Below are positions 1 through 64,000 of a stretch of 64,000 nucleotides of DNA, one piece after another (the stretch's first letter is position 1; the number at the start of each line of letters is the position of its first letter). Under the pieces are notes generated by a model, which saw only the letters and a program-made list of their open reading frames with translations, did no database searches and was not told where the DNA came from. Made by a program: the position numbers and the translations under genes. Source of the DNA: Paraburkholderia caffeinilytica (lineage in GTDB: Bacteria; Pseudomonadota; Gammaproteobacteria; Burkholderiales; Burkholderiaceae); the NCBI RefSeq assembly GCF_003368325.1, contig NZ_CP031467.1, forward strand, positions 3,720,001-3,784,000. The letters are read 5' to 3'.

Positions 1-2274
1 CGCCAGGCGGTTCAGAATCTCGCCGAAAGCTCGGATCGCACGCGCGCATGGGTGGGCGCGGAGGTTGCGATGAGCCTGCTGCTTAGCTGGCTGATAGCCC
101 GCGTATTTCTCGGTCGTCATGTCGTGACACGGCTGCGCCGGGTTAGCCACACGCTGCGGCACGGTGACGTGGAGAGCGCGCAGACCAGCCTTCCGGTGCA
201 CGGGGACGATGAGATTGCCGACATGGCGCGGGCAGTCGAGCAGTTCCTTGAAGACCGGCGTCAGCGCCGGCAAGCCGAGGACGCGCTAAAGGAGCTCAAC
301 GCCGGACTCGAGGCACGCGTCGCGGAGCGGACGGCCGAACTCAGCAGGGCGCTTGAGGGCAGGACCGCGGAAATCGTCGAGCGCCAGCACGCCGAAGAGG
401 CCGCGCGGGCAAGCGAGCGCTTCCTGAGCAGCATCATCGAAAACATTCCGGACATGATCTTCGTCAAGGAAGCGGCGACCCTGCACTTCGTGCGCTTTAA
501 CAAGGCGGCGGAACAACTGCTCGGCTACAGGCGCGAGGAACTCATCGGCCGATCCGTCCACGAGCTGTTTCCCGCGCACGAAGCGGAGTTCTTCGCGCTG
601 AAGGATCGTGCCGTGCTGGATTCGCGGAAAATGGTCGACGTGCCGGAGGAGTCGGTCCGTACGCGCCACGGGGTGCGCTTCGTGCACACGATGAAGATCC
701 CGATCCCAGATGCGCGGGGCGAGCCGCAGTTCCTGCTCGGCATCTCCCGCGACATTACGGAGCACAAGCGTGCCGACGAGGAGCTGCGGCGCTATCGCGA
801 GCGTCTCGAAGAGATGGTCCTCGAACGAACAGCTGAACTGGCCGTCGCAAAGGAGCACGCCGATGCGGCCAACCAGGCCAAGAGCGACTTTCTCGCGCAC
901 ATGAGCCACGAGCTACGCACGCCGTTGAACGGGATTCTGGGTTATGCGCAGATCCTTGGCCGCGACAGGAGCCTCGACCAACGACAGATCGACGGGCTCC
1001 GGGTGATCCAGCGCAGCGGCGAACACCTGCTTACGCTCATCAACGACATCCTGGATATGGCCAAAATCGAGGCCGGGAAGATGGAGCTCAACCTCTCCGA
1101 CGTTCCGCTCGACCGGTTCATCTCTTTCATTGCCGAGGCGATCGGGGTGAAGGCAACGGAAAAGGGGCTGGCCTTCGCCTGCGAGATGGCCCCTGATCTG
1201 CCCGCGGGCGTGCGCGTCGACGAAAAACGGCTGCGCCAGGTTCTGCTCAATCTGCTCTCCAATGCGATTACATTTACCGAAGAAGGAAGCGTGCGTCTGA
1301 GCGTCGGTTTCCTGCCGCCAGCACGACTGCGTTTCGAGGTGCAGGACACAGGCATCGGTATTGACGAAGCACATCTGGAGGCAATCTTCAGGCCTTTCGA
1401 ACAGGTGAGCGGCGCGCGCCACCGGTTGGGAGGCACGGGGCTGGGCCTCGCCATCAGCCGGCAGCTCCTGCGTTTGATGGGCAGCGAGATTCAAGTCTTG
1501 AGCCGCCGCGGCGCCGGCAGCACCTTCTCATTCGAACTGAACGTCTCGGCGGCGGTGCCTCATGCTGCTGTCGTCGCGCCGGTGCGGACGATAGGCGGCT
1601 ATAAGGGAGCGCGCAAGACGGTCCTGGTCGTGGATGACGTGGCGGAAAACCGCGCCGTGGCGGTCGATATGCTGAGCCAGTTCGGATTTGCCATGGCGGA
1701 GGCGGGCAACGGAGTGGAAGCGCTCGAGAAAGTCGAATCCCTGCGGCCGGCGCTCGTCCTGATGGACGTTGTCATGCCGGGCATGGACGGGCTCGAAGCC
1801 ACACGCCGCCTGCGCGAGATGCCAGAGTTCCGGGATCTGCCCGTCGTCGCAGTCTCCGCCGGCGCCTCGGGGGCCGCTGCTGCCCAAAGCCTGGCAGCCG
1901 GTGCGAATGCCTTCCTGTCCAAACCGATCGACTTCGATGAGCTGCTATCAAAGGTCGCGGCTCTCCTGAATATCGAATGGAGCGACGAGGCTTCCAGGGC
2001 GGAAGTCGCAGGGCCAGGTGAGTCGGCAGCGCCTGCTGCCGATTCTTCCATCGGGACTTTGATCGCGCCGCCGCCTGAGGAAATCGAAGCGCTGCATCGT
2101 CTGGCGCGACTCGGTGACATGCAGGCCATCGCCCAGCACGCCACCCGCCTGCCCGAACTCGACGAGCGCTTCCGTCCGTTCGCCGATTATCTTTGCCGGC
2201 TTGCAAAGGATTACCGGTCCAAGGCAATCCTCAGCTTTGTCGAGCGATATCTGGAAAAGAGGCAAGTCCCATGA
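1..2274 (+). CDS. Hybrid sensor histidine kinase (HAMP-PAS-HisKA-HATPase-REC), 5' end outside window
   Basis: The frame is open from base 1, so the sensor N-terminus lies upstream; the first in-window GTG (52) sits just before a transmembrane helix and is unlikely to be the true start. Numbering from that GTG, a helix (about 5-22) leads into a HAMP region with coiled coil, then a PAS domain (about 125-240), HisKA with [15 protein letters not shown] (His near 287), HATPase with DTGIGID and [10 protein letters not shown], and a receiver domain with VLVVDD and phospho-acceptor Asp near 572 in [11 protein letters not shown]. The last 90 residues are helical and not a clear Hpt. By family it should autophosphorylate in response to an unknown periplasmic or membrane signal and relay phosphate to its own receiver. 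The stop is part of an ATGA, but no response regulator follows. Confidence 0.93.
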
Positions 2275-2396
2275 CTGCCGCGTCAAGGACGGTTCGGCTC
2301 CGTTCCTTGCGTTTGAAGACCAGCCTATGGTTCGTGGACGTACAGCGGCTTCGCAAGGGCTCGTCCTCGCCTTTCAGATTGCGCGCTTGCAAGCCG
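2275..2396. other. Intergenic gap after kinase with vestigial downstream start
   Basis: An ATG at 2271 overlaps the kinase stop (ATGA), the usual coupling to a partner gene. Its frame runs only to 2519 with no recognisable domain and collides with the oppositely oriented binding-protein gene. I see no terminator hairpin here. Confidence 0.4.
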
Positions 2397-3110
2397 TCAA
2401 CCTTGTACGGGCTCCATTCCGTGATTCACCTTGTCCGCATCGTTAGCGGGAGAAGACAGGAATTCGAGAAACGCCATGGCCGCTTCTCGCCTGGTCGTCG
2501 TGTTGCAGATGGCGGCTGAAAAAACAGTAACCGCCTGAATGGAGGCGGGAAGCATCCCGATCACGTCGATGCCGGGTTGGTGGATGAGCTCACTGAGCTG
2601 TTGAAAGCCGATTTCGACTTTGCCCTCGGCTATCAGACTGCCAACCGGTACGCCGGGCGAGGCTTCGACGATGCGCGGCCCGTTCTGGTCTCCGGCAACG
2701 CCCCACCGTCCAAGCAGGCCGATGACATGAGTCCCGCTGGGGCCGGTCGAATAGCCGACGCTGCGTGCGCGTAGAACCGCGTCGCGTACCGCATCCTCCG
2801 AGCTGATGTCACGGTGCGGCTCGCCAGACCTGACCGCGACTGCTATGCGCGAGCGGGCGACATCCGTGCGGGTTTCAGCGATGACATGGCCACCGTCGAT
2901 CAGCTTCCCGATGGCGTCTGACGCGAGAATGACGATATCGAAGTGCTCGCCATTCCTGACGCGGCGAGCCGCTTCGACGCCGCCAACTGACAGAACAGAA
3001 AGTGTCTGCCCCGATTCCCGCTGATAGGCGTCGGCAAGCTGCGTCAACACATGGCGTGTGGCCATGGATGAGACGATGGTTAGCGGCACGCTCTGGCTTT
3101 CTGACGACAT
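2397..3110 (-). CDS. ModA-like substrate-binding-domain protein of gallate operon
   Basis: 237 aa resembling the molybdate/solute-binding fold (SBP_bac_11): it starts LTIVSSMATRHVLTQLADAY, then has a ligand-loop-like FDIVILASDAIGKL, SVGYSTGPSGTH, and EIGFQQLSEL near the end. It lacks a signal peptide or lipobox, so as read it is cytoplasmic, unlike true ModA, and no ABC permease or ATPase is nearby. It follows ligK by 11 bases at the end of the gallate operon. Such ModA-like proteins recur next to protocatechuate/gallate ring-cleavage genes in proteobacteria; the role is unproven, with ligand sensing of a ring-cleavage acid one possibility. Confidence 0.75.
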   Translation of the reverse strand: MSSESQSVPLTIVSSMATRHVLTQLADAYQRESGQTLSVLSVGGVEAARRVRNGEHFDIVILASDAIGKLIDGGHVIAETRTDVARSRIAVAVRSGEPHRDISSEDAVRDAVLRARSVGYSTGPSGTHVIGLLGRWGVAGDQNGPRIVEASPGVPVGSLIAEGKVEIGFQQLSELIHQPGIDVIGMLPASIQAVTVFSAAICNTTTRREAAMAFLEFLSSPANDADKVNHGMEPVQG

Positions 3111-3121
3111 GCTGGTCCCGG

Positions 3122-3805
3122 TTAGTCGATGTAGCGCAGGCCAGCCTGCTTCAGAGACTCCCGCATGTTGTACATGTCGAGCCCCAGCACGCCGGAGGCG
3201 AGCTTCGCGCGCTTCTCGGCCTCGTTCGCCTCGCGTGCGCCCGCTTTGTCGAGCACCGCATTGGCAGCGGCAGCCGGGACGGCCACGACACCGTCGAAGT
3301 CCGCCACGATCACGTCACCGGGGGCCACGAGCGCGCCCGCGCAGACGACCGGAATGTTGACCGAGCCTATCGTTGCCTTGATGGTTCCCTTCGCAGAAAT
3401 AGCCTTGCTCCATACCGGGAAACCCATCTCCTCCAGAACCTTCGCATCGCGCACGCCCGCGTCGATGATGAGTCCCCTCGCGCCCCGTGCCTGGAAACTC
3501 GTCGCCAGCAGGTCGCCGAAGTAGCCGTCGGTGCACTCCGCAGTGATTGCTGCAACGACGATATCGCCAGGCTGAATCTGCTCAGCGACGACATGCATCA
3601 TCCAGTTGTCGCCCGGATGCAGCAGGACCGTGACGGCCGTGCCGCATGCTTGCGCATGGGGAAAGATCGGGCGAATGTATGGTTTGAGCAGACCAGTCCG
3701 GCCCATCGCCTCATGAACCGTGGCTGAACCTAGCGCGCCGAGTTTGCTGGCGACGTCTTTGTCGGCACGTTCGATATTGCGATATACCACTCCCATCTCG
3801 TACAT
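3122..3805 (-). CDS. ligK: 4-carboxy-4-hydroxy-2-oxoadipate (CHA/HMG) aldolase, RraA-like
   Basis: 227 aa, family length. It cleaves CHA to pyruvate and oxaloacetate, the last step of the gallate and protocatechuate 4,5-cleavage pathways. Diagnostic stretches are [62 protein letters not shown] (the Arg-Asp of the active site and divalent-metal site) and the C-terminal [16 protein letters not shown] chose ATG at 3805, preceded by AAGGGA, over a TTG two codons upstream; it lies two bases after the hydratase stop, so the genes are translationally close-coupled. A cytoplasmic metal-dependent enzyme. Confidence 0.93.
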
Positions 3806-3807
3806 GA

Positions 3808-4833
3808 TCAAACTCCCTTCGCCTTGAGTGCCGCGTCCAAACGCGGATAAACGCGTCGTGCGTTGCCTTCGAAAATTTTGTGCCGGGCTTCCGCGTCGAT
3901 ATTCGCGGCTTCCAGATAGCGCCTCGTATCGTCGAAATAGTGGCCTGTTTCAGGGTCGATCCCACGAACCGCGCCGATCATCTCGCTGGCGAAGAGGACA
4001 TTGTCGACCGGTATGACACGGGTCAGGAGATCGATGCCCGGTTGGTGATAGACGCACGTATCGAAGAAGACGTTGTTCAGCAGATGGTCTTTGAGCAAAG
4101 GCTTCTTCAGTTCCTGGGCAAGCCCGCGGAAACGTCCCCAGTGATAGGGAGCAGCGCCGCCGCCATGGGGAATGACAAAACGCAGAGTCGGAAAGTCGAC
4201 GAACAGATCCGAAGTCAGGCACTGCATGAACGCGGTCGTGTCGGCGTTCAGATAGTGCGCGCCGGTCGTGTGAAAGCACGCGTTGCAACTCGTGCTCACG
4301 TGAATCATCGCGGGAATATCGTATTCGACCATCTTCTCGTAGATCGGATACCAATATTTGTCGGACAAGGGCGGGCTCGTCCAATGACCGCCGGAAGGAT
4401 CGGGATTCAGGTTGATGGCGACATTCCCATACTGCTCGACGCACTTCACGAGTTCGGGAATGCAGGTCTTGATGTCGACGCCCGGGCTTTGCGGCAACAT
4501 CGCTGCCGGCGTGAAATGGTCAGGAAAAAGCTGGCTGACGCGAAAGCACAATTCGTTGCAGATTGCCGCCCACGTGTTCGAAATGTCGAAGTCGCCGATG
4601 TGGTGCGCCATAAAGCTGGCGCGTGGGCTGAAGATGGTCAGATCCAGTCCACGCTCTCGCATGAGCCGGAGCTGATTGCTTTCGATGGAGTCGCGCAACT
4701 CGTCGTCGCTGATCCGTAATTCGGATGGACTCGGCATCTCTGACGGGTTATTGATGGCTGCGATCTGGCGGTTCCGCCACGTCTCCAATGCTTTCGGTGC
4801 GGTGGTGTAGTGGCCGTGAATGTCGATAATCAT
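3808..4833 (-). CDS. ligJ: 4-oxalomesaconate hydratase (amidohydrolase family)
   Basis: 341 aa, matching the length of LigJ-type hydratases. It hydrates 4-oxalomesaconate to 4-carboxy-4-hydroxy-2-oxoadipate. The N-terminus [17 protein letters not shown] carries the HxH metal motif (His6, His8) of the amidohydrolase TIM barrel; [32 protein letters not shown] and [16 protein letters not shown] segments follow. The reading frame extends 12 codons further upstream, but ATG 4833 gives the family N-terminus. It is the middle enzyme of the gallate operon and of the LigJ class rather than the PIG-L-like GalB of pseudomonads. No tautomerase (GalD/LigU type) is in the operon. Confidence 0.93.
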
Positions 4834-4922
4834 CGTTATGTCTCTGGCGATGTTGGGCTGCGCAGGCAACCGCGGTGGTTGGTTCGTCGTTGTCGGGGTG
4901 GCTTATGGCGACTTTGGTTGGC

Positions 4923-6224
4923 TTATGGTTTCGTCGGAGCCGACTTGTCCCACGAGACGTTCTGACCGCTTTTCCCGGCCACGGAGTAGAGCGCGCCAGG
5001 CGCGTTACGCGTCTTCTGGAAATCTTCGAGTGTTTCGCCGCGCATTGCGGCGTAGATGTGCAGGTTCGACACGCCCGTCACCGCACCGAGCTTTTCGAGC
5101 ATGAAGAAGATAACGCCGTAGTGGAGCAGCCCACGCCAGTCACGCCGGCGAATCAGGTCTCGCTCCTGCTGCGACAGTCCCGCTGCCTCGAAGCTCGCCT
5201 CTTCGTCGAGCTTGAACGCTTCGCGATGAGCGGGTTCGACCATGCGATGCAAGTAGTCGTTGATCCGATAGGCACGCACCGCCGTCTCGATCGAAAACGG
5301 GTAGGTGCCGGTGAGCTTGTCGACACCGGCCAGTTCGGTCTCCATCTTCTGACGATGGCGCTCGACGGTCGCCGGTCCGGACTCACTGTCCTCGCCTTCG
5401 TAGATGGCCGTTGCGATGCCGGCCATGGACGGCAGGTAATAGCTGCGATGCTTGCACACGACATTCGACGACAGCGCCCCACGCATGGTGAGCCACATAA
5501 TCACTTCGGCACCTTCGTAGCCACCCAGTTCGGCATATTCGGCGAGGGTCATGTTCGCCAGTTGCTCGGGGTCGCGCTCGAACAGATCGAGGAAACGCTG
5601 ATCCCATTCGGTGTTATTGAACCCGGAGCGCTCGCCGTGCACCTGATGCGACAGACCGCCTGTCGCCAGAATCGCGACCTTGATATCTTCAGGATAGCTT
5701 TCGATTGCCCGACGCAATGCTTGCCCAAGCTTGTAGAAGCGCCGCGCGCTTGGCACCGGCAACTGCAGAACACCCATCTGAAGCGGCACAAGTTTGATCG
5801 GCCATTCAGGCTTGTGAGGGCAGAGCATCGAAAGTGGCGAGAAGCAGCCATGATCGAGCGGCTTGTTCTGGAAGAACGACATGTCGAATTCGTCTGTCAT
5901 CAGCGACTTGCCGATGTGCGCGGCGAACTCGGGATGTCCCTGAACAGCGGGGAGGTCGCGCGCGCCGCCGCCTTCGTCCGCGACGTGCCACTGCTCCCCG
6001 ACGCCGAGTGCGAAAGCCGAGTAGTGGTCGAAAAAGAACGACGTGACGTGGTCGTTGTAGATCGCCAGAACGACATCCGGACGCTTCTCTGCCAGCCAGT
6101 CAGCCAGCGGCGCGAAGTTTTCGAAGATCGGCGCCCACACGGGGTCGTCACGCTTGTTCTTGTCGAACGCGAAACCGATTGTCGGGGTATGCGAAGCGGC
6201 TAGGCCGCCGATGATTTTTGCCAT
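4923..6224 (-). CDS. galA: Gallate dioxygenase (fused LigB/LigA-type extradiol dioxygenase)
   Basis: 433 aa, close to the 420-424 aa GalA/DesB enzymes. It opens gallate with O2 to 4-oxalomesaconate. The N-terminal 280 residues are the class III LigB fold with metal ligands His12 (AASHTPT) and His59 (YNDHV) and a glutamate near 240 (GGYEGAE), plus catalytic His193 (GGLSHQVHGE). The C-terminal 120 residues are the LigA-like domain (LIRRRDWRGLLHYGVIFFMLEKLGA), the fusion that distinguishes gallate from protocatechuate dioxygenase. ATG 6224 gives the conserved MAKIIGGLA start; the frame extends 35 codons further without homology. First gene of the leftward gallate operon, 89 bases upstream of ligJ. 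Confidence 0.95.
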   Translation of the reverse strand: MAKIIGGLAASHTPTIGFAFDKNKRDDPVWAPIFENFAPLADWLAEKRPDVVLAIYNDHVTSFFFDHYSAFALGVGEQWHVADEGGGARDLPAVQGHPEFAAHIGKSLMTDEFDMSFFQNKPLDHGCFSPLSMLCPHKPEWPIKLVPLQMGVLQLPVPSARRFYKLGQALRRAIESYPEDIKVAILATGGLSHQVHGERSGFNNTEWDQRFLDLFERDPEQLANMTLAEYAELGGYEGAEVIMWLTMRGALSSNVVCKHRSYYLPSMAGIATAIYEGEDSESGPATVERHRQKMETELAGVDKLTGTYPFSIETAVRAYRINDYLHRMVEPAHREAFKLDEEASFEAAGLSQQERDLIRRRDWRGLLHYGVIFFMLEKLGAVTGVSNLHIYAAMRGETLEDFQKTRNAPGALYSVAGKSGQNVSWDKSAPTKP

Positions 6225-6300
6225 TGCAAGAAGTCCTATGACCTGCGTTTCGACGCTGGACGTGGCGTCAGCGCTGCGCGTTTGTCGTTGAATAAGCGCA

Positions 6301-6329
6301 TGAGATATCAGGCCGTACACGCGTGTCAA
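6301..6329 (-). promoter_or_regulatory. Candidate promoter of gallate operon with palindrome
   Basis: On the minus strand TTGACA (6329-6324) is followed after 16 bases by TATCTC (6307-6302), about 75 bases before the galA start. A perfect palindrome ACACGCGTGT (6317-6326) overlaps the -35 box and could be an operator. The -10 match is weak. Confidence 0.4.
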
Positions 6330-6532
6330 TTGGGCACTTTCATCCGCTCACTCGGGTGTTTAAGCCCTCAGCTAACTATTTTCCCGGTTGTGAAAGCGAT
6401 TCGGCCTGGCGAAAGCGGGCTCGTCCGATAAATAGATTAGATGGCTTTGCTAGCCGAAAGCAACGCTATGGGAGGGTTGTCCCACTTGTGTAAATTGTTC
6501 GAAAATATGATGTTAATGGCAAATGTTAAGCA

Positions 6533-6559
6533 CAAATCGTTCATTTTATGAATGATTTG
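6533..6559. promoter_or_regulatory. 12-bp inverted repeat between gallate operon and transporter remnant
   Basis: CAAATCGTTCAT and ATGAATGATTTG flank a TTT spacer, with 11 of 12 complementary positions as DNA (the odd pair is G-T). It lies midway between the divergent galA gene and the decayed transporter start, where a regulator of both would bind. The remainder of 6225-6651 shows no coding potential. Confidence 0.55.
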
Positions 6560-6621
6560 CGAAGGCAAAGCATATAACCCGGTCCCATGGTCTTCTTGCC
6601 CCATTCCCTATTCACTGGCAG

Positions 6622-6852
6622 TTGAATTGCGACGCGGGCGAGGATTGCAAGATGTCGCGATTCCAGACCGCGGTTGCCATCATTTGCATTGCGGTACCGG
6701 TGCTGGATGGATTTGATTCCGGAATGATTGCGTGCGTAGCGCCCGCGCTTGCATCCGAACCGCACCTGCTGTCCGCACAAATGGGGCCGCTCTTTGCTGC
6801 GGGTCTGGCGGGCTCGCGGTCTGGACCCATTGCCGCGAGTTTGTCGACATGA
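6622..6852 (+). pseudogene. 5' remnant of aromatic-acid MFS transporter (AAHS type)
   Basis: The peptide MSRFQTAVAIICIAVPVLDGFDSG, then MIACVAPALASEPHLLSAQMGPLFAAGLAG, matches the first two transmembrane segments and the LDGFD motif of aromatic acid:H+ symporters (PcaK/GalT class). The similarity fades after GLAG, with a probable frameshift (GSRSGPIAAS) and a TGA at 6850-6852. A normal member has about 450 residues. ATG 6652 is the most transporter-like start; TTG 6622 is possible. Its position divergent from the gallate operon fits a former gallate permease. The beta-galactosidase gene now follows directly. Confidence 0.7.
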
Positions 6853-6973
6853 CGGCGAACGGAGGCTACGATTGTTTCTGTCGCGAATGGACCGACGCGG
6901 GCGGTTCGTGTTCCGTCGTCGTCCACGCATTCCGTTGTGCCGCGTCTCGATCGCATCTTGGGAAATGCAATCA

Positions 6974-8938
6974 ATGGACACAAGAGAATTCTCAGCATTC
7001 ACCGCGCTCTTGCCAGCCGGGTCGACAGCCGATATTTGCAATGACCCGAACAGCAGCCTGACCGAAGCTTTCGAGGTCGACATCCCAGGACCAACAGTCA
7101 GGAACGGACATGCTTTTTCTTTCGCTCAGGATGGCGAAAGCTTTCTGCTCGACGGCGAGCCTTTCCAGATCCGCAGCGGGGAGATGCATCCCGCCCGCAT
7201 CCCCGCTGAATACTGGCAGCATCGTATCCTGATGGCCAAGGCGATGGGGATGAACTGCATCGCTCTCTATGTCATGTGGAATTACCACGAAACGAGTCCA
7301 GGTGTTTTCGATTTCCGCACAGGGAATCGCGACATCGAAGCATTCATCCGACTGTGCCAGCAGGAGGGGATGTGGGTGTTGCTGCGACCGGGTCCCTACA
7401 TCTGCGGCGAATGGGATCTGGGCGGCATTCCGTCGTACCTGTTGAAGTATCCGGACATTCAACTCAGGACCGACGTCGCTAACGATCCTCGCTACATGTC
7501 GGCGGTCGCTCGCTACATCGGGGAGTTGGGCCCGCGCATCGAACCGCTGCTGGTGAGTAACGGTGGACCGATCCTGATGATTCAGATCGAGAACGAGTTC
7601 GGCTCGTACGCCAGCAACCCGGCTTACCTCGAAGAAGTACGGCAGCTCTGGCTTCATGAGGGTGTACAGGGGCCGTTCTATACGGAAGACGGCATCAGGC
7701 AGCTTGAACAGAATCGCACGAACGTCACCGGCGGCGCGATTGCGTTGAGCAATGGCGATGCAGAGCAAATCGCAGCCGTCCGGCAGGAATTTCCGGCCGT
7801 TCCGGCGATGGCCGGCGAAGTGTATCCAGGCTGGCTCACCCATTGGGGCGACGAGACTTTCAAAGGTGCCGCCGTCGATATCGCCGGCACGCTGGACGTG
7901 CTCATGCAACTGAGGTTGTCGTTCAATCTCTACGTCATTCATGGCGGCACCAGCTTCGGATTCTATGCCGGGGCAAACGTGGATGCCGATTCAGGCGAGT
8001 ATCAACCCGACATTACCAGCTACGACTACGCGGCACCCATCAGCGAGCAAGGCGTGGCGACGTCGAAGTACATGAAGTACCGCGGCGTCATCGCCCGCTA
8101 TCTTTCGACGCCGCTGCCCGATATACCCAAACCCATTCCGACGATCAGCCGCAAAGGAGACCAGGCCCTGATGCCGGAACTTTGCACGTCCATCTGGGAT
8201 AACCTGCCTGCCGCGCTTCCGGCCGCGCAAACCGTCGATCCACAGCCGTTCGAGTTTTACGGCCAGGCGTTTGGTTTCGTGCTGTATCGCAAGAAGCTGC
8301 AGAGCTATCGCAATGGCGTACTGAATATCAAGGAAGTTCACGATTACGCGACCGTTTTTGTCGGCGAGCAATACGTGGGCGGCGTGTCGAGAGCTTTCGT
8401 GCCGGAACACGACGCGCAACCGCTGAATGTCACGCACCACGCGCCGCTTGTGGTTCCGCGTGTGTCGTTGTCGCCGGACAGCGACGTATCATTGGATATC
8501 CTTGTCGAGGGCATGGGCCGCGTCAACTATGGCAACGCGATGATCGACCGTAAAGGCATTCTCGGATCGGTCACGCTGCAGGATACGGGAGGCTCGAGCG
8601 ACACGCTCACGGGCTGGGAAGTCTTCCTGTTACCGATGGACACCGCGTTTATCGCGAACCTGTGCACCGTTTGTTCGAACCCGCGCAAGGCCGGACTGTT
8701 CTTCAAGGCAATCTTGCCGCTGGATCAAATCGGCGATACCTATATCGACATGAGTGGCTGGACCAAAGGCGTGGTCTGGATCAACGGGCACAATCTGGGC
8801 CGCTACTGGAATATCGGCCCGCAAAAGCGTCTGTATTGTCCGGCACCCTGGCTGAGGCAGGGTGACAACGAGTTCATCATCTTCGATCTCCATCAGACGG
8901 AAGCGAAGCCGGTTGAGCTGGCGCGCGGGCTATCGTGA
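6974..8938 (+). CDS. Beta-galactosidase, glycoside hydrolase family 35
   Basis: 654 aa from ATG 6974, preceded by GGGAAA at suitable spacing (ATG 6965 is an alternative; the frame continues upstream through the transporter remnant without homology). GH35 TIM barrel: FLLDGEPFQIRSGEMHPARIP, WNYHE, LLRPGPYICGEWDLGGIPSYLL, acid/base Glu in IQIENEFGSY (about residue 208) and nucleophile Glu in AGEVYPGWLTHWG (about 282), then C-terminal beta domains ending VVWINGHNLGRYWNIGPQK. It should release terminal beta-galactose from glycans or plant galactosides. I see no signal peptide, so it is probably cytoplasmic and would need imported oligosaccharide. It converges on the alpha-galactosidase-like gene. 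Confidence 0.92.
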   Translation: MDTREFSAFTALLPAGSTADICNDPNSSLTEAFEVDIPGPTVRNGHAFSFAQDGESFLLDGEPFQIRSGEMHPARIPAEYWQHRILMAKAMGMNCIALYVMWNYHETSPGVFDFRTGNRDIEAFIRLCQQEGMWVLLRPGPYICGEWDLGGIPSYLLKYPDIQLRTDVANDPRYMSAVARYIGELGPRIEPLLVSNGGPILMIQIENEFGSYASNPAYLEEVRQLWLHEGVQGPFYTEDGIRQLEQNRTNVTGGAIALSNGDAEQIAAVRQEFPAVPAMAGEVYPGWLTHWGDETFKGAAVDIAGTLDVLMQLRLSFNLYVIHGGTSFGFYAGANVDADSGEYQPDITSYDYAAPISEQGVATSKYMKYRGVIARYLSTPLPDIPKPIPTISRKGDQALMPELCTSIWDNLPAALPAAQTVDPQPFEFYGQAFGFVLYRKKLQSYRNGVLNIKEVHDYATVFVGEQYVGGVSRAFVPEHDAQPLNVTHHAPLVVPRVSLSPDSDVSLDILVEGMGRVNYGNAMIDRKGILGSVTLQDTGGSSDTLTGWEVFLLPMDTAFIANLCTVCSNPRKAGLFFKAILPLDQIGDTYIDMSGWTKGVVWINGHNLGRYWNIGPQKRLYCPAPWLRQGDNEFIIFDLHQTEAKPVELARGLS

Positions 8939-8959
8939 AGAGGGCACGGGAAGCCAACT

Positions 8960-8973
8960 CGCGGAAATCCGCG
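8960..8973. terminator. Hairpin between convergent glycosidase genes
   Basis: CGCGGA and TCCGCG are separated by AA in the 45-base gap between the two convergent stop codons. GC-rich and symmetrical, so it could act on both strands. There is no T tract, and the loop must open wider than two bases. Confidence 0.4.
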
Positions 8974-8983
8974 GCCACCTCGA

Positions 8984-10981
8984 TTACGCTTCGACACCTG
9001 CCGGTACCAGCTCCAAAGTGAGCACTTCGAAAGGCGAGAGGGGGATAGTCCGCGGCTCGTCCGCGTCCAGCACCGGCGGAACATGCGAGGCATGGCCGTG
9101 CCACAATTCGCGCGTCAGGAATCGTCCCGCCGCGCCGGCCGGCAATTCCAATTGCCGCCGCAAATCGAGCACAAAGCGCTTCGCCCGGCTGTCGGGATTG
9201 CGCAGGGTGATGATCGCCTTGACCGGCGACCATGCCGCCCAGCCGTATACCTCGAGATCATCTGGCGCACCGCCAATCCAGTGACTGTCGCGCAGCACGT
9301 CGGCGTTCGCCCTGGCCCACCTGGCAGACCCGGCGAGAACGTCCCAGTCGCCGTTGCTCAGCAGCGACGGCGTGATGTACAGTTCCTGCAGTTGTGCGCC
9401 GCTGCCAAAGTACGAATGCACTTCATTTGCGAAGTCCTTGCCTTGAGCGGTGTTCAACCGATCGTTGCACTGCGCGTAGATGATGCCGTGGAGCATCAGC
9501 GAGTTGAGTGGAAATAGCGGACTCCTGACTACGACATTGCGATAAGTCTGCGCGTCGCGGTAAGTGATCCAGCGTTCGCGATTGCTGCCCACGCCGGCCA
9601 GGTCGTCGTCCTTGCCGCCGCGCCAGATCGAATCAGCGTAGCGCAGCCAGAACGGCGACGGATAGGTGCCGACGGTGAGGTTGATGAAGGTATCGGGTTT
9701 CGTCGCGCGGATGTCCTCGATCAACTGGATCGCCGCGTCCCAATCGCTGCTGAAGCGGCTGTCCGGGACCACCGTGCGGACATTTCCAGTCCCATCGAAC
9801 TTGAAGTGATTGATGCCGTGCTCCGTGAGCAGTTCCATCACGGCTTCGTGGAAGCGTCGATAGTATTTCGGGCCGGAGAGCGCGAAGCGACCATCGGTGA
9901 TCTCGTATCCTGCGGCGCGGCCCCGCGTCACGCGTTCCTGCCGCGTCGAGCCATAGCCGCCCCACGGCGACAGCCACACGCCGGGCGCCGCGCCGTACCG
10001 GGCGGCGGCGTCGCGCAGCGGCACGAATCCATGCGGAAAATCCCGGGCGAAATGCCAACTGCCGCTGTAGTCGTCCCAGCCGTCATCGAAAAGGAAGGAG
10101 TCGAGTTGTACGCCGCGTTTGTCGTGCAACTCGCGGCCGATGGCGTCGATACGTTCGAGTGCTTGCTGCTGCGTGTACGGCGTAAGGTAGCCGATGTCGT
10201 ACCAGCAGTTGTAGTGCAGGAAGGGGCGGTACGGATGGGCTCGTTCGCGTTCGAGATAGGCTGCGAAATCGCGGCGCAGCTGGCCGTCGCGAGCCACGCC
10301 CGCCACCGCCGAGAAGATACTGGTCTTGCCCTTTCCCTGCGGCAGCGCCTGCGACACGATGAGCCTGACGGTGTCGCCGTGTACCTGGCTTTCCGACAAC
10401 GGAAGCTCGAAACCGAGGTAGACGTTGTCCGCGATCACCGGTGTTCCCTTGAACTCGCCGCCGGCTTGCGCACCGGCTGCCTGAGTCTGCAACAGCGAAA
10501 CGGTGGCAATGTGCTCGTCCTTGCCGATCGCGGTAATCGCCACTTGCAAGCGCAAGTACTGCGAGTTTTCGCGTTGCTCCACGCTCCACTCCACCCGCAG
10601 GCGATCCTGTTCGTCGCCGAGGACGGCATGCACGCGTCTGCCTGGGATCCGTTCTGCCAGCCGGGACGCCGTGGGATTTGCCGTCAGGATTTCTTCGTGC
10701 GGCGGCGCGAGCAGTTTCAGGTCGGCAACGCCCAGTGTGCGACCGTCGGCCAGCGATAGCGCAAACGGCGCGGTGACCGGCAGCGTGCGCACGTGCATGC
10801 GGTCGGTCAGGACGAAATCGGCCAGATGCTGATGCCTGATGGCCCAGTTCAAGGCGATCGCTGCGTTACCGAGAGAATGCCGGTCACCGTTTGTCTGGTA
10901 CGCGGGCATGCCCGGATGCGTGGACGCGGTCTCTTTGGTGTGCATGGAATAAGCCCGGGATGAGGCGGGTGCCTGATCCAT
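8984..10981 (-). CDS. Alpha-galactosidase-like glycoside hydrolase (clan GH-D)
   Basis: 665 aa with an N-terminal beta-sandwich (about 30-240) and a TIM barrel. Clan GH-D signatures are SFLFDDGWDDYSGSW (about 295-309), nucleophile Asp396 in HFKFDGTGN and acid/base Asp near 458 in WRGGKDDD. Likely hydrolyses terminal alpha-galactosides or a related alpha-linked sugar; GH36/GH27-type assignment is by motif only and the exact substrate is unknown. No secretion signal. The start is uncertain: ATG 10981 or ATG 10945, neither with a strong ribosome site. With the GH35 enzyme it forms a two-gene galactoside module lacking an obvious transporter or regulator in the window. Confidence 0.8.
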   Translation of the reverse strand: MDQAPASSRAYSMHTKETASTHPGMPAYQTNGDRHSLGNAAIALNWAIRHQHLADFVLTDRMHVRTLPVTAPFALSLADGRTLGVADLKLLAPPHEEILTANPTASRLAERIPGRRVHAVLGDEQDRLRVEWSVEQRENSQYLRLQVAITAIGKDEHIATVSLLQTQAAGAQAGGEFKGTPVIADNVYLGFELPLSESQVHGDTVRLIVSQALPQGKGKTSIFSAVAGVARDGQLRRDFAAYLERERAHPYRPFLHYNCWYDIGYLTPYTQQQALERIDAIGRELHDKRGVQLDSFLFDDGWDDYSGSWHFARDFPHGFVPLRDAAARYGAAPGVWLSPWGGYGSTRQERVTRGRAAGYEITDGRFALSGPKYYRRFHEAVMELLTEHGINHFKFDGTGNVRTVVPDSRFSSDWDAAIQLIEDIRATKPDTFINLTVGTYPSPFWLRYADSIWRGGKDDDLAGVGSNRERWITYRDAQTYRNVVVRSPLFPLNSLMLHGIIYAQCNDRLNTAQGKDFANEVHSYFGSGAQLQELYITPSLLSNGDWDVLAGSARWARANADVLRDSHWIGGAPDDLEVYGWAAWSPVKAIITLRNPDSRAKRFVLDLRRQLELPAGAAGRFLTRELWHGHASHVPPVLDADEPRTIPLSPFEVLTLELVPAGVEA

Positions 10982-11079
10982 AGAATACTTTCAGTCCGTA
11001 CGCGGGTGTATACGCAAGAATCATGGATCAATTCGGCAGTGCGTGGTGCAAATGGGCCTTTCCGTGAGAGTGGGAGCGG

Positions 11080-11096
11080 GCGCTTGTGCCAAGCGC
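11080..11096. promoter_or_regulatory. 7-bp inverted repeat upstream of alpha-galactosidase-like gene
   Basis: GCGCTTG-TGC-CAAGCGC is perfect and lies 99 bases upstream of the leftward GH-D start and 115 bases beyond the end of the leftward NTF2-like gene. It could be an operator or the NTF2 operon terminator; it has no T tract. Nothing else stands out in 10982-11211. Confidence 0.35.
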
Positions 11097-11211
11097 TTCC
11101 TGGGCACGCCAGAACGCGGCAGCGCGCTGCATCGCTCCCGCCGCTACCAGGTAGCGCAGGCGGTCGCCCGAGCCGACAACTTGCGCGTACTGTACTCCTC
11201 ACAGGTCTTAA

Positions 11212-11616
11212 TCAACGCGGCGCCGATTCATCCCCAACAAGCGTCGACTGGAAATGCAGTAGACGCCAGTCGCCGGACCGTTGGCGCCAGACTTCACCGA
11301 CATACGTGCAGGCGGACACTTCACGCGTCGCGTCGACCCGCAACCGCGCGCGCATGCGCTGAAACAAGCCGATGTACGCGATGTCGCCACCATCGGTGAA
11401 GCTGTTGATGGACGTCTGCACGTGCAGTACCTCCAGCGTCTCCGCAAAAAAACGGATGAGCTCCGCTTTTCCATGCACGAGACCCGTGGAATGCACGTAG
11501 ACCAGATCGTCGTCCAGCAGGCTTTCCAGCGCGGACAGTTCGCCGCTCGCCAGCAGCGAGGCGCGCTGGCTGTCCCGCTCGATCACGGCGTGTCGCGGTA
11601 GCGTGGCCAGCTTCAC
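11212..11616 (-). CDS. NTF2/SnoaL-like protein of aromatic catabolic operon
   Basis: 134 aa starting at GTG 11616, preceded by a perfect AGGAGG four bases away and overlapping the hydroxylase stop as GTGA. It has the cone-shaped alpha+beta NTF2-like pattern: helical N-terminus, then LLDDDLVYVHSTGLVHGKAELIRFF, DIAYIGLFQRMRA and WRLLHFQSTLVGDE. Members of this fold act as isomerases, cyclases or small-subunit-like helpers. Its strict coupling to the flavin hydroxylase suggests it acts on the hydroxylase product or substrate; no catalytic residues can be assigned. Confidence 0.8.
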   Translation of the reverse strand: MKLATLPRHAVIERDSQRASLLASGELSALESLLDDDLVYVHSTGLVHGKAELIRFFAETLEVLHVQTSINSFTDGGDIAYIGLFQRMRARLRVDATREVSACTYVGEVWRQRSGDWRLLHFQSTLVGDESAPR

Positions 11617-13223
11617 GACGCCTCCTGTGCAAGGGCCGGTACGTTCCGGTTCCACGCCGACATGAGGTCGCTGACGAGGGCCGGCGCATCGCCGCTGCCG
11701 AACAGGTAAAAGTCAGGCCGCACAAGGACCGCGTTACGGCCCAGCTGCCGGAACCAGCGCGCGTAGGTGCCGTCGATGTCCTCGGCGTCACATCGTTTCC
11801 CGACGCCGATCACGGTTGCGCCAATGTCGCTCAGGAACTGGCGCTGTCCGGCGCTCAGCGTGTCGGACGGGTCGTGTTCGTGGCCGATCAGGACGAAGCC
11901 CGATCCCGCGAGATCGTCGAAGCGACCGACCCGGTCCCGATACCGGATATGCCCTTGCACGCCGAGCCATCCGGCGGTCTCGTCGCCTTCGCGAACGAGT
12001 GGGGAATGGCCCAGGCGCGGAGCGGGCTCGCGCTGCTCGCCCCGCCCGGTATCGCTGCGCAGTTGCCGATCGCGTTCCTCGGCCTGACGCGGATCCAGCA
12101 CGCAGATGATCTGGCCGAGCATCACCGCAAACTCGACGAGCACGCACGCAGGTTCCCGCCGTTCCATCCCATAGCTGTCCAGCAGTGTCTCCGTTGCCCG
12201 GCCGCGCAGAACTGCATCGAGGCGCCATGCCAGTGCGGCGACGTCGCGCAGGCCCGCACAGAGCCCTTGAGCCGCAAAGGGCGGCGTGAGATGCGCGGCG
12301 TCTCCGGCGATCATCAGTCTTCCACGCCTCCATATCTCCGCAACGGCCGCGCCGAACGTATAGACGGCGTGGCGCTCCAGAACCGCGTTGGACGGTGTCC
12401 AGCCCCAGCGTTCCAGGCGCGCCCAGGCGGCTTGCGCATTGTTGTGCTCATCCTTGCGTTCGCCGTCGAGCATCATGAATTCGAAGCGGCGGCGCCCGGG
12501 GCCGCCGGGCACCATCGTGGTGGGCCGCTGCGGATCGCAGATCTGGATCACGTCCGCATTCCACTGCGAAGGGTCGCGTGGCAGCAGATCGACCACGAGC
12601 CAGTCCGCAGCAAAGCCCAGGTTCTCGAGCGACGCACCCATCGCATTGCGCACGAAGCTGCCGGCGCCGTCGCATCCCACGACGTAACGTGCCGCGATAT
12701 GAAGCGGTTCGCCTGCCGTGTCTCCGGTCGGCCGTGTTTCGAGCACGACCTTGTCGCGATGCTCGATCGCGCCCACGACGGTGAGATTGCGATGAACCGT
12801 CACCTGCTGCCCATACGCGTGACAGACCCTGTCGTCGAGCAGACGTTCGAGATCGGGCTGGCTGAACCCGCAGCGCCTGGGCCAGCCCGAAGCACCGATC
12901 TCGTCGAGTCCGGGAAAGGCCGTCAGCAATTCACCCTTGCCGTTGCGCCATTCATAGACCTGACTCAGGCAGGTGGCGGCTTCGAATTCGTCCATGATCC
13001 CGAGCGACTGAAGGATGCGCAGCGCCTCGTGATCGAGACTCACGGCGCGCGGCAGCCCATACAGATCGGGCCAACGCTCTACCACGACGACCCGGTGCCC
13101 GTACTGTGCGAGCTTCAACGCCAACGCTTGCCCCACTGGCCCGTAGCCGACGACGGCTACGTCGGCTATTTCGGTCACGTCCGCGGACAGGTTGTCGTCG
13201 TGATGCGCTGAGATAGATACCAC
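11613..13223 (-). CDS. FAD-dependent aromatic hydroxylase (MhpA-like, class A)
   Basis: 536 aa from GTG 13223, with GGAG seven bases upstream. It carries GxGxxG (GYGPVG, 26-31), the DG motif (GCDGAGS, about 184-189) and GDAAHLTPPFAAQGLCAGLRD (about 307-325), followed by a thioredoxin-like C-terminal domain, the layout of 3-(3-hydroxyphenyl)propionate and phenol hydroxylases. It should add a hydroxyl group to a phenolic acid using NAD(P)H and O2 to give a catechol for the extradiol dioxygenase encoded across the divergent promoter. The leftward operon order is MFS, hydroxylase, NTF2-like. The substrate is not readable from sequence. Confidence 0.9.
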   Translation of the reverse strand: MVSISAHHDDNLSADVTEIADVAVVGYGPVGQALALKLAQYGHRVVVVERWPDLYGLPRAVSLDHEALRILQSLGIMDEFEAATCLSQVYEWRNGKGELLTAFPGLDEIGASGWPRRCGFSQPDLERLLDDRVCHAYGQQVTVHRNLTVVGAIEHRDKVVLETRPTGDTAGEPLHIAARYVVGCDGAGSFVRNAMGASLENLGFAADWLVVDLLPRDPSQWNADVIQICDPQRPTTMVPGGPGRRRFEFMMLDGERKDEHNNAQAAWARLERWGWTPSNAVLERHAVYTFGAAVAEIWRRGRLMIAGDAAHLTPPFAAQGLCAGLRDVAALAWRLDAVLRGRATETLLDSYGMERREPACVLVEFAVMLGQIICVLDPRQAEERDRQLRSDTGRGEQREPAPRLGHSPLVREGDETAGWLGVQGHIRYRDRVGRFDDLAGSGFVLIGHEHDPSDTLSAGQRQFLSDIGATVIGVGKRCDAEDIDGTYARWFRQLGRNAVLVRPDFYLFGSGDAPALVSDLMSAWNRNVPALAQEAS

Positions 13224-13288
13224 TGCATGTCTCCAATAGGTGATTGTCGGTGCGGCGAAGGCGATGCCGGACGCCCGCAACGGATCCT

Positions 13289-14533
13289 TCAAGGCAAGGT
13301 GTTTGCCGGAGTCTCTTCGATATGCGCGGAGAGATGCGGCTCGCGTACGCCGAACGCCACGATCGCCGCGCCCACGGTGGTCGCGATCAACGCGATCACG
13401 GGAATGACGGTGATGCCCATCACGTGCGCGAGGGCACCGGCCATGGCGGGCGCCAATGCGCCGCCGACTATTTCGCCCAGACCGACCACGACACCTGTAG
13501 CCGAAGCGGCGAGCCGCGCGGGAACGGCGGCGCTCGTGAGCGGGCCCACGGTGATCGCAACGGCGCCCGAGTTCATGAACGTGATGATGAACAGTACCGC
13601 GAAGAGCTTGAGCGGCTCGGCGCCGATTGTCGGCAGGACCCATAGCGCGGCCAGTTCCGTGACCAGCGCTATCAGCAGCATCGGCTTGCGCCCGAACCGG
13701 TCGGACAGCGCCGGAATCGCGACCATGCCGATGAAGCTACCGACGCCCTGACCGGTCAGCACCATGCCCATCTGATCCAGGCTCAGTTTGATGTGGTCGG
13801 TCAGGTAATTGGGCATGAAGGCGGACAGCGTGATCAGGCAGGTCAGATAGCACAGCATGGCCGCTGTGTTCACCAGCACGGCGCGGTGCGTGAGAACGGC
13901 GCGCCATTCCTTCGGCACTTCTCGCGAGTCGGGCGCCGCGCGTTTCGGATCGCGCAGCACGCGCGCCATGACCACGGCGAGCAACAGGCCCGGCAGCGCG
14001 ACTGCCGCGAACACGTAATGCCAGCTGGGCATCACCTTGAGCAGGCCGATGGCGATCACGGGACCGAGCCCCAGGCCGACAAGCGGCTGCGCCGTCTGCT
14101 GCAGGCCCACGTTCAGTCCGACGCGAGCCGGCTTCGACGCATTCACCGTCGCGACAATGCTGGCCGGCATATACGCGCCTTCCGCGAGCCCCATGACGGA
14201 ACGGATGACGAGCAGGCTCACGAGGCCCGTCGCGAAGCCTGTCGTCGCGACCAGCAGCGAAAAGATCACCATGGCGGGCACCAGCACCCGTGCGGGACCT
14301 ACGCGATCCGTGAGCCGGCCGCTGAGAATCGACGCCAGTCCCCAGGTTAGTGCAAGCGCCGCGGAGATCAGGCCCAGGTCCTGGTAACCGAGCCCGAGTT
14401 CCTTCTGCATCACCGGGAACAGCGGATTGATGATGAAGCGGTCGAGTCCGACCATTCCCAGGCCGAGTGCGAGCACGCTGACGGCCTTGAATTCGTATTT
14501 CGGATCGGGAACTGCGGCGGTTTGCGGTTGCAT
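13289..14533 (-). CDS. MFS transporter of aromatic catabolic cluster
   Basis: 414 aa with 12 predicted membrane segments and the MFS loop motifs GRLTDRVGPARVLV (loop 2-3) and SDRFGRKPMLL (loop 8-9). First segment includes GLGMVGLDRFIINPLFPVM, in the style of aromatic-acid and organic-anion importers. It lies 65 bases upstream of the hydroxylase in the same direction and probably imports its substrate across the inner membrane. Confidence 0.88.
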   Translation of the reverse strand: MQPQTAAVPDPKYEFKAVSVLALGLGMVGLDRFIINPLFPVMQKELGLGYQDLGLISAALALTWGLASILSGRLTDRVGPARVLVPAMVIFSLLVATTGFATGLVSLLVIRSVMGLAEGAYMPASIVATVNASKPARVGLNVGLQQTAQPLVGLGLGPVIAIGLLKVMPSWHYVFAAVALPGLLLAVVMARVLRDPKRAAPDSREVPKEWRAVLTHRAVLVNTAAMLCYLTCLITLSAFMPNYLTDHIKLSLDQMGMVLTGQGVGSFIGMVAIPALSDRFGRKPMLLIALVTELAALWVLPTIGAEPLKLFAVLFIITFMNSGAVAITVGPLTSAAVPARLAASATGVVVGLGEIVGGALAPAMAGALAHVMGITVIPVIALIATTVGAAIVAFGVREPHLSAHIEETPANTLP

Positions 14534-14671
14534 CGGGGCGTCTCTCCAGTGTCATGCAGGATGGTTGTTGTCGGATTGCGGGCAAAGTTCGCCCCTGCCG
14601 CGTCTTGCGCAGCATGTGGATCGTGGTGAGGAAAGGGCGGAGCTGCGCCCTGCGGACTTAGCGCTCCCGCA

Positions 14672-15403
14672 TCACGGGCTTTGCTTCTTGCGGACGCCGC
14701 GGCGTCCCGCACCGCCAGACGTCGCGTCGTCGTTGAAGGCGGCCTTCAGGATGATTCCCGTGGTCGCCCAGAAATGCTCGCCGAGCAGCCGGGTCGCGAG
14801 TTCGGCGTCGCGGGCCATCGCCGCATCCATCAACTCGCGATGTTCCTTCATCGCGTCACGGTTTTTCTCCGACGTGTGTTGCTCCGCCAGGTTGCGATAG
14901 CGCTCCGACTGGTCGTGTAGCAGGCGGCACAGGCGCAGCGTCCAGGGCGACGCGCATCCCGCCACGAGCGCCTCGTGAAACTGCCGGTGCACCGTCGCCC
15001 ACGCTTCGTGCAGTTCTGGCGAGCTGGGCGGTGGCGTCCTCTGAAGACGGTGGAAGGCGGAGAGCACGTTGGATTCCCAGTCGACACTGCCGCGCGCGAG
15101 CGCCAGACGCAATGCGCCGCATTCCACCTCGACGCGCGTCTGCGTGAGGTCCATGAGGTCTTCGCGCGAAACCGGCGTGACGCAGAAGCCGCGCTGATCC
15201 TCGGAGTCGACGAGGCCGTCCGTCACAAGGCGCGAGAGCGCCTCACGGATGGCGGTCGCGCCAATGTCGTAGCGCTCGCTGAGCACCTGGATGCGCAGCC
15301 GTTCCGCCGGGCGCAATTGTCCGGAAAGGATATCCCCGCGTAAGCGGTCAACGGCAAGCGACGTCAGGCTTTTCCCGCCAGGAGATGACACGGTGTTTTG
15401 CAT
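14672..15403 (-). CDS. GntR-family regulator, FCD subgroup
   Basis: 243 aa from ATG 15403 (MQNTVSSPGGKSLTSLAVDRLRG); the frame extends 22 codons further but lacks homology there. The winged helix spans about 13-75 (DILSGQLRPAERL, YDIGATAIREALSRLVTDGLV), and the C-terminal FCD all-helical domain has the metal/effector-site histidines typical of FadR-like proteins (HRQFHEALV, EHRELMDA). Likely an acid-responsive repressor of the flanking hydroxylase and meta-cleavage operons, since it sits between them facing the dioxygenase promoter. Confidence 0.9.
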   Translation of the reverse strand: MQNTVSSPGGKSLTSLAVDRLRGDILSGQLRPAERLRIQVLSERYDIGATAIREALSRLVTDGLVDSEDQRGFCVTPVSREDLMDLTQTRVEVECGALRLALARGSVDWESNVLSAFHRLQRTPPPSSPELHEAWATVHRQFHEALVAGCASPWTLRLCRLLHDQSERYRNLAEQHTSEKNRDAMKEHRELMDAAMARDAELATRLLGEHFWATTGIILKAAFNDDATSGGAGRRGVRKKQSP

Positions 15404-15602
15404 GAAATGAACGATTCCAGGGTGATGAGGCTTGCGACGATTCTCGCCTCGGCAATCCATGTTCGTCAAGATTATGGAATTCCCTATGTTTTATCGATTT
15501 TATTTTAGATAATCTTCGATTGTAGATTTTGTAGATTTTATCGGGTGCCGCGGCGCGACGCCGAAGCGGACGTCCCGGTTGACAGAAGAAGGAGACTCTT
15601 TC
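15404..15602. promoter_or_regulatory. AT-rich divergent control region with tandem repeat
   Basis: The 199 bases between the GntR gene and the dioxygenase are unusually AT-rich (15476-15540). They contain a perfect tandem 9-base repeat TGTAGATTT at 15521-15529 and 15530-15538, and a preceding TCTTCGATTGTAGA stretch. This is the natural site for the neighbouring GntR regulator. Confidence 0.5.
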
Positions 15603-16535
15603 GTGATTACAGTGCAAGACATTGCCTTCGTGCGTTATCAGGTCACCGACCTCGATCGCATGGAGGGCTTTCTGCTCGACTTCGGCCTGCATCGGGCCGC
15701 GCGCACCGAAGGCGCGCTCTACATGCGTGCTGCGGGCACCGCCCATCACGCGCATGTGAGCGAACTGGGGGCGGGAAATGCGACCGTCGGCTTCGGACTT
15801 TATGCACGCGACGCGGCGGACCTGCAGCGTCTTGCTGCGCATCTCGGCGTGCCGGTGGAAGACAACCCCGAGCCGGGCGGCGGCTGTCGCGTGCGTTTTC
15901 GCGACCCGGACGGCTTCGTCATCGACGTTCTGCATGGCGATGCGCGGCACGCGCCTTTGCCCGTGCGTGAGCCGGTCGCGATGAACTTCGGCGGCACGCG
16001 GCAGCGTCTGGGGGAGACCGTGCGTCTGACGCCGCGCCCCAGCGCTGTCATGAGGCTCGGGCACGTTGCGCTTCAGGTCCGCGACTTTCCGGCAATGCTG
16101 GCGTTCTATCGCGACGTGCTGGGCTTTCGCGTTTCGGACACGTATTGGGCCGGCGCCGAGCAGAACACGATCGCCGCGTTCATGCACTGCGGACTCGGCG
16201 GCCAGTGGACGGACCACCATACGGTCGCCCTGATCGCCGCGCAGGACGGCCGCGCCCGCTTCGACCACGCCGCCTTCGAGGTGATGGATATCGACGACGT
16301 CATGCTCGGCGGCGAGTACCTGAGGTCGCGCGGTTACCAGCATTCCTGGGGCGTGGGCCGCCATGTCCAGGGCAGCCAGATCTTCGACTACTGGCGCGAT
16401 CCGTTCGGAAACAAGATCGAGCATTGGACTGACGGCGACCTCGTCAACGACAGCACGCCGGTCGGGCATGCCCCGATGTCTCCCGACGAGTTGCGTCAAT
16501 GGGCGCCGCCCTTGACGCCCGAATTCTTCGCATGA
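15603..16535 (+). CDS. Type I extradiol ring-cleavage dioxygenase (two VOC domains)
   Basis: 310 aa from GTG 15603 with AAGGAG upstream. Two VOC modules: an N-terminal one (about 4-115) that has lost the metal, and a catalytic C-terminal one with the 2-His-1-carboxylate Fe(II) ligands His154 (RLGHVALQV), His222 (FDHAAFE) and Glu273 (GNKIEHW), plus FDYWRDPFGN. It should open a catechol next to one hydroxyl (meta cleavage). First gene of the rightward operon dioxygenase, FAH hydrolase, aldehyde dehydrogenase, ADC-family enzyme. It belongs with the 2,3-dihydroxybiphenyl/catechol 2,3-dioxygenase group, but the substrate is not assignable. Confidence 0.9.
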   Translation: MITVQDIAFVRYQVTDLDRMEGFLLDFGLHRAARTEGALYMRAAGTAHHAHVSELGAGNATVGFGLYARDAADLQRLAAHLGVPVEDNPEPGGGCRVRFRDPDGFVIDVLHGDARHAPLPVREPVAMNFGGTRQRLGETVRLTPRPSAVMRLGHVALQVRDFPAMLAFYRDVLGFRVSDTYWAGAEQNTIAAFMHCGLGGQWTDHHTVALIAAQDGRARFDHAAFEVMDIDDVMLGGEYLRSRGYQHSWGVGRHVQGSQIFDYWRDPFGNKIEHWTDGDLVNDSTPVGHAPMSPDELRQWAPPLTPEFFA

Positions 16536-16572
16536 ACCCCATTCCACGACTTTTTCCGTAGGAGCGCTCTGT

Positions 16573-17436
16573 ATGAAACTTGCCCGCTACACCCTTGGCG
16601 GTGTCACTACCATCGGCGCCGTTGCCGGCGACCGCGTTGTCGCGTTGACGGAGCTCGACCCCTCGGCCCCCGGCACGATCCGCGAAGTGCTGGCAGCTGG
16701 GCCCGCATTGCTGGACCGTCTCGAGCGGGCGCTTGCCGATGCGCGCAGCGGTGTACCGCTTGCGGACGTGAAGCTCGAAGCGCCGATTCCCGATGCCCAG
16801 AAGTACCTCGCCATCGGCATGAACTATCACGATCACGCTGAAGAGGCCGCGCGTGCCGGCATACCGGTTCCGGCGCACCAGTTGTGGTTCAACAAGCAGG
16901 TGACCTGCATCAACGGGCCGTTCGATCCGATCTGCAAGCCCAAGGTGTCGGACAAGATGGACTACGAGGCGGAACTGGGCGTCGTGATCGGCAGGCGTTG
17001 CCGCTATGTGAGCGTCCAGGATGCCGCCAGCGTGGTGGGCGGCTACTTCGTCGCGAACGATGTGACCGCGCGCGACTGGCAGTTCAAAAGCCCGACCTTC
17101 ACGCTGGGCAAGTCGTTCGACACTCACGGCCCGATCGGACCGTGGATCACCACCGCAGACGAGATTGCCGATCCTCACGCGTTGCAAATGAAGCTGTGGG
17201 TGAATGGCGAACTGCGCCAGAGCGCGAGCACGGGCGGCATGATCTACAACATCTGGGAGCAGATTCACGAGCTCTCGCAGGTGATGACGCTCGAGCCCGG
17301 CGATCTCATCGCCACGGGCACCTGCGCGAACGTGGGCATTGCGCTTGGCAAGTTTCTCCAGCCCGGCGATGTGGTTCGGGTCGAAATTGACCGGCTCGGT
17401 CATATCGAGAACACAGTCGCCGCCGAATCCGTTTGA
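16573..17436 (+). CDS. Fumarylacetoacetate hydrolase (FAH) family protein
   Basis: 287 aa, full length for the FAHD/HpaG type. The catalytic FAH fold begins near residue 75 (KYLAIGMNYHDHAEEA) with the Mg-binding acidic residues in KMDYEAELGVVIGR and NDVTARDWQ, then GKSFDTHGPIGPWI and LEPGDLIATGTCANVG. In meta pathways such enzymes hydrolyse, hydrate, isomerise or decarboxylate the ring-cleavage product. It starts 37 bases after the dioxygenase (GTAGGAGC upstream) and is co-transcribed with it. Confidence 0.92.
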   Translation: MKLARYTLGGVTTIGAVAGDRVVALTELDPSAPGTIREVLAAGPALLDRLERALADARSGVPLADVKLEAPIPDAQKYLAIGMNYHDHAEEAARAGIPVPAHQLWFNKQVTCINGPFDPICKPKVSDKMDYEAELGVVIGRRCRYVSVQDAASVVGGYFVANDVTARDWQFKSPTFTLGKSFDTHGPIGPWITTADEIADPHALQMKLWVNGELRQSASTGGMIYNIWEQIHELSQVMTLEPGDLIATGTCANVGIALGKFLQPGDVVRVEIDRLGHIENTVAAESV

Positions 17437-17480
17437 ACAGCAGATACGGCGCATTCCTTAAAAGACAGGAATCCATATAA

Positions 17481-18938
17481 ATGGCATACGAAGTCAATTT
17501 GCTGATAGACGGAAGGGTGGTGCCGGCTTCGTCCGGCGCGACCTTTGAGCGCCGCAGTCCGCTTTCCGGCATAGCGGTATCGCATGCCGCCGCGGCCAGC
17601 GCGGAAGATGCAACGGCGGCGGTCGCCTCTGCGGCAACAGCGTTTCCGGGGTGGTCCGCTCTCGGTCCCGGCACACGACGAACCCTGCTGACGGCTGCGG
17701 CCGCCGCACTGGAGGCGAGGACCGCGCAGTTCGTCGCGGCGATGGCCGCCGAGACGGGCGCGAGCGCCGCATGGGCTGGCTTTAACGTGCAGGTCGCCAC
17801 GGCCGCGTTGCTCGAAGCCGCGGCGCTCACTACCCAGGTGAGTGGCGAGGTGATCCCATCCGACGTGCCCGGCTGCCTTGCGCTGGCCATACGGCAGCCG
17901 GCCGGCGTGGTGCTTGGCATGGCGCCCTGGAACGCCCCCGTGATTCTCGGCGTGCGCGCGATCGCGGTGCCGCTTGCATGCGGCAACACGGTGGTGCTTA
18001 AAGGCTCAGAGCTCTGTCCGCACACGCATTGGCTGATCGCCGATGCGTTCCGGGACGCGGGCTTTCCGGCCGGTGCGGTCAATTTCGTCACTCATGCGGC
18101 TGCCGACGCAGCGGCAGTAGTTGAAGCGATGATCGGCCACGCGGCGGTGCGCCGCGTGAACTTCACCGGTTCGACGCGAGTGGGGCGCATCGTTGCGTCC
18201 ACGTGCGCCAGATATCTGAAGCCGGTGGTGCTGGAACTTGGTGGCAAGGCGCCGCTCGTCGTGCTGGACGACGCGGATCTCGACGCCGCGGTGAACGGCG
18301 CGGCATTCGGCGCATTCGCCAACTCGGGACAGATTTGCATGTCGACCGAACGCATCATCGTCGACGAAACGATCGCCGATGAGTTCGCCGCACGGCTCGC
18401 GACGAAGGCTCGCGCGCTGCCGGTCGGCGATCCGCGCGGCGAGGAGCCCGTGGTGCTGGGATCGGTCATCGACATGAGCACCGTCGAGCGCTGCAACGAG
18501 CTCATCGACGATGCGCTGGCGAAGGGCGCAACTTTACTGTGCGGAGGCAAGGCCGAGAACACGCTGATGCCCGCGACGCTGCTCGATCATGTCACACCCG
18601 CAATGCGGATCTACAGCGAGGAATCCTTCGGCCCCGTCAAACCCATCGTGCGTGTACGGGGCGTGGAAGATGCAATCGCCTGCGCCAACGACAACGAGTA
18701 CGGCTTGTCGGCAGCGGTATTCGGCCGCGACGTGGCCCGTGCTTTCGACGTGGCGAGGCGCATCGAGTCGGGCATCTGCCATGTCAACGGACCCACGGTG
18801 CACGACGAAGCGCAGATGCCTTTCGGCGGCGTGAAGGCAAGCGGCATGGGGCGCTTCGGCGGCCGGGCCGGCGCGCACGAGTTCACCGAGTTGCGCTGGA
18901 TCACCATGCAGACCACCCCGCGTCACTACCCATTCTGA
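17481..18938 (+). CDS. NAD(P)-dependent aldehyde dehydrogenase of meta-cleavage operon
   Basis: 485 aa, complete. It has APWNAPVILGVRAIAVPLACGNTVVLKGSE, FTGSTRVGR (cofactor loop), Glu252 in LELGGKAP and catalytic Cys286 in NSGQICMS. The best functional reading from context is oxidation of a ring-cleavage semialdehyde to the dicarboxylic acid; vanillin/salicylaldehyde-type dehydrogenases look similar. Third gene of the rightward operon, 44 bases after the FAH gene with ACAGGA before the ATG. Confidence 0.92.
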   Translation: MAYEVNLLIDGRVVPASSGATFERRSPLSGIAVSHAAAASAEDATAAVASAATAFPGWSALGPGTRRTLLTAAAAALEARTAQFVAAMAAETGASAAWAGFNVQVATAALLEAAALTTQVSGEVIPSDVPGCLALAIRQPAGVVLGMAPWNAPVILGVRAIAVPLACGNTVVLKGSELCPHTHWLIADAFRDAGFPAGAVNFVTHAAADAAAVVEAMIGHAAVRRVNFTGSTRVGRIVASTCARYLKPVVLELGGKAPLVVLDDADLDAAVNGAAFGAFANSGQICMSTERIIVDETIADEFAARLATKARALPVGDPRGEEPVVLGSVIDMSTVERCNELIDDALAKGATLLCGGKAENTLMPATLLDHVTPAMRIYSEESFGPVKPIVRVRGVEDAIACANDNEYGLSAAVFGRDVARAFDVARRIESGICHVNGPTVHDEAQMPFGGVKASGMGRFGGRAGAHEFTELRWITMQTTPRHYPF

Positions 18939-18967
18939 CCTTTCGATCAAACAGAAGGAGCTATCCG

Positions 18968-19861
18968 ATGACAGTTGAGTTCAAGCCCGGTGTGCGCTAT
19001 CGCATGCCCGCAGTGTTCGGTCCCGCCCCCGGACCTCGCCAGAAAGCGGACGGCACGCCCTGGAAACCCGAGGAAACGGGCACCATGCACGCGCAATGGA
19101 TGACGGTGAGCTACCTCACGCACCGCGCACAACTCGAGCGCATTCTGCCTCCGGGCTTCGAGCTGCGCGGCGAGCCTCACGTGCATGTTTCGCTCGCGTA
19201 TTTCGACAACCTGTATTGGCTGGCGGGCAGAGGTTACGGCATTGCCATGGTCGAAGTGCCGGCCGTCTATGCAGGCAAAGACGAAACGATCGACGGCGCA
19301 TTCTGCCCCGTCTTGTGGGAAGGCGTACCGGACGCGATTCTGACCGGGCGCGAGGAGTTGGGCTTTCCAAAGCTGTTCGCCGACATTCCCATGCTGCGTG
19401 TCGATCACGACGCGGGCGTGGCGGGCGGCGAGGCTTCATGGTTCGACTTCAGGTTCTTCGAGATCGAGCTCGAAGGTCTGACTGAGACCGGCGGCGAAAA
19501 AAAGCTTCCCGGACCGGGCGGTGCAGCGCTTTTCTACAAGTACATGCCGCGCACCGGAAGCTTCGGAAGCGGCGGCTGCGATATCGCCTACACGACGACG
19601 TCGCAGCCCGTGCAGCAGGCAGCGGGCGACGCCTCGCCGGTTAAATTCAGCGACGCGAACTTCAAGAGATGGAAGGGCAAGACCGGTGCCGTGAAATGGC
19701 ACCGCGCGACGTTCGAACAACTGCCCACCACGTTTCATGTTGTCAATGGACTCGCGGACCTCGAAATTCTCGATTATGTGGGTGTCGAGATGGTCGAGTT
19801 CAGCGCACCGGGCACTGCGGTATCGGCCAATGTGATTCGCCCCGTCGAGCCGATACGCTGA
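18968..19861 (+). CDS. Acetoacetate decarboxylase (ADC) family protein
   Basis: 297 aa from ATG 18968 with AAGGAG upstream (the frame runs far 5' through the dehydrogenase gene without homology). ADC hallmarks are LPPGFEL, VHVSLAYFDNLYW, ILTGREELGFPK with the likely Schiff-base Lys135, and GGCDIAYTTTS. The usual second lysine of the PKK active-site pair is Leu here, so the classical decarboxylase chemistry may be altered; many ADC relatives are aldolase-dehydratases. Last enzyme of the operon, implying an unusual ending to the meta pathway. Confidence 0.88.
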   Translation: MTVEFKPGVRYRMPAVFGPAPGPRQKADGTPWKPEETGTMHAQWMTVSYLTHRAQLERILPPGFELRGEPHVHVSLAYFDNLYWLAGRGYGIAMVEVPAVYAGKDETIDGAFCPVLWEGVPDAILTGREELGFPKLFADIPMLRVDHDAGVAGGEASWFDFRFFEIELEGLTETGGEKKLPGPGGAALFYKYMPRTGSFGSGGCDIAYTTTSQPVQQAAGDASPVKFSDANFKRWKGKTGAVKWHRATFEQLPTTFHVVNGLADLEILDYVGVEMVEFSAPGTAVSANVIRPVEPIR

Positions 19862-19885
19862 AGCACGGGTTTGCTAGCGCGCCGA

Positions 19886-19917
19886 TGCGCCGCGGTTTGG
19901 CGAAGAAACCCGGCGCA
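19886..19917 (+). terminator. Strong hairpin at end of meta-cleavage operon
   Basis: TGCGCCG-c-GGTTT, loop GGCGAAG, then AAACC-CGGCGCA: a 12-bp stem with one bulged C, 25 bases after the ADC-family stop. No T tract follows, so it may be an mRNA-stabilising or leaky terminator before the porin gene. Confidence 0.55.
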
Positions 19918-19975
19918 CGGTTCGTCGCGCGAGCATTGTAGTTGGATCAATACTATTACTACGTTGGAGATAAAG

Positions 19976-21067
19976 ATGCGTCGACGGATTTATGGTTTTC
20001 CATTAGGTATCCTGATGTGTTCGGCAGCGTATGCGCAAAGCAGTGTCACGATCTACGGCCTCATTGACGGTGGCATTTCGTACGTATCGAATCAGGGTGG
20101 GCATTCGGTCACGAAATTCGATGACGCGATCTATACACCGAACCTGCTCGGCATCGAGGGCACAGAGGATCTCGGCGGAGGAACCAGGGCCATCTTCAAG
20201 CTCGAGGATCAGTTCCAGCTCGGTACGGGGGGAATGCTTCAGCAGGGGATCTTCGGCCGCAATGCTTATGTCGGGCTGAAGAACGAGCGATTCGGCCAGT
20301 TGACTTTGGGGAACGTGTACGACTTCATGTCCATTTCGCTGACGCAGAAAGGAGACAGTCCGAGTGTGTTCTCTGGCGGGCTGTACAGTTTCGCCGCCGG
20401 GCCCTTTCAAAAACTCGGTATTCCGCAGAACGCGACCGGCTGGTTCGACTGGAGTAGAACCAGCGGCATTCCGATGAATAACTCCGTGAAATACGAGTCA
20501 CCGGTTTTTGCAGGGGTTTCCTTCGGTGCGTTGTATGCGCCGGGCGGCGTGGCGGGATCGTTTGGTTCGAATTCGGCCATGAGTTTTGGCGTGAATTATG
20601 GGGCCGGGCCGTTCGGCCTTGGCGCGGCCTACACGGAGAAAAAATATCCCGGCTCGTCCGGCGGGTCGCCGCAGATCCCGATCCGGAACTGGGGAATCGG
20701 CGCGCACTACGTTCTTGGCGCGATCTACATGGTTGCAGACATCGTAACCGTCCGCAATCTGTTGTCCGGCGCCGGCGCGTGGGCCGCACAGGCCGGCGCC
20801 AGTTGGCATATCACGCCCGCATGGTCGCTCGGCGCGAGCTATATGTATATGAAAGGCAACGAGGTCCTCGACGACAACCACGCGCATCAGATAGGTGCAA
20901 CGATGAATTACTCATTGTCCAAGCGAACGATGGTGTATGTCGAAGGCATCTATCAACGCGCCAACTCGGGAGCACAGGCTGCGATCAACGGGATCATGGA
21001 GTCCTCGGGATCTTCGAGCAACGCTTCTCAGGCGATTGCGCGAATTGGGGTCCATACTGTGTTCTGA
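19976..21067 (+). CDS. Burkholderia-type trimeric porin (OmpC-like)
   Basis: 363 aa with a signal peptide (MRRRIYGFPLGILMCSAAYA) and the mature start QSSVTIYGLIDGGISYVSN, then EDLGGGTRAIFKLEDQF, FGRNAYVGLKNERFGQLTLGN, an SLSKRTMVYVEGIYQ strand and a C-terminal aromatic (IGVHTVF) used for BAM insertion. A 16-stranded outer-membrane channel. TTGGAG precedes ATG 19976. Downstream of the meta-cleavage operon, so a likely outer-membrane entry route for its substrate. Confidence 0.92.
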   Translation: MRRRIYGFPLGILMCSAAYAQSSVTIYGLIDGGISYVSNQGGHSVTKFDDAIYTPNLLGIEGTEDLGGGTRAIFKLEDQFQLGTGGMLQQGIFGRNAYVGLKNERFGQLTLGNVYDFMSISLTQKGDSPSVFSGGLYSFAAGPFQKLGIPQNATGWFDWSRTSGIPMNNSVKYESPVFAGVSFGALYAPGGVAGSFGSNSAMSFGVNYGAGPFGLGAAYTEKKYPGSSGGSPQIPIRNWGIGAHYVLGAIYMVADIVTVRNLLSGAGAWAAQAGASWHITPAWSLGASYMYMKGNEVLDDNHAHQIGATMNYSLSKRTMVYVEGIYQRANSGAQAAINGIMESSGSSSNASQAIARIGVHTVF

Positions 21068-21438
21068 CATGCGGGGCAGGCGGGCGCTCGTGGCGATTTG
21101 CAACCGCCGTTGCCCGCGATAGCTCGCTAACTTCGCATTGGAGAGTAGCTATGGCCAAGCAGGCAGTCTTCATACTCAACAAATTGCTGCTGAGGATACC
21201 GACATTTACTCCTCGGACGGCCTTGTCTGATACCGTCAAATCAGTCTGACGGTATCGGCTAAATGGTCGCCCCCGCCGCGAGACTCTGGTCATCCGCCGA
21301 TCCGATGCTGCCGTTGCTTAAGCCCTGCGACGCCTGGCACCTCTTCCTTCGATGTCGATAGAATTGGACACCTGATCTCGCTACCGCCCTCATCGACGCT
21401 TCAGAACTGATCGCCTCAGTCTGACCGCTCAACGCCCT
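21068..21438. other. Intergenic region between convergent porin genes
   Basis: No supported gene. A perfect 10-bp inverted repeat, GATACCGTCA and TGACGGTATC with an 8-base loop, lies at 21229-21256. Being between two convergent porins it could terminate both, although it lacks T tracts. Short frames here have no recognisable similarity. Confidence 0.5.
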
Positions 21439-22452
21439 CTAGAACGCCTGAACGATTCCAACCTGTAAGCCCTTGGCAGCCGCACCCGGGTAGGCAAGCG
21501 CAAGCCCCGCATTGGCGGCGCCAGCCAGACGATATTGCGCGCGGCGTCGATTGTCCAGCCACGAGAGCGCCGTGTAAACGCTCGTGCGTTTGGACAGCGA
21601 GTAGTTGAACATTGCGCTGTACTGGGCGGCTTCATTGCTGCCGTTGCGATCCTGCAAGAATGTATAGCCCAGCGCAACATAGGCGAACGGCGAGAAACTC
21701 CAGCGGCCCGAGACTTCGTAGCTGCGGATGTCGATACGTAGATCGTCCCAACTGGCCGAAGCGTAGCCTGCGTAAAGCCGCACCGCGCCGAAGTCGTACG
21801 AGCCGCCGGCGAAGGTAGAGCGTTCGGTACTGGTTGCAGTGGCATTGCGAACGCCCTGCATGGCGTACACAGCGGAGATCGCCTGGTTGTCATAGGTCAG
21901 CGCGAACTGGTAATTCGATCCGCCTGAGCGAAAGCCGCCAGCATCGCCGAGACCAATATAGCCACTCGCCTGAAAGCCAGCAATTTTCGGCGAAAAGTAT
22001 GAGACGGTGTTGCTCGTGCGGTAGGTGTACACACTCAGGTTATTGATACCCGAGGCCTGAGTCGCGCCGCCGAACGCGTCGAGCCGGCCCTCATTGAGGA
22101 ACAGCAGTGAATTCTGCCGCCCTGCGCGCACGCTCCCCCAGTTTCCCGAAGCGCCGATCCACGCCTGGCGGTTGAACATCGAACCAGGCGTGGCGAACGT
22201 GCCATCGTTCGAATTGAAGCCATTCTCCAGCGTGAAGTCGATCTTGTTGCCGCCACCCATGTCTTCCGATCCGCGAAAACCAATGCGTGTGCCGTACTGG
22301 CCACTGCTGTTCATCGCGGCAGTGTAGCCGTTGCCCGTATTCACGTATTGAACGAAGGTATCGACAATGCCGTACATCGTGACGGACGATTGCGCGTGTG
22401 CGGTAGACGCAATCAGGAATGGTAGCGCGAGTAGTGGGGAAAAGTGTTTCAA
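21439..22452 (-). CDS. Burkholderia-type porin, paralogue of the 40.5-kb porin
   Basis: 337 aa with signal peptide (cleavage after STAHA) and mature QSSVTMYGIVDTFVQYVNTG. It has NRQAWIGASGNWGSVRAGRQNS, LSKRTSVYTALSW and the C-terminus GLALAYPGAAAKGLQVGIVQAF. The N- and C-terminal stretches are nearly superimposable on the porin at 40545-41561, indicating a recent duplication or parallel recruitment. Single gene on the minus strand, downstream of the DHOD-like operon in the same direction, with 88 bases between. Confidence 0.92.
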   Translation of the reverse strand: MKHFSPLLALPFLIASTAHAQSSVTMYGIVDTFVQYVNTGNGYTAAMNSSGQYGTRIGFRGSEDMGGGNKIDFTLENGFNSNDGTFATPGSMFNRQAWIGASGNWGSVRAGRQNSLLFLNEGRLDAFGGATQASGINNLSVYTYRTSNTVSYFSPKIAGFQASGYIGLGDAGGFRSGGSNYQFALTYDNQAISAVYAMQGVRNATATSTERSTFAGGSYDFGAVRLYAGYASASWDDLRIDIRSYEVSGRWSFSPFAYVALGYTFLQDRNGSNEAAQYSAMFNYSLSKRTSVYTALSWLDNRRRAQYRLAGAANAGLALAYPGAAAKGLQVGIVQAF

Positions 22453-22540
22453 GTTGTCTCCAGCGATTTTTTAGTATAGGAATGCGAAATATAAAAAACC
22501 ATGACATCCATAGTGGGCCATGGCGTGGATCAGCGGTGAA

Positions 22541-23596
22541 TCAGTCGGTGGTGGGCGAGAATTGCGTCCAATGTCCTGGGCGGCTCGTTTGTTGCTGATA
22601 GGTTTCGACGCAATCGGCCGCAAGTCCAAGCACCTGCTCGGCGCGCTGTCCGCGCCCGCCGAGGTAGGCGTCGAGTTCGGCGATGGCATCGCTCAGTGCT
22701 GCGTAGCCGCGGGTGAGTACCGCAGAGGTCATTTCGGTCGCGGCCGCGCCGGCTAGCAGGAAGCGTGCGACATCGAGCCCGTTGCGCGCGCCATTCGTCG
22801 CGATGAGAGGAAACGTCGTGCCCACGCGGCGCCGCGTGAGCGAGATCCAGCGTGCCGTGAGCGGCAGCGCCCAGCCGCCGCCGACTGCGGCGTTCGTGCC
22901 GAGCACAGGACGTTGCGTGTCGAGATCGGGCAGGAAACCCATGAAGCGGCCCATCAGAATGACGGCGTCCGCGCCGCCCGCCTGCGCGGCAACCGCGATT
23001 CCCGCGACGTCTTCGCTCTGGCCGGTCAGCTTGATCCATAACGGCAGCGTCGTGCTCGCGCGTAGCCGCGCGACGATGCGGGTAATGCGCTCGGCGTCGC
23101 GCTCCAGCCGGATCGCCCCTTGTGCCGCTTCCTCTCCGTGCGGCGCGCCGATGTTCACTTCGAGCACGCGCAGCCCAGCCTGCTCGATCTGCGCGGCAAA
23201 GCGCGCGCATTGCTCGAGATCGCTCAGAATCAGGCTCGGAATCACGTAGCTGTCGCTTGCGCGCGCCTCGCGATCGAGCGCGGCAAGCTCGTCGACCCAA
23301 CCGTCGAAGCTGCGTTGCAGGAGGCCCGAGCGACAAAAGAGCGTGGCGTCCTGCGAGTCCGCTTCATGCCACTTCACCGGATTCCAGTGCCCGTCGAGCA
23401 GCGCGTAGTCAGTGCGGTCGAGCTGATCTTTAGCGGCTTGCGACTCGTTCGTCGATTTGGCGACAACCGCGCCCGCGCCATGGCGCAGTGCGGCGCGAAT
23501 GGCGTCGCCGGTCATCGTATGCTCACCGGCGCCACAGATCACGGGGTTCTTGAGGGCGAGCGCGCCAACGCGGCTCTCCAGTCGGTTGCTTGTCAT
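22541..23596 (-). CDS. Dihydroorotate-dehydrogenase-like flavoprotein
   Basis: 351 aa TIM-barrel protein of the DHOD/FMN superfamily: LKNPVICGAGEHT, VVAKSTNES, LEVNIGAPHGEEA, PLWIKLTG, GGADAVILMGRFMGF, LIATNGARNGLDVARFLLAGAAATEMTS, the last being the FMN phosphate site. It lacks the Fe-S domain of PreA and is not next to any pyrimidine gene, so it is probably a catabolic oxidoreductase acting on a small unsaturated acid or lactone. Its ATG overlaps the IclR stop (ATGA), so it is translationally coupled to the regulator. The substrate cannot be named. Confidence 0.78.
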   Translation of the reverse strand: MTSNRLESRVGALALKNPVICGAGEHTMTGDAIRAALRHGAGAVVAKSTNESQAAKDQLDRTDYALLDGHWNPVKWHEADSQDATLFCRSGLLQRSFDGWVDELAALDREARASDSYVIPSLILSDLEQCARFAAQIEQAGLRVLEVNIGAPHGEEAAQGAIRLERDAERITRIVARLRASTTLPLWIKLTGQSEDVAGIAVAAQAGGADAVILMGRFMGFLPDLDTQRPVLGTNAAVGGGWALPLTARWISLTRRRVGTTFPLIATNGARNGLDVARFLLAGAAATEMTSAVLTRGYAALSDAIAELDAYLGGRGQRAEQVLGLAADCVETYQQQTSRPGHWTQFSPTTD

Positions 23597-24441
23597 GCTT
23601 TGGGCTTGTTCCCTTTCTTGCGATGCGCCGCGAGCGTGTGTTCATACGCATCGCCGTTCATGCGTGCGCTGAGTGCGGCGGCGGCGGTCTGGACGTGCTG
23701 GAGCATCGTCGGGTCGGGCGGCGACACGACCTCGCCGCTCGATCCCACGATACCGATCGTACCCAGCACCACGTTGTTCATGCCGAAGATCGGGCAGCAC
23801 AGCGCGTTGATGCCGAACGTCACTTCGCCGTCCGCGTCATCGTAGAGGCGTGCGCGAATCAGTTTCAGACGGGCGGCGAGCTCGGCAGGGTCGGTCATCG
23901 TGTTCGGCGTAAGCCGCAGCATCTTGCGACGCATCACGCGCTGCTGACTCGCTTCGTCGGCGAACGCGAGCACGATACGGCCCTGTGCCGAGCAATAGGG
24001 CTGCACGCGATTGCCCGGCTTCACCGAAATGCACACGTTCGCTTTCGACTCGACCGTCGCGACGACCAGTGCCGTGTCGTTCGTCGCGACCGAAAGCAGG
24101 GCGGTCTGGCCCGTCGCGTCGCGAATCTGCGTGAGATACGGATCGGCGAGCGTGCGCAAGTCGAACTGCTCACTGGCGGCCGCACCGTAAATCACAAGCC
24201 GTGCGCCGAGCCGGTACTTCTCGCTGACCGGATCCTGCTCCACCACGCCGAGCTGGCGCAGCGAAGCGAGATGCCGGTACACCCGTGGCTTCGGTTCCTC
24301 GACGATCTGCGCGAGCTCGGTCACGCCCATTGGCCGGCGCGCCGACGACATCTCGTCGAGCAGCCTGAATACGATCCCGACCGATTCCAGCACGGCCGGA
24401 CCTTCGCTCGCTTCCTGAATGCCTGCCTTCTGTGTTGCCAT
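23593..24441 (-). CDS. IclR-family transcriptional regulator
   Basis: 282 aa: winged helix at about 15-75 (MGVTELAQIVEEPKPRVYRHLASLRQLGVV) and the IclR effector domain (RDATGQTALLSVATND, PYCSAQGRIVLAFA, TFGINALCCPIFG, VLGTIGIVGSSGEV). It is embedded in the leftward operon between the DUF6282 and DHOD-like genes rather than placed divergently, so it autoregulates with its targets. The paired motif in the 26.6-26.8 kb divergent promoter region is its most likely binding site. Confidence 0.93.
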   Translation of the reverse strand: MATQKAGIQEASEGPAVLESVGIVFRLLDEMSSARRPMGVTELAQIVEEPKPRVYRHLASLRQLGVVEQDPVSEKYRLGARLVIYGAAASEQFDLRTLADPYLTQIRDATGQTALLSVATNDTALVVATVESKANVCISVKPGNRVQPYCSAQGRIVLAFADEASQQRVMRRKMLRLTPNTMTDPAELAARLKLIRARLYDDADGEVTFGINALCCPIFGMNNVVLGTIGIVGSSGEVVSPPDPTMLQHVQTAAAALSARMNGDAYEHTLAAHRKKGNKPKA

Positions 24442-24473
24442 TGATTGATTCTCCGGTTGTGGCCCGGGGCGGT

Positions 24474-25406
24474 TCAGATTCCCATCAGCCGGGCGGCGTT
24501 GCCTGACGTCATTTTACGGATGTCCGCCTCGCTGTAGCCAATGTCGAGCGCCGTGCGTATCACGCTGCGGAACCCGTCACCGATGGTCGGGTTGCCTTTC
24601 TGTCCCAGATCGGAGCCGAGAATCGTCAGATCGACCGTGCCTGCCTCGATCACCTGACCGAGGAAATCGGGATCGTAGAACTTGAATTTCGAGCCCGGCA
24701 CCCACATGCACATCGAGTGTTCCATAAAGACACTTTCGCTCGCGAGCTGACGCATATGATCGAGTGTGGCGTCGACGACGTAAGTTGGGTGGTTCACGAG
24801 CAGACGTTTCACGCCGCGTTTGCGGGCTTCCTCGAACAGCGGAAAGATCTCGGCAATGTTGAGGTGGCCGCCCGAGAGCACGACATCCGCTTCGGCGATC
24901 AGGTCGAGAATCGCAAGCACTTCGTCCTTGAGCTTGCCGTCGTCGTCGAGCACCGTGAGCGGAATCGGCTGTAGCATGCGCTGCGTCGTCTGGGGAAATT
25001 TCTGGTCGAACTGCTTGTCCTGATGATGGTGCGCGATGTGGTTCTTCGACGAGAACGTGGGCATCCACACGAGATTCGCGCCGAGCTTCAGGCCGTGCTC
25101 GACTGCGTGCACGTTCAGACCGCCGACTGCATTGTTAAGCGGTACGCCCGAGAGCACCTGCACGCCGGAGTCGGCGAAATGCCTGTTGAGCAGATACGAA
25201 ACCGGTGTGCACGAGTAGTAGTGATCCTTCAGCAGCACGGCCCTGAGACCGGCAGCGGATGCTTCGCGGATCGCCTCGACGTGATCGAGATAGCGGGCCA
25301 TTACGGACGGCCCGCTATGGCAATGCAGATCGATCGCTCCTTGCATGAGGCGGTCGATTTGCGTGTCCTGTTCAGTCTTGTCGAGTTCAAGCGTGGTGTC
25401 GTTCAT
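24474..25406 (-). CDS. DUF6282 family protein (amidohydrolase-like TIM barrel)
   Basis: 310 aa from ATG 25406 with AAGGAA upstream; the frame is open further upstream but that overlaps the aldolase gene. The N-terminal IDLHCHSGPSVMARYLDH carries a metal-binding HxH, then VLLKDHYYS, LSGVPLNNAVGGLN, WMPTFSSKNH, VLSGGHLN, LVNHPTYV, FMEHSMCMW, ILGSDLGQKGNP and KMTSGNAARLMGI, matching the amidohydrolase layout of HxH, Lys, two His and Asp. Probably a metal-dependent hydrolase or decarboxylase of unknown substrate. Third gene of the cupin-aldolase-DUF6282 operon. Confidence 0.83.
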   Translation of the reverse strand: MNDTTLELDKTEQDTQIDRLMQGAIDLHCHSGPSVMARYLDHVEAIREASAAGLRAVLLKDHYYSCTPVSYLLNRHFADSGVQVLSGVPLNNAVGGLNVHAVEHGLKLGANLVWMPTFSSKNHIAHHHQDKQFDQKFPQTTQRMLQPIPLTVLDDDGKLKDEVLAILDLIAEADVVLSGGHLNIAEIFPLFEEARKRGVKRLLVNHPTYVVDATLDHMRQLASESVFMEHSMCMWVPGSKFKFYDPDFLGQVIEAGTVDLTILGSDLGQKGNPTIGDGFRSVIRTALDIGYSEADIRKMTSGNAARLMGI

Positions 25407-25417
25407 GGGAATTCCTT

Positions 25418-26182
25418 TCAGAGTGCGGCGCGCACGGCCTGTGCGGCCTGACGCCAACCGGCGCGCATCATGGACTGATCCGAGCCGATAATAAAAAACG
25501 AGGCGCCCGCAGCGCGCCATTCGGGCACGCTCGCGACATCGCCGAGAAAGAGGCCGCCGGCCTTGCCGGCGCCGCTGGCCGAGCCGAGCGCGGCGCGGGT
25601 GGCTTCGGCTACGGTGGAGTCGTCGAGATCGAAAGTGCGCAGCGAGACCGAGAGGTCGGCGCGCCCGACGAACAGGCAATCGACCCCGTCCACGGCCGCG
25701 ATGGCATCGAGATGCGCGAGTGCATCCTCGTCCTCGATCTGGCAGATCACGCTCACCGCTTCGTCTTGCCGCGCGATGTGCTCGCGCATCGGCACGGCGC
25801 CGTAATTGCCGGCACGCGCCGAGTTCGAGAAGCCGCGCACGCCGCGGGCATAACGCGTGCAGGCGACGATTTCGGCGGCTTGCGCGGCGCTCTTCACGTG
25901 CGGCACGAGAACGCCTTCTGCCCCCATGTCGAGCACTTGCAGCAGCGTGGCGGCGCGCGTATCCGGTACGCGCACAAGGCCCGCCAAGCCCGCGGCGCGG
26001 CACGCCATCAGGCAGGCGTCGAGGTCGGCGGCGCTGAACGCTGCGTGTTCCGCATCGATCACGACCGCGTCGAGACCCGCCGCGCCCGCCACTTCCACGG
26101 GTTGATAGTGGCCGGTCTTGATGAATGAACTGACGAGCAGTGAGCCCGAACGCAGGCGACTGCGGAACGTTTCAGCGCTCAC
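25418..26182 (-). CDS. HpcH/HpaI-family class II aldolase
   Basis: 254 aa, family length. Metal and substrate residues are visible in VIDAEHAAFS, VRVPD, ICQIEDEDAL (metal Glu) and LFVGRADLSVSL (metal Asp). Such enzymes split 4-hydroxy-2-oxoacids to pyruvate (or a 2-oxoacid) and an aldehyde. The product aldehyde may feed the aldehyde dehydrogenase encoded across the divergent promoter. Its ATG overlaps the cupin stop by four bases. Confidence 0.9.
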   Translation of the reverse strand: MSAETFRSRLRSGSLLVSSFIKTGHYQPVEVAGAAGLDAVVIDAEHAAFSAADLDACLMACRAAGLAGLVRVPDTRAATLLQVLDMGAEGVLVPHVKSAAQAAEIVACTRYARGVRGFSNSARAGNYGAVPMREHIARQDEAVSVICQIEDEDALAHLDAIAAVDGVDCLFVGRADLSVSLRTFDLDDSTVAEATRAALGSASGAGKAGGLFLGDVASVPEWRAAGASFFIIGSDQSMMRAGWRQAAQAVRAAL

Positions 26183-26580
26183 GCCGATTCCCCCGTCTGG
26201 GCGGGCGATTTTGCAAACTCGCTCGCCTGGTAATCGACCAGATGACGATAGTCTTCCCGCAGCGGCGCGAATACGTCGAGATTCAGCACGACTTCGCCGC
26301 CGATCGGCTCCGCGTAGTGCATGACGTGCGGCGGGATGCGGATCATCGTGCCGGGGCCGCCTTCGATCACGTCGTCACCGAGATGAAAGCGCACGCGACC
26401 CTGCACGATCAACACGAGCTGCTCAAACGTGTGGCTGTGCGGGAACACCTGCATGCCGGGCGTGAGCCAGTTCATCACGCACATGACGTCGTCACCGCGG
26501 AAGCCCACGCGTTCAACACCCTTGCGCACCACCTCGCGCGGCAGATCGTTCCAGTTGTGAAGCAGATCCTGGTAGTTCAT
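26179..26580 (-). CDS. Single-domain cupin protein
   Basis: 133 aa from ATG 26580 with GGGG upstream. A beta-barrel cupin with motif 1 FPHSHTFEQLVLIVQGRVRFHLGD (His, His, Glu) and motif 2 IPPHVMHYAEPIG (His), so a mononuclear metal site is intact. First gene of the leftward operon and coupled to the aldolase. Could be a ring-cleavage or keto-acid oxygenase, isomerase, or sugar-acid binding protein; no further assignment is possible. Confidence 0.82.
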   Translation of the reverse strand: MNYQDLLHNWNDLPREVVRKGVERVGFRGDDVMCVMNWLTPGMQVFPHSHTFEQLVLIVQGRVRFHLGDDVIEGGPGTMIRIPPHVMHYAEPIGGEVVLNLDVFAPLREDYRHLVDYQASEFAKSPAQTGESA

Positions 26581-26674
26581 CGGAGCTTGTCCCCTGCAAG
26601 TTGGAGTAGCGCGCATTACGGTTTTTGCGCTCGCTACCGTTTCGATTGAAAGAACATATTTTCGATGGAGAGAA

Positions 26675-26704
26675 TCGTAGATCGTGTTCCGTGCAACGGT
26701 CAAG
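26675..26704 (-). promoter_or_regulatory. Candidate promoter of leftward cupin operon
   Basis: On the minus strand TTGACC (26704-26699), an 18-base spacer, then TACGAT (26680-26675). Immediately downstream, at 26664-26651, lies one copy of the AAGAACAT-NN-TTTC motif shared with the divergent promoter. Confidence 0.5.
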
Positions 26705-26752
26705 CAGTCTTGTTCGCAAAAGACGCCGGGATTTCCACCTGGTGGCAAGTGC

Positions 26753-26807
26753 TTGACATGGTTCGAATCCTACGTCTAGGATGTGTCGTTGAAAAGAACA
26801 TGGTTTC
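26753..26807 (+). promoter_or_regulatory. Candidate promoter of rightward ALDH-GMC operon with operator
   Basis: TTGACA (26753-26758), an 18-base spacer and TAGGAT (26777-26782) form a good sigma-70 promoter. A perfect ATCCTA-CGTC-TAGGAT inverted repeat (26767-26782) overlaps the -10 box. The motif AAGAACAT-GG-TTTC follows at 26794-26807, mirroring the copy at 26651-26664 (12 of 14 bases identical) in the same place relative to its promoter. Confidence 0.55.
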
Positions 26808-26871
26808 TTTCAAGAAAACACGGCATCTAATGAAGAACGGTGGTCGGAAGACCCCGCAACCAGGACGCAAG

Positions 26872-28308
26872 ATGATTTTGAATACTCCTTTACTGATCGA
26901 CGGCACGTGGCGCGCCGGCACCCATGCGCAGCGTGCAACGGTGCGTGACCCCGCGACAGGCGCGGCGCTGGGCGAACTCTCACTCGCAAGCGAACAGGAC
27001 ATGGTTCTCGCGCTCGAAGCGGCAAAGCGCGGATTCGACATCTGGCGCAAGACCTCGGCGTATGAGCGTGCGAAAGTGCTGGGCCGGGCCGCCGACCTGC
27101 TGCGCGAGCGTGCTGAGACGATCGCGCAACTGATTACGATGGAGCAGGGCAAGCCGCTTGCCGAGGCGCGGATGGAAGCGGGCGGCGCGGGCGATCACGT
27201 CGACTGGTATGCGGAAGAAGGGCGGCGCGCTTATGGCCGGGTGATCCCGCCGCGCCAGCGCGGCGCGCGTCAGATTGTCCTGCGCGAGCCGGTCGGGCCG
27301 GTCGCGGCGTTCAGCCCGTGGAACTTTCCGGTCTCGCAGCTTGTGCGCAAGATCGCGGGTGCGCTAGCGGCAGGCTGCTCGATTATCGCGAAGGGACCGG
27401 AAGAAACGCCGTCGTCCTGCATTGAAATGTGCCGCGCGTTTCATGACGCGGGCGTGCCTGCTGGCGCGCTGAACCTGCTGTTCGGTGTGCCCGCCGAGGT
27501 CTCGTCGTTTCTGATCCGCTCGGACGTGATCCGCAAGGTGTCATTCACGGGCTCGGTGCCGGTTGGCCGCTCACTCGGCGCACTTGCCGCGCAGCACCTG
27601 AAGCGCTGCACCCTCGAACTGGGCGGCCACGCACCGTTCATTGTCTGCGACGACGCGGACATCGCGGCGGCCGCTGCACTCGGTTCGGGCCTGAAGTTCC
27701 GGAATGCGGGCCAGGTGTGTGCCTCGCCGACGCGCTTTTTCGTGCAGTCCGGCGTCTATGACGCGTTCGTCAGCGCGTTCTCCAGCCAGACCGCGCAGCT
27801 CGTGGTCGGCGCGGGTGCGGCGGTTGAGACGCAAATGGGCCCGCTCGCGCACGCACGCCGCGTCGACGCAATGGCCGGGTTCGTCGCCGACGCGCGCGAA
27901 TGCGGTGCGACGGTGCAGGTGGGCGGCGAGCGCGTTGCGGGCACAGACGGCTTCTTCTTCCAGCCGACCGTGCTCACCGACGTGCCCGACCACGCACGCG
28001 TGATGCGTGAGGAACCGTTCGGCCCGATTGCAACGGTGCTGCGCTTCGACACGCTCGACGAAGTCATCGCGCGGGCCAACGCGTTGCCGTATGGGCTCGC
28101 CGCCTTCGCGTTCACGCGTTCGATCGCCACGGCCACGCGTCTTGCCGACGATCTCGAGTGCGGCATGGTTTCGATCAACCACTTTGGCCTCGCCGCACCC
28201 GAAACGCCGTTCGGTGGCTGGAAAGATAGTGGCTATGGCAGCGAGGGCGGCAGCGAAGGGCTTGATGCCTACCTGCAACCGAAGTTCGTCAGCCAGATCG
28301 GCGTCTGA
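26872..28308 (+). CDS. NAD(P)-dependent aldehyde dehydrogenase (succinate-semialdehyde-type)
   Basis: 478 aa from ATG 26872 (AGGAC upstream); the open frame continues 69 codons 5' through the promoter and is not coding there. It has MEQGKPLAEARMEA, FSPWNFPVSQLVRKIAGALAAGCSIIAKGPEETPSS, FTGSVPVGR, Glu249 in LELGGHAP, Cys283 in GQVCASPTR and a complete C-terminus. The sequence style is that of succinate-semialdehyde and related semialdehyde dehydrogenases. First gene of the operon ALDH, GMC oxidoreductase, MFS. Confidence 0.92.
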   Translation: MILNTPLLIDGTWRAGTHAQRATVRDPATGAALGELSLASEQDMVLALEAAKRGFDIWRKTSAYERAKVLGRAADLLRERAETIAQLITMEQGKPLAEARMEAGGAGDHVDWYAEEGRRAYGRVIPPRQRGARQIVLREPVGPVAAFSPWNFPVSQLVRKIAGALAAGCSIIAKGPEETPSSCIEMCRAFHDAGVPAGALNLLFGVPAEVSSFLIRSDVIRKVSFTGSVPVGRSLGALAAQHLKRCTLELGGHAPFIVCDDADIAAAAALGSGLKFRNAGQVCASPTRFFVQSGVYDAFVSAFSSQTAQLVVGAGAAVETQMGPLAHARRVDAMAGFVADARECGATVQVGGERVAGTDGFFFQPTVLTDVPDHARVMREEPFGPIATVLRFDTLDEVIARANALPYGLAAFAFTRSIATATRLADDLECGMVSINHFGLAAPETPFGGWKDSGYGSEGGSEGLDAYLQPKFVSQIGV

Positions 28309-28319
28309 CCGGGAACGCG

Positions 28320-29936
28320 ATGGAGACGTTCGACTACATCGTGGCGGGTGGCGGCTCCGGCGGCTGCACGGTCGCAAGCCGTCTCGTCGAGGCGGGCTGC
28401 AGCGTCCTGCTGCTGGAAGCCGGCCCGCGCGACAATCATCCGTTCATCCACATTCCGGGCACCTTCATTCGCGTGCACGGCACGCGCCGCACCTGGATGT
28501 ACCGTACGGACGCGCAGGCGCACGTGAACGGCCGCGAGGTGTTCATCCCGCAGGGGCGCACGCTCGGCGGCGGCAGTTCCGTGAACGCGATGATTTACAT
28601 CCGCGGCCAGCAACAGGATTACGACGATTGGGCTGCGGCGGGCGCGAAGGGGTGGAGTTGGGCCGATGTGCTGCCGGTGTTTCGCCGCGCCGAAGGCAAC
28701 CGGCGTCTGGGTGCGCCGCTGCATGGCACTGACGGTCCGCTGAAGGTCAGCGACGGCACGCATCGCCATCCGCTGAGCGTCGCGTTCGTGAACGCAGCAA
28801 TGGAAGCGGGTGTGCCCTATACGGAAGATTTCAATGGCGCGGCCCAGGAGGGCGTCGGCTACTACCAGACCACGACCGACGCAGGGCGCCGTTGCAGTGC
28901 CGCCGTGGCGTATCTGGGCCGCGTGCGCGAGCGGCGCAACCTCAGCGTGCGCACCGGCATGGAGGTCGAGCGGCTCGTCTTCGAGGGGCGCCGTGCGGTG
29001 GGCGTGATCGTGCGTGCCGACGACGGCAGCCGTCACGAATTCCGCTGCCGTGAAGAGGTCGTACTGAGCGCGGGCGCGCTCGCCACGCCGAAGATCCTGA
29101 TGCATTCCGGTGTGGGCGATGGGGTGCATCTGCGCGAACTCGGGCTTGGCGTGCTGCACGATCTGCCCGGCGTCGGGCGCAACTTTCAGGACCACCTCGC
29201 GGCGTCGGTCTATGCGCGTACGCGCGAGCCGATAAGCCTGCTTGGACACGATCGCGGCATGAAGGCGTTGCGGCATGGCCTGCAGTATGTCACCGCGCGG
29301 CGCGGCCTGCTGACGTCGAACGTGATCGAGAGTGGGGCTTTCGTCGATGCGACCGGCTGCGGGCGTCCCGATGTGCAGTTCCACGTCGTGCCCACACTGG
29401 TTGGCGACGTCGACCGCGCGCCGCCCGAAGGCCATGGTCTCTCGCTGAATCCGTGCGCGTTGCGCCCGAAGTCGCGCGGCACGCTGCGCCTGCGCAGCGC
29501 CGACCCGCACGACGGCTTTGCACTCGACGCAGGTTTCCTCTCCGACGACGACGATCTGCGCGTGCTGGTGGCAGGCGTGCGTTTCGCCCGACGTATCATG
29601 CGCGCGCCTTCGCTGGCCTGGTATCTCGACGGCATGCTGATGCTCCCCAATCTCGACGATGACGCGATTCCGCAGCAGGTCTACGAGGACTACGTGCGCT
29701 CGGTGGCGAAAACGGTATTTCATCCGGTCGGCACTTGCCGGATGGGCGCCGATCCGCTCGCGGTTGTCTCGCCTGAACTGCAGGTGCGTGGGCTGGATGG
29801 ACTGTGTATCGGCGATGCCTCGGTCATGCCGCTGATTGTGAGCGGCAATACCAACGCGCCGACCATCATGATCGGCGAACGTTGCGCCGACTTCATGCAC
29901 GCGCGGCGGCAAGCACGCGTGCGGCGCGCGGCCTGA
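28320..29936 (+). CDS. GMC-family FAD oxidoreductase (choline-dehydrogenase-like)
   Basis: 538 aa, complete. N-terminal FAD fold YIVAGGGSGGCTVASRLVEAG (about 5-25) and LLLEAGP, GMC signature GRTLGGGSSVNAMIYIRGQQQDYDDW (about 80-105), second signature GALATPKILMHSGVG, and C-terminal catalytic His in FHPVGTCRMG. Oxidises an alcohol to an aldehyde, passing electrons to FAD and probably a quinone. With the dehydrogenase 11 bases upstream it forms an alcohol to aldehyde to acid pair; the alcohol is unknown. Confidence 0.93.
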   Translation: METFDYIVAGGGSGGCTVASRLVEAGCSVLLLEAGPRDNHPFIHIPGTFIRVHGTRRTWMYRTDAQAHVNGREVFIPQGRTLGGGSSVNAMIYIRGQQQDYDDWAAAGAKGWSWADVLPVFRRAEGNRRLGAPLHGTDGPLKVSDGTHRHPLSVAFVNAAMEAGVPYTEDFNGAAQEGVGYYQTTTDAGRRCSAAVAYLGRVRERRNLSVRTGMEVERLVFEGRRAVGVIVRADDGSRHEFRCREEVVLSAGALATPKILMHSGVGDGVHLRELGLGVLHDLPGVGRNFQDHLAASVYARTREPISLLGHDRGMKALRHGLQYVTARRGLLTSNVIESGAFVDATGCGRPDVQFHVVPTLVGDVDRAPPEGHGLSLNPCALRPKSRGTLRLRSADPHDGFALDAGFLSDDDDLRVLVAGVRFARRIMRAPSLAWYLDGMLMLPNLDDDAIPQQVYEDYVRSVAKTVFHPVGTCRMGADPLAVVSPELQVRGLDGLCIGDASVMPLIVSGNTNAPTIMIGERCADFMHARRQARVRRAA

Positions 29937-29954
29937 TACGAGACGCGGAACGGA

Positions 29955-30003
29955 CGCGGCCGGAGAGCCGCGCCGCCTGCGGCAATGAGCCATCGCTCAT
30001 TGC
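29955..30003 (+). other. Two consecutive hairpins between GMC and MFS genes
   Basis: CGCGGC and GCCGCG (loop CGGAGA, 29955-29972) are followed by GCAATGAGC-CATC-GCTCATTGC, a perfect 9-bp stem (29982-30003). No T tract follows, and the MFS start is 50 bases on. These look like an mRNA boundary or attenuating structure that lowers permease expression. Confidence 0.5.
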
Positions 30004-30053
30004 GCAATACCTTCAACACCAATAACAGCACACTATGCAGTCCAGGAGACACC

Positions 30054-31403
30054 ATGAATCTGCTTTCCCGCTCGACGTTCGAGTCCGCGCGCGACTGGGC
30101 GCTCTATAACCGGATCGCCCGCCGCATCCTGCCGTTCCTGTTCGTTCTGTACATCATTTCGTTTCTCGATCGCGTCAACGTCGGTTTCGCCAAGCTGCAG
30201 ATGGCCGCCGACATCGGTCTGAGCGATACCGCGTTCGGCTTCGGCGCGGGCGTGTTCTTCATCGGCTACTGCCTGTGCGAGATTCCCAGTAACCTGATGC
30301 TGCAGCGCCTGGGCGCGAAATTCTGGATCGCGCGCATCATGGTTTTATGGGGAATCGTGTCGTCTTGCATGCTGTTCGTGCATTCTCCGAATTCGTTCTA
30401 CGTGCTGCGCTTCCTGCTCGGTATTACCGAAGCAGGGTTTTATCCGGGCATCGTGCTGTATCTCACGTACTGGTTTCCGGCTTACGCGCGATCTCAGGCG
30501 ATGGCGTATTTCAATCTTGGCATCGCACTCGCCGGCGTGCTCGGCAGTCCGCTTTCGGGCTGGATCATGCAGACTTTCGCGGGCGTGTGGGGACTCGCCG
30601 GCTGGCAGTGGCTGTTCCTGCTCGAAGGATCGCCTGCGATTCTGTTCGGCGTCGTCACGTACTTCTATCTCGACAACGGCCCGGGCAAAGTCCACTGGCT
30701 GAGCGCCGAGGACAATGCACGCGTGACCGGGCAACTGACGGCAGAGCGTGCGTCGAGCGAACGCGACGGCGCGCGCCACGATTTTCGCGCGGCGTTCTCG
30801 AACGTCGGCATCTGGTGTCTGATTGTCACGAATTTCACGCTGCTGTGCGGCACATATGGCGTGTCGTTCTGGATGCCGCAGATCGTGAAGAACCTCGGTA
30901 TCCGCAACCTCATCACGACGGGCCTGCTCGCCGCCGTGCCGTTCGCCGTGGCCGCGGTCGTGATGATCATTGTGAGCAAGCACTCGGACCGTACCAAGGA
31001 GCGCCGCTGGCACGGCACGATTGCCACGCTGCTGTCGGCGGGCGGCCTCGCGTTCAGTGCCTGTTTTCACGCGCAGCCGTGGCTCTCGTTAATCGGCCTG
31101 AGCGTGGCGATGGCGGGAGGGCTTTCCGCGTTCTGCGTGCTGTGGGCGCTCCCGGGCATTCTGCTGACCGGCCAGGCCGCCGCTGCCGCGATCGCTCTGA
31201 TGGCGATGATCGGCAATCTGGGCGGCTATGCGAGCCCATTTCTGATCGGCTGGCTGCGCGACCGCACCGGGCACCTCGAAAGTGGACTCTATGCGCTGGC
31301 CGCGGCGACGCTCGTCGGCGCGATTACGATGGCATGCGTGCCGCAACTGCGGCAGCGTCGGCGCGCGTCGGGGAACGCAAGGTTCGGCGATACGCCGGTT
31401 TGA
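30054..31403 (+). CDS. MFS transporter, anion:cation symporter (ACS) type
   Basis: 449 aa from ATG 30054 with CAGGAGA upstream. Typical ACS-family features are FLDRVNVGFAKLQM in the first segment, GYCLCEIPSNLMLQRLGAKFWIARIM, LGITEAGFYPGIVLYLTYWFPAYARSQAM and a central hydrophilic loop. Such transporters import organic anions (sugar acids, phthalate, tartrate types). Third gene of the rightward operon, so it should bring in its substrate. Confidence 0.92.
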   Translation: MNLLSRSTFESARDWALYNRIARRILPFLFVLYIISFLDRVNVGFAKLQMAADIGLSDTAFGFGAGVFFIGYCLCEIPSNLMLQRLGAKFWIARIMVLWGIVSSCMLFVHSPNSFYVLRFLLGITEAGFYPGIVLYLTYWFPAYARSQAMAYFNLGIALAGVLGSPLSGWIMQTFAGVWGLAGWQWLFLLEGSPAILFGVVTYFYLDNGPGKVHWLSAEDNARVTGQLTAERASSERDGARHDFRAAFSNVGIWCLIVTNFTLLCGTYGVSFWMPQIVKNLGIRNLITTGLLAAVPFAVAAVVMIIVSKHSDRTKERRWHGTIATLLSAGGLAFSACFHAQPWLSLIGLSVAMAGGLSAFCVLWALPGILLTGQAAAAAIALMAMIGNLGGYASPFLIGWLRDRTGHLESGLYALAAATLVGAITMACVPQLRQRRRASGNARFGDTPV

Positions 31404-31422
31404 GTTGACTCCGTGAGTCGAC
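31404..31422. terminator. Hairpin between convergent MFS and IclR genes
   Basis: GTTGACTC-CGT-GAGTCGAC pairs over 8 bp with one G-U. It starts immediately after the MFS stop and 52 bases before the end of the opposing IclR gene. No T tract on either side, so termination is a guess. Confidence 0.35.
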
Positions 31423-31473
31423 TCCGTGCTTCGGCTCGACCGTCTCGCAAGCGCGGATGCGCTCGCGAGGCAT

Positions 31474-32289
31474 TCAGGTTTTAGCCGGCCGGCCGGTTTG
31501 CGCCTGTTGCAGATCGCTGCCCTTGTAACCGAGATTCCACGAGATGCGCAGGGCGGTGCGCACGAGTGGATCGACGATGGCCGCAGGCGGCGCTTTCGGA
31601 ATGTACTGGATGCTGCCCACGAGTGCGAGCGCGCCGACCGCGCACGCCGTGCTGTCGAGGATCGGCGCCGCGACCGCGCTGATGCCAAGCGTTTCCACTT
31701 CGAAGGCGACGGCGTAGCCTCGCTCGCGTGTCTTGCGCACGATGGCGTCGAGTTCGGTCTGCGCCGTGACGGTGTGCGGCGTGAATGCCTTTAACTCCTG
31801 CTTCTTCAATTGCGCGCGCAGCTCCGCATGACCGAACGCGAGCGCGACATAGCCCTGCGCGTTGGCGTGCAGCGCGAGGCTCGTGCCGGGCCGCACACCG
31901 ATCTCGAGCGCGGCTTTGCCGACCACCGTAGCGAGCACGGTCAGCTCGCGCGCACTGAGCCCGGAAAGCACGACCGACATTCCCAGCTCTTCGCGCAACT
32001 CGCGCATGGACGTTTCCGCCGCGCCCAGCAGGTCGATGCGCGAGGCCGCGGCCCGGCTCAGCAGATACGCCTTCATGCCCGGACGATAGCGCGACGTCGC
32101 CGGATTCTGCGCCAGATAGCCCAGTTCCAGCAGCGTCTGCAGATGGCGAAAGACCGTGGCCTTGGTCGTTTTCAACTGCACCGCCAGTTCGCTCACACCG
32201 ATCTCGTCGGGGGCGCCGACGACGCCCTCCAGAATGTCGAACGTCATTTGCACCGACTTGACGCCGCTCTTGGTTTTTTCCTCGTCCAT
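31474..32289 (-). CDS. IclR-family regulator of acetylpolyamine cluster
   Basis: 271 aa from ATG 32289 with AAGGGATGA upstream; an upstream extension of 34 codons has no homology. Winged helix about 10-75 (IGVSELAVQLKTTKATVFRHLQTLLELGYLA) and effector domain (LREELGMSVVLSGL, LHANAQGYVALAF, GISAVAAPILDSTA). It is divergent from the aminotransferase gene and is the obvious candidate to bind the 33-base element repeated before the aminotransferase and the MFS gene. Confidence 0.92.
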   Translation of the reverse strand: MDEEKTKSGVKSVQMTFDILEGVVGAPDEIGVSELAVQLKTTKATVFRHLQTLLELGYLAQNPATSRYRPGMKAYLLSRAAASRIDLLGAAETSMRELREELGMSVVLSGLSARELTVLATVVGKAALEIGVRPGTSLALHANAQGYVALAFGHAELRAQLKKQELKAFTPHTVTAQTELDAIVRKTRERGYAVAFEVETLGISAVAAPILDSTACAVGALALVGSIQYIPKAPPAAIVDPLVRTALRISWNLGYKGSDLQQAQTGRPAKT

Positions 32290-32494
32290 CTTTAGATCAT
32301 CCCTTCGCGCCGCGCCTTTGCGCGTACGCCAATGCCTGTTTCGTGAAGGCCGCCGCCCAGCGTGAAACGGCGGCCATTTTGCCATGCACATATATCACAT
32401 CGGCTCTGCCGGCGGGCAGAGCGATCAGCCTCCAAAGCGGGTTCGCGCTGCGTGATGCTGTCACGGAAGCAGAAACATTTTTGTGCCGCTATTA

Positions 32495-32527
32495 GAAACA
32501 TGGTAACGTAAAGCGAAACGACGGGTG
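32495..32527. promoter_or_regulatory. 33-base operator-like element, copy A
   Basis: Pattern GAAAC-N3-GTAACG-N5-CGAAACGAyGGGyG, with two GAAAC half-sites 20 bases apart, between the divergent IclR and aminotransferase genes. It matches copy B at 33985-34017 at 24 of 33 positions with no gap. A further GAAACA lies upstream at 32472. Confidence 0.6.
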
Positions 32528-32565
32528 ATCAACCCAATCCCTTATTTCCTGTCACGGAGACTCCA

Positions 32566-33924
32566 ATGAGCACGTTGAACCAACTCGATATCGACCACCA
32601 TCTGCATCCGCAGACAAATCTGCGTCAGCATGAAGAAGTAGGACCCCTGATCATTGAGTCAGGCGACGGCCCTTATGTCGTCGATACAGACGGCAACCGC
32701 TATTTCGAAGGCATGTCGGGACTCTGGTGCGCTTCGCTCGGCTTCAGCGAAAAGCGTCTGGCCGACGCCGCGCACCGGCAGATGTCGAAGCTGCCGTATC
32801 AGCAGACGTTCGCGCATCGCAGCAGCCGGCCCGTTATCGAGCTCGCCGCGCGCCTGCTCGAACGCGCACCCGTGCCGATGTCCAAGGTGATGTTCCAGAG
32901 TTCGGGCTCCGAGGCGATCGACACGGCGATCAAGCTCGTCTGGTATTACCAGGCAGCCTCGGGGCGGCCTGGCAAGCGCAAGATCATCGGCCGCCGGCGC
33001 GGCTATCACGGCACGACAGTCGCCGCCGCAAGCCTCACTGGCTTGCCGAACATGCAGACGGGGTGGGGCCTGCCCCTGCCGGACATGCTGCACGTGACCT
33101 GTCCGCATTTCTATCGGGAAGGCCGCGCAGGCGAAACCGAGCAGGCATTCAGCGCGCGGCTTGTTACCGAACTCGAACAACTGATCCTCGCGGAAGGCGC
33201 GCAGAACATCGGCGCGTTCTTTGCCGAGCCGGTCATGGGCACGGGCGGTGTGGTCGTGCCGCCGCAAGGCTACTTCGAGGGCGTCCAGGCCGTGCTGCGC
33301 AAGCACGACATTCTGTTTATTGTCGATGAGGTGATTTGCGGCTTCGGGCGCACCGGCCATTATTGGGGCTCACAGGCGTTCGGCCTCGTGCCCGACATGC
33401 TGGCGTGCGCGAAGGGCCTGTCGTCGGCGTATCAGCCGATTTCGGCGCTCATGCTCAGCGACACGCTTTATCAGGCCATTGCGAGCCAGACGAACGCGCT
33501 CGGCGGCTTCGGCCACGGCTTCACTTACGGCGGTCATCCGGTGGCGGCGGCGGTCGCACTCGAAACGCTCCATCTGTATGACGAATATCGGATTCTGGAG
33601 CGCGTCGCGGCCACGGGTGCGTTGCTGCAGGCCGGTCTGCACCAGTTGGCGGAGCATCCGCTGGTGGGAGAGGCACGCGGCATTGGCCTGATGGGCGCGC
33701 TCGAACTCGTTGCCGACAAGGACACGCGCGCGCCGTTCGATCCGCAATTGCAGGTGCCCAAGCGCGTGACGGACGCGTTGCAGCGGCGCGGCTTCCTGTT
33801 GCGGGCGCTTGGCGCCTCGGTGCTGTTCGCCCCGCCGCTGATCAGCACGCCGGCGCAGATCGGAACACTGCTGGCGGCGGTGCGGGAGTGTCTCGACGAA
33901 ACAGTGCGCGGGCTCCACGATTGA
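32566..33924 (+). CDS. Class III PLP-dependent omega-aminotransferase
   Basis: 452 aa, complete, with GLWCASLGFSEKRLADAAHRQMSKLPYQQTF, VMFQSSGSEAIDTAIKLVWYYQ, RRRGYHGTTVAAASLTG, IVDEVICGFGRTGHYWGSQ (PLP Asp) and DMLACAKGLSSAYQPISAL with the PLP lysine. This subgroup transfers amino groups from diamines or omega-amino acids to pyruvate or 2-oxoglutarate. Next to the acetylpolyamine amidohydrolase it fits deamination of putrescine or cadaverine to the aminoaldehyde. The next gene (MFS) has its own control element. Confidence 0.92.
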   Translation: MSTLNQLDIDHHLHPQTNLRQHEEVGPLIIESGDGPYVVDTDGNRYFEGMSGLWCASLGFSEKRLADAAHRQMSKLPYQQTFAHRSSRPVIELAARLLERAPVPMSKVMFQSSGSEAIDTAIKLVWYYQAASGRPGKRKIIGRRRGYHGTTVAAASLTGLPNMQTGWGLPLPDMLHVTCPHFYREGRAGETEQAFSARLVTELEQLILAEGAQNIGAFFAEPVMGTGGVVVPPQGYFEGVQAVLRKHDILFIVDEVICGFGRTGHYWGSQAFGLVPDMLACAKGLSSAYQPISALMLSDTLYQAIASQTNALGGFGHGFTYGGHPVAAAVALETLHLYDEYRILERVAATGALLQAGLHQLAEHPLVGEARGIGLMGALELVADKDTRAPFDPQLQVPKRVTDALQRRGFLLRALGASVLFAPPLISTPAQIGTLLAAVRECLDETVRGLHD

Positions 33925-33984
33925 GCGATGTGGCAAGAACCGATTGACACGGTGTTTTTGTCAACAGACGATGGATCACGTAGA

Positions 33985-34017
33985 GAAACGATGTAACGCC
34001 TATCGAAACGATGGGCG
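33985..34017. promoter_or_regulatory. 33-base operator-like element, copy B
   Basis: Second copy of the GAAAC-N3-GTAACG-N5-CGAAACGAyGGGyG element, 81 bases before the MFS start. A TTGACA and TGTCAA inverted pair (33944-33964) lies just upstream and may close the aminotransferase transcript. The shared phasing argues for one regulator controlling both transcripts. Confidence 0.6.
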
Positions 34018-34097
34018 GATGACTCAGACGGTGACTTTGACGCCGTGCGCGCGTGCCACATCGTGCGTGAGCGCCCCCAACTACCCATGGTAATCGC

Positions 34098-35477
34098 ATG
34101 AAACTTTTGAGCCGCGCCGGCTTTGAACGCGACCGGGACGATGCGCTGTACAACCGGATTGCGTCGAAGCTGCTTCCGTACCTCGTTCTGCTTCTCGTCG
34201 TGTCGTTCGTCGACCGGGTCAACGTCGGTTTCGCCAAACTGGAGATGGCGGGCGACATCGGCCTGAGTGACCTCGCGTATGGCACAGGCGCGGGCCTGTT
34301 CTTTCTCGGCTATTGCGCCTTTGAGATTCCCGCGAACCTCATTCTCCAGCGTGTGGGCGCGCGCCGCTGGCTCGGTGCAATCATGCTCGTATGGGGCGTG
34401 ATTTCGGCAGGCATGGCGTTCGTCGCCAACACCCACCAGTTCTACGCGATGCGCGTGCTGCTCGGCATCGCCGAAGCGGGCTGCTATCCCGGTGTCATGC
34501 TCTATATGACGTACTGGTTCCCCGCGCGTTTGCGTTCACAGGTGTGCGCCATTTTTTTCCTCGGGTTGACCTTCGGCGGCATGCTGGGCGGTCCGCTCTC
34601 CGGTTGGATCCTGCAGACGGTGCCGCAATGGGGCGGCCTGCATGGCTGGCAGTGGCTCTTCATCATGGAGGCGTTGCCTGCAGTCGCGCTCGCGTTCTTC
34701 ACGTTCGCGTGGCTGCCGAACGATCCGCTCGACGCGAGCTGGCTTAGTGCCGAAGAGCGGCGTTACGTGCACGCGTCGGCGCGCGGCGCAGACGGTGCGC
34801 AAACCGCTGCAGTACTGCCTGGCCGCGTGGTGGACGCGCTGTGCAGTCCTACGGTCTGGCTGATGGCGCTAGCAAACTTTGCGCTTCTCGGCGGGGCGTA
34901 TGGCGTGAGCTTCTGGTTGCCGCAGATTATCCGTAGCGCGGGGATCGCGAATCTCCTGCATGTCGGCCTTCTATCCGCGCTGCCGTACGTGTTCTCGGGT
35001 GCCTGCATGGTGCTTGTGGCGCGGCATTCGGATCGTTCGCAGGAGCGCCGCTGGCATTCGATTCTTCCGATGCTGCTGTCGGTCGTCGGTTTCTGGCTGG
35101 CGGGTGCGACTTCGGGGCACCTTGCTTGGGGGCTGATCGGCCTGATCCTCGCGGTAGTTGGCGCGCAGACCTCGTCGGGCGTACTGTGGTCGGTGCCCGC
35201 GACGCTGTTCTCGGGCTCCGCGGCGGGCACAGCGCTGGCGATGGTGACGATGGGTGGAAACCTCGGCGGTTATGCGATTCCCTACATGATTGGTTACGCG
35301 CGCACCCTCGCCGGCGGTTTCGCGCCGGGCTTCTATGTCCTGTGCGCAGTGCAGGTTCTCGGCATCGCAGCGCTGCTGCTGGTCCCGTCGAACCGGTTCA
35401 GGATGAGCGACGTGTCGCGAGATACGCGCGCATTATCGTCAGACATGAATGCCGCATCGCCCCGCAACGTCGCATAA
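34098..35477 (+). CDS. MFS transporter, ACS type, of acetylpolyamine cluster
   Basis: 459 aa with 12 membrane segments: VSFVDRVNVGFAKLEMAGDIGL, GYCAFEIPANLILQRVGARRWLGAIM, LGIAEAGCYPGVMLYMTYWFPARLRSQV. About the same size and motif set as the MFS protein at 30054-31403, so the two are paralogues. It lies 14 bases before the amidohydrolase and shares its transcript; it may import an acetylated amine-derived acid. The substrate of this family is normally anionic, which sits oddly with a polyamine pathway. Confidence 0.9.
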   Translation: MKLLSRAGFERDRDDALYNRIASKLLPYLVLLLVVSFVDRVNVGFAKLEMAGDIGLSDLAYGTGAGLFFLGYCAFEIPANLILQRVGARRWLGAIMLVWGVISAGMAFVANTHQFYAMRVLLGIAEAGCYPGVMLYMTYWFPARLRSQVCAIFFLGLTFGGMLGGPLSGWILQTVPQWGGLHGWQWLFIMEALPAVALAFFTFAWLPNDPLDASWLSAEERRYVHASARGADGAQTAAVLPGRVVDALCSPTVWLMALANFALLGGAYGVSFWLPQIIRSAGIANLLHVGLLSALPYVFSGACMVLVARHSDRSQERRWHSILPMLLSVVGFWLAGATSGHLAWGLIGLILAVVGAQTSSGVLWSVPATLFSGSAAGTALAMVTMGGNLGGYAIPYMIGYARTLAGGFAPGFYVLCAVQVLGIAALLLVPSNRFRMSDVSRDTRALSSDMNAASPRNVA

Positions 35478-35490
35478 GGACAAACAGACA

Positions 35491-36507
35491 ATGAAAGTCT
35501 TTTATTGCGAGAGCCAGCGCGAGCACGATCCCGGACCGGTTGTCGTGCACGGCCGCACGACCGCCTATACCGAGCAATCTGCGCGCGCCGACGTGCTGCT
35601 CGCGGCCGCGCTCGCCGCGGGCTGCGTGGCGCACGTTCCCGACGATTTCGGATTGAGTTCAGTAGAACCAGTGCACACGGCGCGCTATCTCGACTTCCTG
35701 CGCGATGGACTCGATACGTGGCGGCGCGCCACCGGCGTCGCGGGTCCGATGGTGCCAAGCTTTCATCCGTTCGGTGAGGCGAGTGTGTATCCGGATTCGA
35801 TTGTCGGCCGTTGCGGGTTTCATGTCGCGGATACGACGTCACCCATCTCGGATGGCAGCTGGCGCGCAATCTTGCGCAGCGCACACGCGGCGCATCACGC
35901 GGCGCGCGCGGTGCTCGACGGCGATGCCGTGGCCTACGCGTTGTGCCGGCCGCCCGGGCATCACGCGGAGCGCGAGCGCGCCGGTGGATTCTGCTACGTG
36001 AATAACGTGGCGGTTGCCGTCGAGCAGTTGCGCACACGCTTTCGGCGCATCGCGATAGTGGATGTCGACGTGCATCACGGCAACGGACAACAGAGCATCT
36101 ATTATGCCGACCCTGACGTGCTGACGATCTCGCTGCACGTTGATCCTGTCGTGGCGTATCCGTTTTTCAGCGGCGGGGAATCCGAGCGCGGCACTGGCGC
36201 GGCGCTTGGATGCAACCACAATTACCCGATGCCGAAAGGCACAACCGACGGTTTATACCTGGCGGCACTCGATGTGGCTTGCGCCGAGATCGCCGGGTTC
36301 GCACCTGAGGCGCTTGTTGTGGCACTCGGCCTCGATGCATCGAAGCACGACCCGTTTGCGTATTTCCAGATCACGGAGAGGGGTTTTTCCCGCATCGGTG
36401 CGCGCCTCGCGAAACTGCGCTTGCCTACCGTGCTCGTGCAGGAAGGGGGCTATCTTGCGCCTGATCTGGGCGAAAACCTGCGCGGCTTTCTTCGAGCCTG
36501 GTTCTAG
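35491..36507 (+). CDS. Acetylpolyamine amidohydrolase (class II HDAC-like)
   Basis: 338 aa, close to characterised acetylpolyamine deacetylases of about 341 aa. Catalytic dyad His157-His158 (CRPPGHHAE), zinc ligands Asp193 and His195 (DVDVHHGNG) and Asp282 (GLDASKHDP), and the transition-state Tyr321 (EGGYLAPD) are all in place. It removes acetate from acetylputrescine, acetylcadaverine or acetylspermidine in the cytoplasm, releasing the free amine for the aminotransferase. AAGGAC precedes ATG 35491. The ABC transporter genes follow. Confidence 0.94.
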   Translation: MKVFYCESQREHDPGPVVVHGRTTAYTEQSARADVLLAAALAAGCVAHVPDDFGLSSVEPVHTARYLDFLRDGLDTWRRATGVAGPMVPSFHPFGEASVYPDSIVGRCGFHVADTTSPISDGSWRAILRSAHAAHHAARAVLDGDAVAYALCRPPGHHAERERAGGFCYVNNVAVAVEQLRTRFRRIAIVDVDVHHGNGQQSIYYADPDVLTISLHVDPVVAYPFFSGGESERGTGAALGCNHNYPMPKGTTDGLYLAALDVACAEIAGFAPEALVVALGLDASKHDPFAYFQITERGFSRIGARLAKLRLPTVLVQEGGYLAPDLGENLRGFLRAWF

Positions 36508-36599
36508 CATCACGATCTGGCGCCATTCATGCCGAACAGTCCAGTGAATTAGTCTGATTAATATGTAATCCAAACCAAATGTATCGCAAGGAGTCGGAG

Positions 36600-37646
36600 A
36601 TGAAGAAAATGACATGGTCGGCCGCGGCGGCATCCGTGCTGATGCTCGCCACCACGGCCGGCGCGGCGCTGGCAGGCGAGACGGTGACCTTTGCCGGGTA
36701 CGGAGGCGCGTATCAGAAGGGCATCGTCGAGGCGCTCGCGCAACCTGCGGCGGCTCGGCTCGGATTGTCGCTAGCGCAAAACACCACACCGGGTCTCACT
36801 GCGGTGCGCGTGCAGGTGCAGTCCGGCAGTCCCGCGTGGGACATCGTGAATCTTGGTTCGGATGAGTGCGCGGCGGGCAGTACGCAAAATCTTTTCGAGC
36901 CGCTCGATTACCGGCAGATCAAGACCGACGGCATGGCGCCGAACGCCTGGGCGAAGGACTGGATTGCGAGCAACTACTACAGCGTCGTGCTCGCGTATCG
37001 CAAAGACAAGTATCCGGGTAATCCGCCTCGTACGTGGCAGGACTTCTGGAACGTCAGCAAGTTTCCGGGTCGCCGCGCGATGTCCGACGCACCGATCGAG
37101 TCGCTTGAAATCGCGCTGCTCGCCGACGGTGTCCAACCAGACAAGCTTTATCCGCTCGATATGGATCGCGCCACCCAGTCGATCCAGAAACTCAAGCCCG
37201 CCGTGAGTGTCTGGTGGTCAAGCGGCGCTCAATCGGCGCAACTGATCGAAAGCGGTGAAGTCGACATGGAGATGATCTGGGGTAGCCGCCTCACGCCCGT
37301 GTTGCACGACAACGCGCCGGTCGCGTATTCGAACACTGAGACCATTCTGGGCATGGGCTGTCTCGCGATTCCGAAGGGCGCGCGGCACGTGGCTGAGGCG
37401 CAGAAGATGATCGCGCTGATGATGTCGCCTGAGTACCAGGCGAACATCCCGCACGCGCTCGAAGGCTACGGCCCGGCCAACGCGCGCGCGTTCGACGTGA
37501 AGCAGTTCTCGCCACAGGAGTTGGCCGAACTCAACTCCAGTCCACAAAACCTCAAGAACGCGGTGAAGATCGACGGCCGCTGGTGGGGCACCGGCGACAA
37601 CCAGAAAACAGCCACCGCGCGTTACAAGGCCGCGATTTCTCGTTGA
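36600..37646 (+). CDS. Periplasmic substrate-binding protein, spermidine/putrescine-type ABC transporter
   Basis: 348 aa with a signal peptide (MKKMTWSAAAASVLMLATTAGAALA) and a PotD-like fold: VTFAGYGGAYQKGI, WDIVNLGSDECAAG, WQDFWNVSKFPGRRAM, ALLADGVQPDKLYPLD, VWWSSGAQSAQLIESGEVDMEMIWGSR. It should deliver a polyamine or acetylpolyamine to the permease pair encoded downstream. AAGGAG precedes ATG 36600. GATTA-ATATG-TAATC (36556-36570) in the preceding 92-base gap could be a regulator site. Confidence 0.92.
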   Translation: MKKMTWSAAAASVLMLATTAGAALAGETVTFAGYGGAYQKGIVEALAQPAAARLGLSLAQNTTPGLTAVRVQVQSGSPAWDIVNLGSDECAAGSTQNLFEPLDYRQIKTDGMAPNAWAKDWIASNYYSVVLAYRKDKYPGNPPRTWQDFWNVSKFPGRRAMSDAPIESLEIALLADGVQPDKLYPLDMDRATQSIQKLKPAVSVWWSSGAQSAQLIESGEVDMEMIWGSRLTPVLHDNAPVAYSNTETILGMGCLAIPKGARHVAEAQKMIALMMSPEYQANIPHALEGYGPANARAFDVKQFSPQELAELNSSPQNLKNAVKIDGRWWGTGDNQKTATARYKAAISR

Positions 37647-37668
37647 GGCGACGATACAGGTGCAGACA

Positions 37669-38739
37669 ATGAAGGCGACAGTTTCGATCAGGAACGTCAG
37701 CAAGTCGTATGGTGCGACGACGGTGCTCGACAACGTTTCACTCGACATCGGCGCGGGCGAATTCCTCACCCTGCTCGGTCCGTCCGGCAGCGGCAAGACG
37801 ACTTTGCTGATGGTGCTGGCCGGATTTACGCGAGCGAGTTCTGGCTCGATCAGGGTGGCCGGCGTTGAGTTGCTGACGATGCCGCCACATCGGCGCGACG
37901 TCGGCATGGTATTTCAGAACTACGCGCTCTTTCCGCATATGAACGTAGCCGAGAACATTGGCTATCCGCTCAAGCTGAGAGGCGTCGACGGTGCGACGCG
38001 ACGCCGGCGCGTCGAAGAAATGCTCGACGTGGTGCAACTCACGGGATTTGGCGGGCGCAGCATCACCGCGCTTTCGGGCGGCCAGCGGCAGCGTATCGCA
38101 CTGGCACGCGCGTTGATCTTCGAGCCTCGCATCCTGTTGCTCGACGAACCGCTTTCGGCACTCGACAAACAGTTGCGCGATCGCATGCAGATCGAGATCC
38201 GGCGGCTGCACGAACGCTTCGGCACCACGACGATCAATGTCACGCACGACCAGCAGGAAGCGCTGACGATGTCCGATCGCATCGCCGTCGTCAACGGCGG
38301 CGCGCTCGCGCAGGTCGGCACGCCTGAGGAGATCTACCGGCAGCCGCGCAATCGCTTCGTCGCGCAGTTTATGGGCGAGACCTGCATGGTGCCGCTACGC
38401 CGCGATGCACGCGCGGCCTGGTTCGGCGACACGTGCATTGCTGCAGCACCTGCGTGGACGAGCGAGGCGGATGGCCTGTGGATGGCGCTGCGCCCGGAAT
38501 CGCTGAGCATCGTCGAGAAGGCCGACGCCGATAACCTGTGCTTCGACGCTGTGGTAAAGGATCAGGTCTACCGCGGCGACGCGCAGATCGTCTATGCAGA
38601 CCTCGCCGAAGGCCACGAAGTGAAGGTCCTGATGCCGCCCGGTGTTTCGCTTGCCGAGCGGCGGCGGTTCGCACCGGGCGATCGTGTCAAGGTCGGCCTG
38701 CCGCGCGAAGCACTCGTATTGGTCGGGGAGGGCGCGTGA
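37669..38739 (+). CDS. ABC transporter ATPase, PotA-like
   Basis: 356 aa: Walker A GPSGSGKTT (about 37-45), Q-loop MVFQNYALFPHM, signature LSGGQRQR, Walker B ILLLDEPLSALD, H-loop NVTHDQ and a C-terminal TOBE domain (about 285-355). It energises polyamine-type uptake. It starts 22 bases after the binding protein; its stop overlaps the permease GTG (GTGA), so assembly partners are translationally coupled. Confidence 0.94.
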   Translation: MKATVSIRNVSKSYGATTVLDNVSLDIGAGEFLTLLGPSGSGKTTLLMVLAGFTRASSGSIRVAGVELLTMPPHRRDVGMVFQNYALFPHMNVAENIGYPLKLRGVDGATRRRRVEEMLDVVQLTGFGGRSITALSGGQRQRIALARALIFEPRILLLDEPLSALDKQLRDRMQIEIRRLHERFGTTTINVTHDQQEALTMSDRIAVVNGGALAQVGTPEEIYRQPRNRFVAQFMGETCMVPLRRDARAAWFGDTCIAAAPAWTSEADGLWMALRPESLSIVEKADADNLCFDAVVKDQVYRGDAQIVYADLAEGHEVKVLMPPGVSLAERRRFAPGDRVKVGLPREALVLVGEGA

Positions 38740-39647
38740 ATCTCACCTCGAACGAAACCGCCATCGTCGGCCGACGCCAGCGCGAAAACGAAGTTGCGCT
38801 GCGACGCCTCGAAATCGCCGGACGTCTGCGGATGGTTTTGCTGGGCATGCCGGGGCTCGCCATCGTCGGCTTGCTGCTGGTGATTCCTTTCGCCTGGCTT
38901 GTCGAAAAGTCGCTGCAGAGCGATACCGGACAATGGTCGCTGGCCAACTATATGGCCCTCCTTGATCCGGTGTCCCTGCACTCGATCGTGACGACGCTCG
39001 AGGTCTCGCTCGCGGTCACGCTCGGCGCGGCGCTGATCGGCTATCCGGTCGCTTATCTGATTTCGCAGTTGCCGCGCCGTATCGCAGGCGTGCTGCTCGT
39101 GGCCGTGGTGCTGCCGTACTGGACCTCGACGCTCGTGCGCACTTACTCGTGGCTTGTGCTTCTGCAGCGCAACGGTGTGGTGAACGACCTGCTGGTCGGC
39201 AACGGTCTGATCGCATCGCCCCTCCATCTGGTGAACAATTTCGCGGGCGTTGTGATCGGCATGGTTCATGTTATGACGCCCGTGTTGATCATGCCGCTCT
39301 ATAGCGTGATGCGTGCGATCGACCCGAGCCTCGTAAGAGCTGCCGCGAACTGCGGTGCGTCGCCGCGCGCCGCATTCTGGCAGGTATTCTTTCCGCAGAC
39401 GCTTACGGGGCTCGCGGCGGGCATCGTCATGGTGTTCGTGATCTCGCTCGGCTATTACGTGACACCGGCCCTGCTTGGTGGTGGCAACGTCAATGTAATG
39501 GCGATGCAGATCCAGACCACGCTCGCCACCGAGGGTGACTGGGGGCTCGTGAGTGCGTTCGGCGTAGTACTCGTGCTGATCGCGCTGTTTGCGTCGTGGC
39601 TGGTGCAACGCATCTGTCGCGCGGTCACGCCACGGGAGGGCCATTGA
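38736..39647 (+). CDS. ABC transporter permease, PotB/PotH-like
   Basis: 303 aa from GTG 38736 (GGGAGG upstream), overlapping the ATPase stop. Six membrane segments, with LPYWTSTLVRTYSWLVLLQRNGVVN and the EAA-like loop LVRAAANCGASPRAAFWQVFFPQTLTG that docks the ATPase. Inner-membrane half of the channel. Confidence 0.92.
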   Translation: MNLTSNETAIVGRRQRENEVALRRLEIAGRLRMVLLGMPGLAIVGLLLVIPFAWLVEKSLQSDTGQWSLANYMALLDPVSLHSIVTTLEVSLAVTLGAALIGYPVAYLISQLPRRIAGVLLVAVVLPYWTSTLVRTYSWLVLLQRNGVVNDLLVGNGLIASPLHLVNNFAGVVIGMVHVMTPVLIMPLYSVMRAIDPSLVRAAANCGASPRAAFWQVFFPQTLTGLAAGIVMVFVISLGYYVTPALLGGGNVNVMAMQIQTTLATEGDWGLVSAFGVVLVLIALFASWLVQRICRAVTPREGH

Positions 39648-39648
39648 G

Positions 39649-40461
39649 ATGCAAATGATTGCCACTGATACGCAGATCACGCACGCGCAGCGAGCATGGC
39701 TCTATTTCTTGGGCGCATTGGTGCTGGCGTTTCTGGTCGTGCCATGCCTGCTCGTCATTCCGATGTCATTTTCAGCAGAGAGCTTCCTGCACTTTCCGCC
39801 GCACCACTTGAGTCTGCGCTGGTATCGCAGTTTTTTCGCCTCGGATGACTGGCTGCGTGGTGCATGGGTCTCGCTGGAAGTGGCGCTCGCCACTGTGGTG
39901 TTCGCCACGGTGCTCGGCACCGCGGGTGCGTACGCGATACGTCACCTCGGCGGCAAATTCGGCGGTGCCGTGCGCGCGGTTTTCATGCTGCCGATGATCG
40001 CGCCCGTCATTCTGATCGCAGTTGGCGTGTTTTTCGTCTATGCGCGGCTCGGCCTGAACAACTCGCTTACCGGGCTCGTGCTTGCCCATACGCTGCTCGC
40101 GTTGCCGTATGTGGTGATCACGGTGAGCGCCGGGCTCGAAACCTGCGATCTCACCCACGAGATGGTGGCACGCAGTCTGGGCGCGGGGCGCATGCGCGCG
40201 TTCTTTGAGATCACGCTGCCGCAAATCGCACCGTCGATCTATTCGTCGCTGTTGTTCTCGTTCATGACGTCTTTCGACGAAACGGTGATTGTGCTGTTCA
40301 TCTCGGGCGGCGACACGTCGACGTTGACGCGTCTGATGTTCGAGAATATCCGCGATCAGCAGGACCCGACGATCGCTGCGATCTCCACGCTGCTCATTCT
40401 GATTTCGACGGCGGCGCTCGTCGGCGCGCAGTGGCTGTCGAGGAAAAAAATTAATACCTGA
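39649..40461 (+). CDS. ABC transporter permease, PotC/PotI-like
   Basis: 270 aa from ATG 39649, one base after the first permease stop. Six membrane segments; VVPCLLVIPMSFSAESFLHFPP, MLPMIAPVILIAVGVFFVYARLGL and the ATPase-docking loop MVARSLGAGRMRAFFEITLPQIAP. Completes the transporter; a strong terminator follows. Confidence 0.92.
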   Translation: MQMIATDTQITHAQRAWLYFLGALVLAFLVVPCLLVIPMSFSAESFLHFPPHHLSLRWYRSFFASDDWLRGAWVSLEVALATVVFATVLGTAGAYAIRHLGGKFGGAVRAVFMLPMIAPVILIAVGVFFVYARLGLNNSLTGLVLAHTLLALPYVVITVSAGLETCDLTHEMVARSLGAGRMRAFFEITLPQIAPSIYSSLLFSFMTSFDETVIVLFISGGDTSTLTRLMFENIRDQQDPTIAAISTLLILISTAALVGAQWLSRKKINT

Positions 40462-40470
40462 CGTCCCTGG

Positions 40471-40501
40471 CCGGCCGCGAGAGACGGTCGGTCATTTTTT
40501 T
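40471..40501 (+). terminator. Rho-independent terminator of acetylpolyamine ABC operon
   Basis: CCGGCCG, loop CGAGAGA, CGGTCGG (7-bp stem with one G-U) followed by TCATTTTTTT, ten bases after the last permease stop. Confidence 0.85.
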
Positions 40502-40544
40502 ATTCCGCTGTATTCCAACCACTCGCTTACTACTTATTTTCATC

Positions 40545-41561
40545 ATGAAACTTAGGACTACATTTTTGTTACTTGCAGCCTGTTACGCGAGCGTCGCCCA
40601 TGCGCAATCGAGTCTCACGCTGTACGGAATCGTTGACGAGTTCGTGCAGTACGTCAACACGGGCAACGGCTACACGGCGGCGATGGGGTCGAGCGGTCAA
40701 TGGGCGAGCCGTTTCGGGTTGCGCGGCAAGGAGGATCTTGGTGACGGATATACAGTCAACTTCGTGCTCGAAAATGGTTTCCTGCCAACCACTGGCGCAT
40801 TCGCGACTGCGGGCAGCCTGTTCAACCGCCAGGCGTGGATCGGTTTGTCCAGTGACTGGGGGCAGGTGCGCGTGGGCCGGCAGAATTCGCCACTTTTCAT
40901 CGACGAAGGCCGGATGGACGCATTCGGCGCGGTCACGCAGGCCTCGGGACTCGACAACATCACGACCTACGGCATCCGCACGAGCAACACGATTTCGTAT
41001 CTCACGCCGTCGTTTCATGGGCTGAAGGGCAGCGTCTATGTCGGTCTCGGCAATGCAGGCGGTTTGCGCGGCACGGGTGCGAGCTATCAGTTCGACGTCA
41101 CCTACGATCAAGGACCGTTTTCCGCATTCGTGGCCGGGCAGGCACTGCGCAACACGGATGGCGCACCGACCGATCGCACGATTCTCTCGGGTATTTCATA
41201 CGCTATCGGCAAGTTCACGATCTATGGCGCGTACACATGGGCGAAGTGGGACGAACTGGCGCTGGATGCGAACACCTACGGCGTGTCGGTCGGGTACACG
41301 ATCAATCCGTTCAACTATGTTGCGCTCGGATGGGCACAGTTGACGGATCGGACGTCTGCGGGCAACGGCGCGCGCCAGTTCAGCGTGATGTACAACCACG
41401 ATGTCTCGAAGCGCACCAGTCTCTACGCTGCCGCGTCGTTTCTGCAGAATCGCGGGCAGGCCAGCTATACGCTGGCCGGCGCTGCGAATGCCGGGCTCGC
41501 GCTGGCCTATCCCGGTGCGGAGGCGCGCGGCGTCCAGATCGGTCTCGTACATCGCTTCTGA
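40545..41561 (+). CDS. Burkholderia-type porin, paralogue of the 21.4-kb porin
   Basis: 338 aa: signal peptide ending VAHA, mature QSSLTLYGIVDEFVQYVNTGN, NRQAWIGLSSDWGQVRVGRQNS, VSKRTSLYAAASFLQ and C-terminus GLALAYPGAEARGVQIGLVHRF. A 16-stranded trimeric channel. It has its own transcript after the terminator and probably serves the polyamine module. The upstream Shine-Dalgarno is weak (TTTTCATC). Confidence 0.92.
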   Translation: MKLRTTFLLLAACYASVAHAQSSLTLYGIVDEFVQYVNTGNGYTAAMGSSGQWASRFGLRGKEDLGDGYTVNFVLENGFLPTTGAFATAGSLFNRQAWIGLSSDWGQVRVGRQNSPLFIDEGRMDAFGAVTQASGLDNITTYGIRTSNTISYLTPSFHGLKGSVYVGLGNAGGLRGTGASYQFDVTYDQGPFSAFVAGQALRNTDGAPTDRTILSGISYAIGKFTIYGAYTWAKWDELALDANTYGVSVGYTINPFNYVALGWAQLTDRTSAGNGARQFSVMYNHDVSKRTSLYAAASFLQNRGQASYTLAGAANAGLALAYPGAEARGVQIGLVHRF

Positions 41562-41639
41562 TCGGTGTATCCGTAGCGCCCGCGCGGAAGTCCAGGGTTT
41601 GCGGATGGAGGTGGGGTGATGAATCGCCACCCTTATTGA

Positions 41640-41660
41640 GCATGTATTATTGACACATGC
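41640..41660. promoter_or_regulatory. Inverted repeat and -10 box at LysR start
   Basis: GCATGT and ACATGC, nine bases apart, overlap the LysR initiation codon (41657). TATTAT at 41645-41650 is a near-perfect -10 box six bases before that ATG, and no ribosome site is present. Fits autoregulation and possibly a leaderless message; the -35 region is poor. Confidence 0.4.
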
Positions 41661-42622
41661 TTAAGACGATCACTCCATTCTCTGCTGGTCCGCGCGGCTT
41701 GCCCCGTGAGGAATTGCGTAGCCACCTCGTTTCCCGCATCGACATTTTTACGCTCCGGCTGTTTCTTGCGGTGGTCGAAGAGAGCAGTATTGCGCGCGCG
41801 GCGGATCGGGAGCACGTAGCGCCGTCGGCTGTCAGCAAGCGCCTGGCGGACCTCGAGCAGATGATGCACGTCGCGCTGCTCGAACGCCATCGACGCGGTG
41901 TTTCGTTGACGCCGGCAGGGCAGGCATTGCTTCGTCATTCGCGTCGCATTCTTCGCGATCTTGAGGAGCTCGAGGCCGAGATAGGAGAGTTCACCTCGGA
42001 TTCACAAGGCGCGCGTGGACATGTGCGCGCGCGTGCGAACGAGTCCGCGCTGTTCGGTTTTTTCCCGGATGCGCTCAGTCGTTTCATGGGGGAGTACCCG
42101 AACATCACCGTCGATCTGCGGCCGGATACCAGTACGGGCGCTGTGCAGGCGGTCCGTGATGGCGCCGCAGACTTCGGCATTTTCTGGGGCGATCAGCCTG
42201 TCGACGGCATGACGGTGATTCCGTGCTACGTTGACCGATTGGTCGTCGTGGTGCCGCAAGGGCACCCGCTGGCAGGGCGTCGCAACGTCAGCTTCGTGCA
42301 GCTGCTCGAATTCCCGATGATCCTGCAGGAGCCGATGAGTTCGATTCAAAACCTGACCGACCGCCTCGCGAGCGAGGCGGGACAAACGTTGAAATCACGC
42401 ATCCGGGTGGCCGGCTTCGACGCGGTGTGCCACATGGCGCAGGCTGGGCTGGGAATCGGCATCGTGCCGGATTACTTCGTCAGCGCTCGCGCTTCGGCAA
42501 TGCATATAGCAGAGGTACCGCTCGACGAAGCATGGGCCAGTCGTCTGCACAAATTGTGCGTGCGCAATAGGGACGAAATGCCCGCGGCGACGGGCCTGCT
42601 GGTCGAGTATCTCAGTCTCTGA
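41657..42622 (+). CDS. LysR-family transcriptional regulator
   Basis: 321 aa. The helix-turn-helix (about 30-90: FTLRLFLAVVEESSIARAADREHVAPSAVSKRLADLEQMM) is preceded by a 28-residue extension that is long for the family, so the start may be later, but no better initiator with a ribosome site is visible. The effector domain has ANESALFGFFPDALSRFMGEYP and LVVVVPQGHPLAGRR. It reads toward the leuCDB-like operon in the same direction and is the likely activator. Confidence 0.9.
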   Translation: MLKTITPFSAGPRGLPREELRSHLVSRIDIFTLRLFLAVVEESSIARAADREHVAPSAVSKRLADLEQMMHVALLERHRRGVSLTPAGQALLRHSRRILRDLEELEAEIGEFTSDSQGARGHVRARANESALFGFFPDALSRFMGEYPNITVDLRPDTSTGAVQAVRDGAADFGIFWGDQPVDGMTVIPCYVDRLVVVVPQGHPLAGRRNVSFVQLLEFPMILQEPMSSIQNLTDRLASEAGQTLKSRIRVAGFDAVCHMAQAGLGIGIVPDYFVSARASAMHIAEVPLDEAWASRLHKLCVRNRDEMPAATGLLVEYLSL

Positions 42623-42774
42623 GCGATCATTCCGGCCCGCTCATGTCGCATTACGTCGCATTAAGCCGCCTGAAGCTGCCATCGTTGTTCGCGTTGGCAG
42701 CGTTCCCAAATACGTCTTCTGCTGATTTTTGACCTTCCTAGACTTCACTCCATCGATCAACCGGTGGAGCATGC
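42623..42774. promoter_or_regulatory. Leader of leuCDB-like operon with tandem repeat
   Basis: Contains GTCGCATTA twice in tandem (42645-42653, 42655-42663; period 10), one helical turn apart, suitable for a regulator bound to one face. No convincing -10/-35 pair was found. Confidence 0.35.
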
Positions 42775-44214
42775 GTGTCTCAGGCAATCGCGAGTCGGGC
42801 CTCTCTTTTCGACAAGCTGTGGAAGCAGCATGTCGTCTACGAGCGTGACGACGGTCATACCCTTCTTTATATCGACCGGCACTATGTCGGCGACGATCTC
42901 CCGCGCGACACATTCGACGTGCTTGCCCGCAAAGGGCTGCGCGTACGCCAACCCGGCGCGACATTCGCGATGGCCGATCACTATGCGTCGACGCATGGCC
43001 GGTCGATCGCGGATGTCGTCGACGCCGATCGCCGCGAGCTCGTTCAGAAACTGCTGGACTTCACGCGCGAGCAGCGTGTCTCGATGTTTCCGCTCGACGA
43101 TCCGCGGCACGGCATCGTGCATGTCACCGGGCCCGAGCAGGGGCTGACGTTGCCCGGCATGACGGTCGTATGCGGCGACAGCCATACGTCGACCCATGGT
43201 GCCTTTGGCGCGTTTGGCTTCGGTATCGGCTCATCCGAGGTGAGTCACGTTCTGGCGACACAAACGCTCTGGCAAAAACGTCCGGCCACCCTGGATCTCC
43301 ACATTAGCGGAGCGCTTGCGGCCGGCATCACGGCGAAGGACCTCGTGCTCGCTCTGATCGCGCATCTCGGCGCGGCGGGCGCCACGGGGCATGTGATCGA
43401 GTATCGCGGCGCAGCGGTCGAGGCGTTGAGCATGGAAGCGCGCATGACGCTCTGCAATATGTCGATCGAAGCGGGCGCGCGCGGCGGAATGATCGCACCC
43501 GACGACACAACCTTCGCCTATCTGCGCGATCGACCTCATGCACCGACCGGCACCGCCTGGGAGGAAGCGCTCGCGCGTTGGCGCTCGCTTGGCAGCGACA
43601 TCGGCGCGAAATTCGATCGGGCTGTGACCTTCGATGCCGGCACGGTCGTGCCGATGGTCACATGGGGCACCAGCCCCGCCGATGCCGCCGGAGTCGATGG
43701 CCGCGCCGGCGATCCCGCCGGGACCGACGACATGGTTGCGCGCCGGCGGATCGAGCAGGCGCTCGACTACATGGGTTTGCGCGCAGGGCAGCGCATAGCC
43801 GGTGTTCCCGTCGACCGCGTGTTCATCGGCTCGTGCACCAACGGACGCCTCGAAGATCTGCGGCTGGCGGCGTCCGTCCTCAAGCACGCCCGAGTGCGGG
43901 TGCCGACGCTAATCGTGCCGGGCTCGCGTGGCGTGCGAAACGCCGCGCAGGCCGAAGGCCTCGACCGGATTTTTATCGAAGCGGGCGCGGAGTGGCGCGA
44001 ACCTGGCTGCTCGATGTGTCTGGCAATCAATGGCGACGAAGGGCGTCCAGGCGAACGCATCGCGTCGACCACCAACCGCAATTTCGTCGGCCGCCAGGGG
44101 CGAGGGGTTCGCACCCATTTGATGAATCCGGGCATGGCCGCCGCCGCCGCTGTCACAGGCAGCCTGATCGACTACCGGGAGGTCTTGCGCGATGCAGGCG
44201 TTCACGCGAATTGA
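42775..44214 (+). CDS. leuC: 3-isopropylmalate dehydratase large subunit homologue
   Basis: 479 aa aconitase-fold protein from GTG 42775 with GGAG upstream. [4Fe-4S] cysteines in GSCTNGRLEDLR and EPGCSMCLAINGDEG; also GDSHTSTHGAFGAFGFGIGSSEVSHVLATQTL. By family it isomerises a 2-alkylmalate to the 3-hydroxy isomer. It is a few residues longer than housekeeping LeuC, with a divergent middle (TSPADAAGVDGRAGDPAGTD). Position beside a transporter and without leuA implies a dedicated, perhaps catabolic, function. Confidence 0.88.
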   Translation: MSQAIASRASLFDKLWKQHVVYERDDGHTLLYIDRHYVGDDLPRDTFDVLARKGLRVRQPGATFAMADHYASTHGRSIADVVDADRRELVQKLLDFTREQRVSMFPLDDPRHGIVHVTGPEQGLTLPGMTVVCGDSHTSTHGAFGAFGFGIGSSEVSHVLATQTLWQKRPATLDLHISGALAAGITAKDLVLALIAHLGAAGATGHVIEYRGAAVEALSMEARMTLCNMSIEAGARGGMIAPDDTTFAYLRDRPHAPTGTAWEEALARWRSLGSDIGAKFDRAVTFDAGTVVPMVTWGTSPADAAGVDGRAGDPAGTDDMVARRRIEQALDYMGLRAGQRIAGVPVDRVFIGSCTNGRLEDLRLAASVLKHARVRVPTLIVPGSRGVRNAAQAEGLDRIFIEAGAEWREPGCSMCLAINGDEGRPGERIASTTNRNFVGRQGRGVRTHLMNPGMAAAAAVTGSLIDYREVLRDAGVHAN

Positions 44215-44815
44215 AGGGATCGCGGCGCCCCTGTGCGCCGCCGACATCGACACGGACCAGATCGTGCCAGCCCGTTTCATGCATAAACCGCGCGAGAACT
44301 ATGGCCGCTATTGCTTCCATGACCTGCGCAACGACGTGAGCTTCGTGCTGAACCAGACCGCCTTTCGTGACGCGCAGATCATCATCGCGGGGCCAAATTT
44401 CGGCTGCGGTTCGTCGCGCGAGCAGGCGGTTCACACGCTCGCCGACTACGGCATCCGCGCGCTCATCGGCACCAGCTTCGGCGACATCTTCTATTCCAAC
44501 TGCCTGAAAAACGGCGTGTTGCCGGTTCGTGTGAGCGCGAAGTGGATCGCCCGGCTGTTCGATGCTATCGACGCCTCGCCGGGCGCGCGCGTGACTGTGG
44601 ACTTGAACAGGCAGGAAGTGAGTGCATCCGGGCTTGAACCGGAACCGTTCGAGATTGACGCGTTCTCGAAGCAGGCCTTGCTGGCAGGCGAGGATGAAAC
44701 CGACGTGACGTTGCGGCTTGGCGCCTATATCGATGCCTGGGAAATCGGGCATGGCATCGTGCCGCCATGCGAGGACGATCGTCGCGAGAATAGTTCGACT
44801 ACGAGGAAATCATGA
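44192..44815 (+). CDS. leuD: 3-isopropylmalate dehydratase small subunit homologue
   Basis: 207 aa swivel subunit: [64 protein letters not shown]. It overlaps leuC by 23 bases, as usual for a heterodimer. It completes the hydro-lyase; substrate specificity loop YRPARF-like is replaced by [17 protein letters not shown]. Confidence 0.9.
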
Positions 44816-45876
44816 AGATTGCGGTATTGCCCGGAGACGGGATTGGCCCTGAAGTCATCGATCAGGCGATGAAGGTGCTCGACGTGTTGCGCCGCGAAGG
44901 CATGCCGCTGGAATGCGAGCGCGCGCTGATCGGTGGGTGCGCATTCGACGCGACCGGGCACCCATTGCCCGACGCGACACTCGCACTGGCGCGAAGCGCG
45001 GATGCAATACTGTTCGGCGCTGAAGGCGGTTTTCAGTATGAGTCGCTGCCGCGCGGCCTGCGCCCCGGTGACGCGTTGTTGACGCTGCGTCGCGAGCTCG
45101 ATCTGTTCGCGAACTTCCGGCCTGTCGTCGCGTTTCCCGAACTCGGAGGTGCATCGCCACTGAAGGCGGCGCATGTCGACGGACTCGATCTGATGATCCT
45201 GCGCGAGCTGACCGGCGATCTGTACTTCGGCGAGCCGCGCGGCATTGTCGTGGAGGCGGGCGTACGTGTCGGCATCAATACGATGCGTTACGACGAAAAT
45301 GAAATCCGCCGCATTGCGAAAGTTGGATTCGAGACCGCACGCAAACGCCGTCGCCGTCTGTGTTCCGTGGATAAGGCGAACGTACTCGAGTCGATGGAGT
45401 TGTGGCGCGAAGTCGTCGACGAAGTGGCGCGCGATTATCCGGACGTCGAACTCGAGCATCTCTACGTCGATTCCGCCGCGATGTCGTTGCTGCGTGCACC
45501 GAAGCAGTTCGACGTCATCGTCACCGGCAATCTGTTCGGCGACATCCTGTCCGATGAGGCATCGATGCTGGTCGGCTCGATCGGGATGCTTCCTTCGGCT
45601 TCCCTCGGAGCGGAGAGGCGCGGGCTGTACGAACCGGTTCACGGTTGCGCGCCGGACATCGCGGGTCGGGATATCGCCAATCCGCTGGCGTCGATTCTCT
45701 CGGCGGCCATGATGCTGCGCATGAGTTTCGACGAGCACGCTGCCGCCGACCGTATCGAACGCGCGGTGCGCCGCGTACTCGCGTCCGGCTACCGGACCGC
45801 GGACATCGTCGAGCCGGGTACGCGCCGCGTCGGCACGTCACAGATGGGTGACCTCGTTGTGGCCGCGCTGTCGTGA
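44812..45876 (+). CDS. leuB: 3-isopropylmalate dehydrogenase homologue
   Basis: 354 aa beta-decarboxylating dehydrogenase: [73 protein letters not shown] substrate arginines, [10 protein letters not shown] (catalytic Lys), [29 protein letters not shown] (metal Asp) and [15 protein letters not shown] for NAD. LeuB-like rather than TtuC-like by these motifs. ATGA overlap with leuD. It would oxidise and decarboxylate the 3-isomer formed by LeuCD-type isomerase. Confidence 0.9.
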
Positions 45877-45924
45877 TCGCGGCCGCCGGTCATCTCCTCA
45901 TGTCCTGTTGAACGGAGTCATGTC

Positions 45925-47070
45925 ATGAACGATTCCCGCCGAACGCTGGTCCGCTTTCGCAACGTAGGAAAAACTTACGACGGCGTCACGCCCGTGGTCG
46001 ACCGTCTCGACCTCGATATCTACGAAGGCGAGTTTCTATCCTTGCTGGGGCCCTCCGGCTCGGGCAAGACGACTTGCCTGATGATGCTCGCCGGCTTCGA
46101 ATCGCCGACGTCGGGCGAAATCTGGTTAGGGGAAACGCTGCTCAACACCACGCCGCCGCACAAACGGAACATCGGCATGGTGTTTCAGAACTATGCGTTG
46201 TTCCCGCATATGACGGTCGCGCAAAACGTCGGCTATGCGCTAACAGTGCGCCGCACGCCGGCTGCTGAAAAAGCCGCGGCCGTTGCGGCCGCGCTCGACA
46301 TGGTGCGAATGGGCGAATTCGCCGGCCGTCTGCCGCGGCAACTATCGGGTGGGCAACAGCAGCGCGTGGCGCTGGCTCGGGCCCTGGTCTTCAATCCAAA
46401 GCTCGTGCTGATGGACGAGCCGCTCGGTGCGCTCGACAAGCGGCTGCGGGAGCATATGCAGATCGAGCTGAAGGAGCTGCATCGCGAACTGGGTGTGACC
46501 TTTGTGTACGTCACCCACGATCAGAGCGAGGCGTTGACGATGTCGGATCGGGTCGCCGTATTCGATGCCGGGCGAATTCAACAGATCGATCGCGTCGATG
46601 CGCTGTACGAGACGCCGTCGAACAACAATGTCGCGGGCTTTGTCGGCGACAGCAATACGTTTATCGGCGAATTGCTGTCGATCGATGGCCAGCAATGCGA
46701 GATCGCACTAAGTAACGGACAGCGGCTACGCGGGCTCGCGGTCGGCGAGTTGCGCATCGGCGCCGAGGTGCGCGGCTGCGCGCGTCCGGAACGGCTGGCC
46801 TTGCTGGACCCGCTGCAGACGCCGGCCCCGGGCGGTGCGCTGAATGTGCTCCGGGCGCAGTCCGAAGGGGCGCTGTATTTCGGCGATCACATGCGAGTGC
46901 GTTTCTCGCTGCCGGGACAGGAAACGGGTTTCGTGAAGGTGCCGCTGGATAACACGATGCTTCAGCGGTGTCGTGCCGGGGACACAGTCTGTCTGGCCAT
47001 TTCCGCAACTCATGTGCGCGTGTTCGCGCACGAACCATCCACATCTCACGGGGTCCATCATGCGCATTAA
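45925..47070 (+). CDS. ABC transporter ATPase, PotA-like (second system)
   Basis: 381 aa: Walker A GPSGSGKTT, MVFQNYALFPHM, LSGGQQQR, Walker B LVLMDEPLGALD, YVTHDQSEAL and C-terminal TOBE domain. It is 48 bases downstream of leuB in the same direction, so the transporter is probably part of the leuCDB-like operon. A different paralogue from the ATPase at 37669. Confidence 0.93.
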   Translation: MNDSRRTLVRFRNVGKTYDGVTPVVDRLDLDIYEGEFLSLLGPSGSGKTTCLMMLAGFESPTSGEIWLGETLLNTTPPHKRNIGMVFQNYALFPHMTVAQNVGYALTVRRTPAAEKAAAVAAALDMVRMGEFAGRLPRQLSGGQQQRVALARALVFNPKLVLMDEPLGALDKRLREHMQIELKELHRELGVTFVYVTHDQSEALTMSDRVAVFDAGRIQQIDRVDALYETPSNNNVAGFVGDSNTFIGELLSIDGQQCEIALSNGQRLRGLAVGELRIGAEVRGCARPERLALLDPLQTPAPGGALNVLRAQSEGALYFGDHMRVRFSLPGQETGFVKVPLDNTMLQRCRAGDTVCLAISATHVRVFAHEPSTSHGVHHAH

Positions 47071-48091
47071 GTATCTGGTTTTTGCCGCTGCCGCGCTTGC
47101 CTGCAGCCAGGTTGCCTTCGCGCGACCGCTGTCTGTCATCAACTATGGCGGCACGCTGGCCGACGCACAGCAAAGCGCGTTCATCGAACCGTTCAGGAAG
47201 GCGACCGGTCTCGATGTCGTCGCGACATCCTATTCGGGTGAGCAGGCGAAAGTGAAGGCGATGGTCGACGCGCATCAGGTGACCTGGGACGTCGTCGAGG
47301 TCGAATCGACGGATGTCGGCCGCGGCTGCGATTCCGGCATGTACGAACGGATCGACTGGCATGCGGTCCCGGATCAGCCCATGCTCGCTCCTGAAGCGCG
47401 GACTGAATGCGGCGTTGGACTGTTCGCCTGGGCCAATGCATTTGCCTACAACACGAAACTGACGAAGAACGCGCCGCAAAGCTGGGCGGACTTCTGGGAC
47501 ACGGCAAAATATCCAGGCAAGCGCGGCATGCGCAAATCGGCACGTGGCAATCTGGAGTTCGCGTTGATGGCCGACGGTGTCAAGCCCGCCGACGTCTACA
47601 AGGTTCTCGCCACGCCGGCTGGCGTGGATCGCGCGTTCAGGAAGCTCGATGCCTTGCGGCCGCAGATCCAGTGGTGGGACGCCGGCGCCCAGCCCGCGCA
47701 GTTCCTTGTAGCTGGCGACGTCGTGATGTCGACGGTGTTCACGGGCCGCATCATCACGGCGCAGAAAGCAGGGCAACCGCTCGACATCGTCTGGGATGGC
47801 GCGATAGCCGACTATGACTACTGGGTGATTCCCAAAGGTTCGGAGAACAAGGCGGATGCCATGAAGTTCATCAACTACTCGATCGGCGCGCAGCAGCAGG
47901 CGGACTATCTGGCGCGACAGCCAGGCGGCCCGGCCAACACCGCAGCGCTCGCAAAGATGACGCCCGAACAACTGAAGAATCTGCCGAACACACCCGAGCA
48001 TCGGAAGGTTGGGCTTCCGAATAGTCGTGAATTCTGGGACGAGCACGGTGACGATCTCGATCAGCGATTCACCGCGTGGGCAACGCATTAG
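47060..48091 (+). CDS. Periplasmic binding protein, spermidine/putrescine-type (second system)
   Basis: 343 aa from ATG 47060, overlapping the ATPase gene by 11 bases. Signal peptide MRIKYLVFAAAALACSQVAFA, then RPLSVINYGGTLADAQQSAF, WDVVEVESTDVGRGC, WADFWDTAKYPGKRGMR, WWDAGAQPAQFLVAGDVVMSTVFTGRI, YWVIPKGSENK. PotD-like, but the ligand-site sequence differs from the first system, so the ligand need not be a polyamine; the operon suggests an acid or amino-acid-like compound. Confidence 0.92.
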   Translation: MRIKYLVFAAAALACSQVAFARPLSVINYGGTLADAQQSAFIEPFRKATGLDVVATSYSGEQAKVKAMVDAHQVTWDVVEVESTDVGRGCDSGMYERIDWHAVPDQPMLAPEARTECGVGLFAWANAFAYNTKLTKNAPQSWADFWDTAKYPGKRGMRKSARGNLEFALMADGVKPADVYKVLATPAGVDRAFRKLDALRPQIQWWDAGAQPAQFLVAGDVVMSTVFTGRIITAQKAGQPLDIVWDGAIADYDYWVIPKGSENKADAMKFINYSIGAQQQADYLARQPGGPANTAALAKMTPEQLKNLPNTPEHRKVGLPNSREFWDEHGDDLDQRFTAWATH

Positions 48092-48104
48092 ACGGCACGG
48101 GCAG

Positions 48105-49394
48105 ATGGCGACCACATCTCGAACCGGAGCGCCGCTTGAAGGCGGCACGACAGCCAGCCGTGCGATGCCTGACGCACTGCGTGACAGCGGCCGGCGGGTT
48201 CGCCGGGGGCATGTCCGCGGCGACGTGCGCGGCGCCCTGTGGCTGATTGCGCCGCTGGCGATTTTCATGCTGGTGTTCTTCGTGATGCCGATCGCCAGCC
48301 TGCTCAGCCGCAGTGCATGGGATCCCGTCGTCCTGCATGCGTTCCCCGCCACGGCGGAAGCGCTAAAGGGCTGGGCCGGCGACTCGGTGCCAGCGCCCGC
48401 GACGTTCGCAGCGCTCGCGCACGACATTGAAAATGCCGACGCTGCCGGGACGCTAGGCGATGCGGCGACGCGGCTGAATCAGGATGCACCGGGCATGCGG
48501 GCTCTTCTGATGCGTACGCGCAGGCAACTGGCCCACGCAAACGCCGCGGACACGCCGCCGAAACTGGCGACTGTCGATAGCCGCTGGGGGGAGGTGGCGA
48601 CCTGGAAAACGTTGTCGCGCTCGCTCAGCCCGCTGACCGCGAGCTATCTGTTGCGCGCGGTGGACCATGCCGAAACATCCGACGGCCATGTCGTCGCGCT
48701 TTCGTCGGAAGAGGGCGTGTACGTCGGCGTTCTGGGACGGACGCTCTGGATGAGCGCTGTCGTCACGTTACTGGTCACGCTGCTCGGCTTTCCGCTCAGC
48801 TACTGGCTTACCGGTCTGCCCGAGCGACACCAGCAGCGCGCGATGATGGCGATCCTGATCCCGTTCTGGACTTCAATCCTGGTACGTATCGCTGCATGGA
48901 TGGTGGTATTGCCGAGAGAGGGGCTCGTGAACGAGGTACTGATGTCGGCTCACCTGATCGATTCGCCGGTCGCGCTGCTATACAACCGCACCGGCGTCTA
49001 TATCTCGATGGTGCACATCCTGATCCCGTTCATGGTGTTGCCCGTGTTTGCCGTGATGCGCGGTATTCCGCGCAGCTACCAGATGGCGGCGATCTCGCTA
49101 GGTAGTCATCCGTTCGGCGCGTTCTGGAGGGTCTACGTGCCGCAGACGCTGCCCGGTGTCGCGGCGGGAGCGATGCTGGTATTCGTTAGCGCGCTCGGCT
49201 ACTACATCGCGCCTGCGTTGCTCGGGGGCGCTGGCGACCAGATGCTCAGTTACTACATTGCGTACTTCACGAACACGGCGATCAACTGGGGATTCGCGGC
49301 GGCCCTCAGTGCTTTGCTGCTGGTTGCGACGGGCATGCTGTTCGTCGTGTACCGGATGCTGGTCGCGGTCCTGCCTGCACACAAGGGAGCGTGA
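48105..49394 (+). CDS. ABC transporter permease with large periplasmic insertion
   Basis: 429 aa from ATG 48105. The first membrane segment (about 44-66) is separated from the second (about 211-235) by some 145 hydrophilic residues, where ordinary PotB proteins have only a short loop; the rest is a standard six-segment permease with the ATPase-docking MAAISLGSHPFGAFWRVYVPQTLPG. The insertion may contact the binding protein or ligand. Second permease follows after one base. Confidence 0.9.
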   Translation: MATTSRTGAPLEGGTTASRAMPDALRDSGRRVRRGHVRGDVRGALWLIAPLAIFMLVFFVMPIASLLSRSAWDPVVLHAFPATAEALKGWAGDSVPAPATFAALAHDIENADAAGTLGDAATRLNQDAPGMRALLMRTRRQLAHANAADTPPKLATVDSRWGEVATWKTLSRSLSPLTASYLLRAVDHAETSDGHVVALSSEEGVYVGVLGRTLWMSAVVTLLVTLLGFPLSYWLTGLPERHQQRAMMAILIPFWTSILVRIAAWMVVLPREGLVNEVLMSAHLIDSPVALLYNRTGVYISMVHILIPFMVLPVFAVMRGIPRSYQMAAISLGSHPFGAFWRVYVPQTLPGVAAGAMLVFVSALGYYIAPALLGGAGDQMLSYYIAYFTNTAINWGFAAALSALLLVATGMLFVVYRMLVAVLPAHKGA

Positions 49395-49395
49395 G

Positions 49396-50223
49396 ATGCG
49401 GCTTGTTCCTGTTTTCGAATCGCATGCCGGCTGGCCGGAGAAATGTTGGTACGTGGCGCAACGCGTGTTGTGCTACGGCCTGCTGATCTATCTGGTTCTG
49501 CCGATCGTCGCGCTGGTGCCTTTGTCATTCAATGCGAATGCGTTTCTCGTCTATCCGATTTCGCATCTTTCGTTGCACTGGTACCACGTGCTGCTGACGT
49601 CGGACACGTGGTGGCGCGCGATTCGCAACAGCTTCATCATCGCGCCTTTCGCGACCGTCATCGCGACGGTGCTCGGCACGCTGTGCGCGTTGGGACTGGA
49701 CCGCGCGGAGTTTCCCGGAAAGCGGATCCTGACCGCCGTGATTCTGTTGCCGCTGGTCGCGCCGCTCGTGGTAGTGGCCGTTGCAATGTATCTGTTCTAC
49801 ATGAAGCTGGATCTTGCGGGTACCTATACGGGGCTTGTGATTGCGCATTCGCTGCTGGGGGCGCCGTTTGTGGTGACGACGGTGAGTGCGACGCTCAGGG
49901 GTTTCAATCACACGCTGGTGAAAGCTAGCCGCAGCCTCGGCGCGGGCCCGCTGGAAACCTTTTGTCGCGTGACGTTGCCGCTGATTCTCCCAGGCGTCGT
50001 GTCGGGGGCGTTGTTCGCGTTTGCTACGTCATTCGATGAAGTCGTGATTACGCTGTTTCTCGCCGGACCGTCGCAGGTGACGATTCCGCGCCAGATGTTC
50101 AGCGGCATTCGCGACAGCATCACGCCAACCATCGTGGCCCTCGCGACGATTCTCGTCGTGTTCTCGACACTGATGCTGATTGCGGTCGAGCAGGTTCGTC
50201 GCCGGGTTGCGGCGCGCAGCTAG
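49396..50223 (+). CDS. ABC transporter permease, PotC-like (second system)
   Basis: 275 aa from ATG 49396 with AAGGGAG upstream. Six membrane segments, LPIVALVPLSFNANAFLVYPISHLSL, VKASRSLGAGPLETFCRVTLPLILPG docking loop. Ends the transporter part of the operon; a terminator hairpin follows before the cyclodeaminase-family gene. Confidence 0.92.
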   Translation: MRLVPVFESHAGWPEKCWYVAQRVLCYGLLIYLVLPIVALVPLSFNANAFLVYPISHLSLHWYHVLLTSDTWWRAIRNSFIIAPFATVIATVLGTLCALGLDRAEFPGKRILTAVILLPLVAPLVVVAVAMYLFYMKLDLAGTYTGLVIAHSLLGAPFVVTTVSATLRGFNHTLVKASRSLGAGPLETFCRVTLPLILPGVVSGALFAFATSFDEVVITLFLAGPSQVTIPRQMFSGIRDSITPTIVALATILVVFSTLMLIAVEQVRRRVAARS

Positions 50224-50262
50224 GCACGCGGAAATTCAAACCTCGCCGGAGCGCCGGACCGC

Positions 50263-50284
50263 CGGACCACCCGGTCCGTTTTTT
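50263..50284 (+). terminator. Rho-independent terminator upstream of OCD-family gene
   Basis: CGGACC-ACCC-GGTCCG then six T, 40 bases after the permease stop. The ribosome site of the next gene (GAAGGA) begins directly after the T tract, so the structure acts as an intra-operon attenuator or the next gene has reduced read-through expression. Confidence 0.85.
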
Positions 50285-50299
50285 GAAGGATACCGATTC

Positions 50300-51247
50300 A
50301 TGCTTCAACCGACCGCCGCTGAACTGGCGGCCTTGCTGCCATTCGAGCGCCTCGTACCTGCTCTCGCGCAAGCGTTTGAGGCCGGTGCGCAGGTTCCATT
50401 GCGGCATAGCCACACCATCCAGACGGGCGATGACACCGGCACGTCGTTGCTGATGCCCGCGTGGGACGCTGAGGGTTTTTACGGTGTGAAGATCGTCAAC
50501 ATTTTCCCGGGAAACCGGAACAAAGGCTTGAAGGGGCTGCATTCGACGTACCTGCTTTACGACGGCCGCACGGGTGTGCCGCTGGCGATGCTCGACGGCG
50601 ACGTGATCACGTCGCGTCGTACCGCGGCGGCTGCCGCTTTAGGCGTATCGCTGCTGGCCAAAGCATCCGCCAGGAGCCTTCTGGTATGTGGCGCGGGACA
50701 GGTCGGCAGCCTGGTGGGACCGGCGATCGCGAGCGTGCGTGCGCTGGACCGGATTGCGGTATGGAACGTCAACGCCGATGCGGCACGCCGCTGTGCGGCG
50801 CGCTGGCGGGATGAGGGATTGCCAGCTGAAGCGGTGACGGATCTGGAATCGGCCGTGCGCAATGCGGACATTGTCAGTTGTGCCACGCTTGCCACAGAAC
50901 CGTTAATCCACGCCGAGTGGCTCGAGGAGGGCAGTCATCTCGATCTGATCGGCAGCTTCACGCCACAGATGGTGGAAGCCGCGGCCGGGTGTTTCCAGCA
51001 AGGCGACGTTTGGGTGGACACGCAGGAGGCTCTCCTGAAAGCTGGAGATTTGCTGAAAGCAATTTCTGCGGGGGTGTGGAGTGCGGATGCTGTGAAGGGG
51101 AATCTCACGGAGCTGTGCAGGAACGTATGTCAACGACGGACAAACGATAGGCAACGAACGGTTTTCAAGGCGGTTGGTTCGGCGCTGGAGGATTTGGCGG
51201 CGGCGCGTCTTGCGTATCGGTTTCTTGCGGGACAGCGGGCTACATGA
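50300..51247 (+). CDS. Ornithine cyclodeaminase/mu-crystallin family protein
   Basis: 315 aa from ATG 50300. Substrate-arm residues PLRHSHTIQ, LLMPAWDAEGFYGVKIVNIFPGN and the Rossmann NAD site LLVCGAGQVGSLVGPAIASV (about 130-150), then IVSCATLATEPLI. Family members deaminate ornithine to proline, act on alanine or other imino/keto acids, or are ketimine reductases. Placed after the second ABC transporter, it may release ammonia from an imported amino acid whose carbon enters the leuCDB-like enzymes. Confidence 0.88.
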   Translation: MLQPTAAELAALLPFERLVPALAQAFEAGAQVPLRHSHTIQTGDDTGTSLLMPAWDAEGFYGVKIVNIFPGNRNKGLKGLHSTYLLYDGRTGVPLAMLDGDVITSRRTAAAAALGVSLLAKASARSLLVCGAGQVGSLVGPAIASVRALDRIAVWNVNADAARRCAARWRDEGLPAEAVTDLESAVRNADIVSCATLATEPLIHAEWLEEGSHLDLIGSFTPQMVEAAAGCFQQGDVWVDTQEALLKAGDLLKAISAGVWSADAVKGNLTELCRNVCQRRTNDRQRTVFKAVGSALEDLAAARLAYRFLAGQRAT

Positions 51248-51321
51248 CCGTAAAAAGGTGCGTAGTAGACGGTACGCAAGTGCGAAGTCAGTTTTCTCCA
51301 AAGGCGTATGAGCGACCACCG

Positions 51322-51966
51322 TCATCGCACCGATCCCTGACTGCTGACCAGCAGCCGTTGGCCGATGGTCCGGTCGTCTGCGGTTGCATCAAGCATGACC
51401 CGCGCCACATCGGCACGGGAGACTCTGGGCAGGCCTGAGACTTTCTGTACTTGCGTCATCGGCCGCACTTCGACAGCATCCGAGGGCGTCCCGTCAGTCA
51501 GGATCACTGGGTAGATGCCGGTCCATTCCAGTCCAGAGTCAGGTAGCAATCGTTCCGAGAGATCCTTATCTTGGAACACGGGGGCCGCGACCAGTCGGTA
51601 GGCAATGCGTGCGATGAGCGAGGCTGTGTGCGCGGTATCGCCCACGCCATAGGCGGACAACAGCACCAGTCGCAGAACACGGGCTCCCTGCATCGCCCGG
51701 ATGATGAGCGGCAGGCTTTTCTGCATCAGATCCACGTTTTTCTTCTCGTGGGTGCCCAGGCAGCACAGCACCGCTTGGGCACCGCTCATGGCGGCTCGCA
51801 TGGCGCGCGTATCGCCTAGCTGTCCTGCGACGATCTGCACACCCGGCCTGACTTGAATGCCCGCGGGATTGCGCACATAGCAGACAACGTCATGGCCTCG
51901 CTTCAAGGCTTCTTCAGTGACCAGACGGCCAGTTCCGCCGGTGGCTCCCAGTACGACGATTCTCAC
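51322..51966 (-). CDS. NAD(P)-binding Rossmann protein (atypical SDR / NmrA-like)
   Basis: 214 aa from GTG 51966 with AAAGGAG. MRIVVLGATGGTGRLVTEEALKRGH is the GxxGxxG cofactor motif; AVLCCLGTHEKKNVDL and LVLLSAYGVGDTAH follow. It resembles flavin-reductase-like or NAD(P)H-sensing epimerase relatives. Its start overlaps the TetR stop (GTGA), so regulator and enzyme form a two-gene operon. Confidence 0.85.
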   Translation of the reverse strand: MRIVVLGATGGTGRLVTEEALKRGHDVVCYVRNPAGIQVRPGVQIVAGQLGDTRAMRAAMSGAQAVLCCLGTHEKKNVDLMQKSLPLIIRAMQGARVLRLVLLSAYGVGDTAHTASLIARIAYRLVAAPVFQDKDLSERLLPDSGLEWTGIYPVILTDGTPSDAVEVRPMTQVQKVSGLPRVSRADVARVMLDATADDRTIGQRLLVSSQGSVR

Positions 51967-52598
51967 GGACGCTCCTTTCGTTTCTTCAGTAATGACAACC
52001 TGTTTGGTTTGATCTGCCCGGCATCCGTGCAGGTGGACGCCTCGAGCGTCCGTATGCACAGATTGACCACCGATTCGCGGTCGATGCCGGGCTCATCAGC
52101 TATTTCCCTGGACAGGGTTGTCACGAAATCCAGCCAGCCATTGATGGCGCCTCGAATCAGCGGGTCGTCGGCCAGCGCCAGGAGTTTCACGACTCTTTGC
52201 GTTAGAACGGCGTGATTGGCCCTGGTCACTTCACCGACCAGTACCGGCTGTACGTCCGCCTGCAACTGGAGGTTGATGGCCCGATCTCGCGACTGCGAAA
52301 AATGTTCCAGGTAGGCGCGCACGGCCGCGCGGATGTTGTCCAGTGGCGACAGATGCAAATCGAAGTCCGTAGCCGCCAGAAGCGCATCCGATTCGCTCTG
52401 AAGAACGGCTTCGAACAGGGCGGCTTTCGTGGGGAAATAGTGATAGACCAGAGCGCGCGTCACGCCGGCTTCAGCAGCGATGCTGGCCATCGAGGCGCTG
52501 TCGTAGCCGTTGTGGGCAAAGTGTGATGCGGCGATCCGAATGATCTGCGCCTGGCGATCATCGGGCTCCATACGGGTGGGTTTTGCGCTCTTTGACAT
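51963..52598 (-). CDS. TetR-family regulator
   Basis: 211 aa from ATG 52598 (the frame extends 12 codons further). HTH about 15-60: RIAASHFAHNGYDSASMASIAAEAGVTRALVYHYFPTKAALFEAVL. It is divergent from the ABM monooxygenase gene at 52768; an inverted repeat in between is the probable operator. Confidence 0.92.
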   Translation of the reverse strand: MSKSAKPTRMEPDDRQAQIIRIAASHFAHNGYDSASMASIAAEAGVTRALVYHYFPTKAALFEAVLQSESDALLAATDFDLHLSPLDNIRAAVRAYLEHFSQSRDRAINLQLQADVQPVLVGEVTRANHAVLTQRVVKLLALADDPLIRGAINGWLDFVTTLSREIADEPGIDRESVVNLCIRTLEASTCTDAGQIKPNRLSLLKKRKERP

Positions 52599-52605
52599 AT
52601 GTAAA

Positions 52606-52647
52606 ATAATATGCAAACATTGGTTATTATGCAACTGTCAAATAACC
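52606..52647. promoter_or_regulatory. TetR promoter with inverted-repeat operator
   Basis: GGTTATT (52622-52628) and AATAACC (52641-52647) form a 7-bp inverted repeat with a 12-base spacer. On the minus strand TATTAT (52611-52606) is a good -10 for the TetR gene. ATGCAA is repeated at 52611 and 52628. Confidence 0.5.
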
Positions 52648-52767
52648 GTATCGGATTTTGCTTGGCAAGCCGGTGATGTGAGCCGAGGTGGTCATTGAGC
52701 GGTGCAGCCCACGCATCCGGACCGTCAGGTTGTCGTTCCCTCTCTGAGTACAAAAGGAGTCATTCGC

Positions 52768-53070
52768 ATGTTGAAAACCGCATTGTTCGTTCGCCTCGAA
52801 GCTAAGCCTGGCAAGGAAATGGACGTTGAAGAGTTCCTGAAGGCCGGCCTGCCTGTCGTTCAGGAGGAGCCTGCCACTATTGCCTGGTTCGGCATTCGCC
52901 TTGGGCCAAGCACGTTTGGCATCTTCGACGCTTTTCCCGATGAGGCTGGACGCGAAGCTCACCTGACCGGCAAGGTGGCTGCGGCCCTGATGGCCAAAGC
53001 AGGCGAATTGTTCTCCGAGCCGCCGAGCATCGAAAAGGTCGACGTGCTCGCGAGCAAGCTGCCTGCCTGA
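52768..53070 (+). CDS. Antibiotic biosynthesis monooxygenase (ABM) family protein
   Basis: 100 aa from ATG 52768 with AAAAGGAG upstream. Dimeric ferredoxin-like fold typical of ABM: LFVRLEAKPGKEMDVEEFLKAGLPVVQEEPATIAWFGIRL, FGIFDAFPDEAGREAHLTGKVAAALM. Usually a cofactor-free quinol oxygenase or stress protein. Divergent from and probably repressed by the TetR protein. Confidence 0.88.
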   Translation: MLKTALFVRLEAKPGKEMDVEEFLKAGLPVVQEEPATIAWFGIRLGPSTFGIFDAFPDEAGREAHLTGKVAAALMAKAGELFSEPPSIEKVDVLASKLPA

Positions 53071-53190
53071 ATTGCCTGCGATGCTGCGGGCGATCGGAGC
53101 GGATGTCGTCATTTGGTGACGTCGTGCAGAGTCACGTGGTGAGGTCTGAGATTCGGAGGGGCGGCAGACATAGGGCGGGGGGCGTCGAGC

Positions 53191-53826
53191 ATGGATCAGA
53201 TGACGTCGAACGTGAAGCGGAACGCCGACAGCGCCGAGCAGGCGGCCCAGTTCGCACGCCATGCCGCCGATGTCGCGACGCGCGGCAGCCGCGTCGTCGG
53301 CGAAGTGGTTCGCACGATGGGCGCCATCACGGATAGTTCGCGGCAGATTGGCGACATCATTGGCATGATCGACGGCATCGCGTTCCAGACGAACATCCTG
53401 GCGTTCAATGCTGCGGTCGAAGCTGCTCGCGCAGGCGAGCAGGGCCGCGGCTTCGCGGTCGTCGCGGCCGAAGTACGAAGCCTCGCGCAGCGCTCAGCGA
53501 CTGCTGCGAAGGAAATCAAGGAGCTGATCGAAACGTCGACTGCAAGTGTCGAAGATGGCGCCTCGCTCGTTGCGAATGCCGGCTCGACGATGACGGAGAT
53601 CGTTGCTTCGGTAGGCCGTGTAAGCGAAATTCTCGAGGAGATCAGCCAAGCGTCCCGTGATCAGAGCGCAGACATCGCACAGGTGAATCGCGCCGTCGGT
53701 GAAATGGACCTGGTCACGCAGCAGAATGCTGCCCTTGTTGAACAGGCCGCTGCTGCCGCGCACTCGTTGAAAGACCAAGTCGGTGAACTGCTTGAGGCCA
53801 TTTCGAGATTCTCGCTGCCGGCCTGA
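53191..53826 (+). pseudogene. Truncated methyl-accepting chemotaxis protein (signalling domain only)
   Basis: The 211-aa peptide is only the cytoplasmic MCP hairpin: [16 protein letters not shown], then [51 protein letters not shown] (hairpin tip) and the return helix ending AISRFSLPA. The sensor, membrane helices, HAMP and first methylation helix are missing, and the 120 upstream bases show no remnant. The initiating ATG is internal to the original gene, so it is a 5'-deleted pseudogene or at best a soluble fragment. Confidence 0.8.
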
Positions 53827-53843
53827 ATTCCCATCTCCAATCG

Positions 53844-53860
53844 CGGCACGAATGGTGCCG
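53844..53860. terminator. Small hairpin after MCP fragment
   Basis: CGGCAC-GAATG-GTGCCG, 18 bases after the MCP stop and 22 before the GST start. No T tract. Confidence 0.35.
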
Positions 53861-53881
53861 TGCTCATTGCAAGAATAGAGC

Positions 53882-54556
53882 ATGCTTACTGTCCATCATC
53901 TCGAGAATTCACGCTCCCAGCGTGTGCTGTGGTTGCTCGAAGAGCTCGGTCTGCCTTATAACGTGCAGCGTTACGATCGCGACAAGCAGACGATGCAGGC
54001 GCCATCGGAGTTGCTGAAAGTGCACCCGCTACGCAAGAGTCCGATCATCACAGATGGCGACGCTACGGTGGCCGAGACCGGTGCTATCGTTGAATACCTG
54101 GTCGATCAGGCCGGTGGTCGTCTGCGCCCGATTGCCGGCTCCCCCGAACTGCTGCGCTACCGCTACTGGCTGCACTTTGCCGAGGGTACGGCGATGCCAC
54201 CACTGGTGATGAAGATGGTGTTCGATCGCGTCGTCTCGTCACCCATGCCCTTTTTTGTCAGGCCAGTGGCGCGCGGCATCGCCAGTAAGGTGATGGCCGC
54301 CATGGTTGCACCCAACCTGTCGCGTCAGCTCGACTTCATGGAAGCCGAGCTGAAAGGCCGCGACTGGCTCGCCGGAAACGAGTTCAGCGCCGCCGACGTG
54401 ATGATGAGCTTCCCGCTCGAGCTTTCCGCGCTGGGCGGCGGGCTCGACGCCTCGCGGCCGCGGCTGCAGGACTTACTGCAGCGCATCCATGCCCGGCCAG
54501 CCTACCGCAGGGCGCTGAAGCGTGGCGGGCCCTATGCCTTAGTACAACAGTCGTAG
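53882..54556 (+). CDS. Glutathione S-transferase
   Basis: 224 aa, complete: thioredoxin-like N-terminus LTVHHLENSRSQRVLWLLEELGLPYNVQRYDRD with the catalytic Ser/Arg region, HPLRKSPIITDGDATVAETGAIVEYLVDQ (cis-Pro and glutathione-binding Glu-Thr/Ser), then the helical domain with WLAGNEFSAADVMMSFPLE. Intact between two broken genes; a general conjugation or reductive role. Confidence 0.92.
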   Translation: MLTVHHLENSRSQRVLWLLEELGLPYNVQRYDRDKQTMQAPSELLKVHPLRKSPIITDGDATVAETGAIVEYLVDQAGGRLRPIAGSPELLRYRYWLHFAEGTAMPPLVMKMVFDRVVSSPMPFFVRPVARGIASKVMAAMVAPNLSRQLDFMEAELKGRDWLAGNEFSAADVMMSFPLELSALGGGLDASRPRLQDLLQRIHARPAYRRALKRGGPYALVQQS

Positions 54557-54579
54557 CTCTTCGGGTTGGCGCGCAGCCG

Positions 54580-55117
54580 GATGAACGGCGTCTCAGGAGT
54601 GGTGAGTTTCCGCCGGCTTACGCCAACGTACGCACTGAACGTCCTGCCGGCGCTGTTTCGCTGGCTGGTGGAGCAGCACTAGGTGCTCGCGAATCCATTC
54701 GCCGGCCTCAAGGTCAAGCGCCATGCGCCGCGTGCGGGATTGAACGTGCCGCCGGGCTTCTCGAAGATGAGTGGTTGCTGATCCGCTCGCTGGAACTCAG
54801 CGACGCCGCTTGTCGCGAGTCTCGAGGATGACGGCGCACGCATCGAAAGCACGCGACTCTGGCACGTGTTACGGCGGTTCCTTGTGCTGGTCGCAGACGC
54901 GATTCAGGACGAGCGGCCCGCGACGGCGGAGAAGCTGCGCCGTGCGAGCCCGCATTGGATGCGGCACACGCACGCGTCACACGCGCCGGCCCAGGGCCCC
55001 GAGCTGATCATCGTGCGCGACAATCTGCGCCATTCGTCGATCTATCTGCACAGTGACGAAGTGCAGCGAGCCCGGCAGTTCGATCAAGCGTTCGTCGTAC
55101 GCGAGCGCAAGCGGTAG
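54580..55117 (+). pseudogene. Decayed tyrosine recombinase (phage-type integrase)
   Basis: Three pieces in different frames line up with the C-terminal half of a site-specific recombinase: YALNVLPALFRWLVEQH then a TAG and VLANPFAGLKVK; after a shift LLEDEWLLIRSLE (about 54750-54795); then RRASPHWMRHTHASHA (the catalytic HxxR), LIIVRDNLRHSSIYLHSDEVQRARQFDQAF to 55117. The gap between RHSS and IYLH is shorter than in intact enzymes. At least one stop and one frameshift, so it is inactive. Marks an old integrated element. Confidence 0.75.
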
Positions 55118-55168
55118 CTCGTTTATGTCGATTCACGGATAAGCGCAAGAATTTTTTAACTCCAAGGC

Positions 55169-55792
55169 TTATGACAGGACATTGCGCTTACCCTGTTCAT
55201 CCCCCAAGTAGCGACCGACATTCGCCTGCGTTGCCTCGTCGCTCACGGTTTCCGGATCGCATAAACGGAGGAACTGCAACCCCTCGCACAGGCTGAGCAG
55301 GCCGAGTGCCAGACTTTCTACCGATGCGCCCAACGGCATACCAGTCTGATTTGACAGGATGCCAATATAAGCGCGGATCTGCTCAAGTTTCTGGCCGCAC
55401 AATGCATTGAAGTCGTCCCTCATGTGGGTCTCACGCATGGCGAGTAACATCGCGTCGACCCACAGTGGAAAACAGTCTGAGTCGTAGATAAACCGGCAAC
55501 AGTCCGTGACGCATCGTGATTCAATTCCTGCGCGAGTACTGTGCAATTGCTGGATCGCGTGTAGATGGGCGAGAGTCCGATCGTGATCACGACGCAGCAA
55601 CTCGAGCAGTATGGTCGCTTTGTTGCCGAAGCTCGAGTAAAACGCGCCGCGCGTGTAGCCGGCGGCCTCGACGATGTCCTGCACGCTTGCAGATGCAAAC
55701 CCTTTCTCGATGAATACCTCTCGCGCTGCCGCGAGCAGGCGCTCTCGAGTCAGGGACTTTCTCTGTTCATGCGATTCGTGTTTTCGTTGCAT
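55169..55792 (-). CDS. TetR-family regulator
   Basis: 207 aa: HTH about 12-60 (RERLLAAAREVFIEKGFASASVQDIVEAAGYTRGAFYSSFGNKATILLELL) and a C-terminal helical ligand domain (WVDAMLLAMRETHMRDDFNAL, ESLALGLLSLCEGLQFLRL). No partner operon adjoins it: the integrase remnant lies downstream and a DUF2147 scrap upstream, so its targets have been lost or lie elsewhere. Confidence 0.88.
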   Translation of the reverse strand: MQRKHESHEQRKSLTRERLLAAAREVFIEKGFASASVQDIVEAAGYTRGAFYSSFGNKATILLELLRRDHDRTLAHLHAIQQLHSTRAGIESRCVTDCCRFIYDSDCFPLWVDAMLLAMRETHMRDDFNALCGQKLEQIRAYIGILSNQTGMPLGASVESLALGLLSLCEGLQFLRLCDPETVSDEATQANVGRYLGDEQGKRNVLS

Positions 55793-55842
55793 AGCATCAA
55801 CAAGCTATTCGCAAAGTCAGGTCCGCTTCCTGCCTGACAGGG

Positions 55843-56058
55843 CTACTTCGATGGGACGTACACGTTCAAATTCTTGTCGTTCTCCAACAGAGCCATCTTT
55901 GCGCCGTAAACCTTGCCATGGTCCGGATCGAGGATAGTTCGACCTGCCCATCGCACACACCGACGATGTGTTTCGTTGACGACCGTGCACCCATTGTCAT
56001 GAGGCGTTTGCTGAACTGGAAATCCGCATGGGGGCACCACGGTGGTCGTGCGCGTCAT
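55843..56058 (-). pseudogene. Possible DUF2147 C-terminal fragment
   Basis: The 71-residue frame ends RWAGRTILDPDHGKVYGAKMALLENDKNLNVYVPSK; the GRTILDPDHGKVYGAKM part matches the core repeat of DUF2147 periplasmic proteins (G-I-DPexGKvY-akl). The upstream half has no similarity and a frameshift or junction is likely, and the usual end of the domain is missing. A scrap between two TetR genes. Confidence 0.4.
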
Positions 56059-56069
56059 CTACCCGAGCA

Positions 56070-56804
56070 TCACCGTTGCCGTTTGCTCGAAGACAATTGC
56101 TCCAACTGACGCACGAATGCGTCGATGAGGATCTTGATACCGAAATCGAACTCGCGGGCGTGGTCAAGCCGGCTAAGGTACGGCGCGGCAAGTGCAACGT
56201 GGGGAAGACCGGTTTCGACAAGCGTTGCCTCCCGCGGACCGGCGATCTCTGGGTCGTCGGCACCGAGCGTGAGGCCGGCTGATGCCTCGCGAAGCAAGGT
56301 GCCGGTCATATAGGCCAGCGTAGTCCGTACCGCGTGCACGGCCCATTCCGGCTCCGCGCCGGCGCCCATGAATGCTGCGAGCGTTACCTCAAGCGGGGCG
56401 AGATTTTCGAGTGATTCAACTGGCCGACTGAGCACGAGTACTGCGGCCTCCCGGTGTGACGAGAGGGCGGCGATCCTGAAGGCATGCGCGATTGCCATGA
56501 GGTCCGTGCGCAGGTCACCCGCGAGTGCGGGGACGACCATCCGGGAAAGGACCTGTCCCGCAACGGCGTCGAGGAGAGCTTCCTTGCTCTCGATGTGGTT
56601 GTAGAGGGCCTTCGCGTCTACCCCAAGCCGGCGTGCGACAGAGCGCAAGCTCACGGCTTCGATACCCTCGGCATCGATGACCTCGACAGCGGCCTGCACG
56701 ATCGCATCCCGGGATAACGTGGATGAACCGGCGGGAGGACGCCCACGGCGGGCCGGGGCGGCAGTTGGGCGCAAGCGGGGGCGAGGGGTTGATCTGGTCG
56801 TCAT
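56070..56804 (-). CDS. TetR-family repressor of MBL/MDR-VOC operon
   Basis: 244 aa, with a basic N-terminus RLRPTAAPARRGRPPAG (minor-groove contact), HTH about 30-78 (SRDAIVQAAVEVIDAEGIEAVSLRSVARRLGVDAKALYNHIESKEALLDAV) and a TetR_C-type ligand domain. It is divergent from the hydrolase operon, with 104 bases between the start codons holding two palindromes. Likely a ligand-released repressor of that operon. Confidence 0.92.
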   Translation of the reverse strand: MTTRSTPRPRLRPTAAPARRGRPPAGSSTLSRDAIVQAAVEVIDAEGIEAVSLRSVARRLGVDAKALYNHIESKEALLDAVAGQVLSRMVVPALAGDLRTDLMAIAHAFRIAALSSHREAAVLVLSRPVESLENLAPLEVTLAAFMGAGAEPEWAVHAVRTTLAYMTGTLLREASAGLTLGADDPEIAGPREATLVETGLPHVALAAPYLSRLDHAREFDFGIKILIDAFVRQLEQLSSSKRQR

Positions 56805-56824
56805 GAATTAGAGTATGCCTCGTC

Positions 56825-56874
56825 TTGACAATTAAATCCACGCCGTGGTTTTATGTGAAAAACCCACGGTGTGG
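56825..56874 (+). promoter_or_regulatory. Promoter with twin palindromic TetR operators
   Basis: TTGACA (56825-56830), an 18-base spacer and TTTTAT (56849-56854) form the operon promoter. Palindromes CCACGCCGTGG (56838-56848) and CCACGGTGTGG (56864-56874), centres 26 bases apart, are also mirror images of each other. The first sits between -35 and -10, the second just downstream, an arrangement suited to direct repression. Confidence 0.7.
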
Positions 56875-56908
56875 ATTTATTAAATAAAGACTGATTCAGG
56901 AGACCGCG

Positions 56909-58027
56909 ATGACATTGCTCAACGCCCCCCCAACGTTCAACTGGACGCCAGCCACCCTCACTGACCTGCCGACAGTCGGCGAGCCGATCAGGTCGCTCGA
57001 TAGGGACGTAGAGGGCGGCCCGGGTGCGCGATTGCGTGCTGCCCGCGAGGCAGGGCTGCGTTTCCGTTCGGAGTTCGCGACATCCGGTGTGCCCGCGAGC
57101 GTCGTGACGTGCGACCTCGTCACGCTTCCCTATCCGACACGGTTTGGTCTCTTCCGGGCGACGAAGGCGCTCGCTCCGTTTCTGTCGATCACGAACCGGA
57201 TGCTCGTCATACGTTGGAACGACAGTGATGGCCGCCCACGCGTCCTTCTGTTCGAGCCGAGTGATGTCGAGCTCGGCCGCAAGACGCCGTACTTTGCCGA
57301 GCTGCTTCGTCGCACGCCCAAGCCGGTCGCGGAGATGGTGACCACGATCCACGGTACGGTCCTCGGCCACCTCACGCGCCTTGGCATCAGACCTGAGGAG
57401 GTCGATTACATTCTGTTCGATCACCTCCACACCCAGGATCTGCGCCGCTGGATCGGAACGACAGCATTCCAGGACGATCTGGGCAAGCACACCGAAGCGA
57501 TCTTTCCGAATGCGAAGGTGATCGTTCAGCGCGACGAGCTTCTCGGTATGGCGAATCTCCATCCGCTGCAGACACCGTGGTATCAACCCGCCGCCTACCG
57601 CGACGTGCCACTCGAAGCGTTTCTTCCCATCGACGGCTCAGTCCTGCTCGGTCCGGGAGTCGCGATCATCAAGACGCCCGGGCACGTGTTCGGCAACCAG
57701 AGCCTCGTGCTCAACACCTCAACCGGAATCTGGGTGAGCAGCGAAAATGTCATTGCCGCCGAGTGTCTGACGCCCGAGCACTCCAGGCTTCCGGGTCTGG
57801 CCTCGTGGAGCCGGTCGTGGCAGCAGGAGGTCATTCTCAATGCAAACACGATCGAGACGACAGCCGATCAGTACAACTCGATCATTCTCGAAAAAACCAT
57901 TGCAGACAGGGCCCAGGCCGATCCTCGCTTCCTCCAGTTTTTCCCCTCAAGTGAGTTGACCCCGCTGTGGACGAACCCCGGGACGTCGCCAACGTTCCGC
58001 CACTTTGCAATTACTCACTCTGCCTGA
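56909..58027 (+). CDS. Metallo-beta-lactamase-fold hydrolase 1
   Basis: 372 aa from ATG 56909 (CAGGAGA upstream). Zinc motif HLHTQD (His172, His174, Asp177), third-site TPGHVFGN (His259) and SENVIAAE late in the fold; the N-terminal 100 residues are an extra domain. Related to lactonase and quorum-quenching-type MBL hydrolases but the final His of the standard HxHxDH is absent (HxHxxD then Leu), so the metal centre may be incomplete. First gene of the TetR-controlled operon. Confidence 0.85.
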   Translation: MTLLNAPPTFNWTPATLTDLPTVGEPIRSLDRDVEGGPGARLRAAREAGLRFRSEFATSGVPASVVTCDLVTLPYPTRFGLFRATKALAPFLSITNRMLVIRWNDSDGRPRVLLFEPSDVELGRKTPYFAELLRRTPKPVAEMVTTIHGTVLGHLTRLGIRPEEVDYILFDHLHTQDLRRWIGTTAFQDDLGKHTEAIFPNAKVIVQRDELLGMANLHPLQTPWYQPAAYRDVPLEAFLPIDGSVLLGPGVAIIKTPGHVFGNQSLVLNTSTGIWVSSENVIAAECLTPEHSRLPGLASWSRSWQQEVILNANTIETTADQYNSIILEKTIADRAQADPRFLQFFPSSELTPLWTNPGTSPTFRHFAITHSA

Positions 58028-58042
58028 AGAGGGCACATCTCC

Positions 58043-58600
58043 ATGAGCCAACGCACGATGCCTACGCCCGAGATCCTCGCCGCACGCGAGAGACTCGTAC
58101 TCGACCACTTCAACGACGAAGTCCTCCAGCAGTGGGATGACGTTCTCGCGACCTTCCCGCATCCGCACTACGAAATCATCGCGACAGTGACGGTTCACGA
58201 CGGTAACAAGGAGGTGCGCGGCTACTATCACGACACACGCGTTGCTTTCCCGGACCAGGACCACGAACTGATCTCGCTGCGGCACAGCCACGATGCGGTT
58301 ATCGCGGAGTTCTGGTTGCTTGGGACACACCTCGGTCCTCTGGGCGCAATCCCGCCTACCGGATCCCGATTTCGCGTGCGGATGACAGCGTTCTTCATCT
58401 TCGACGAGAACGAAAACCTCATCATCGAGCGGATCTACTTCGACACCCTGACGATGCTCAAGCAGCTCCTTGGCGGCGCCGGCCTGAAGAATCCGAAGAA
58501 CTGGCTGCTCGCCATCAAAGCGCTGCGGGGGCTGCTAAAAATGTCCGGCGAGCCTGACCGCCGCCTGCTCACAACGATTCCCCCGGACCTGGCGCACTGA
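58043..58600 (+). CDS. SnoaL/NTF2-like protein
   Basis: 185 aa, 15 bases after the first hydrolase. NTF2-like layout: LVLDHFNDEVLQQWDDVLATFPHPHYEII, VRGYYHDTRVAFPDQDHELISLRHSHDAVIAEFWLLGTHLG, RMTAFFIFDENENLIIERIYFDTLTML. Resembles polyketide-cyclase and ester-cyclase relatives. Might act on a lactone or cyclised intermediate made by its neighbours; no catalytic acid/base can be proven. Confidence 0.8.
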   Translation: MSQRTMPTPEILAARERLVLDHFNDEVLQQWDDVLATFPHPHYEIIATVTVHDGNKEVRGYYHDTRVAFPDQDHELISLRHSHDAVIAEFWLLGTHLGPLGAIPPTGSRFRVRMTAFFIFDENENLIIERIYFDTLTMLKQLLGGAGLKNPKNWLLAIKALRGLLKMSGEPDRRLLTTIPPDLAH

Positions 58601-58663
58601 GCCAGACCACTGGATTCATCTCATCGACACCCGCATCTTCAACACTCAAAAGGACTTCCGATC

Positions 58664-60226
58664 ATGACCATGCGTGCCCTTTTCGGCGGCACCGGACCCG
58701 ACTGGGTCCTCAAGCGTGACGCCGCCATCCCTGCCCTGAGTCTCGGCGCCGTCCGTGTCCGCATCATGGCGGCGGCCCTCAACCGGGCCGACCTCTACAT
58801 GCTGAAAGGAACGTACAACCCGAAGCTCAAGCCTGGTGATGTATACCCCGCCGGCATGGAGTTCGCTGGTGTCGTCGAGACATCGAGCCCGCTTGCTCCG
58901 TCTATGCCGGTCGGAACGCGAGTCATGGGAGTCACGATGGGGGCGTTCGCGGACTATGCGCTGTGCGATCCCCGGATGCTGCTGCCGGTCCCGGACGGCA
59001 TGACGTTCGAAGATGCCGCCTGCCTGCCTATCGCGCTCGCAACGGAGAATGACGCGCTCGTCACACAAGCCGGGTTCACGGCGGGTCAGTCAGTGCTCGT
59101 CGTCGGCGGGACCACGTCGATCGGGTTGCTGGCCATCCAGCTGGCCAAGGTCCTGGGCGCCTCGACCGTCATTGCGACGACGTCGTCAGAGGCCAAGCGC
59201 TCGGCGCTCCTCGAGGCCGGCGCGGACGTCGCGATCAATACGGCAACGGAATCGCTTGTCGATCTGGTGCTCGCCGCAACCGACGGAAAGGGCGTTGACG
59301 TGACGCTCGACCACGTGGGTGGCGCGCTGTTCGCGTCCCTGCCGGCCGCGACGAAAATCCAGGGGACGATAGTCAACATTGGCCGCCTTGCCGGAGCGGC
59401 AGCGAATCTTGATCTGGACGCTGTGTCGTTCAGGCGGCAGCGGCTCATCGGGACCACCTTCAGCATCCGCACGTCCGAGGAGCTTGGGCAGGTCTGCATG
59501 GCACTGCACGGCGAGGTCATGCCTGCAGTGGCTGCGGGGAAATTTACGCCGCGGATCGATTCGATCTACCCGGCCGAAGAGGCACTGACAGCCGCTAATC
59601 GCCTGCGGGATAACGCCGCGCTCGGCAAGATCCTTCTCTCCTTCGGGGATGCGCCCGAGCGTCCCGTCAACCGTGCGCCGATTCACAATTTCTTCGGCTC
59701 GATTAACCAGTTGGGTTACGTCGTGCGAGACATCGACGCCTCAATCGAGGGATTCACTCGGTGCGGCATCGGCCCATGGTTCCTGCTGCGTGGGGTAAAA
59801 CCGGAGAACTTCACGTACAAGGGAGCGCCAAGCGACATGGCGATGGACGTTGCGGTGGCGAACAGTGGCGACATTCAGATCGAGATCATATCGCCGGTCA
59901 ATGACGAGCCGTCCATGTATCGCGACTTCCTCGAAGCAGGACGCGAGGGGCTACAGCATTTCGCCTATTGGTCGAAGGACTATCAGTCGCTCTACGAGCG
60001 GGCATTGGCCGCAGGCTTCAGCGTCGGTCAGGAGGGGCAGCTTGGAGGTCCGACCGGCCGCTTCGCTTATCTCGAGACCGAGCATCACGCGGGTACGTGC
60101 GTCGAAATCTCTGACCTCGGAGGTGCCAAGGCAGCGCTGTTCGACTATGTGAAGAAGGCGGCCGCACACTGGGACGGCTCGAACCCCGTCACTGTCATTG
60201 ACCCGGCGATGCTCGCGGCACGCTGA
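58664..60226 (+). CDS. MDR quinone-oxidoreductase / VOC-domain fusion enzyme
   Basis: 520 aa in two parts. Residues 1-325 are a medium-chain dehydrogenase/reductase of the zinc-free quinone oxidoreductase type (GroES-like VRVRIMAAALNRADLYMLKG; NADPH fold LVVGGTTSIGLLAIQLAKVLGA, 144-165; ENDALVTQAGFTAGQ). After a short linker, residues 345-510 form a VOC/glyoxalase-like domain (INQLGYVVRDIDASIEGFTRCGIGPWFLL, LQHFAYW, GTCVEISD). The first metal His of a usual VOC is Gln here. No stop or frameshift separates the parts. Likely a two-step reductase plus isomerase/epimerase on one substrate. Confidence 0.88.
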   Translation: MTMRALFGGTGPDWVLKRDAAIPALSLGAVRVRIMAAALNRADLYMLKGTYNPKLKPGDVYPAGMEFAGVVETSSPLAPSMPVGTRVMGVTMGAFADYALCDPRMLLPVPDGMTFEDAACLPIALATENDALVTQAGFTAGQSVLVVGGTTSIGLLAIQLAKVLGASTVIATTSSEAKRSALLEAGADVAINTATESLVDLVLAATDGKGVDVTLDHVGGALFASLPAATKIQGTIVNIGRLAGAAANLDLDAVSFRRQRLIGTTFSIRTSEELGQVCMALHGEVMPAVAAGKFTPRIDSIYPAEEALTAANRLRDNAALGKILLSFGDAPERPVNRAPIHNFFGSINQLGYVVRDIDASIEGFTRCGIGPWFLLRGVKPENFTYKGAPSDMAMDVAVANSGDIQIEIISPVNDEPSMYRDFLEAGREGLQHFAYWSKDYQSLYERALAAGFSVGQEGQLGGPTGRFAYLETEHHAGTCVEISDLGGAKAALFDYVKKAAAHWDGSNPVTVIDPAMLAAR

Positions 60227-60246
60227 TTGCGAAAGGATTATCGGAC

Positions 60247-61074
60247 ATGAAGATCCATCACCTCAATTGCGGCACGATGCACCCGATCGGTGCGCCGTGC
60301 GGGCTCGTTTGCCATGTCCTGCTTCTCGAAACTCCGGGTGGGCTCGTACTCATCGACTCGGGTCTGGGATTGCTGGATGCCTCCCAACCCGGTCGACGGT
60401 TTGGGCCGTCACGCGCCTTTGTGCGGCCCGTGTTCGACGCGCGAGAAGCGGCGATCGTGCAGGTGGAGCGCATGGGGTTCGATCCGCACGACGTGCGGCA
60501 TATCCTGCTGACCCATTTCGATGCCGATCACGTTGGCGGGCTGGCTGACTTTCCGTGGGCGTCCGTACACCTGACGTCGGCCGAGGCATTCGCGGCACAG
60601 CATCCAAAGACGCTCGTCGAACGCGGCCGATACCTGCCCGCGGCGCGCGAGCACGGCCCGTACCTCGTCGAGCACACACCTCGCCAGTCGGAGTCGTGGC
60701 GTGGCTTCGCTGCTGCCACACCGCTGTCCGAAGTCGCCGACGGCATTGTCCTTGTCAGTCTACCTGGACACACGCGCGGGCATGCGGCGTATGCGATCGA
60801 TGCTGGCGATCGCTGGATTCTGCACGTCGGAGATGCGTTCTACCACCATGGCCAGATTGACGGCACGGGCGGCGCGCCGCTTTCACTGACGCTCATGGAG
60901 CGTCTGATCGCCCACGACTGGGCACGTGTCAAGGCTAACCACGAGCGGCTCTCGGAGCTGTATGCAACAGGTTCGTCTGATCTGTCCATCATCAATGCCC
61001 ATGACCCGGCGCTGCTCGAAGACGCGCGGCGTTCCATCGGACCGGAGTCTTCTGACAGGGTCAAACTGAACTGA
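60247..61074 (+). CDS. Metallo-beta-lactamase-fold hydrolase 2 (lactonase-like)
   Basis: 275 aa: MKIHHLNCGTMHPIG, LVLIDSGLG, zinc motif THFDADHVGG (His90, Asp92, Asp94, His95; the second His of HxHxDH is Asp, as in a known subgroup), LPGHTRGHAAYAI and HVGDAFYHHGQID, and NAHDPALLED at the end. Closer to acyl-homoserine-lactone-lactonase-like hydrolases than hydrolase 1. Last gene of the operon, 20 bases after the fusion gene. Confidence 0.87.
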   Translation: MKIHHLNCGTMHPIGAPCGLVCHVLLLETPGGLVLIDSGLGLLDASQPGRRFGPSRAFVRPVFDAREAAIVQVERMGFDPHDVRHILLTHFDADHVGGLADFPWASVHLTSAEAFAAQHPKTLVERGRYLPAAREHGPYLVEHTPRQSESWRGFAAATPLSEVADGIVLVSLPGHTRGHAAYAIDAGDRWILHVGDAFYHHGQIDGTGGAPLSLTLMERLIAHDWARVKANHERLSELYATGSSDLSIINAHDPALLEDARRSIGPESSDRVKLN

Positions 61075-61087
61075 TCCCAGTGCGCAC

Positions 61088-61128
61088 CAACATCGGATCG
61101 CCTCGAACCGAGCGCTGATTCGATGTTG
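61088..61128 (+). terminator. Long imperfect hairpin after the MBL/MDR-VOC operon
   Basis: CAACATCGGATCGCCTCG, loop AAC, then CGAGCGCTGATTCGATGTTG: an 18-bp stem with two bulges and one G-U pair, starting 13 bases after the operon stop. No T tract. Probably ends or protects the operon message before the outer-membrane gene. Confidence 0.6.
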
Positions 61129-61182
61129 CATCAATCGCATTCAGCCTTATCCCGCTTCATATAAACATAGTAGAACTACTTA

Positions 61183-61920
61183 ATGGAGACGACTTTGAAA
61201 CGAATTATCCTAACCGTCCTGCTGTGGGCCGCGACCTGCCAGATTTCATTCGCGCAATCCGCCGGACAACTGGTTCTCAACACGGGATGGCTTCATATCG
61301 CCCCGCAGAGTTCCAGTCAGCCAATTTCCGTCTCTGCACTGGGAAATACGGCCGTGGAAACTGGGACCGGCTCATCCGTGGGGAGTTCGGATACCTTTGG
61401 CCTCACGGCAACTTACTTCGTCACCGATCACATTGCCATGGAAACCATACTTGGTGTTCCACCCACGTTAGATCTATACGGCACTGGAACGATCGCCAGC
61501 TTCGGCAAGATCGGCAGTGCGCGCACCTGGAGTCCGGCGGTTATCGCTCAATACCATTTCGGCTTACCGGATGCGCGTATCAGACCATACCTGGGATTAG
61601 GGGTTACGTACGTCTGGTTCAGCCAGGTCAGACTGAGTAATACGACGCAGTCCGGTCAATTCCTAAACTCGCCAACGTACGGCAGCGCGCTGGAAGGACC
61701 GACCACGGCGCGGCTAAGCAGTTCGTTCGCGCCTATCGTCAACGCGGGCTTCACATACAACTTTAACGCCCATTGGTCCGCCGGCTTGTCTGTGTCGTAC
61801 ATCTGGCTGGCCACCCATGCCACCCTGACGACGCAGTCGGCGCTCGGCACGATAACGAGCCGAGCCAAAGTGACCATCAATCCCATTGTGACATTCCTGT
61901 CAGTGGGGTATCGCTTTTAG
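61183..61920 (+). CDS. OmpW-family outer-membrane protein
   Basis: 245 aa: signal peptide ending ISFAQ-S, then an 8-strand barrel pattern (QLVLNTGWLHIAPQ, TFGLTATYFVTDHIAMETILGVPPTLDLYG, ARTWSPAVIAQYHFGLPDARIRPYLGLGVTYVWF, NFNAHWSAGLSVSYIWLATHATL) and C-terminal VGYRF for outer-membrane insertion. OmpW proteins pass small hydrophobic compounds. Located after the hairpin; it could take up the hydrophobic substrate of the preceding operon. Confidence 0.9.
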   Translation: METTLKRIILTVLLWAATCQISFAQSAGQLVLNTGWLHIAPQSSSQPISVSALGNTAVETGTGSSVGSSDTFGLTATYFVTDHIAMETILGVPPTLDLYGTGTIASFGKIGSARTWSPAVIAQYHFGLPDARIRPYLGLGVTYVWFSQVRLSNTTQSGQFLNSPTYGSALEGPTTARLSSSFAPIVNAGFTYNFNAHWSAGLSVSYIWLATHATLTTQSALGTITSRAKVTINPIVTFLSVGYRF

Positions 61921-62168
61921 CCGCGAACGATGAGCTGACTCGTGTTTTCACATCCCATGAAGGGCAAGTATCGCGCCGAGGCCAATGCCTTGACGGCGTA
62001 GCGCATAAATGTTCCATCCAACACTCGGCAACCGTCGGTGAAACGCCAGCGACTCATCGATGAGCAATGCGAGCCCGGTTCTAGTTGATTGCGTTAATCT
62101 AACCGATTAAGCAGGGTGCGCCGCTGACCCGACTGATTCGCGGGGAGGAGGCGGCGCGTTCTGCAACT
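61921..62168. other. Intergenic region between convergent OmpW and porin genes
   Basis: No supported gene. A perfect 12-base palindrome CTCATCGATGAG at 62053-62064 is the only structure I see; no T-rich terminator. Confidence 0.4.
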
Positions 62169-63413
62169 TCAGAATCGGTGTCGCATGCCAAGACGAGCGG
62201 CGGTTTGATGGTTGTTAGCCGAAGGTGTCTGGCCCGTGATGTACGCGACGGCTGGTTGATTCAGCGAATCCGTGCCGGCAACGTGTTGATAGACAACGAT
62301 CGCATATACGTCCGTTCGCTTGGACAGGGAGTAGTCTGCGCCCATCGAACCTTGCTGATACGTTGCGCCGGAACGTTCATCTGCTCCAGAATTGCGCGTA
62401 TAGCTATAGGCGACGCCGAGCAGAAAGGACGGCGTTACCTGGTATTTCAAGTTCGCTTCAGCGCTGTTAAATGTGGCATTACCGCGGTAACCGAGCGGAT
62501 TCGGTCCCGACGCACTTGTGTTGCCCAAGCCGCGAAACTGGGTGTTTGAATATGTGGCTCCAAGCGTTGCGGCACCGAATTGATAGGCAGCGCCGGCCGC
62601 CGCGATCTGAACCGTACTGGCGGACGCGTAGCCGGCATATATCGGGTTTGACTCGGCTGTCGTCGCACTTCCCGACGAGCCAATGTTGTTGCTTGTTAGC
62701 GTTGTCCCTGCCGACGGGTTGGTTCCGTAGAAGCCGAAATTTGGTGTTCGCGCATTAAGGTACGCGGCGCCTGCCGATAAGTGACCGTTCGCGTAGCCAA
62801 CCCCGGCCGACCATACCTGGTTCCTGCCGACGCTACCCGGCACGCCCCCGAAGCTATACAAGCCGGTCACCGACAATCCGTGATAGTCGGGACTCGAATA
62901 TTTGATCGTGTTATTGATGCGCCGGGTATTCAGGAGGTTGTCGACGTCGCCCGCATGGGAACTCATGTAGCCACCCCATTGCGCGGCTGCAGAAAATGGT
63001 CCGACGGTCGTAGCGACGGAATCGTATTGTCTGCCCAATGTCACGGTACCCGCGTTCGACTTGAGTCCGACGTAAGCCTGGCGACCGACTCCGGCGCCTC
63101 CCTGTCCCAGTGCCCCTGTGTTGATGGCAAATCCACTTTCGAGCCTGAAGATGGCGCTTAGCCCGCCGCCGAGATCCTCGCTTCCAAGCAGTCCCCAACG
63201 ACTGCCGTTCTGGCCGCCGCTCACGCCGTCTTGAAAGGAGTATTGCGAGTGGCCAACCAATGCCCCTCCGCTCCGGCCGGTTTGCACATTGGTCGTATAG
63301 TTCAAGCCTGCATCAATCAACCCGTAAAGGGTTACGCTGCTTTGTCCAAACACAGACGCGGTGCCTAGCGAACAGGCCGCACACGTGGCAGATTTGAAGA
63401 TCGCTGATTTCAT
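62169..63413 (-). CDS. Burkholderia-type porin
   Basis: 414 aa with signal peptide (MKSAIFKSATCAACSLGTASVFG) and mature QSSVTLYGLIDAGLNYTTNVQ, EDLGGGLSAIFRLESGFAIN, GVGRQAYVGLKSNAGTVTLGRQYDSV, LSKRTDVYAIVVYQHV and C-terminal RLGMRHRF. Longer than the other three porins owing to an extended loop near SAGTTLTSNNIGSSGSATTAES. GAGGAGA precedes the ATG. Standalone gene. Confidence 0.93.
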   Translation of the reverse strand: MKSAIFKSATCAACSLGTASVFGQSSVTLYGLIDAGLNYTTNVQTGRSGGALVGHSQYSFQDGVSGGQNGSRWGLLGSEDLGGGLSAIFRLESGFAINTGALGQGGAGVGRQAYVGLKSNAGTVTLGRQYDSVATTVGPFSAAAQWGGYMSSHAGDVDNLLNTRRINNTIKYSSPDYHGLSVTGLYSFGGVPGSVGRNQVWSAGVGYANGHLSAGAAYLNARTPNFGFYGTNPSAGTTLTSNNIGSSGSATTAESNPIYAGYASASTVQIAAAGAAYQFGAATLGATYSNTQFRGLGNTSASGPNPLGYRGNATFNSAEANLKYQVTPSFLLGVAYSYTRNSGADERSGATYQQGSMGADYSLSKRTDVYAIVVYQHVAGTDSLNQPAVAYITGQTPSANNHQTAARLGMRHRF

Positions 63414-63458
63414 AGTCTCCTCAGTTTGAATAAAAAAAATCGCGTCAAAAATATGTGT

Positions 63459-63845
63459 TTATGTTCGTATAACTAATTTATGTAATTTGATAAAAACACT
63501 CTGTTTTTTTGACAATATGGCGAATAATTCTTCGGTAAGGTATTGCCGGTCGGTGTCGCGAATCATGTTTCTCGCGATTGCCAGTTGCTGGATTTGCGTC
63601 GTGCCTTCGTAAATACGGAAGAGGCGAACATCACGGTAAAATCGTTCTATCGCGTACTCGGAAACATAGCCCGCACCGCCGTGAATCTGCACCGCGCGGT
63701 CCGCGACACGATCGCACATCTCGGAGGCGAAGAGCTTGCAGCACGAAGCTTCCGTCGACACATCTTCGTTGTTGTCGCGGCGTCGAGCACCATCGAACGC
63801 GCCGCGTAGATTTCCGCGCGGCTAGTCGCCGAGGGCCTTCCTGAA
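63459..63845 (-). pseudogene. 3' fragment of acyl-CoA dehydrogenase, frameshifted
   Basis: From 63761 downward the frame reads STEASCCKLFASEMCDRV, then AVQIHGGAGYVSEYAIERFYRDVRLFRIYEGTTQIQQLAIARNMIR, the C-terminal FAD/substrate domain of acyl-CoA dehydrogenases. Just upstream, in another frame, SRAEIYAARSMVLDA continues the same protein, so a small deletion has shifted frame near 63785. Everything further 5' (about 280 residues) is missing. A nonfunctional remnant cut off by a junction near 63840. Confidence 0.78.
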
Positions 63846-63847
63846 TG

Positions 63848-64000
63848 CTACGCAACGACCAGCGCGTCCTGGGACAGTCTTTCGACAATGGGGGCGGCTG
63901 TCAGTGGCGCCGCGCCCGAATTCGCGCCGTCAGCGACCCGGTCTGGCGCAGACGTTGACTCTGGCGTCACCTTGAGCCGCCATCTGCGTTCGGCCAGCAT
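63848..64000 (-). CDS. Unidentified partial protein at window edge
   Basis: A frame running in from the right edge (51 codons, stop 63848-63850) ends VERLSQDALVVA and contains SAPDRVADGANSGAAP. An ATG occupies the last three bases, but the gene may extend beyond. I do not recognise it; it abuts the acyl-CoA dehydrogenase fragment, so it may belong to whatever inserted there. Confidence 0.3.
   Translation of the reverse strand: MLAERRWRLKVTPESTSAPDRVADGANSGAAPLTAAPIVERLSQDALVVA

Follow-up and report, generated by a model that had tools for sequence, protein, structure and literature searches.

The dimetal motif of MBL-type AHL lactonases is HxHxDH. These lactonases (P. poae lactonase, GcL, AiiB, AiiA and AhlX) and 4-pyridoxolactonase are the closest known proteins to MBL1, the first enzyme of the gene cassette described here, but MBL1 is about 60 residues longer at its N-terminus, shares only 14–20% identity with them over the aligned part, and reads HxHxQD rather than HxHxDH, with SEN where Asp is expected. 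The second enzyme has the Pfam SnoaL family and profile matches in common with the SnoaL-like polyketide cyclases/hydroxylases (SnoaL, SnoL, AclR and IdmH), though the similarity is weak (best profile E 9e-8), the cassette protein is about 30–40 residues longer, and the stretch scanned around the cassette contains no polyketide synthase. The MDR part of the third enzyme is closest to PIG3-type NAD(P)H:quinone oxidoreductase, but it is fused to a VOC domain and falls below the subfamily cut-off.

Two described gene sets offer partial parallels. One study presents the Fusarium FDB clusters as inducible and dedicated to detoxification of benzoxazolinone, a toxic lactam/lactone, with an MBL gene in each of FDB1 and FDB2 and a SnoaL-like gene in another BOA-induced cluster (PMC10512309). 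As described there, these clusters are fungal, have other genes in another order and keep MBL and SnoaL-like genes in separate clusters, and we claim no homology. A second study describes the naphthocyclinone cluster as encoding a TetR regulator alongside an NTF2-family protein and the MBL-fold cyclase NcnE/ActIV (PMC10697411). This is the likeness of the actinorhodin and naphthocyclinone clusters to our cassette, whose TetR resembles ActR, but those clusters are biosynthetic with a different gene set, and their enzymes are set beside ours by description only. Both the Fusarium and the benzoisochromanequinone parallels are analogies. In the accessible parts of two further papers, neither the MBL and VOC genes of PMC9782250 nor the SnoaL-like and dehydrogenase genes of PMC12542777 showed a tie to the cassette. 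The preliminary description knew of no characterised pathway with this exact gene order, and our search of the published literature found no description of the gene set.

Gene content of the cassette

The window (the whole 64 kb stretch of DNA analysed) holds a TetR gene on the minus strand (56070–56804; TetR_N and TetR_C_1) that is divergent from a plus-strand operon of MBL1 (56909–58027, 372 aa), a SnoaL-like NTF2-fold protein (58043–58600, 185 aa), MDR-VOC (58664–60226) and MBL2 (60247–61074), a 275 aa hydrolase of the Lactamase_B family. The gaps between them are 15, 63 and 20 bp, respectively. An ORF check with Pfam and NCBIfam bore out the coordinates and families first given for this TetR-linked set with twin operators, as well as the proposed fusion of a reductase to a VOC domain, found here as one 520-aa frame with ADH_N, ADH_zinc_N and Glyoxalase_4. 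Also near the cassette are an MCP signalling domain that lacks a sensor portion (53191–53826) and a 100 aa acyl-CoA dehydrogenase C-terminus (63459–63761).

MBL1 has no match in Pfam and lies below the NCBIfam cut-offs for AiiA, AttM, YtnP and 4-pyridoxolactonase (27.6–30.1 bits against 325–425), with 30 bits for its best lactonase match (cut-off 375). Profile search and predicted fold together place it among the lactonase-type MBL-fold proteins. To compare its active site we used 201 alignment rows (one for the window, 80 from loci and 120 from database proteins), with some proteins shared between these sets. The loci came from scanning genome contigs with MBL1, which gave 127, of which the best 80 were retained; since they were found via patterns from the window's MBL1, they are biased to close relatives. 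The motif HxHxQD, in place of HxHxDH, is present as HLHTQD in 200 of the 201 rows, the remaining one being a gap, and three distant homologues have HLHTQD, HLHTQN and HLHTQN. TPGH is retained, and SEN would occupy the position expected of the bridging Asp. Scoring of 8000 candidates gave 1224 database proteins that match MBL1; for the 120 listed, no Pfam domain is precomputed, and 'hypothetical protein' is the usual label of those that have a name. In the MBL1 family a lactonase fold is thus joined to a motif that is invariant yet departs from the standard, and lactone hydrolysis is its putative activity.

MBL2 matches Lactamase_B (PF00753) at 45 bits against a gathering score of 22.7 and is below the NCBIfam cut-offs for AttM, AidB, AiiA and YtnP (36.7–56.8 bits against 360–425). 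Its motif is HxDxDH in 29 of 29 rows, with HxHxDH absent, so of the two lactonase-like MBL proteins originally proposed the folds stand while the HxHxDH motif is found in neither. This bears on the possibility that the cassette quenches signals, with MBL1 and MBL2 opening AHLs or actinobacterial gamma-butyrolactones and the other enzymes handling the opened product. Actinobacteria make butyrolactone signals, most of the loci found are actinobacterial (see below), and quorum-quenching lactonases are the best sequence matches of both MBL1 and MBL2 and the best fold match of MBL1. We nonetheless consider this improbable, as both enzymes lack HxHxDH and miss the lactonase cut-offs by far, and SnoaL, CMD (an alternative partner described below), reductase and VOC, which to our knowledge have no role in signal quenching, would be left without one.

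In MDR-VOC, residues of about 1–330 form a quinone-oxidoreductase-like MDR part, whose best family is TIGR02824 (PIG3; 223.9 bits, under the subfamily cut-off of 296.8) and which matches structure 4dup at E 3e-40. The VOC domain spans residues of about 348–469 and matches Glyoxalase_4 (PF13669) at 61.8 bits against 27. Residues Q349, E407 and H432 are present in 17 of 18 rows (the other being a gap) and E481 in all 18, and these four may bind a metal. A VOC domain with at least one MDR domain was found in 70 of 72 homologues of residues 300–520, in a search that admitted proteins of ~286–910 aa and placed lone VOC proteins outside its limits. L039, L049, L057 and L079 carry MDR and VOC as two distinct frames.

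Downstream of MBL2, and 108 bp past it on the same strand, starts a gene for an OmpW-family outer-membrane protein (61183–61920; PF03922, 103.5 bits against a gathering score of 24). An automatic scan listed no plus-strand terminator-like site between the two, and OmpW is possibly co-transcribed with MBL2. The same slot holds a TodX/FadL channel in Duganella, and no channel gene was among the genes scanned beside the Pseudomonas cassette (L032). OmpW is missing from the cassette at the other loci examined, and this porin, suggested earlier as the route of entry, does not belong to the conserved set.

Repressor, operators and promoter

The TetR protein matches PF00440 at 43.7 bits (threshold 24) and PF02909 at 45.9 bits (threshold 21), and it scores 78.5 bits against the cut-off of 265 for the tetracycline-resistance TetR proper (NF010319), placing it outside that family. 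Because its best solved matches are tetracycline repressors and ActR, the latter over residues 28–230, its sequence suggests a polycyclic aromatic ligand. The resemblance leaves the ligand unfixed.

Two predicted operators, CCACGCCGTGG (56838–56848) and CCACGGTGTGG (56864–56874), lie between TetR and MBL1 with a start-to-start spacing of 26 bp, within the range of 25–38 bp seen across loci. Its own 8.3 Mb genome has the pair at a single place, with 0 for the reversed control; exact single sites number 129 in 1.21 Mb of loci and 3 in the 64 kb window. The operators align with counterparts in nine other loci, and the pair is found at cassette loci of both Actinomycetota and Pseudomonadota. Their presence follows the repressor: where a nearby TetR reaches 44% identity or more (a cut chosen after the data were seen), 31 of 34 loci have two exact sites, two have one and one has none, while loci with a more distant TetR have no exact site in any of 14 cases. 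Among the 32 loci without a TetR match, one (L037) has two sites and one has a single site. The contig of L037 begins shortly upstream. The operator-free locus with a close TetR is from Corallococcus (L072), where twin CTAC...GTAG palindromes can be seen by eye, as though the repressor and its operator had coevolved.

A promoter-like site read by eye on the plus strand (56825–56854) consists of TTGACA (56825–56830) and TTTTAT (56849–56854) with an 18-nt spacer that holds operator 1, and it agrees with 10 of 12 consensus positions. TTGACA is likewise present in L032, L033 and L078. The automatic promoter scan listed nothing at 56825–56854. Repression may take place by promoter occlusion, given where the operators lie.

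The likeness to ActR raises the possibility of biosynthetic tailoring of a pigment or antibiotic, in which the set would make rather than break a product. An ActR-like TetR, an MDR enoyl reductase, an NTF2-type protein and an MBL-fold cyclase are together reminiscent of benzoisochromanequinone clusters. The match to ActR over residues 28–230 agrees with this, as do the MBL-fold cyclase, NTF2-family protein and TetR regulator of the naphthocyclinone cluster (PMC10697411). We give it little credence, since no polyketide synthase was found among the genes scanned beside the cassette, by eye at 40–52 kb of the window, or among the seven genes scanned on the flanks of L032 and L033. Furthermore, the surroundings of the cassette are unrelated between phyla, and a distant copy of MBL1 has transporter and GntR genes as neighbours.

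Linkage among loci

Partners were called present when tblastn gave more than 45 bits in the interval from −3.5 to +6.5 kb around MBL1; 15 of the 80 loci are near a contig edge, and neighbouring genes come from a simple ORF and GC3 script whose gene ends are rough, with some frames overlong or on the wrong strand. SnoaL is near MBL1 in 44 of the 80 loci. The full set of TetR, SnoaL, MDR, VOC and MBL2 is found in nine (L033, L036, L041, L044, L045, L048, L050, L053 and L078), from Duganella, Nocardia, Gordonia, Streptomyces (S. phaeofaciens among the holders) and Rhodococcus koreensis; two of the nine have a gene split over two frames (MBL2 in L033 and MDR in L045). MBL1 is accompanied by TetR and SnoaL only in 16/80 loci, a count inflated by kin as 9 of the 16 are Lentzea, and by TetR, SnoaL and MBL2 in 15/80, including Pseudomonas L032. 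As MDR-VOC and MBL2 are missing from many partner-bearing loci, both are optional members. No partner at all is found in 29/80 loci, whose MBL1 identity is 52–64%, suggesting that members of the MBL1 family also work in other pathways; partner-bearing loci have identities of 63–83%, except L089 (61%), which has VOC and CMD only.

The CMD gene, of the carboxymuconolactone-decarboxylase family (PF02627), is present in seven of the 80 loci (L039, L042, L049, L057, L067, L080 and L089). The cassette SnoaL matches PF07366 at 50.8 bits against a gathering score of 28.4, with profile matches to 3f9s, IdmH, SnoL and AclR, and by family resemblance its product is a putative polyketide cyclase. Across the 51 partner-bearing loci, 44 have SnoaL without CMD, seven have CMD without SnoaL, and none has both or neither. 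SnoaL and CMD look like alternatives for one slot, and their distribution on the MBL1 tree needs at least five changes, a rough number given the weak forks. An obligate pair of MBL1 and SnoaL was therefore given up, with CMD in place of SnoaL in seven loci.

Lack of linkage in relatives had been named as a finding that would refute the proposal, and the outcome favours it: linkage holds in actinobacteria, Duganella and Pseudomonas (the last without MDR-VOC), although not in the window's own relatives. One fixed four-gene pathway that reduces, isomerises and opens its substrate is not supported, given the 16 loci with TetR and SnoaL only, the 15 that add MBL2, and the seven exchanges of SnoaL for CMD. 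For the full set this order of steps is possible, though not required by the gene set.

Relatives and ancestry

No full-length MBL1 was found in 145 other relatives of the window, where 35 genomes had partial matches (best E 1.5e-7), and an operon native to these relatives was rejected on this basis. At E ≤ 1e-50, 398 other genomes of the order gave one MBL1 homologue (41%) and 397 other genomes of the phylum, a sample overlapping the first, gave three (39–41%). An empty site was not found, as the flanks match same-genus genomes in single genes only, at scattered places, and no mobile element was shown at the cassette. A plasmid origin was also rejected: four plasmid records match MBL1, the best from Rhodococcus koreensis at 59% over 86%, and the plasmid matches to MDR-VOC are general MDR (ten listed, at 29–37%). 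With 11.5 kb of the window as query, plasmids yielded partial matches only, at 60–90%, to Rhizobium, Paraburkholderia, Burkholderia and others.

A quick maximum-likelihood tree was built from 81 rows of MBL1, of which 68 are actinobacterial. The window's copy clusters first with those of Duganella guangzhouensis and Pseudomonas sp. QS1027 (SH-aLRT 100) and next with Rhodococcus koreensis (97). This group is inside 35 rows, 32 of them actinobacterial (SH-aLRT 96). The simplest reading of the tree is that the cassette was probably transferred from actinobacteria. The OmpW and porin genes in the window speak for a Gram-negative host.

A distant MBL1 (39–41%) in the window's order is accompanied by a 64% SnoaL together with genes for a GntR regulator and an MFS transporter, a combination that points to uptake and catabolism. 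Two more of the distant copies adjoin SDR genes, one of them also near OYE and 3beta-HSD-like genes, and five loci in Nocardia, Mycobacteroides and Tsukamurella have MBL1 with FMO, OYE, SDR and acetoacetate-decarboxylase-like genes (family names taken from L082). P450 genes are likewise among the neighbours of partnerless MBL1 loci, so relatives of MBL1 would seem to work in several pathways. The SDR, OYE, 3beta-HSD-like, FMO and acetoacetate-decarboxylase-family neighbours could also mean that MBL1 is a hydrolase of an isoprenoid or steroid pathway, thus of lipid or sterol-like metabolism, that was recruited to the operon. We find this rather unlikely, as the FMO, OYE, SDR and acetoacetate-decarboxylase-family partners are not in the clusters common to the TetR cassette loci, and those loci are patchily distributed and carry operators of their own. 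Anti-phage defence was dismissed, as the sole PADLOC match was LmuA for MBL2 (E 0.003), which we took as a shared MBL fold.

Proposed function

We favour, at slightly better than even odds (about 0.55), the reading that the cassette was gained by horizontal transfer and that, once induced by its substrate, it catabolises or detoxifies a foreign hydrophobic ring compound, with MBL1 at its centre. This reading builds on gene order, linkage, the operators, the SnoaL/CMD exchange, tree placement, predicted fold and motif, and from these the regulation, metal content, reactions and substrate may be pictured as follows. TetR without ligand would sit on both palindromes, of which operator 1 is flanked by the likely −35 and −10 elements and operator 2 follows closely downstream; since these overlie the promoter region, we propose that binding shuts off the operon, and probably tetR too. 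A hydrophobic ring compound from outside, of which an aromatic-polyketide-like lactone or quinone is the favoured candidate, would bind TetR and free the promoter. MBL1, the constant enzyme, would then carry out the central ring opening on a substrate we infer to be a lactone or enone. It appears to keep the three-His part of the lactonase site, with Asp changed to Gln and His to Asp elsewhere, and so probably holds one metal ion or an altered pair, with Q176, D177, E279, H365 and H370 as candidate ligands. SnoaL or the CMD-family protein, as a small enzyme of acid-base type, would take the opened or tautomeric product. Where present, MDR-VOC could add enone or quinone reduction and a VOC-type step, and MBL2 could extend the route as a second hydrolase.

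The repeated exchange of SnoaL for CMD is a clue to the reaction step that comes after MBL1, and the defined operator gives a direct route to the substrate by repressor-ligand screening. A bolder version, which we regard as unlikely, is that MBL1 represents an undescribed MBL-fold branch whose rewired HxHxQD/SEN centre, with one metal or a new pair, performs new ring chemistry and hands its product to SnoaL or CMD, unrelated yet interchangeable enzymes, the cassette being a mobile inducible device of unrelated soil bacteria against one aromatic-polyketide lactone or quinone. If this is true, unrelated soil bacteria would use the cassette to disarm or eat one and the same such compound.

Variation among related cassettes

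Among the best 80 of 127 genome loci with a homologue of MBL1, the lactonase-type MBL-fold protein of the cassette, SnoaL and a carboxymuconolactone-decarboxylase (CMD)-family gene were never found together (0/80). The SnoaL slot is held by a CMD-family gene in the cassettes of L039, L042, L049, L057, L067, L080 and L089. In the Duganella locus (L033), a TodX/FadL-type channel gene (12184–13542) immediately follows MBL2, in the same slot as OmpW in the window. Upstream of MBL1 in the Corallococcus locus (L072), twin palindromes were read by eye with half-sites CTAC...GTAG, not CCAC...GTGG, and it is possible that repressor and operator have changed together.

Genes flanking the cassette

Immediately upstream of the cassette tetR lies a second TetR-family gene (55169–55792, minus strand), whose product has a BetI-like match in its C-terminal part that is under the Pfam cut-off. 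Further upstream, a frame at 53191–53826 encodes an MCP signalling domain without the sensor or HAMP part and is likely a truncated chemoreceptor gene. At 63459–63761 (minus strand), a 100-aa acyl-CoA dehydrogenase C-terminus is likely a gene remnant, and many genomes of the same genus match this stretch at 70–84%.

Other settings of the MBL1 family

FMO, OYE, SDR and acetoacetate-decarboxylase-like genes accompany the MBL1 homologue in L082, L083, L085, L088 and L090, with a P450 gene following the homologue in L082. These surroundings are another setting of the MBL1 family.
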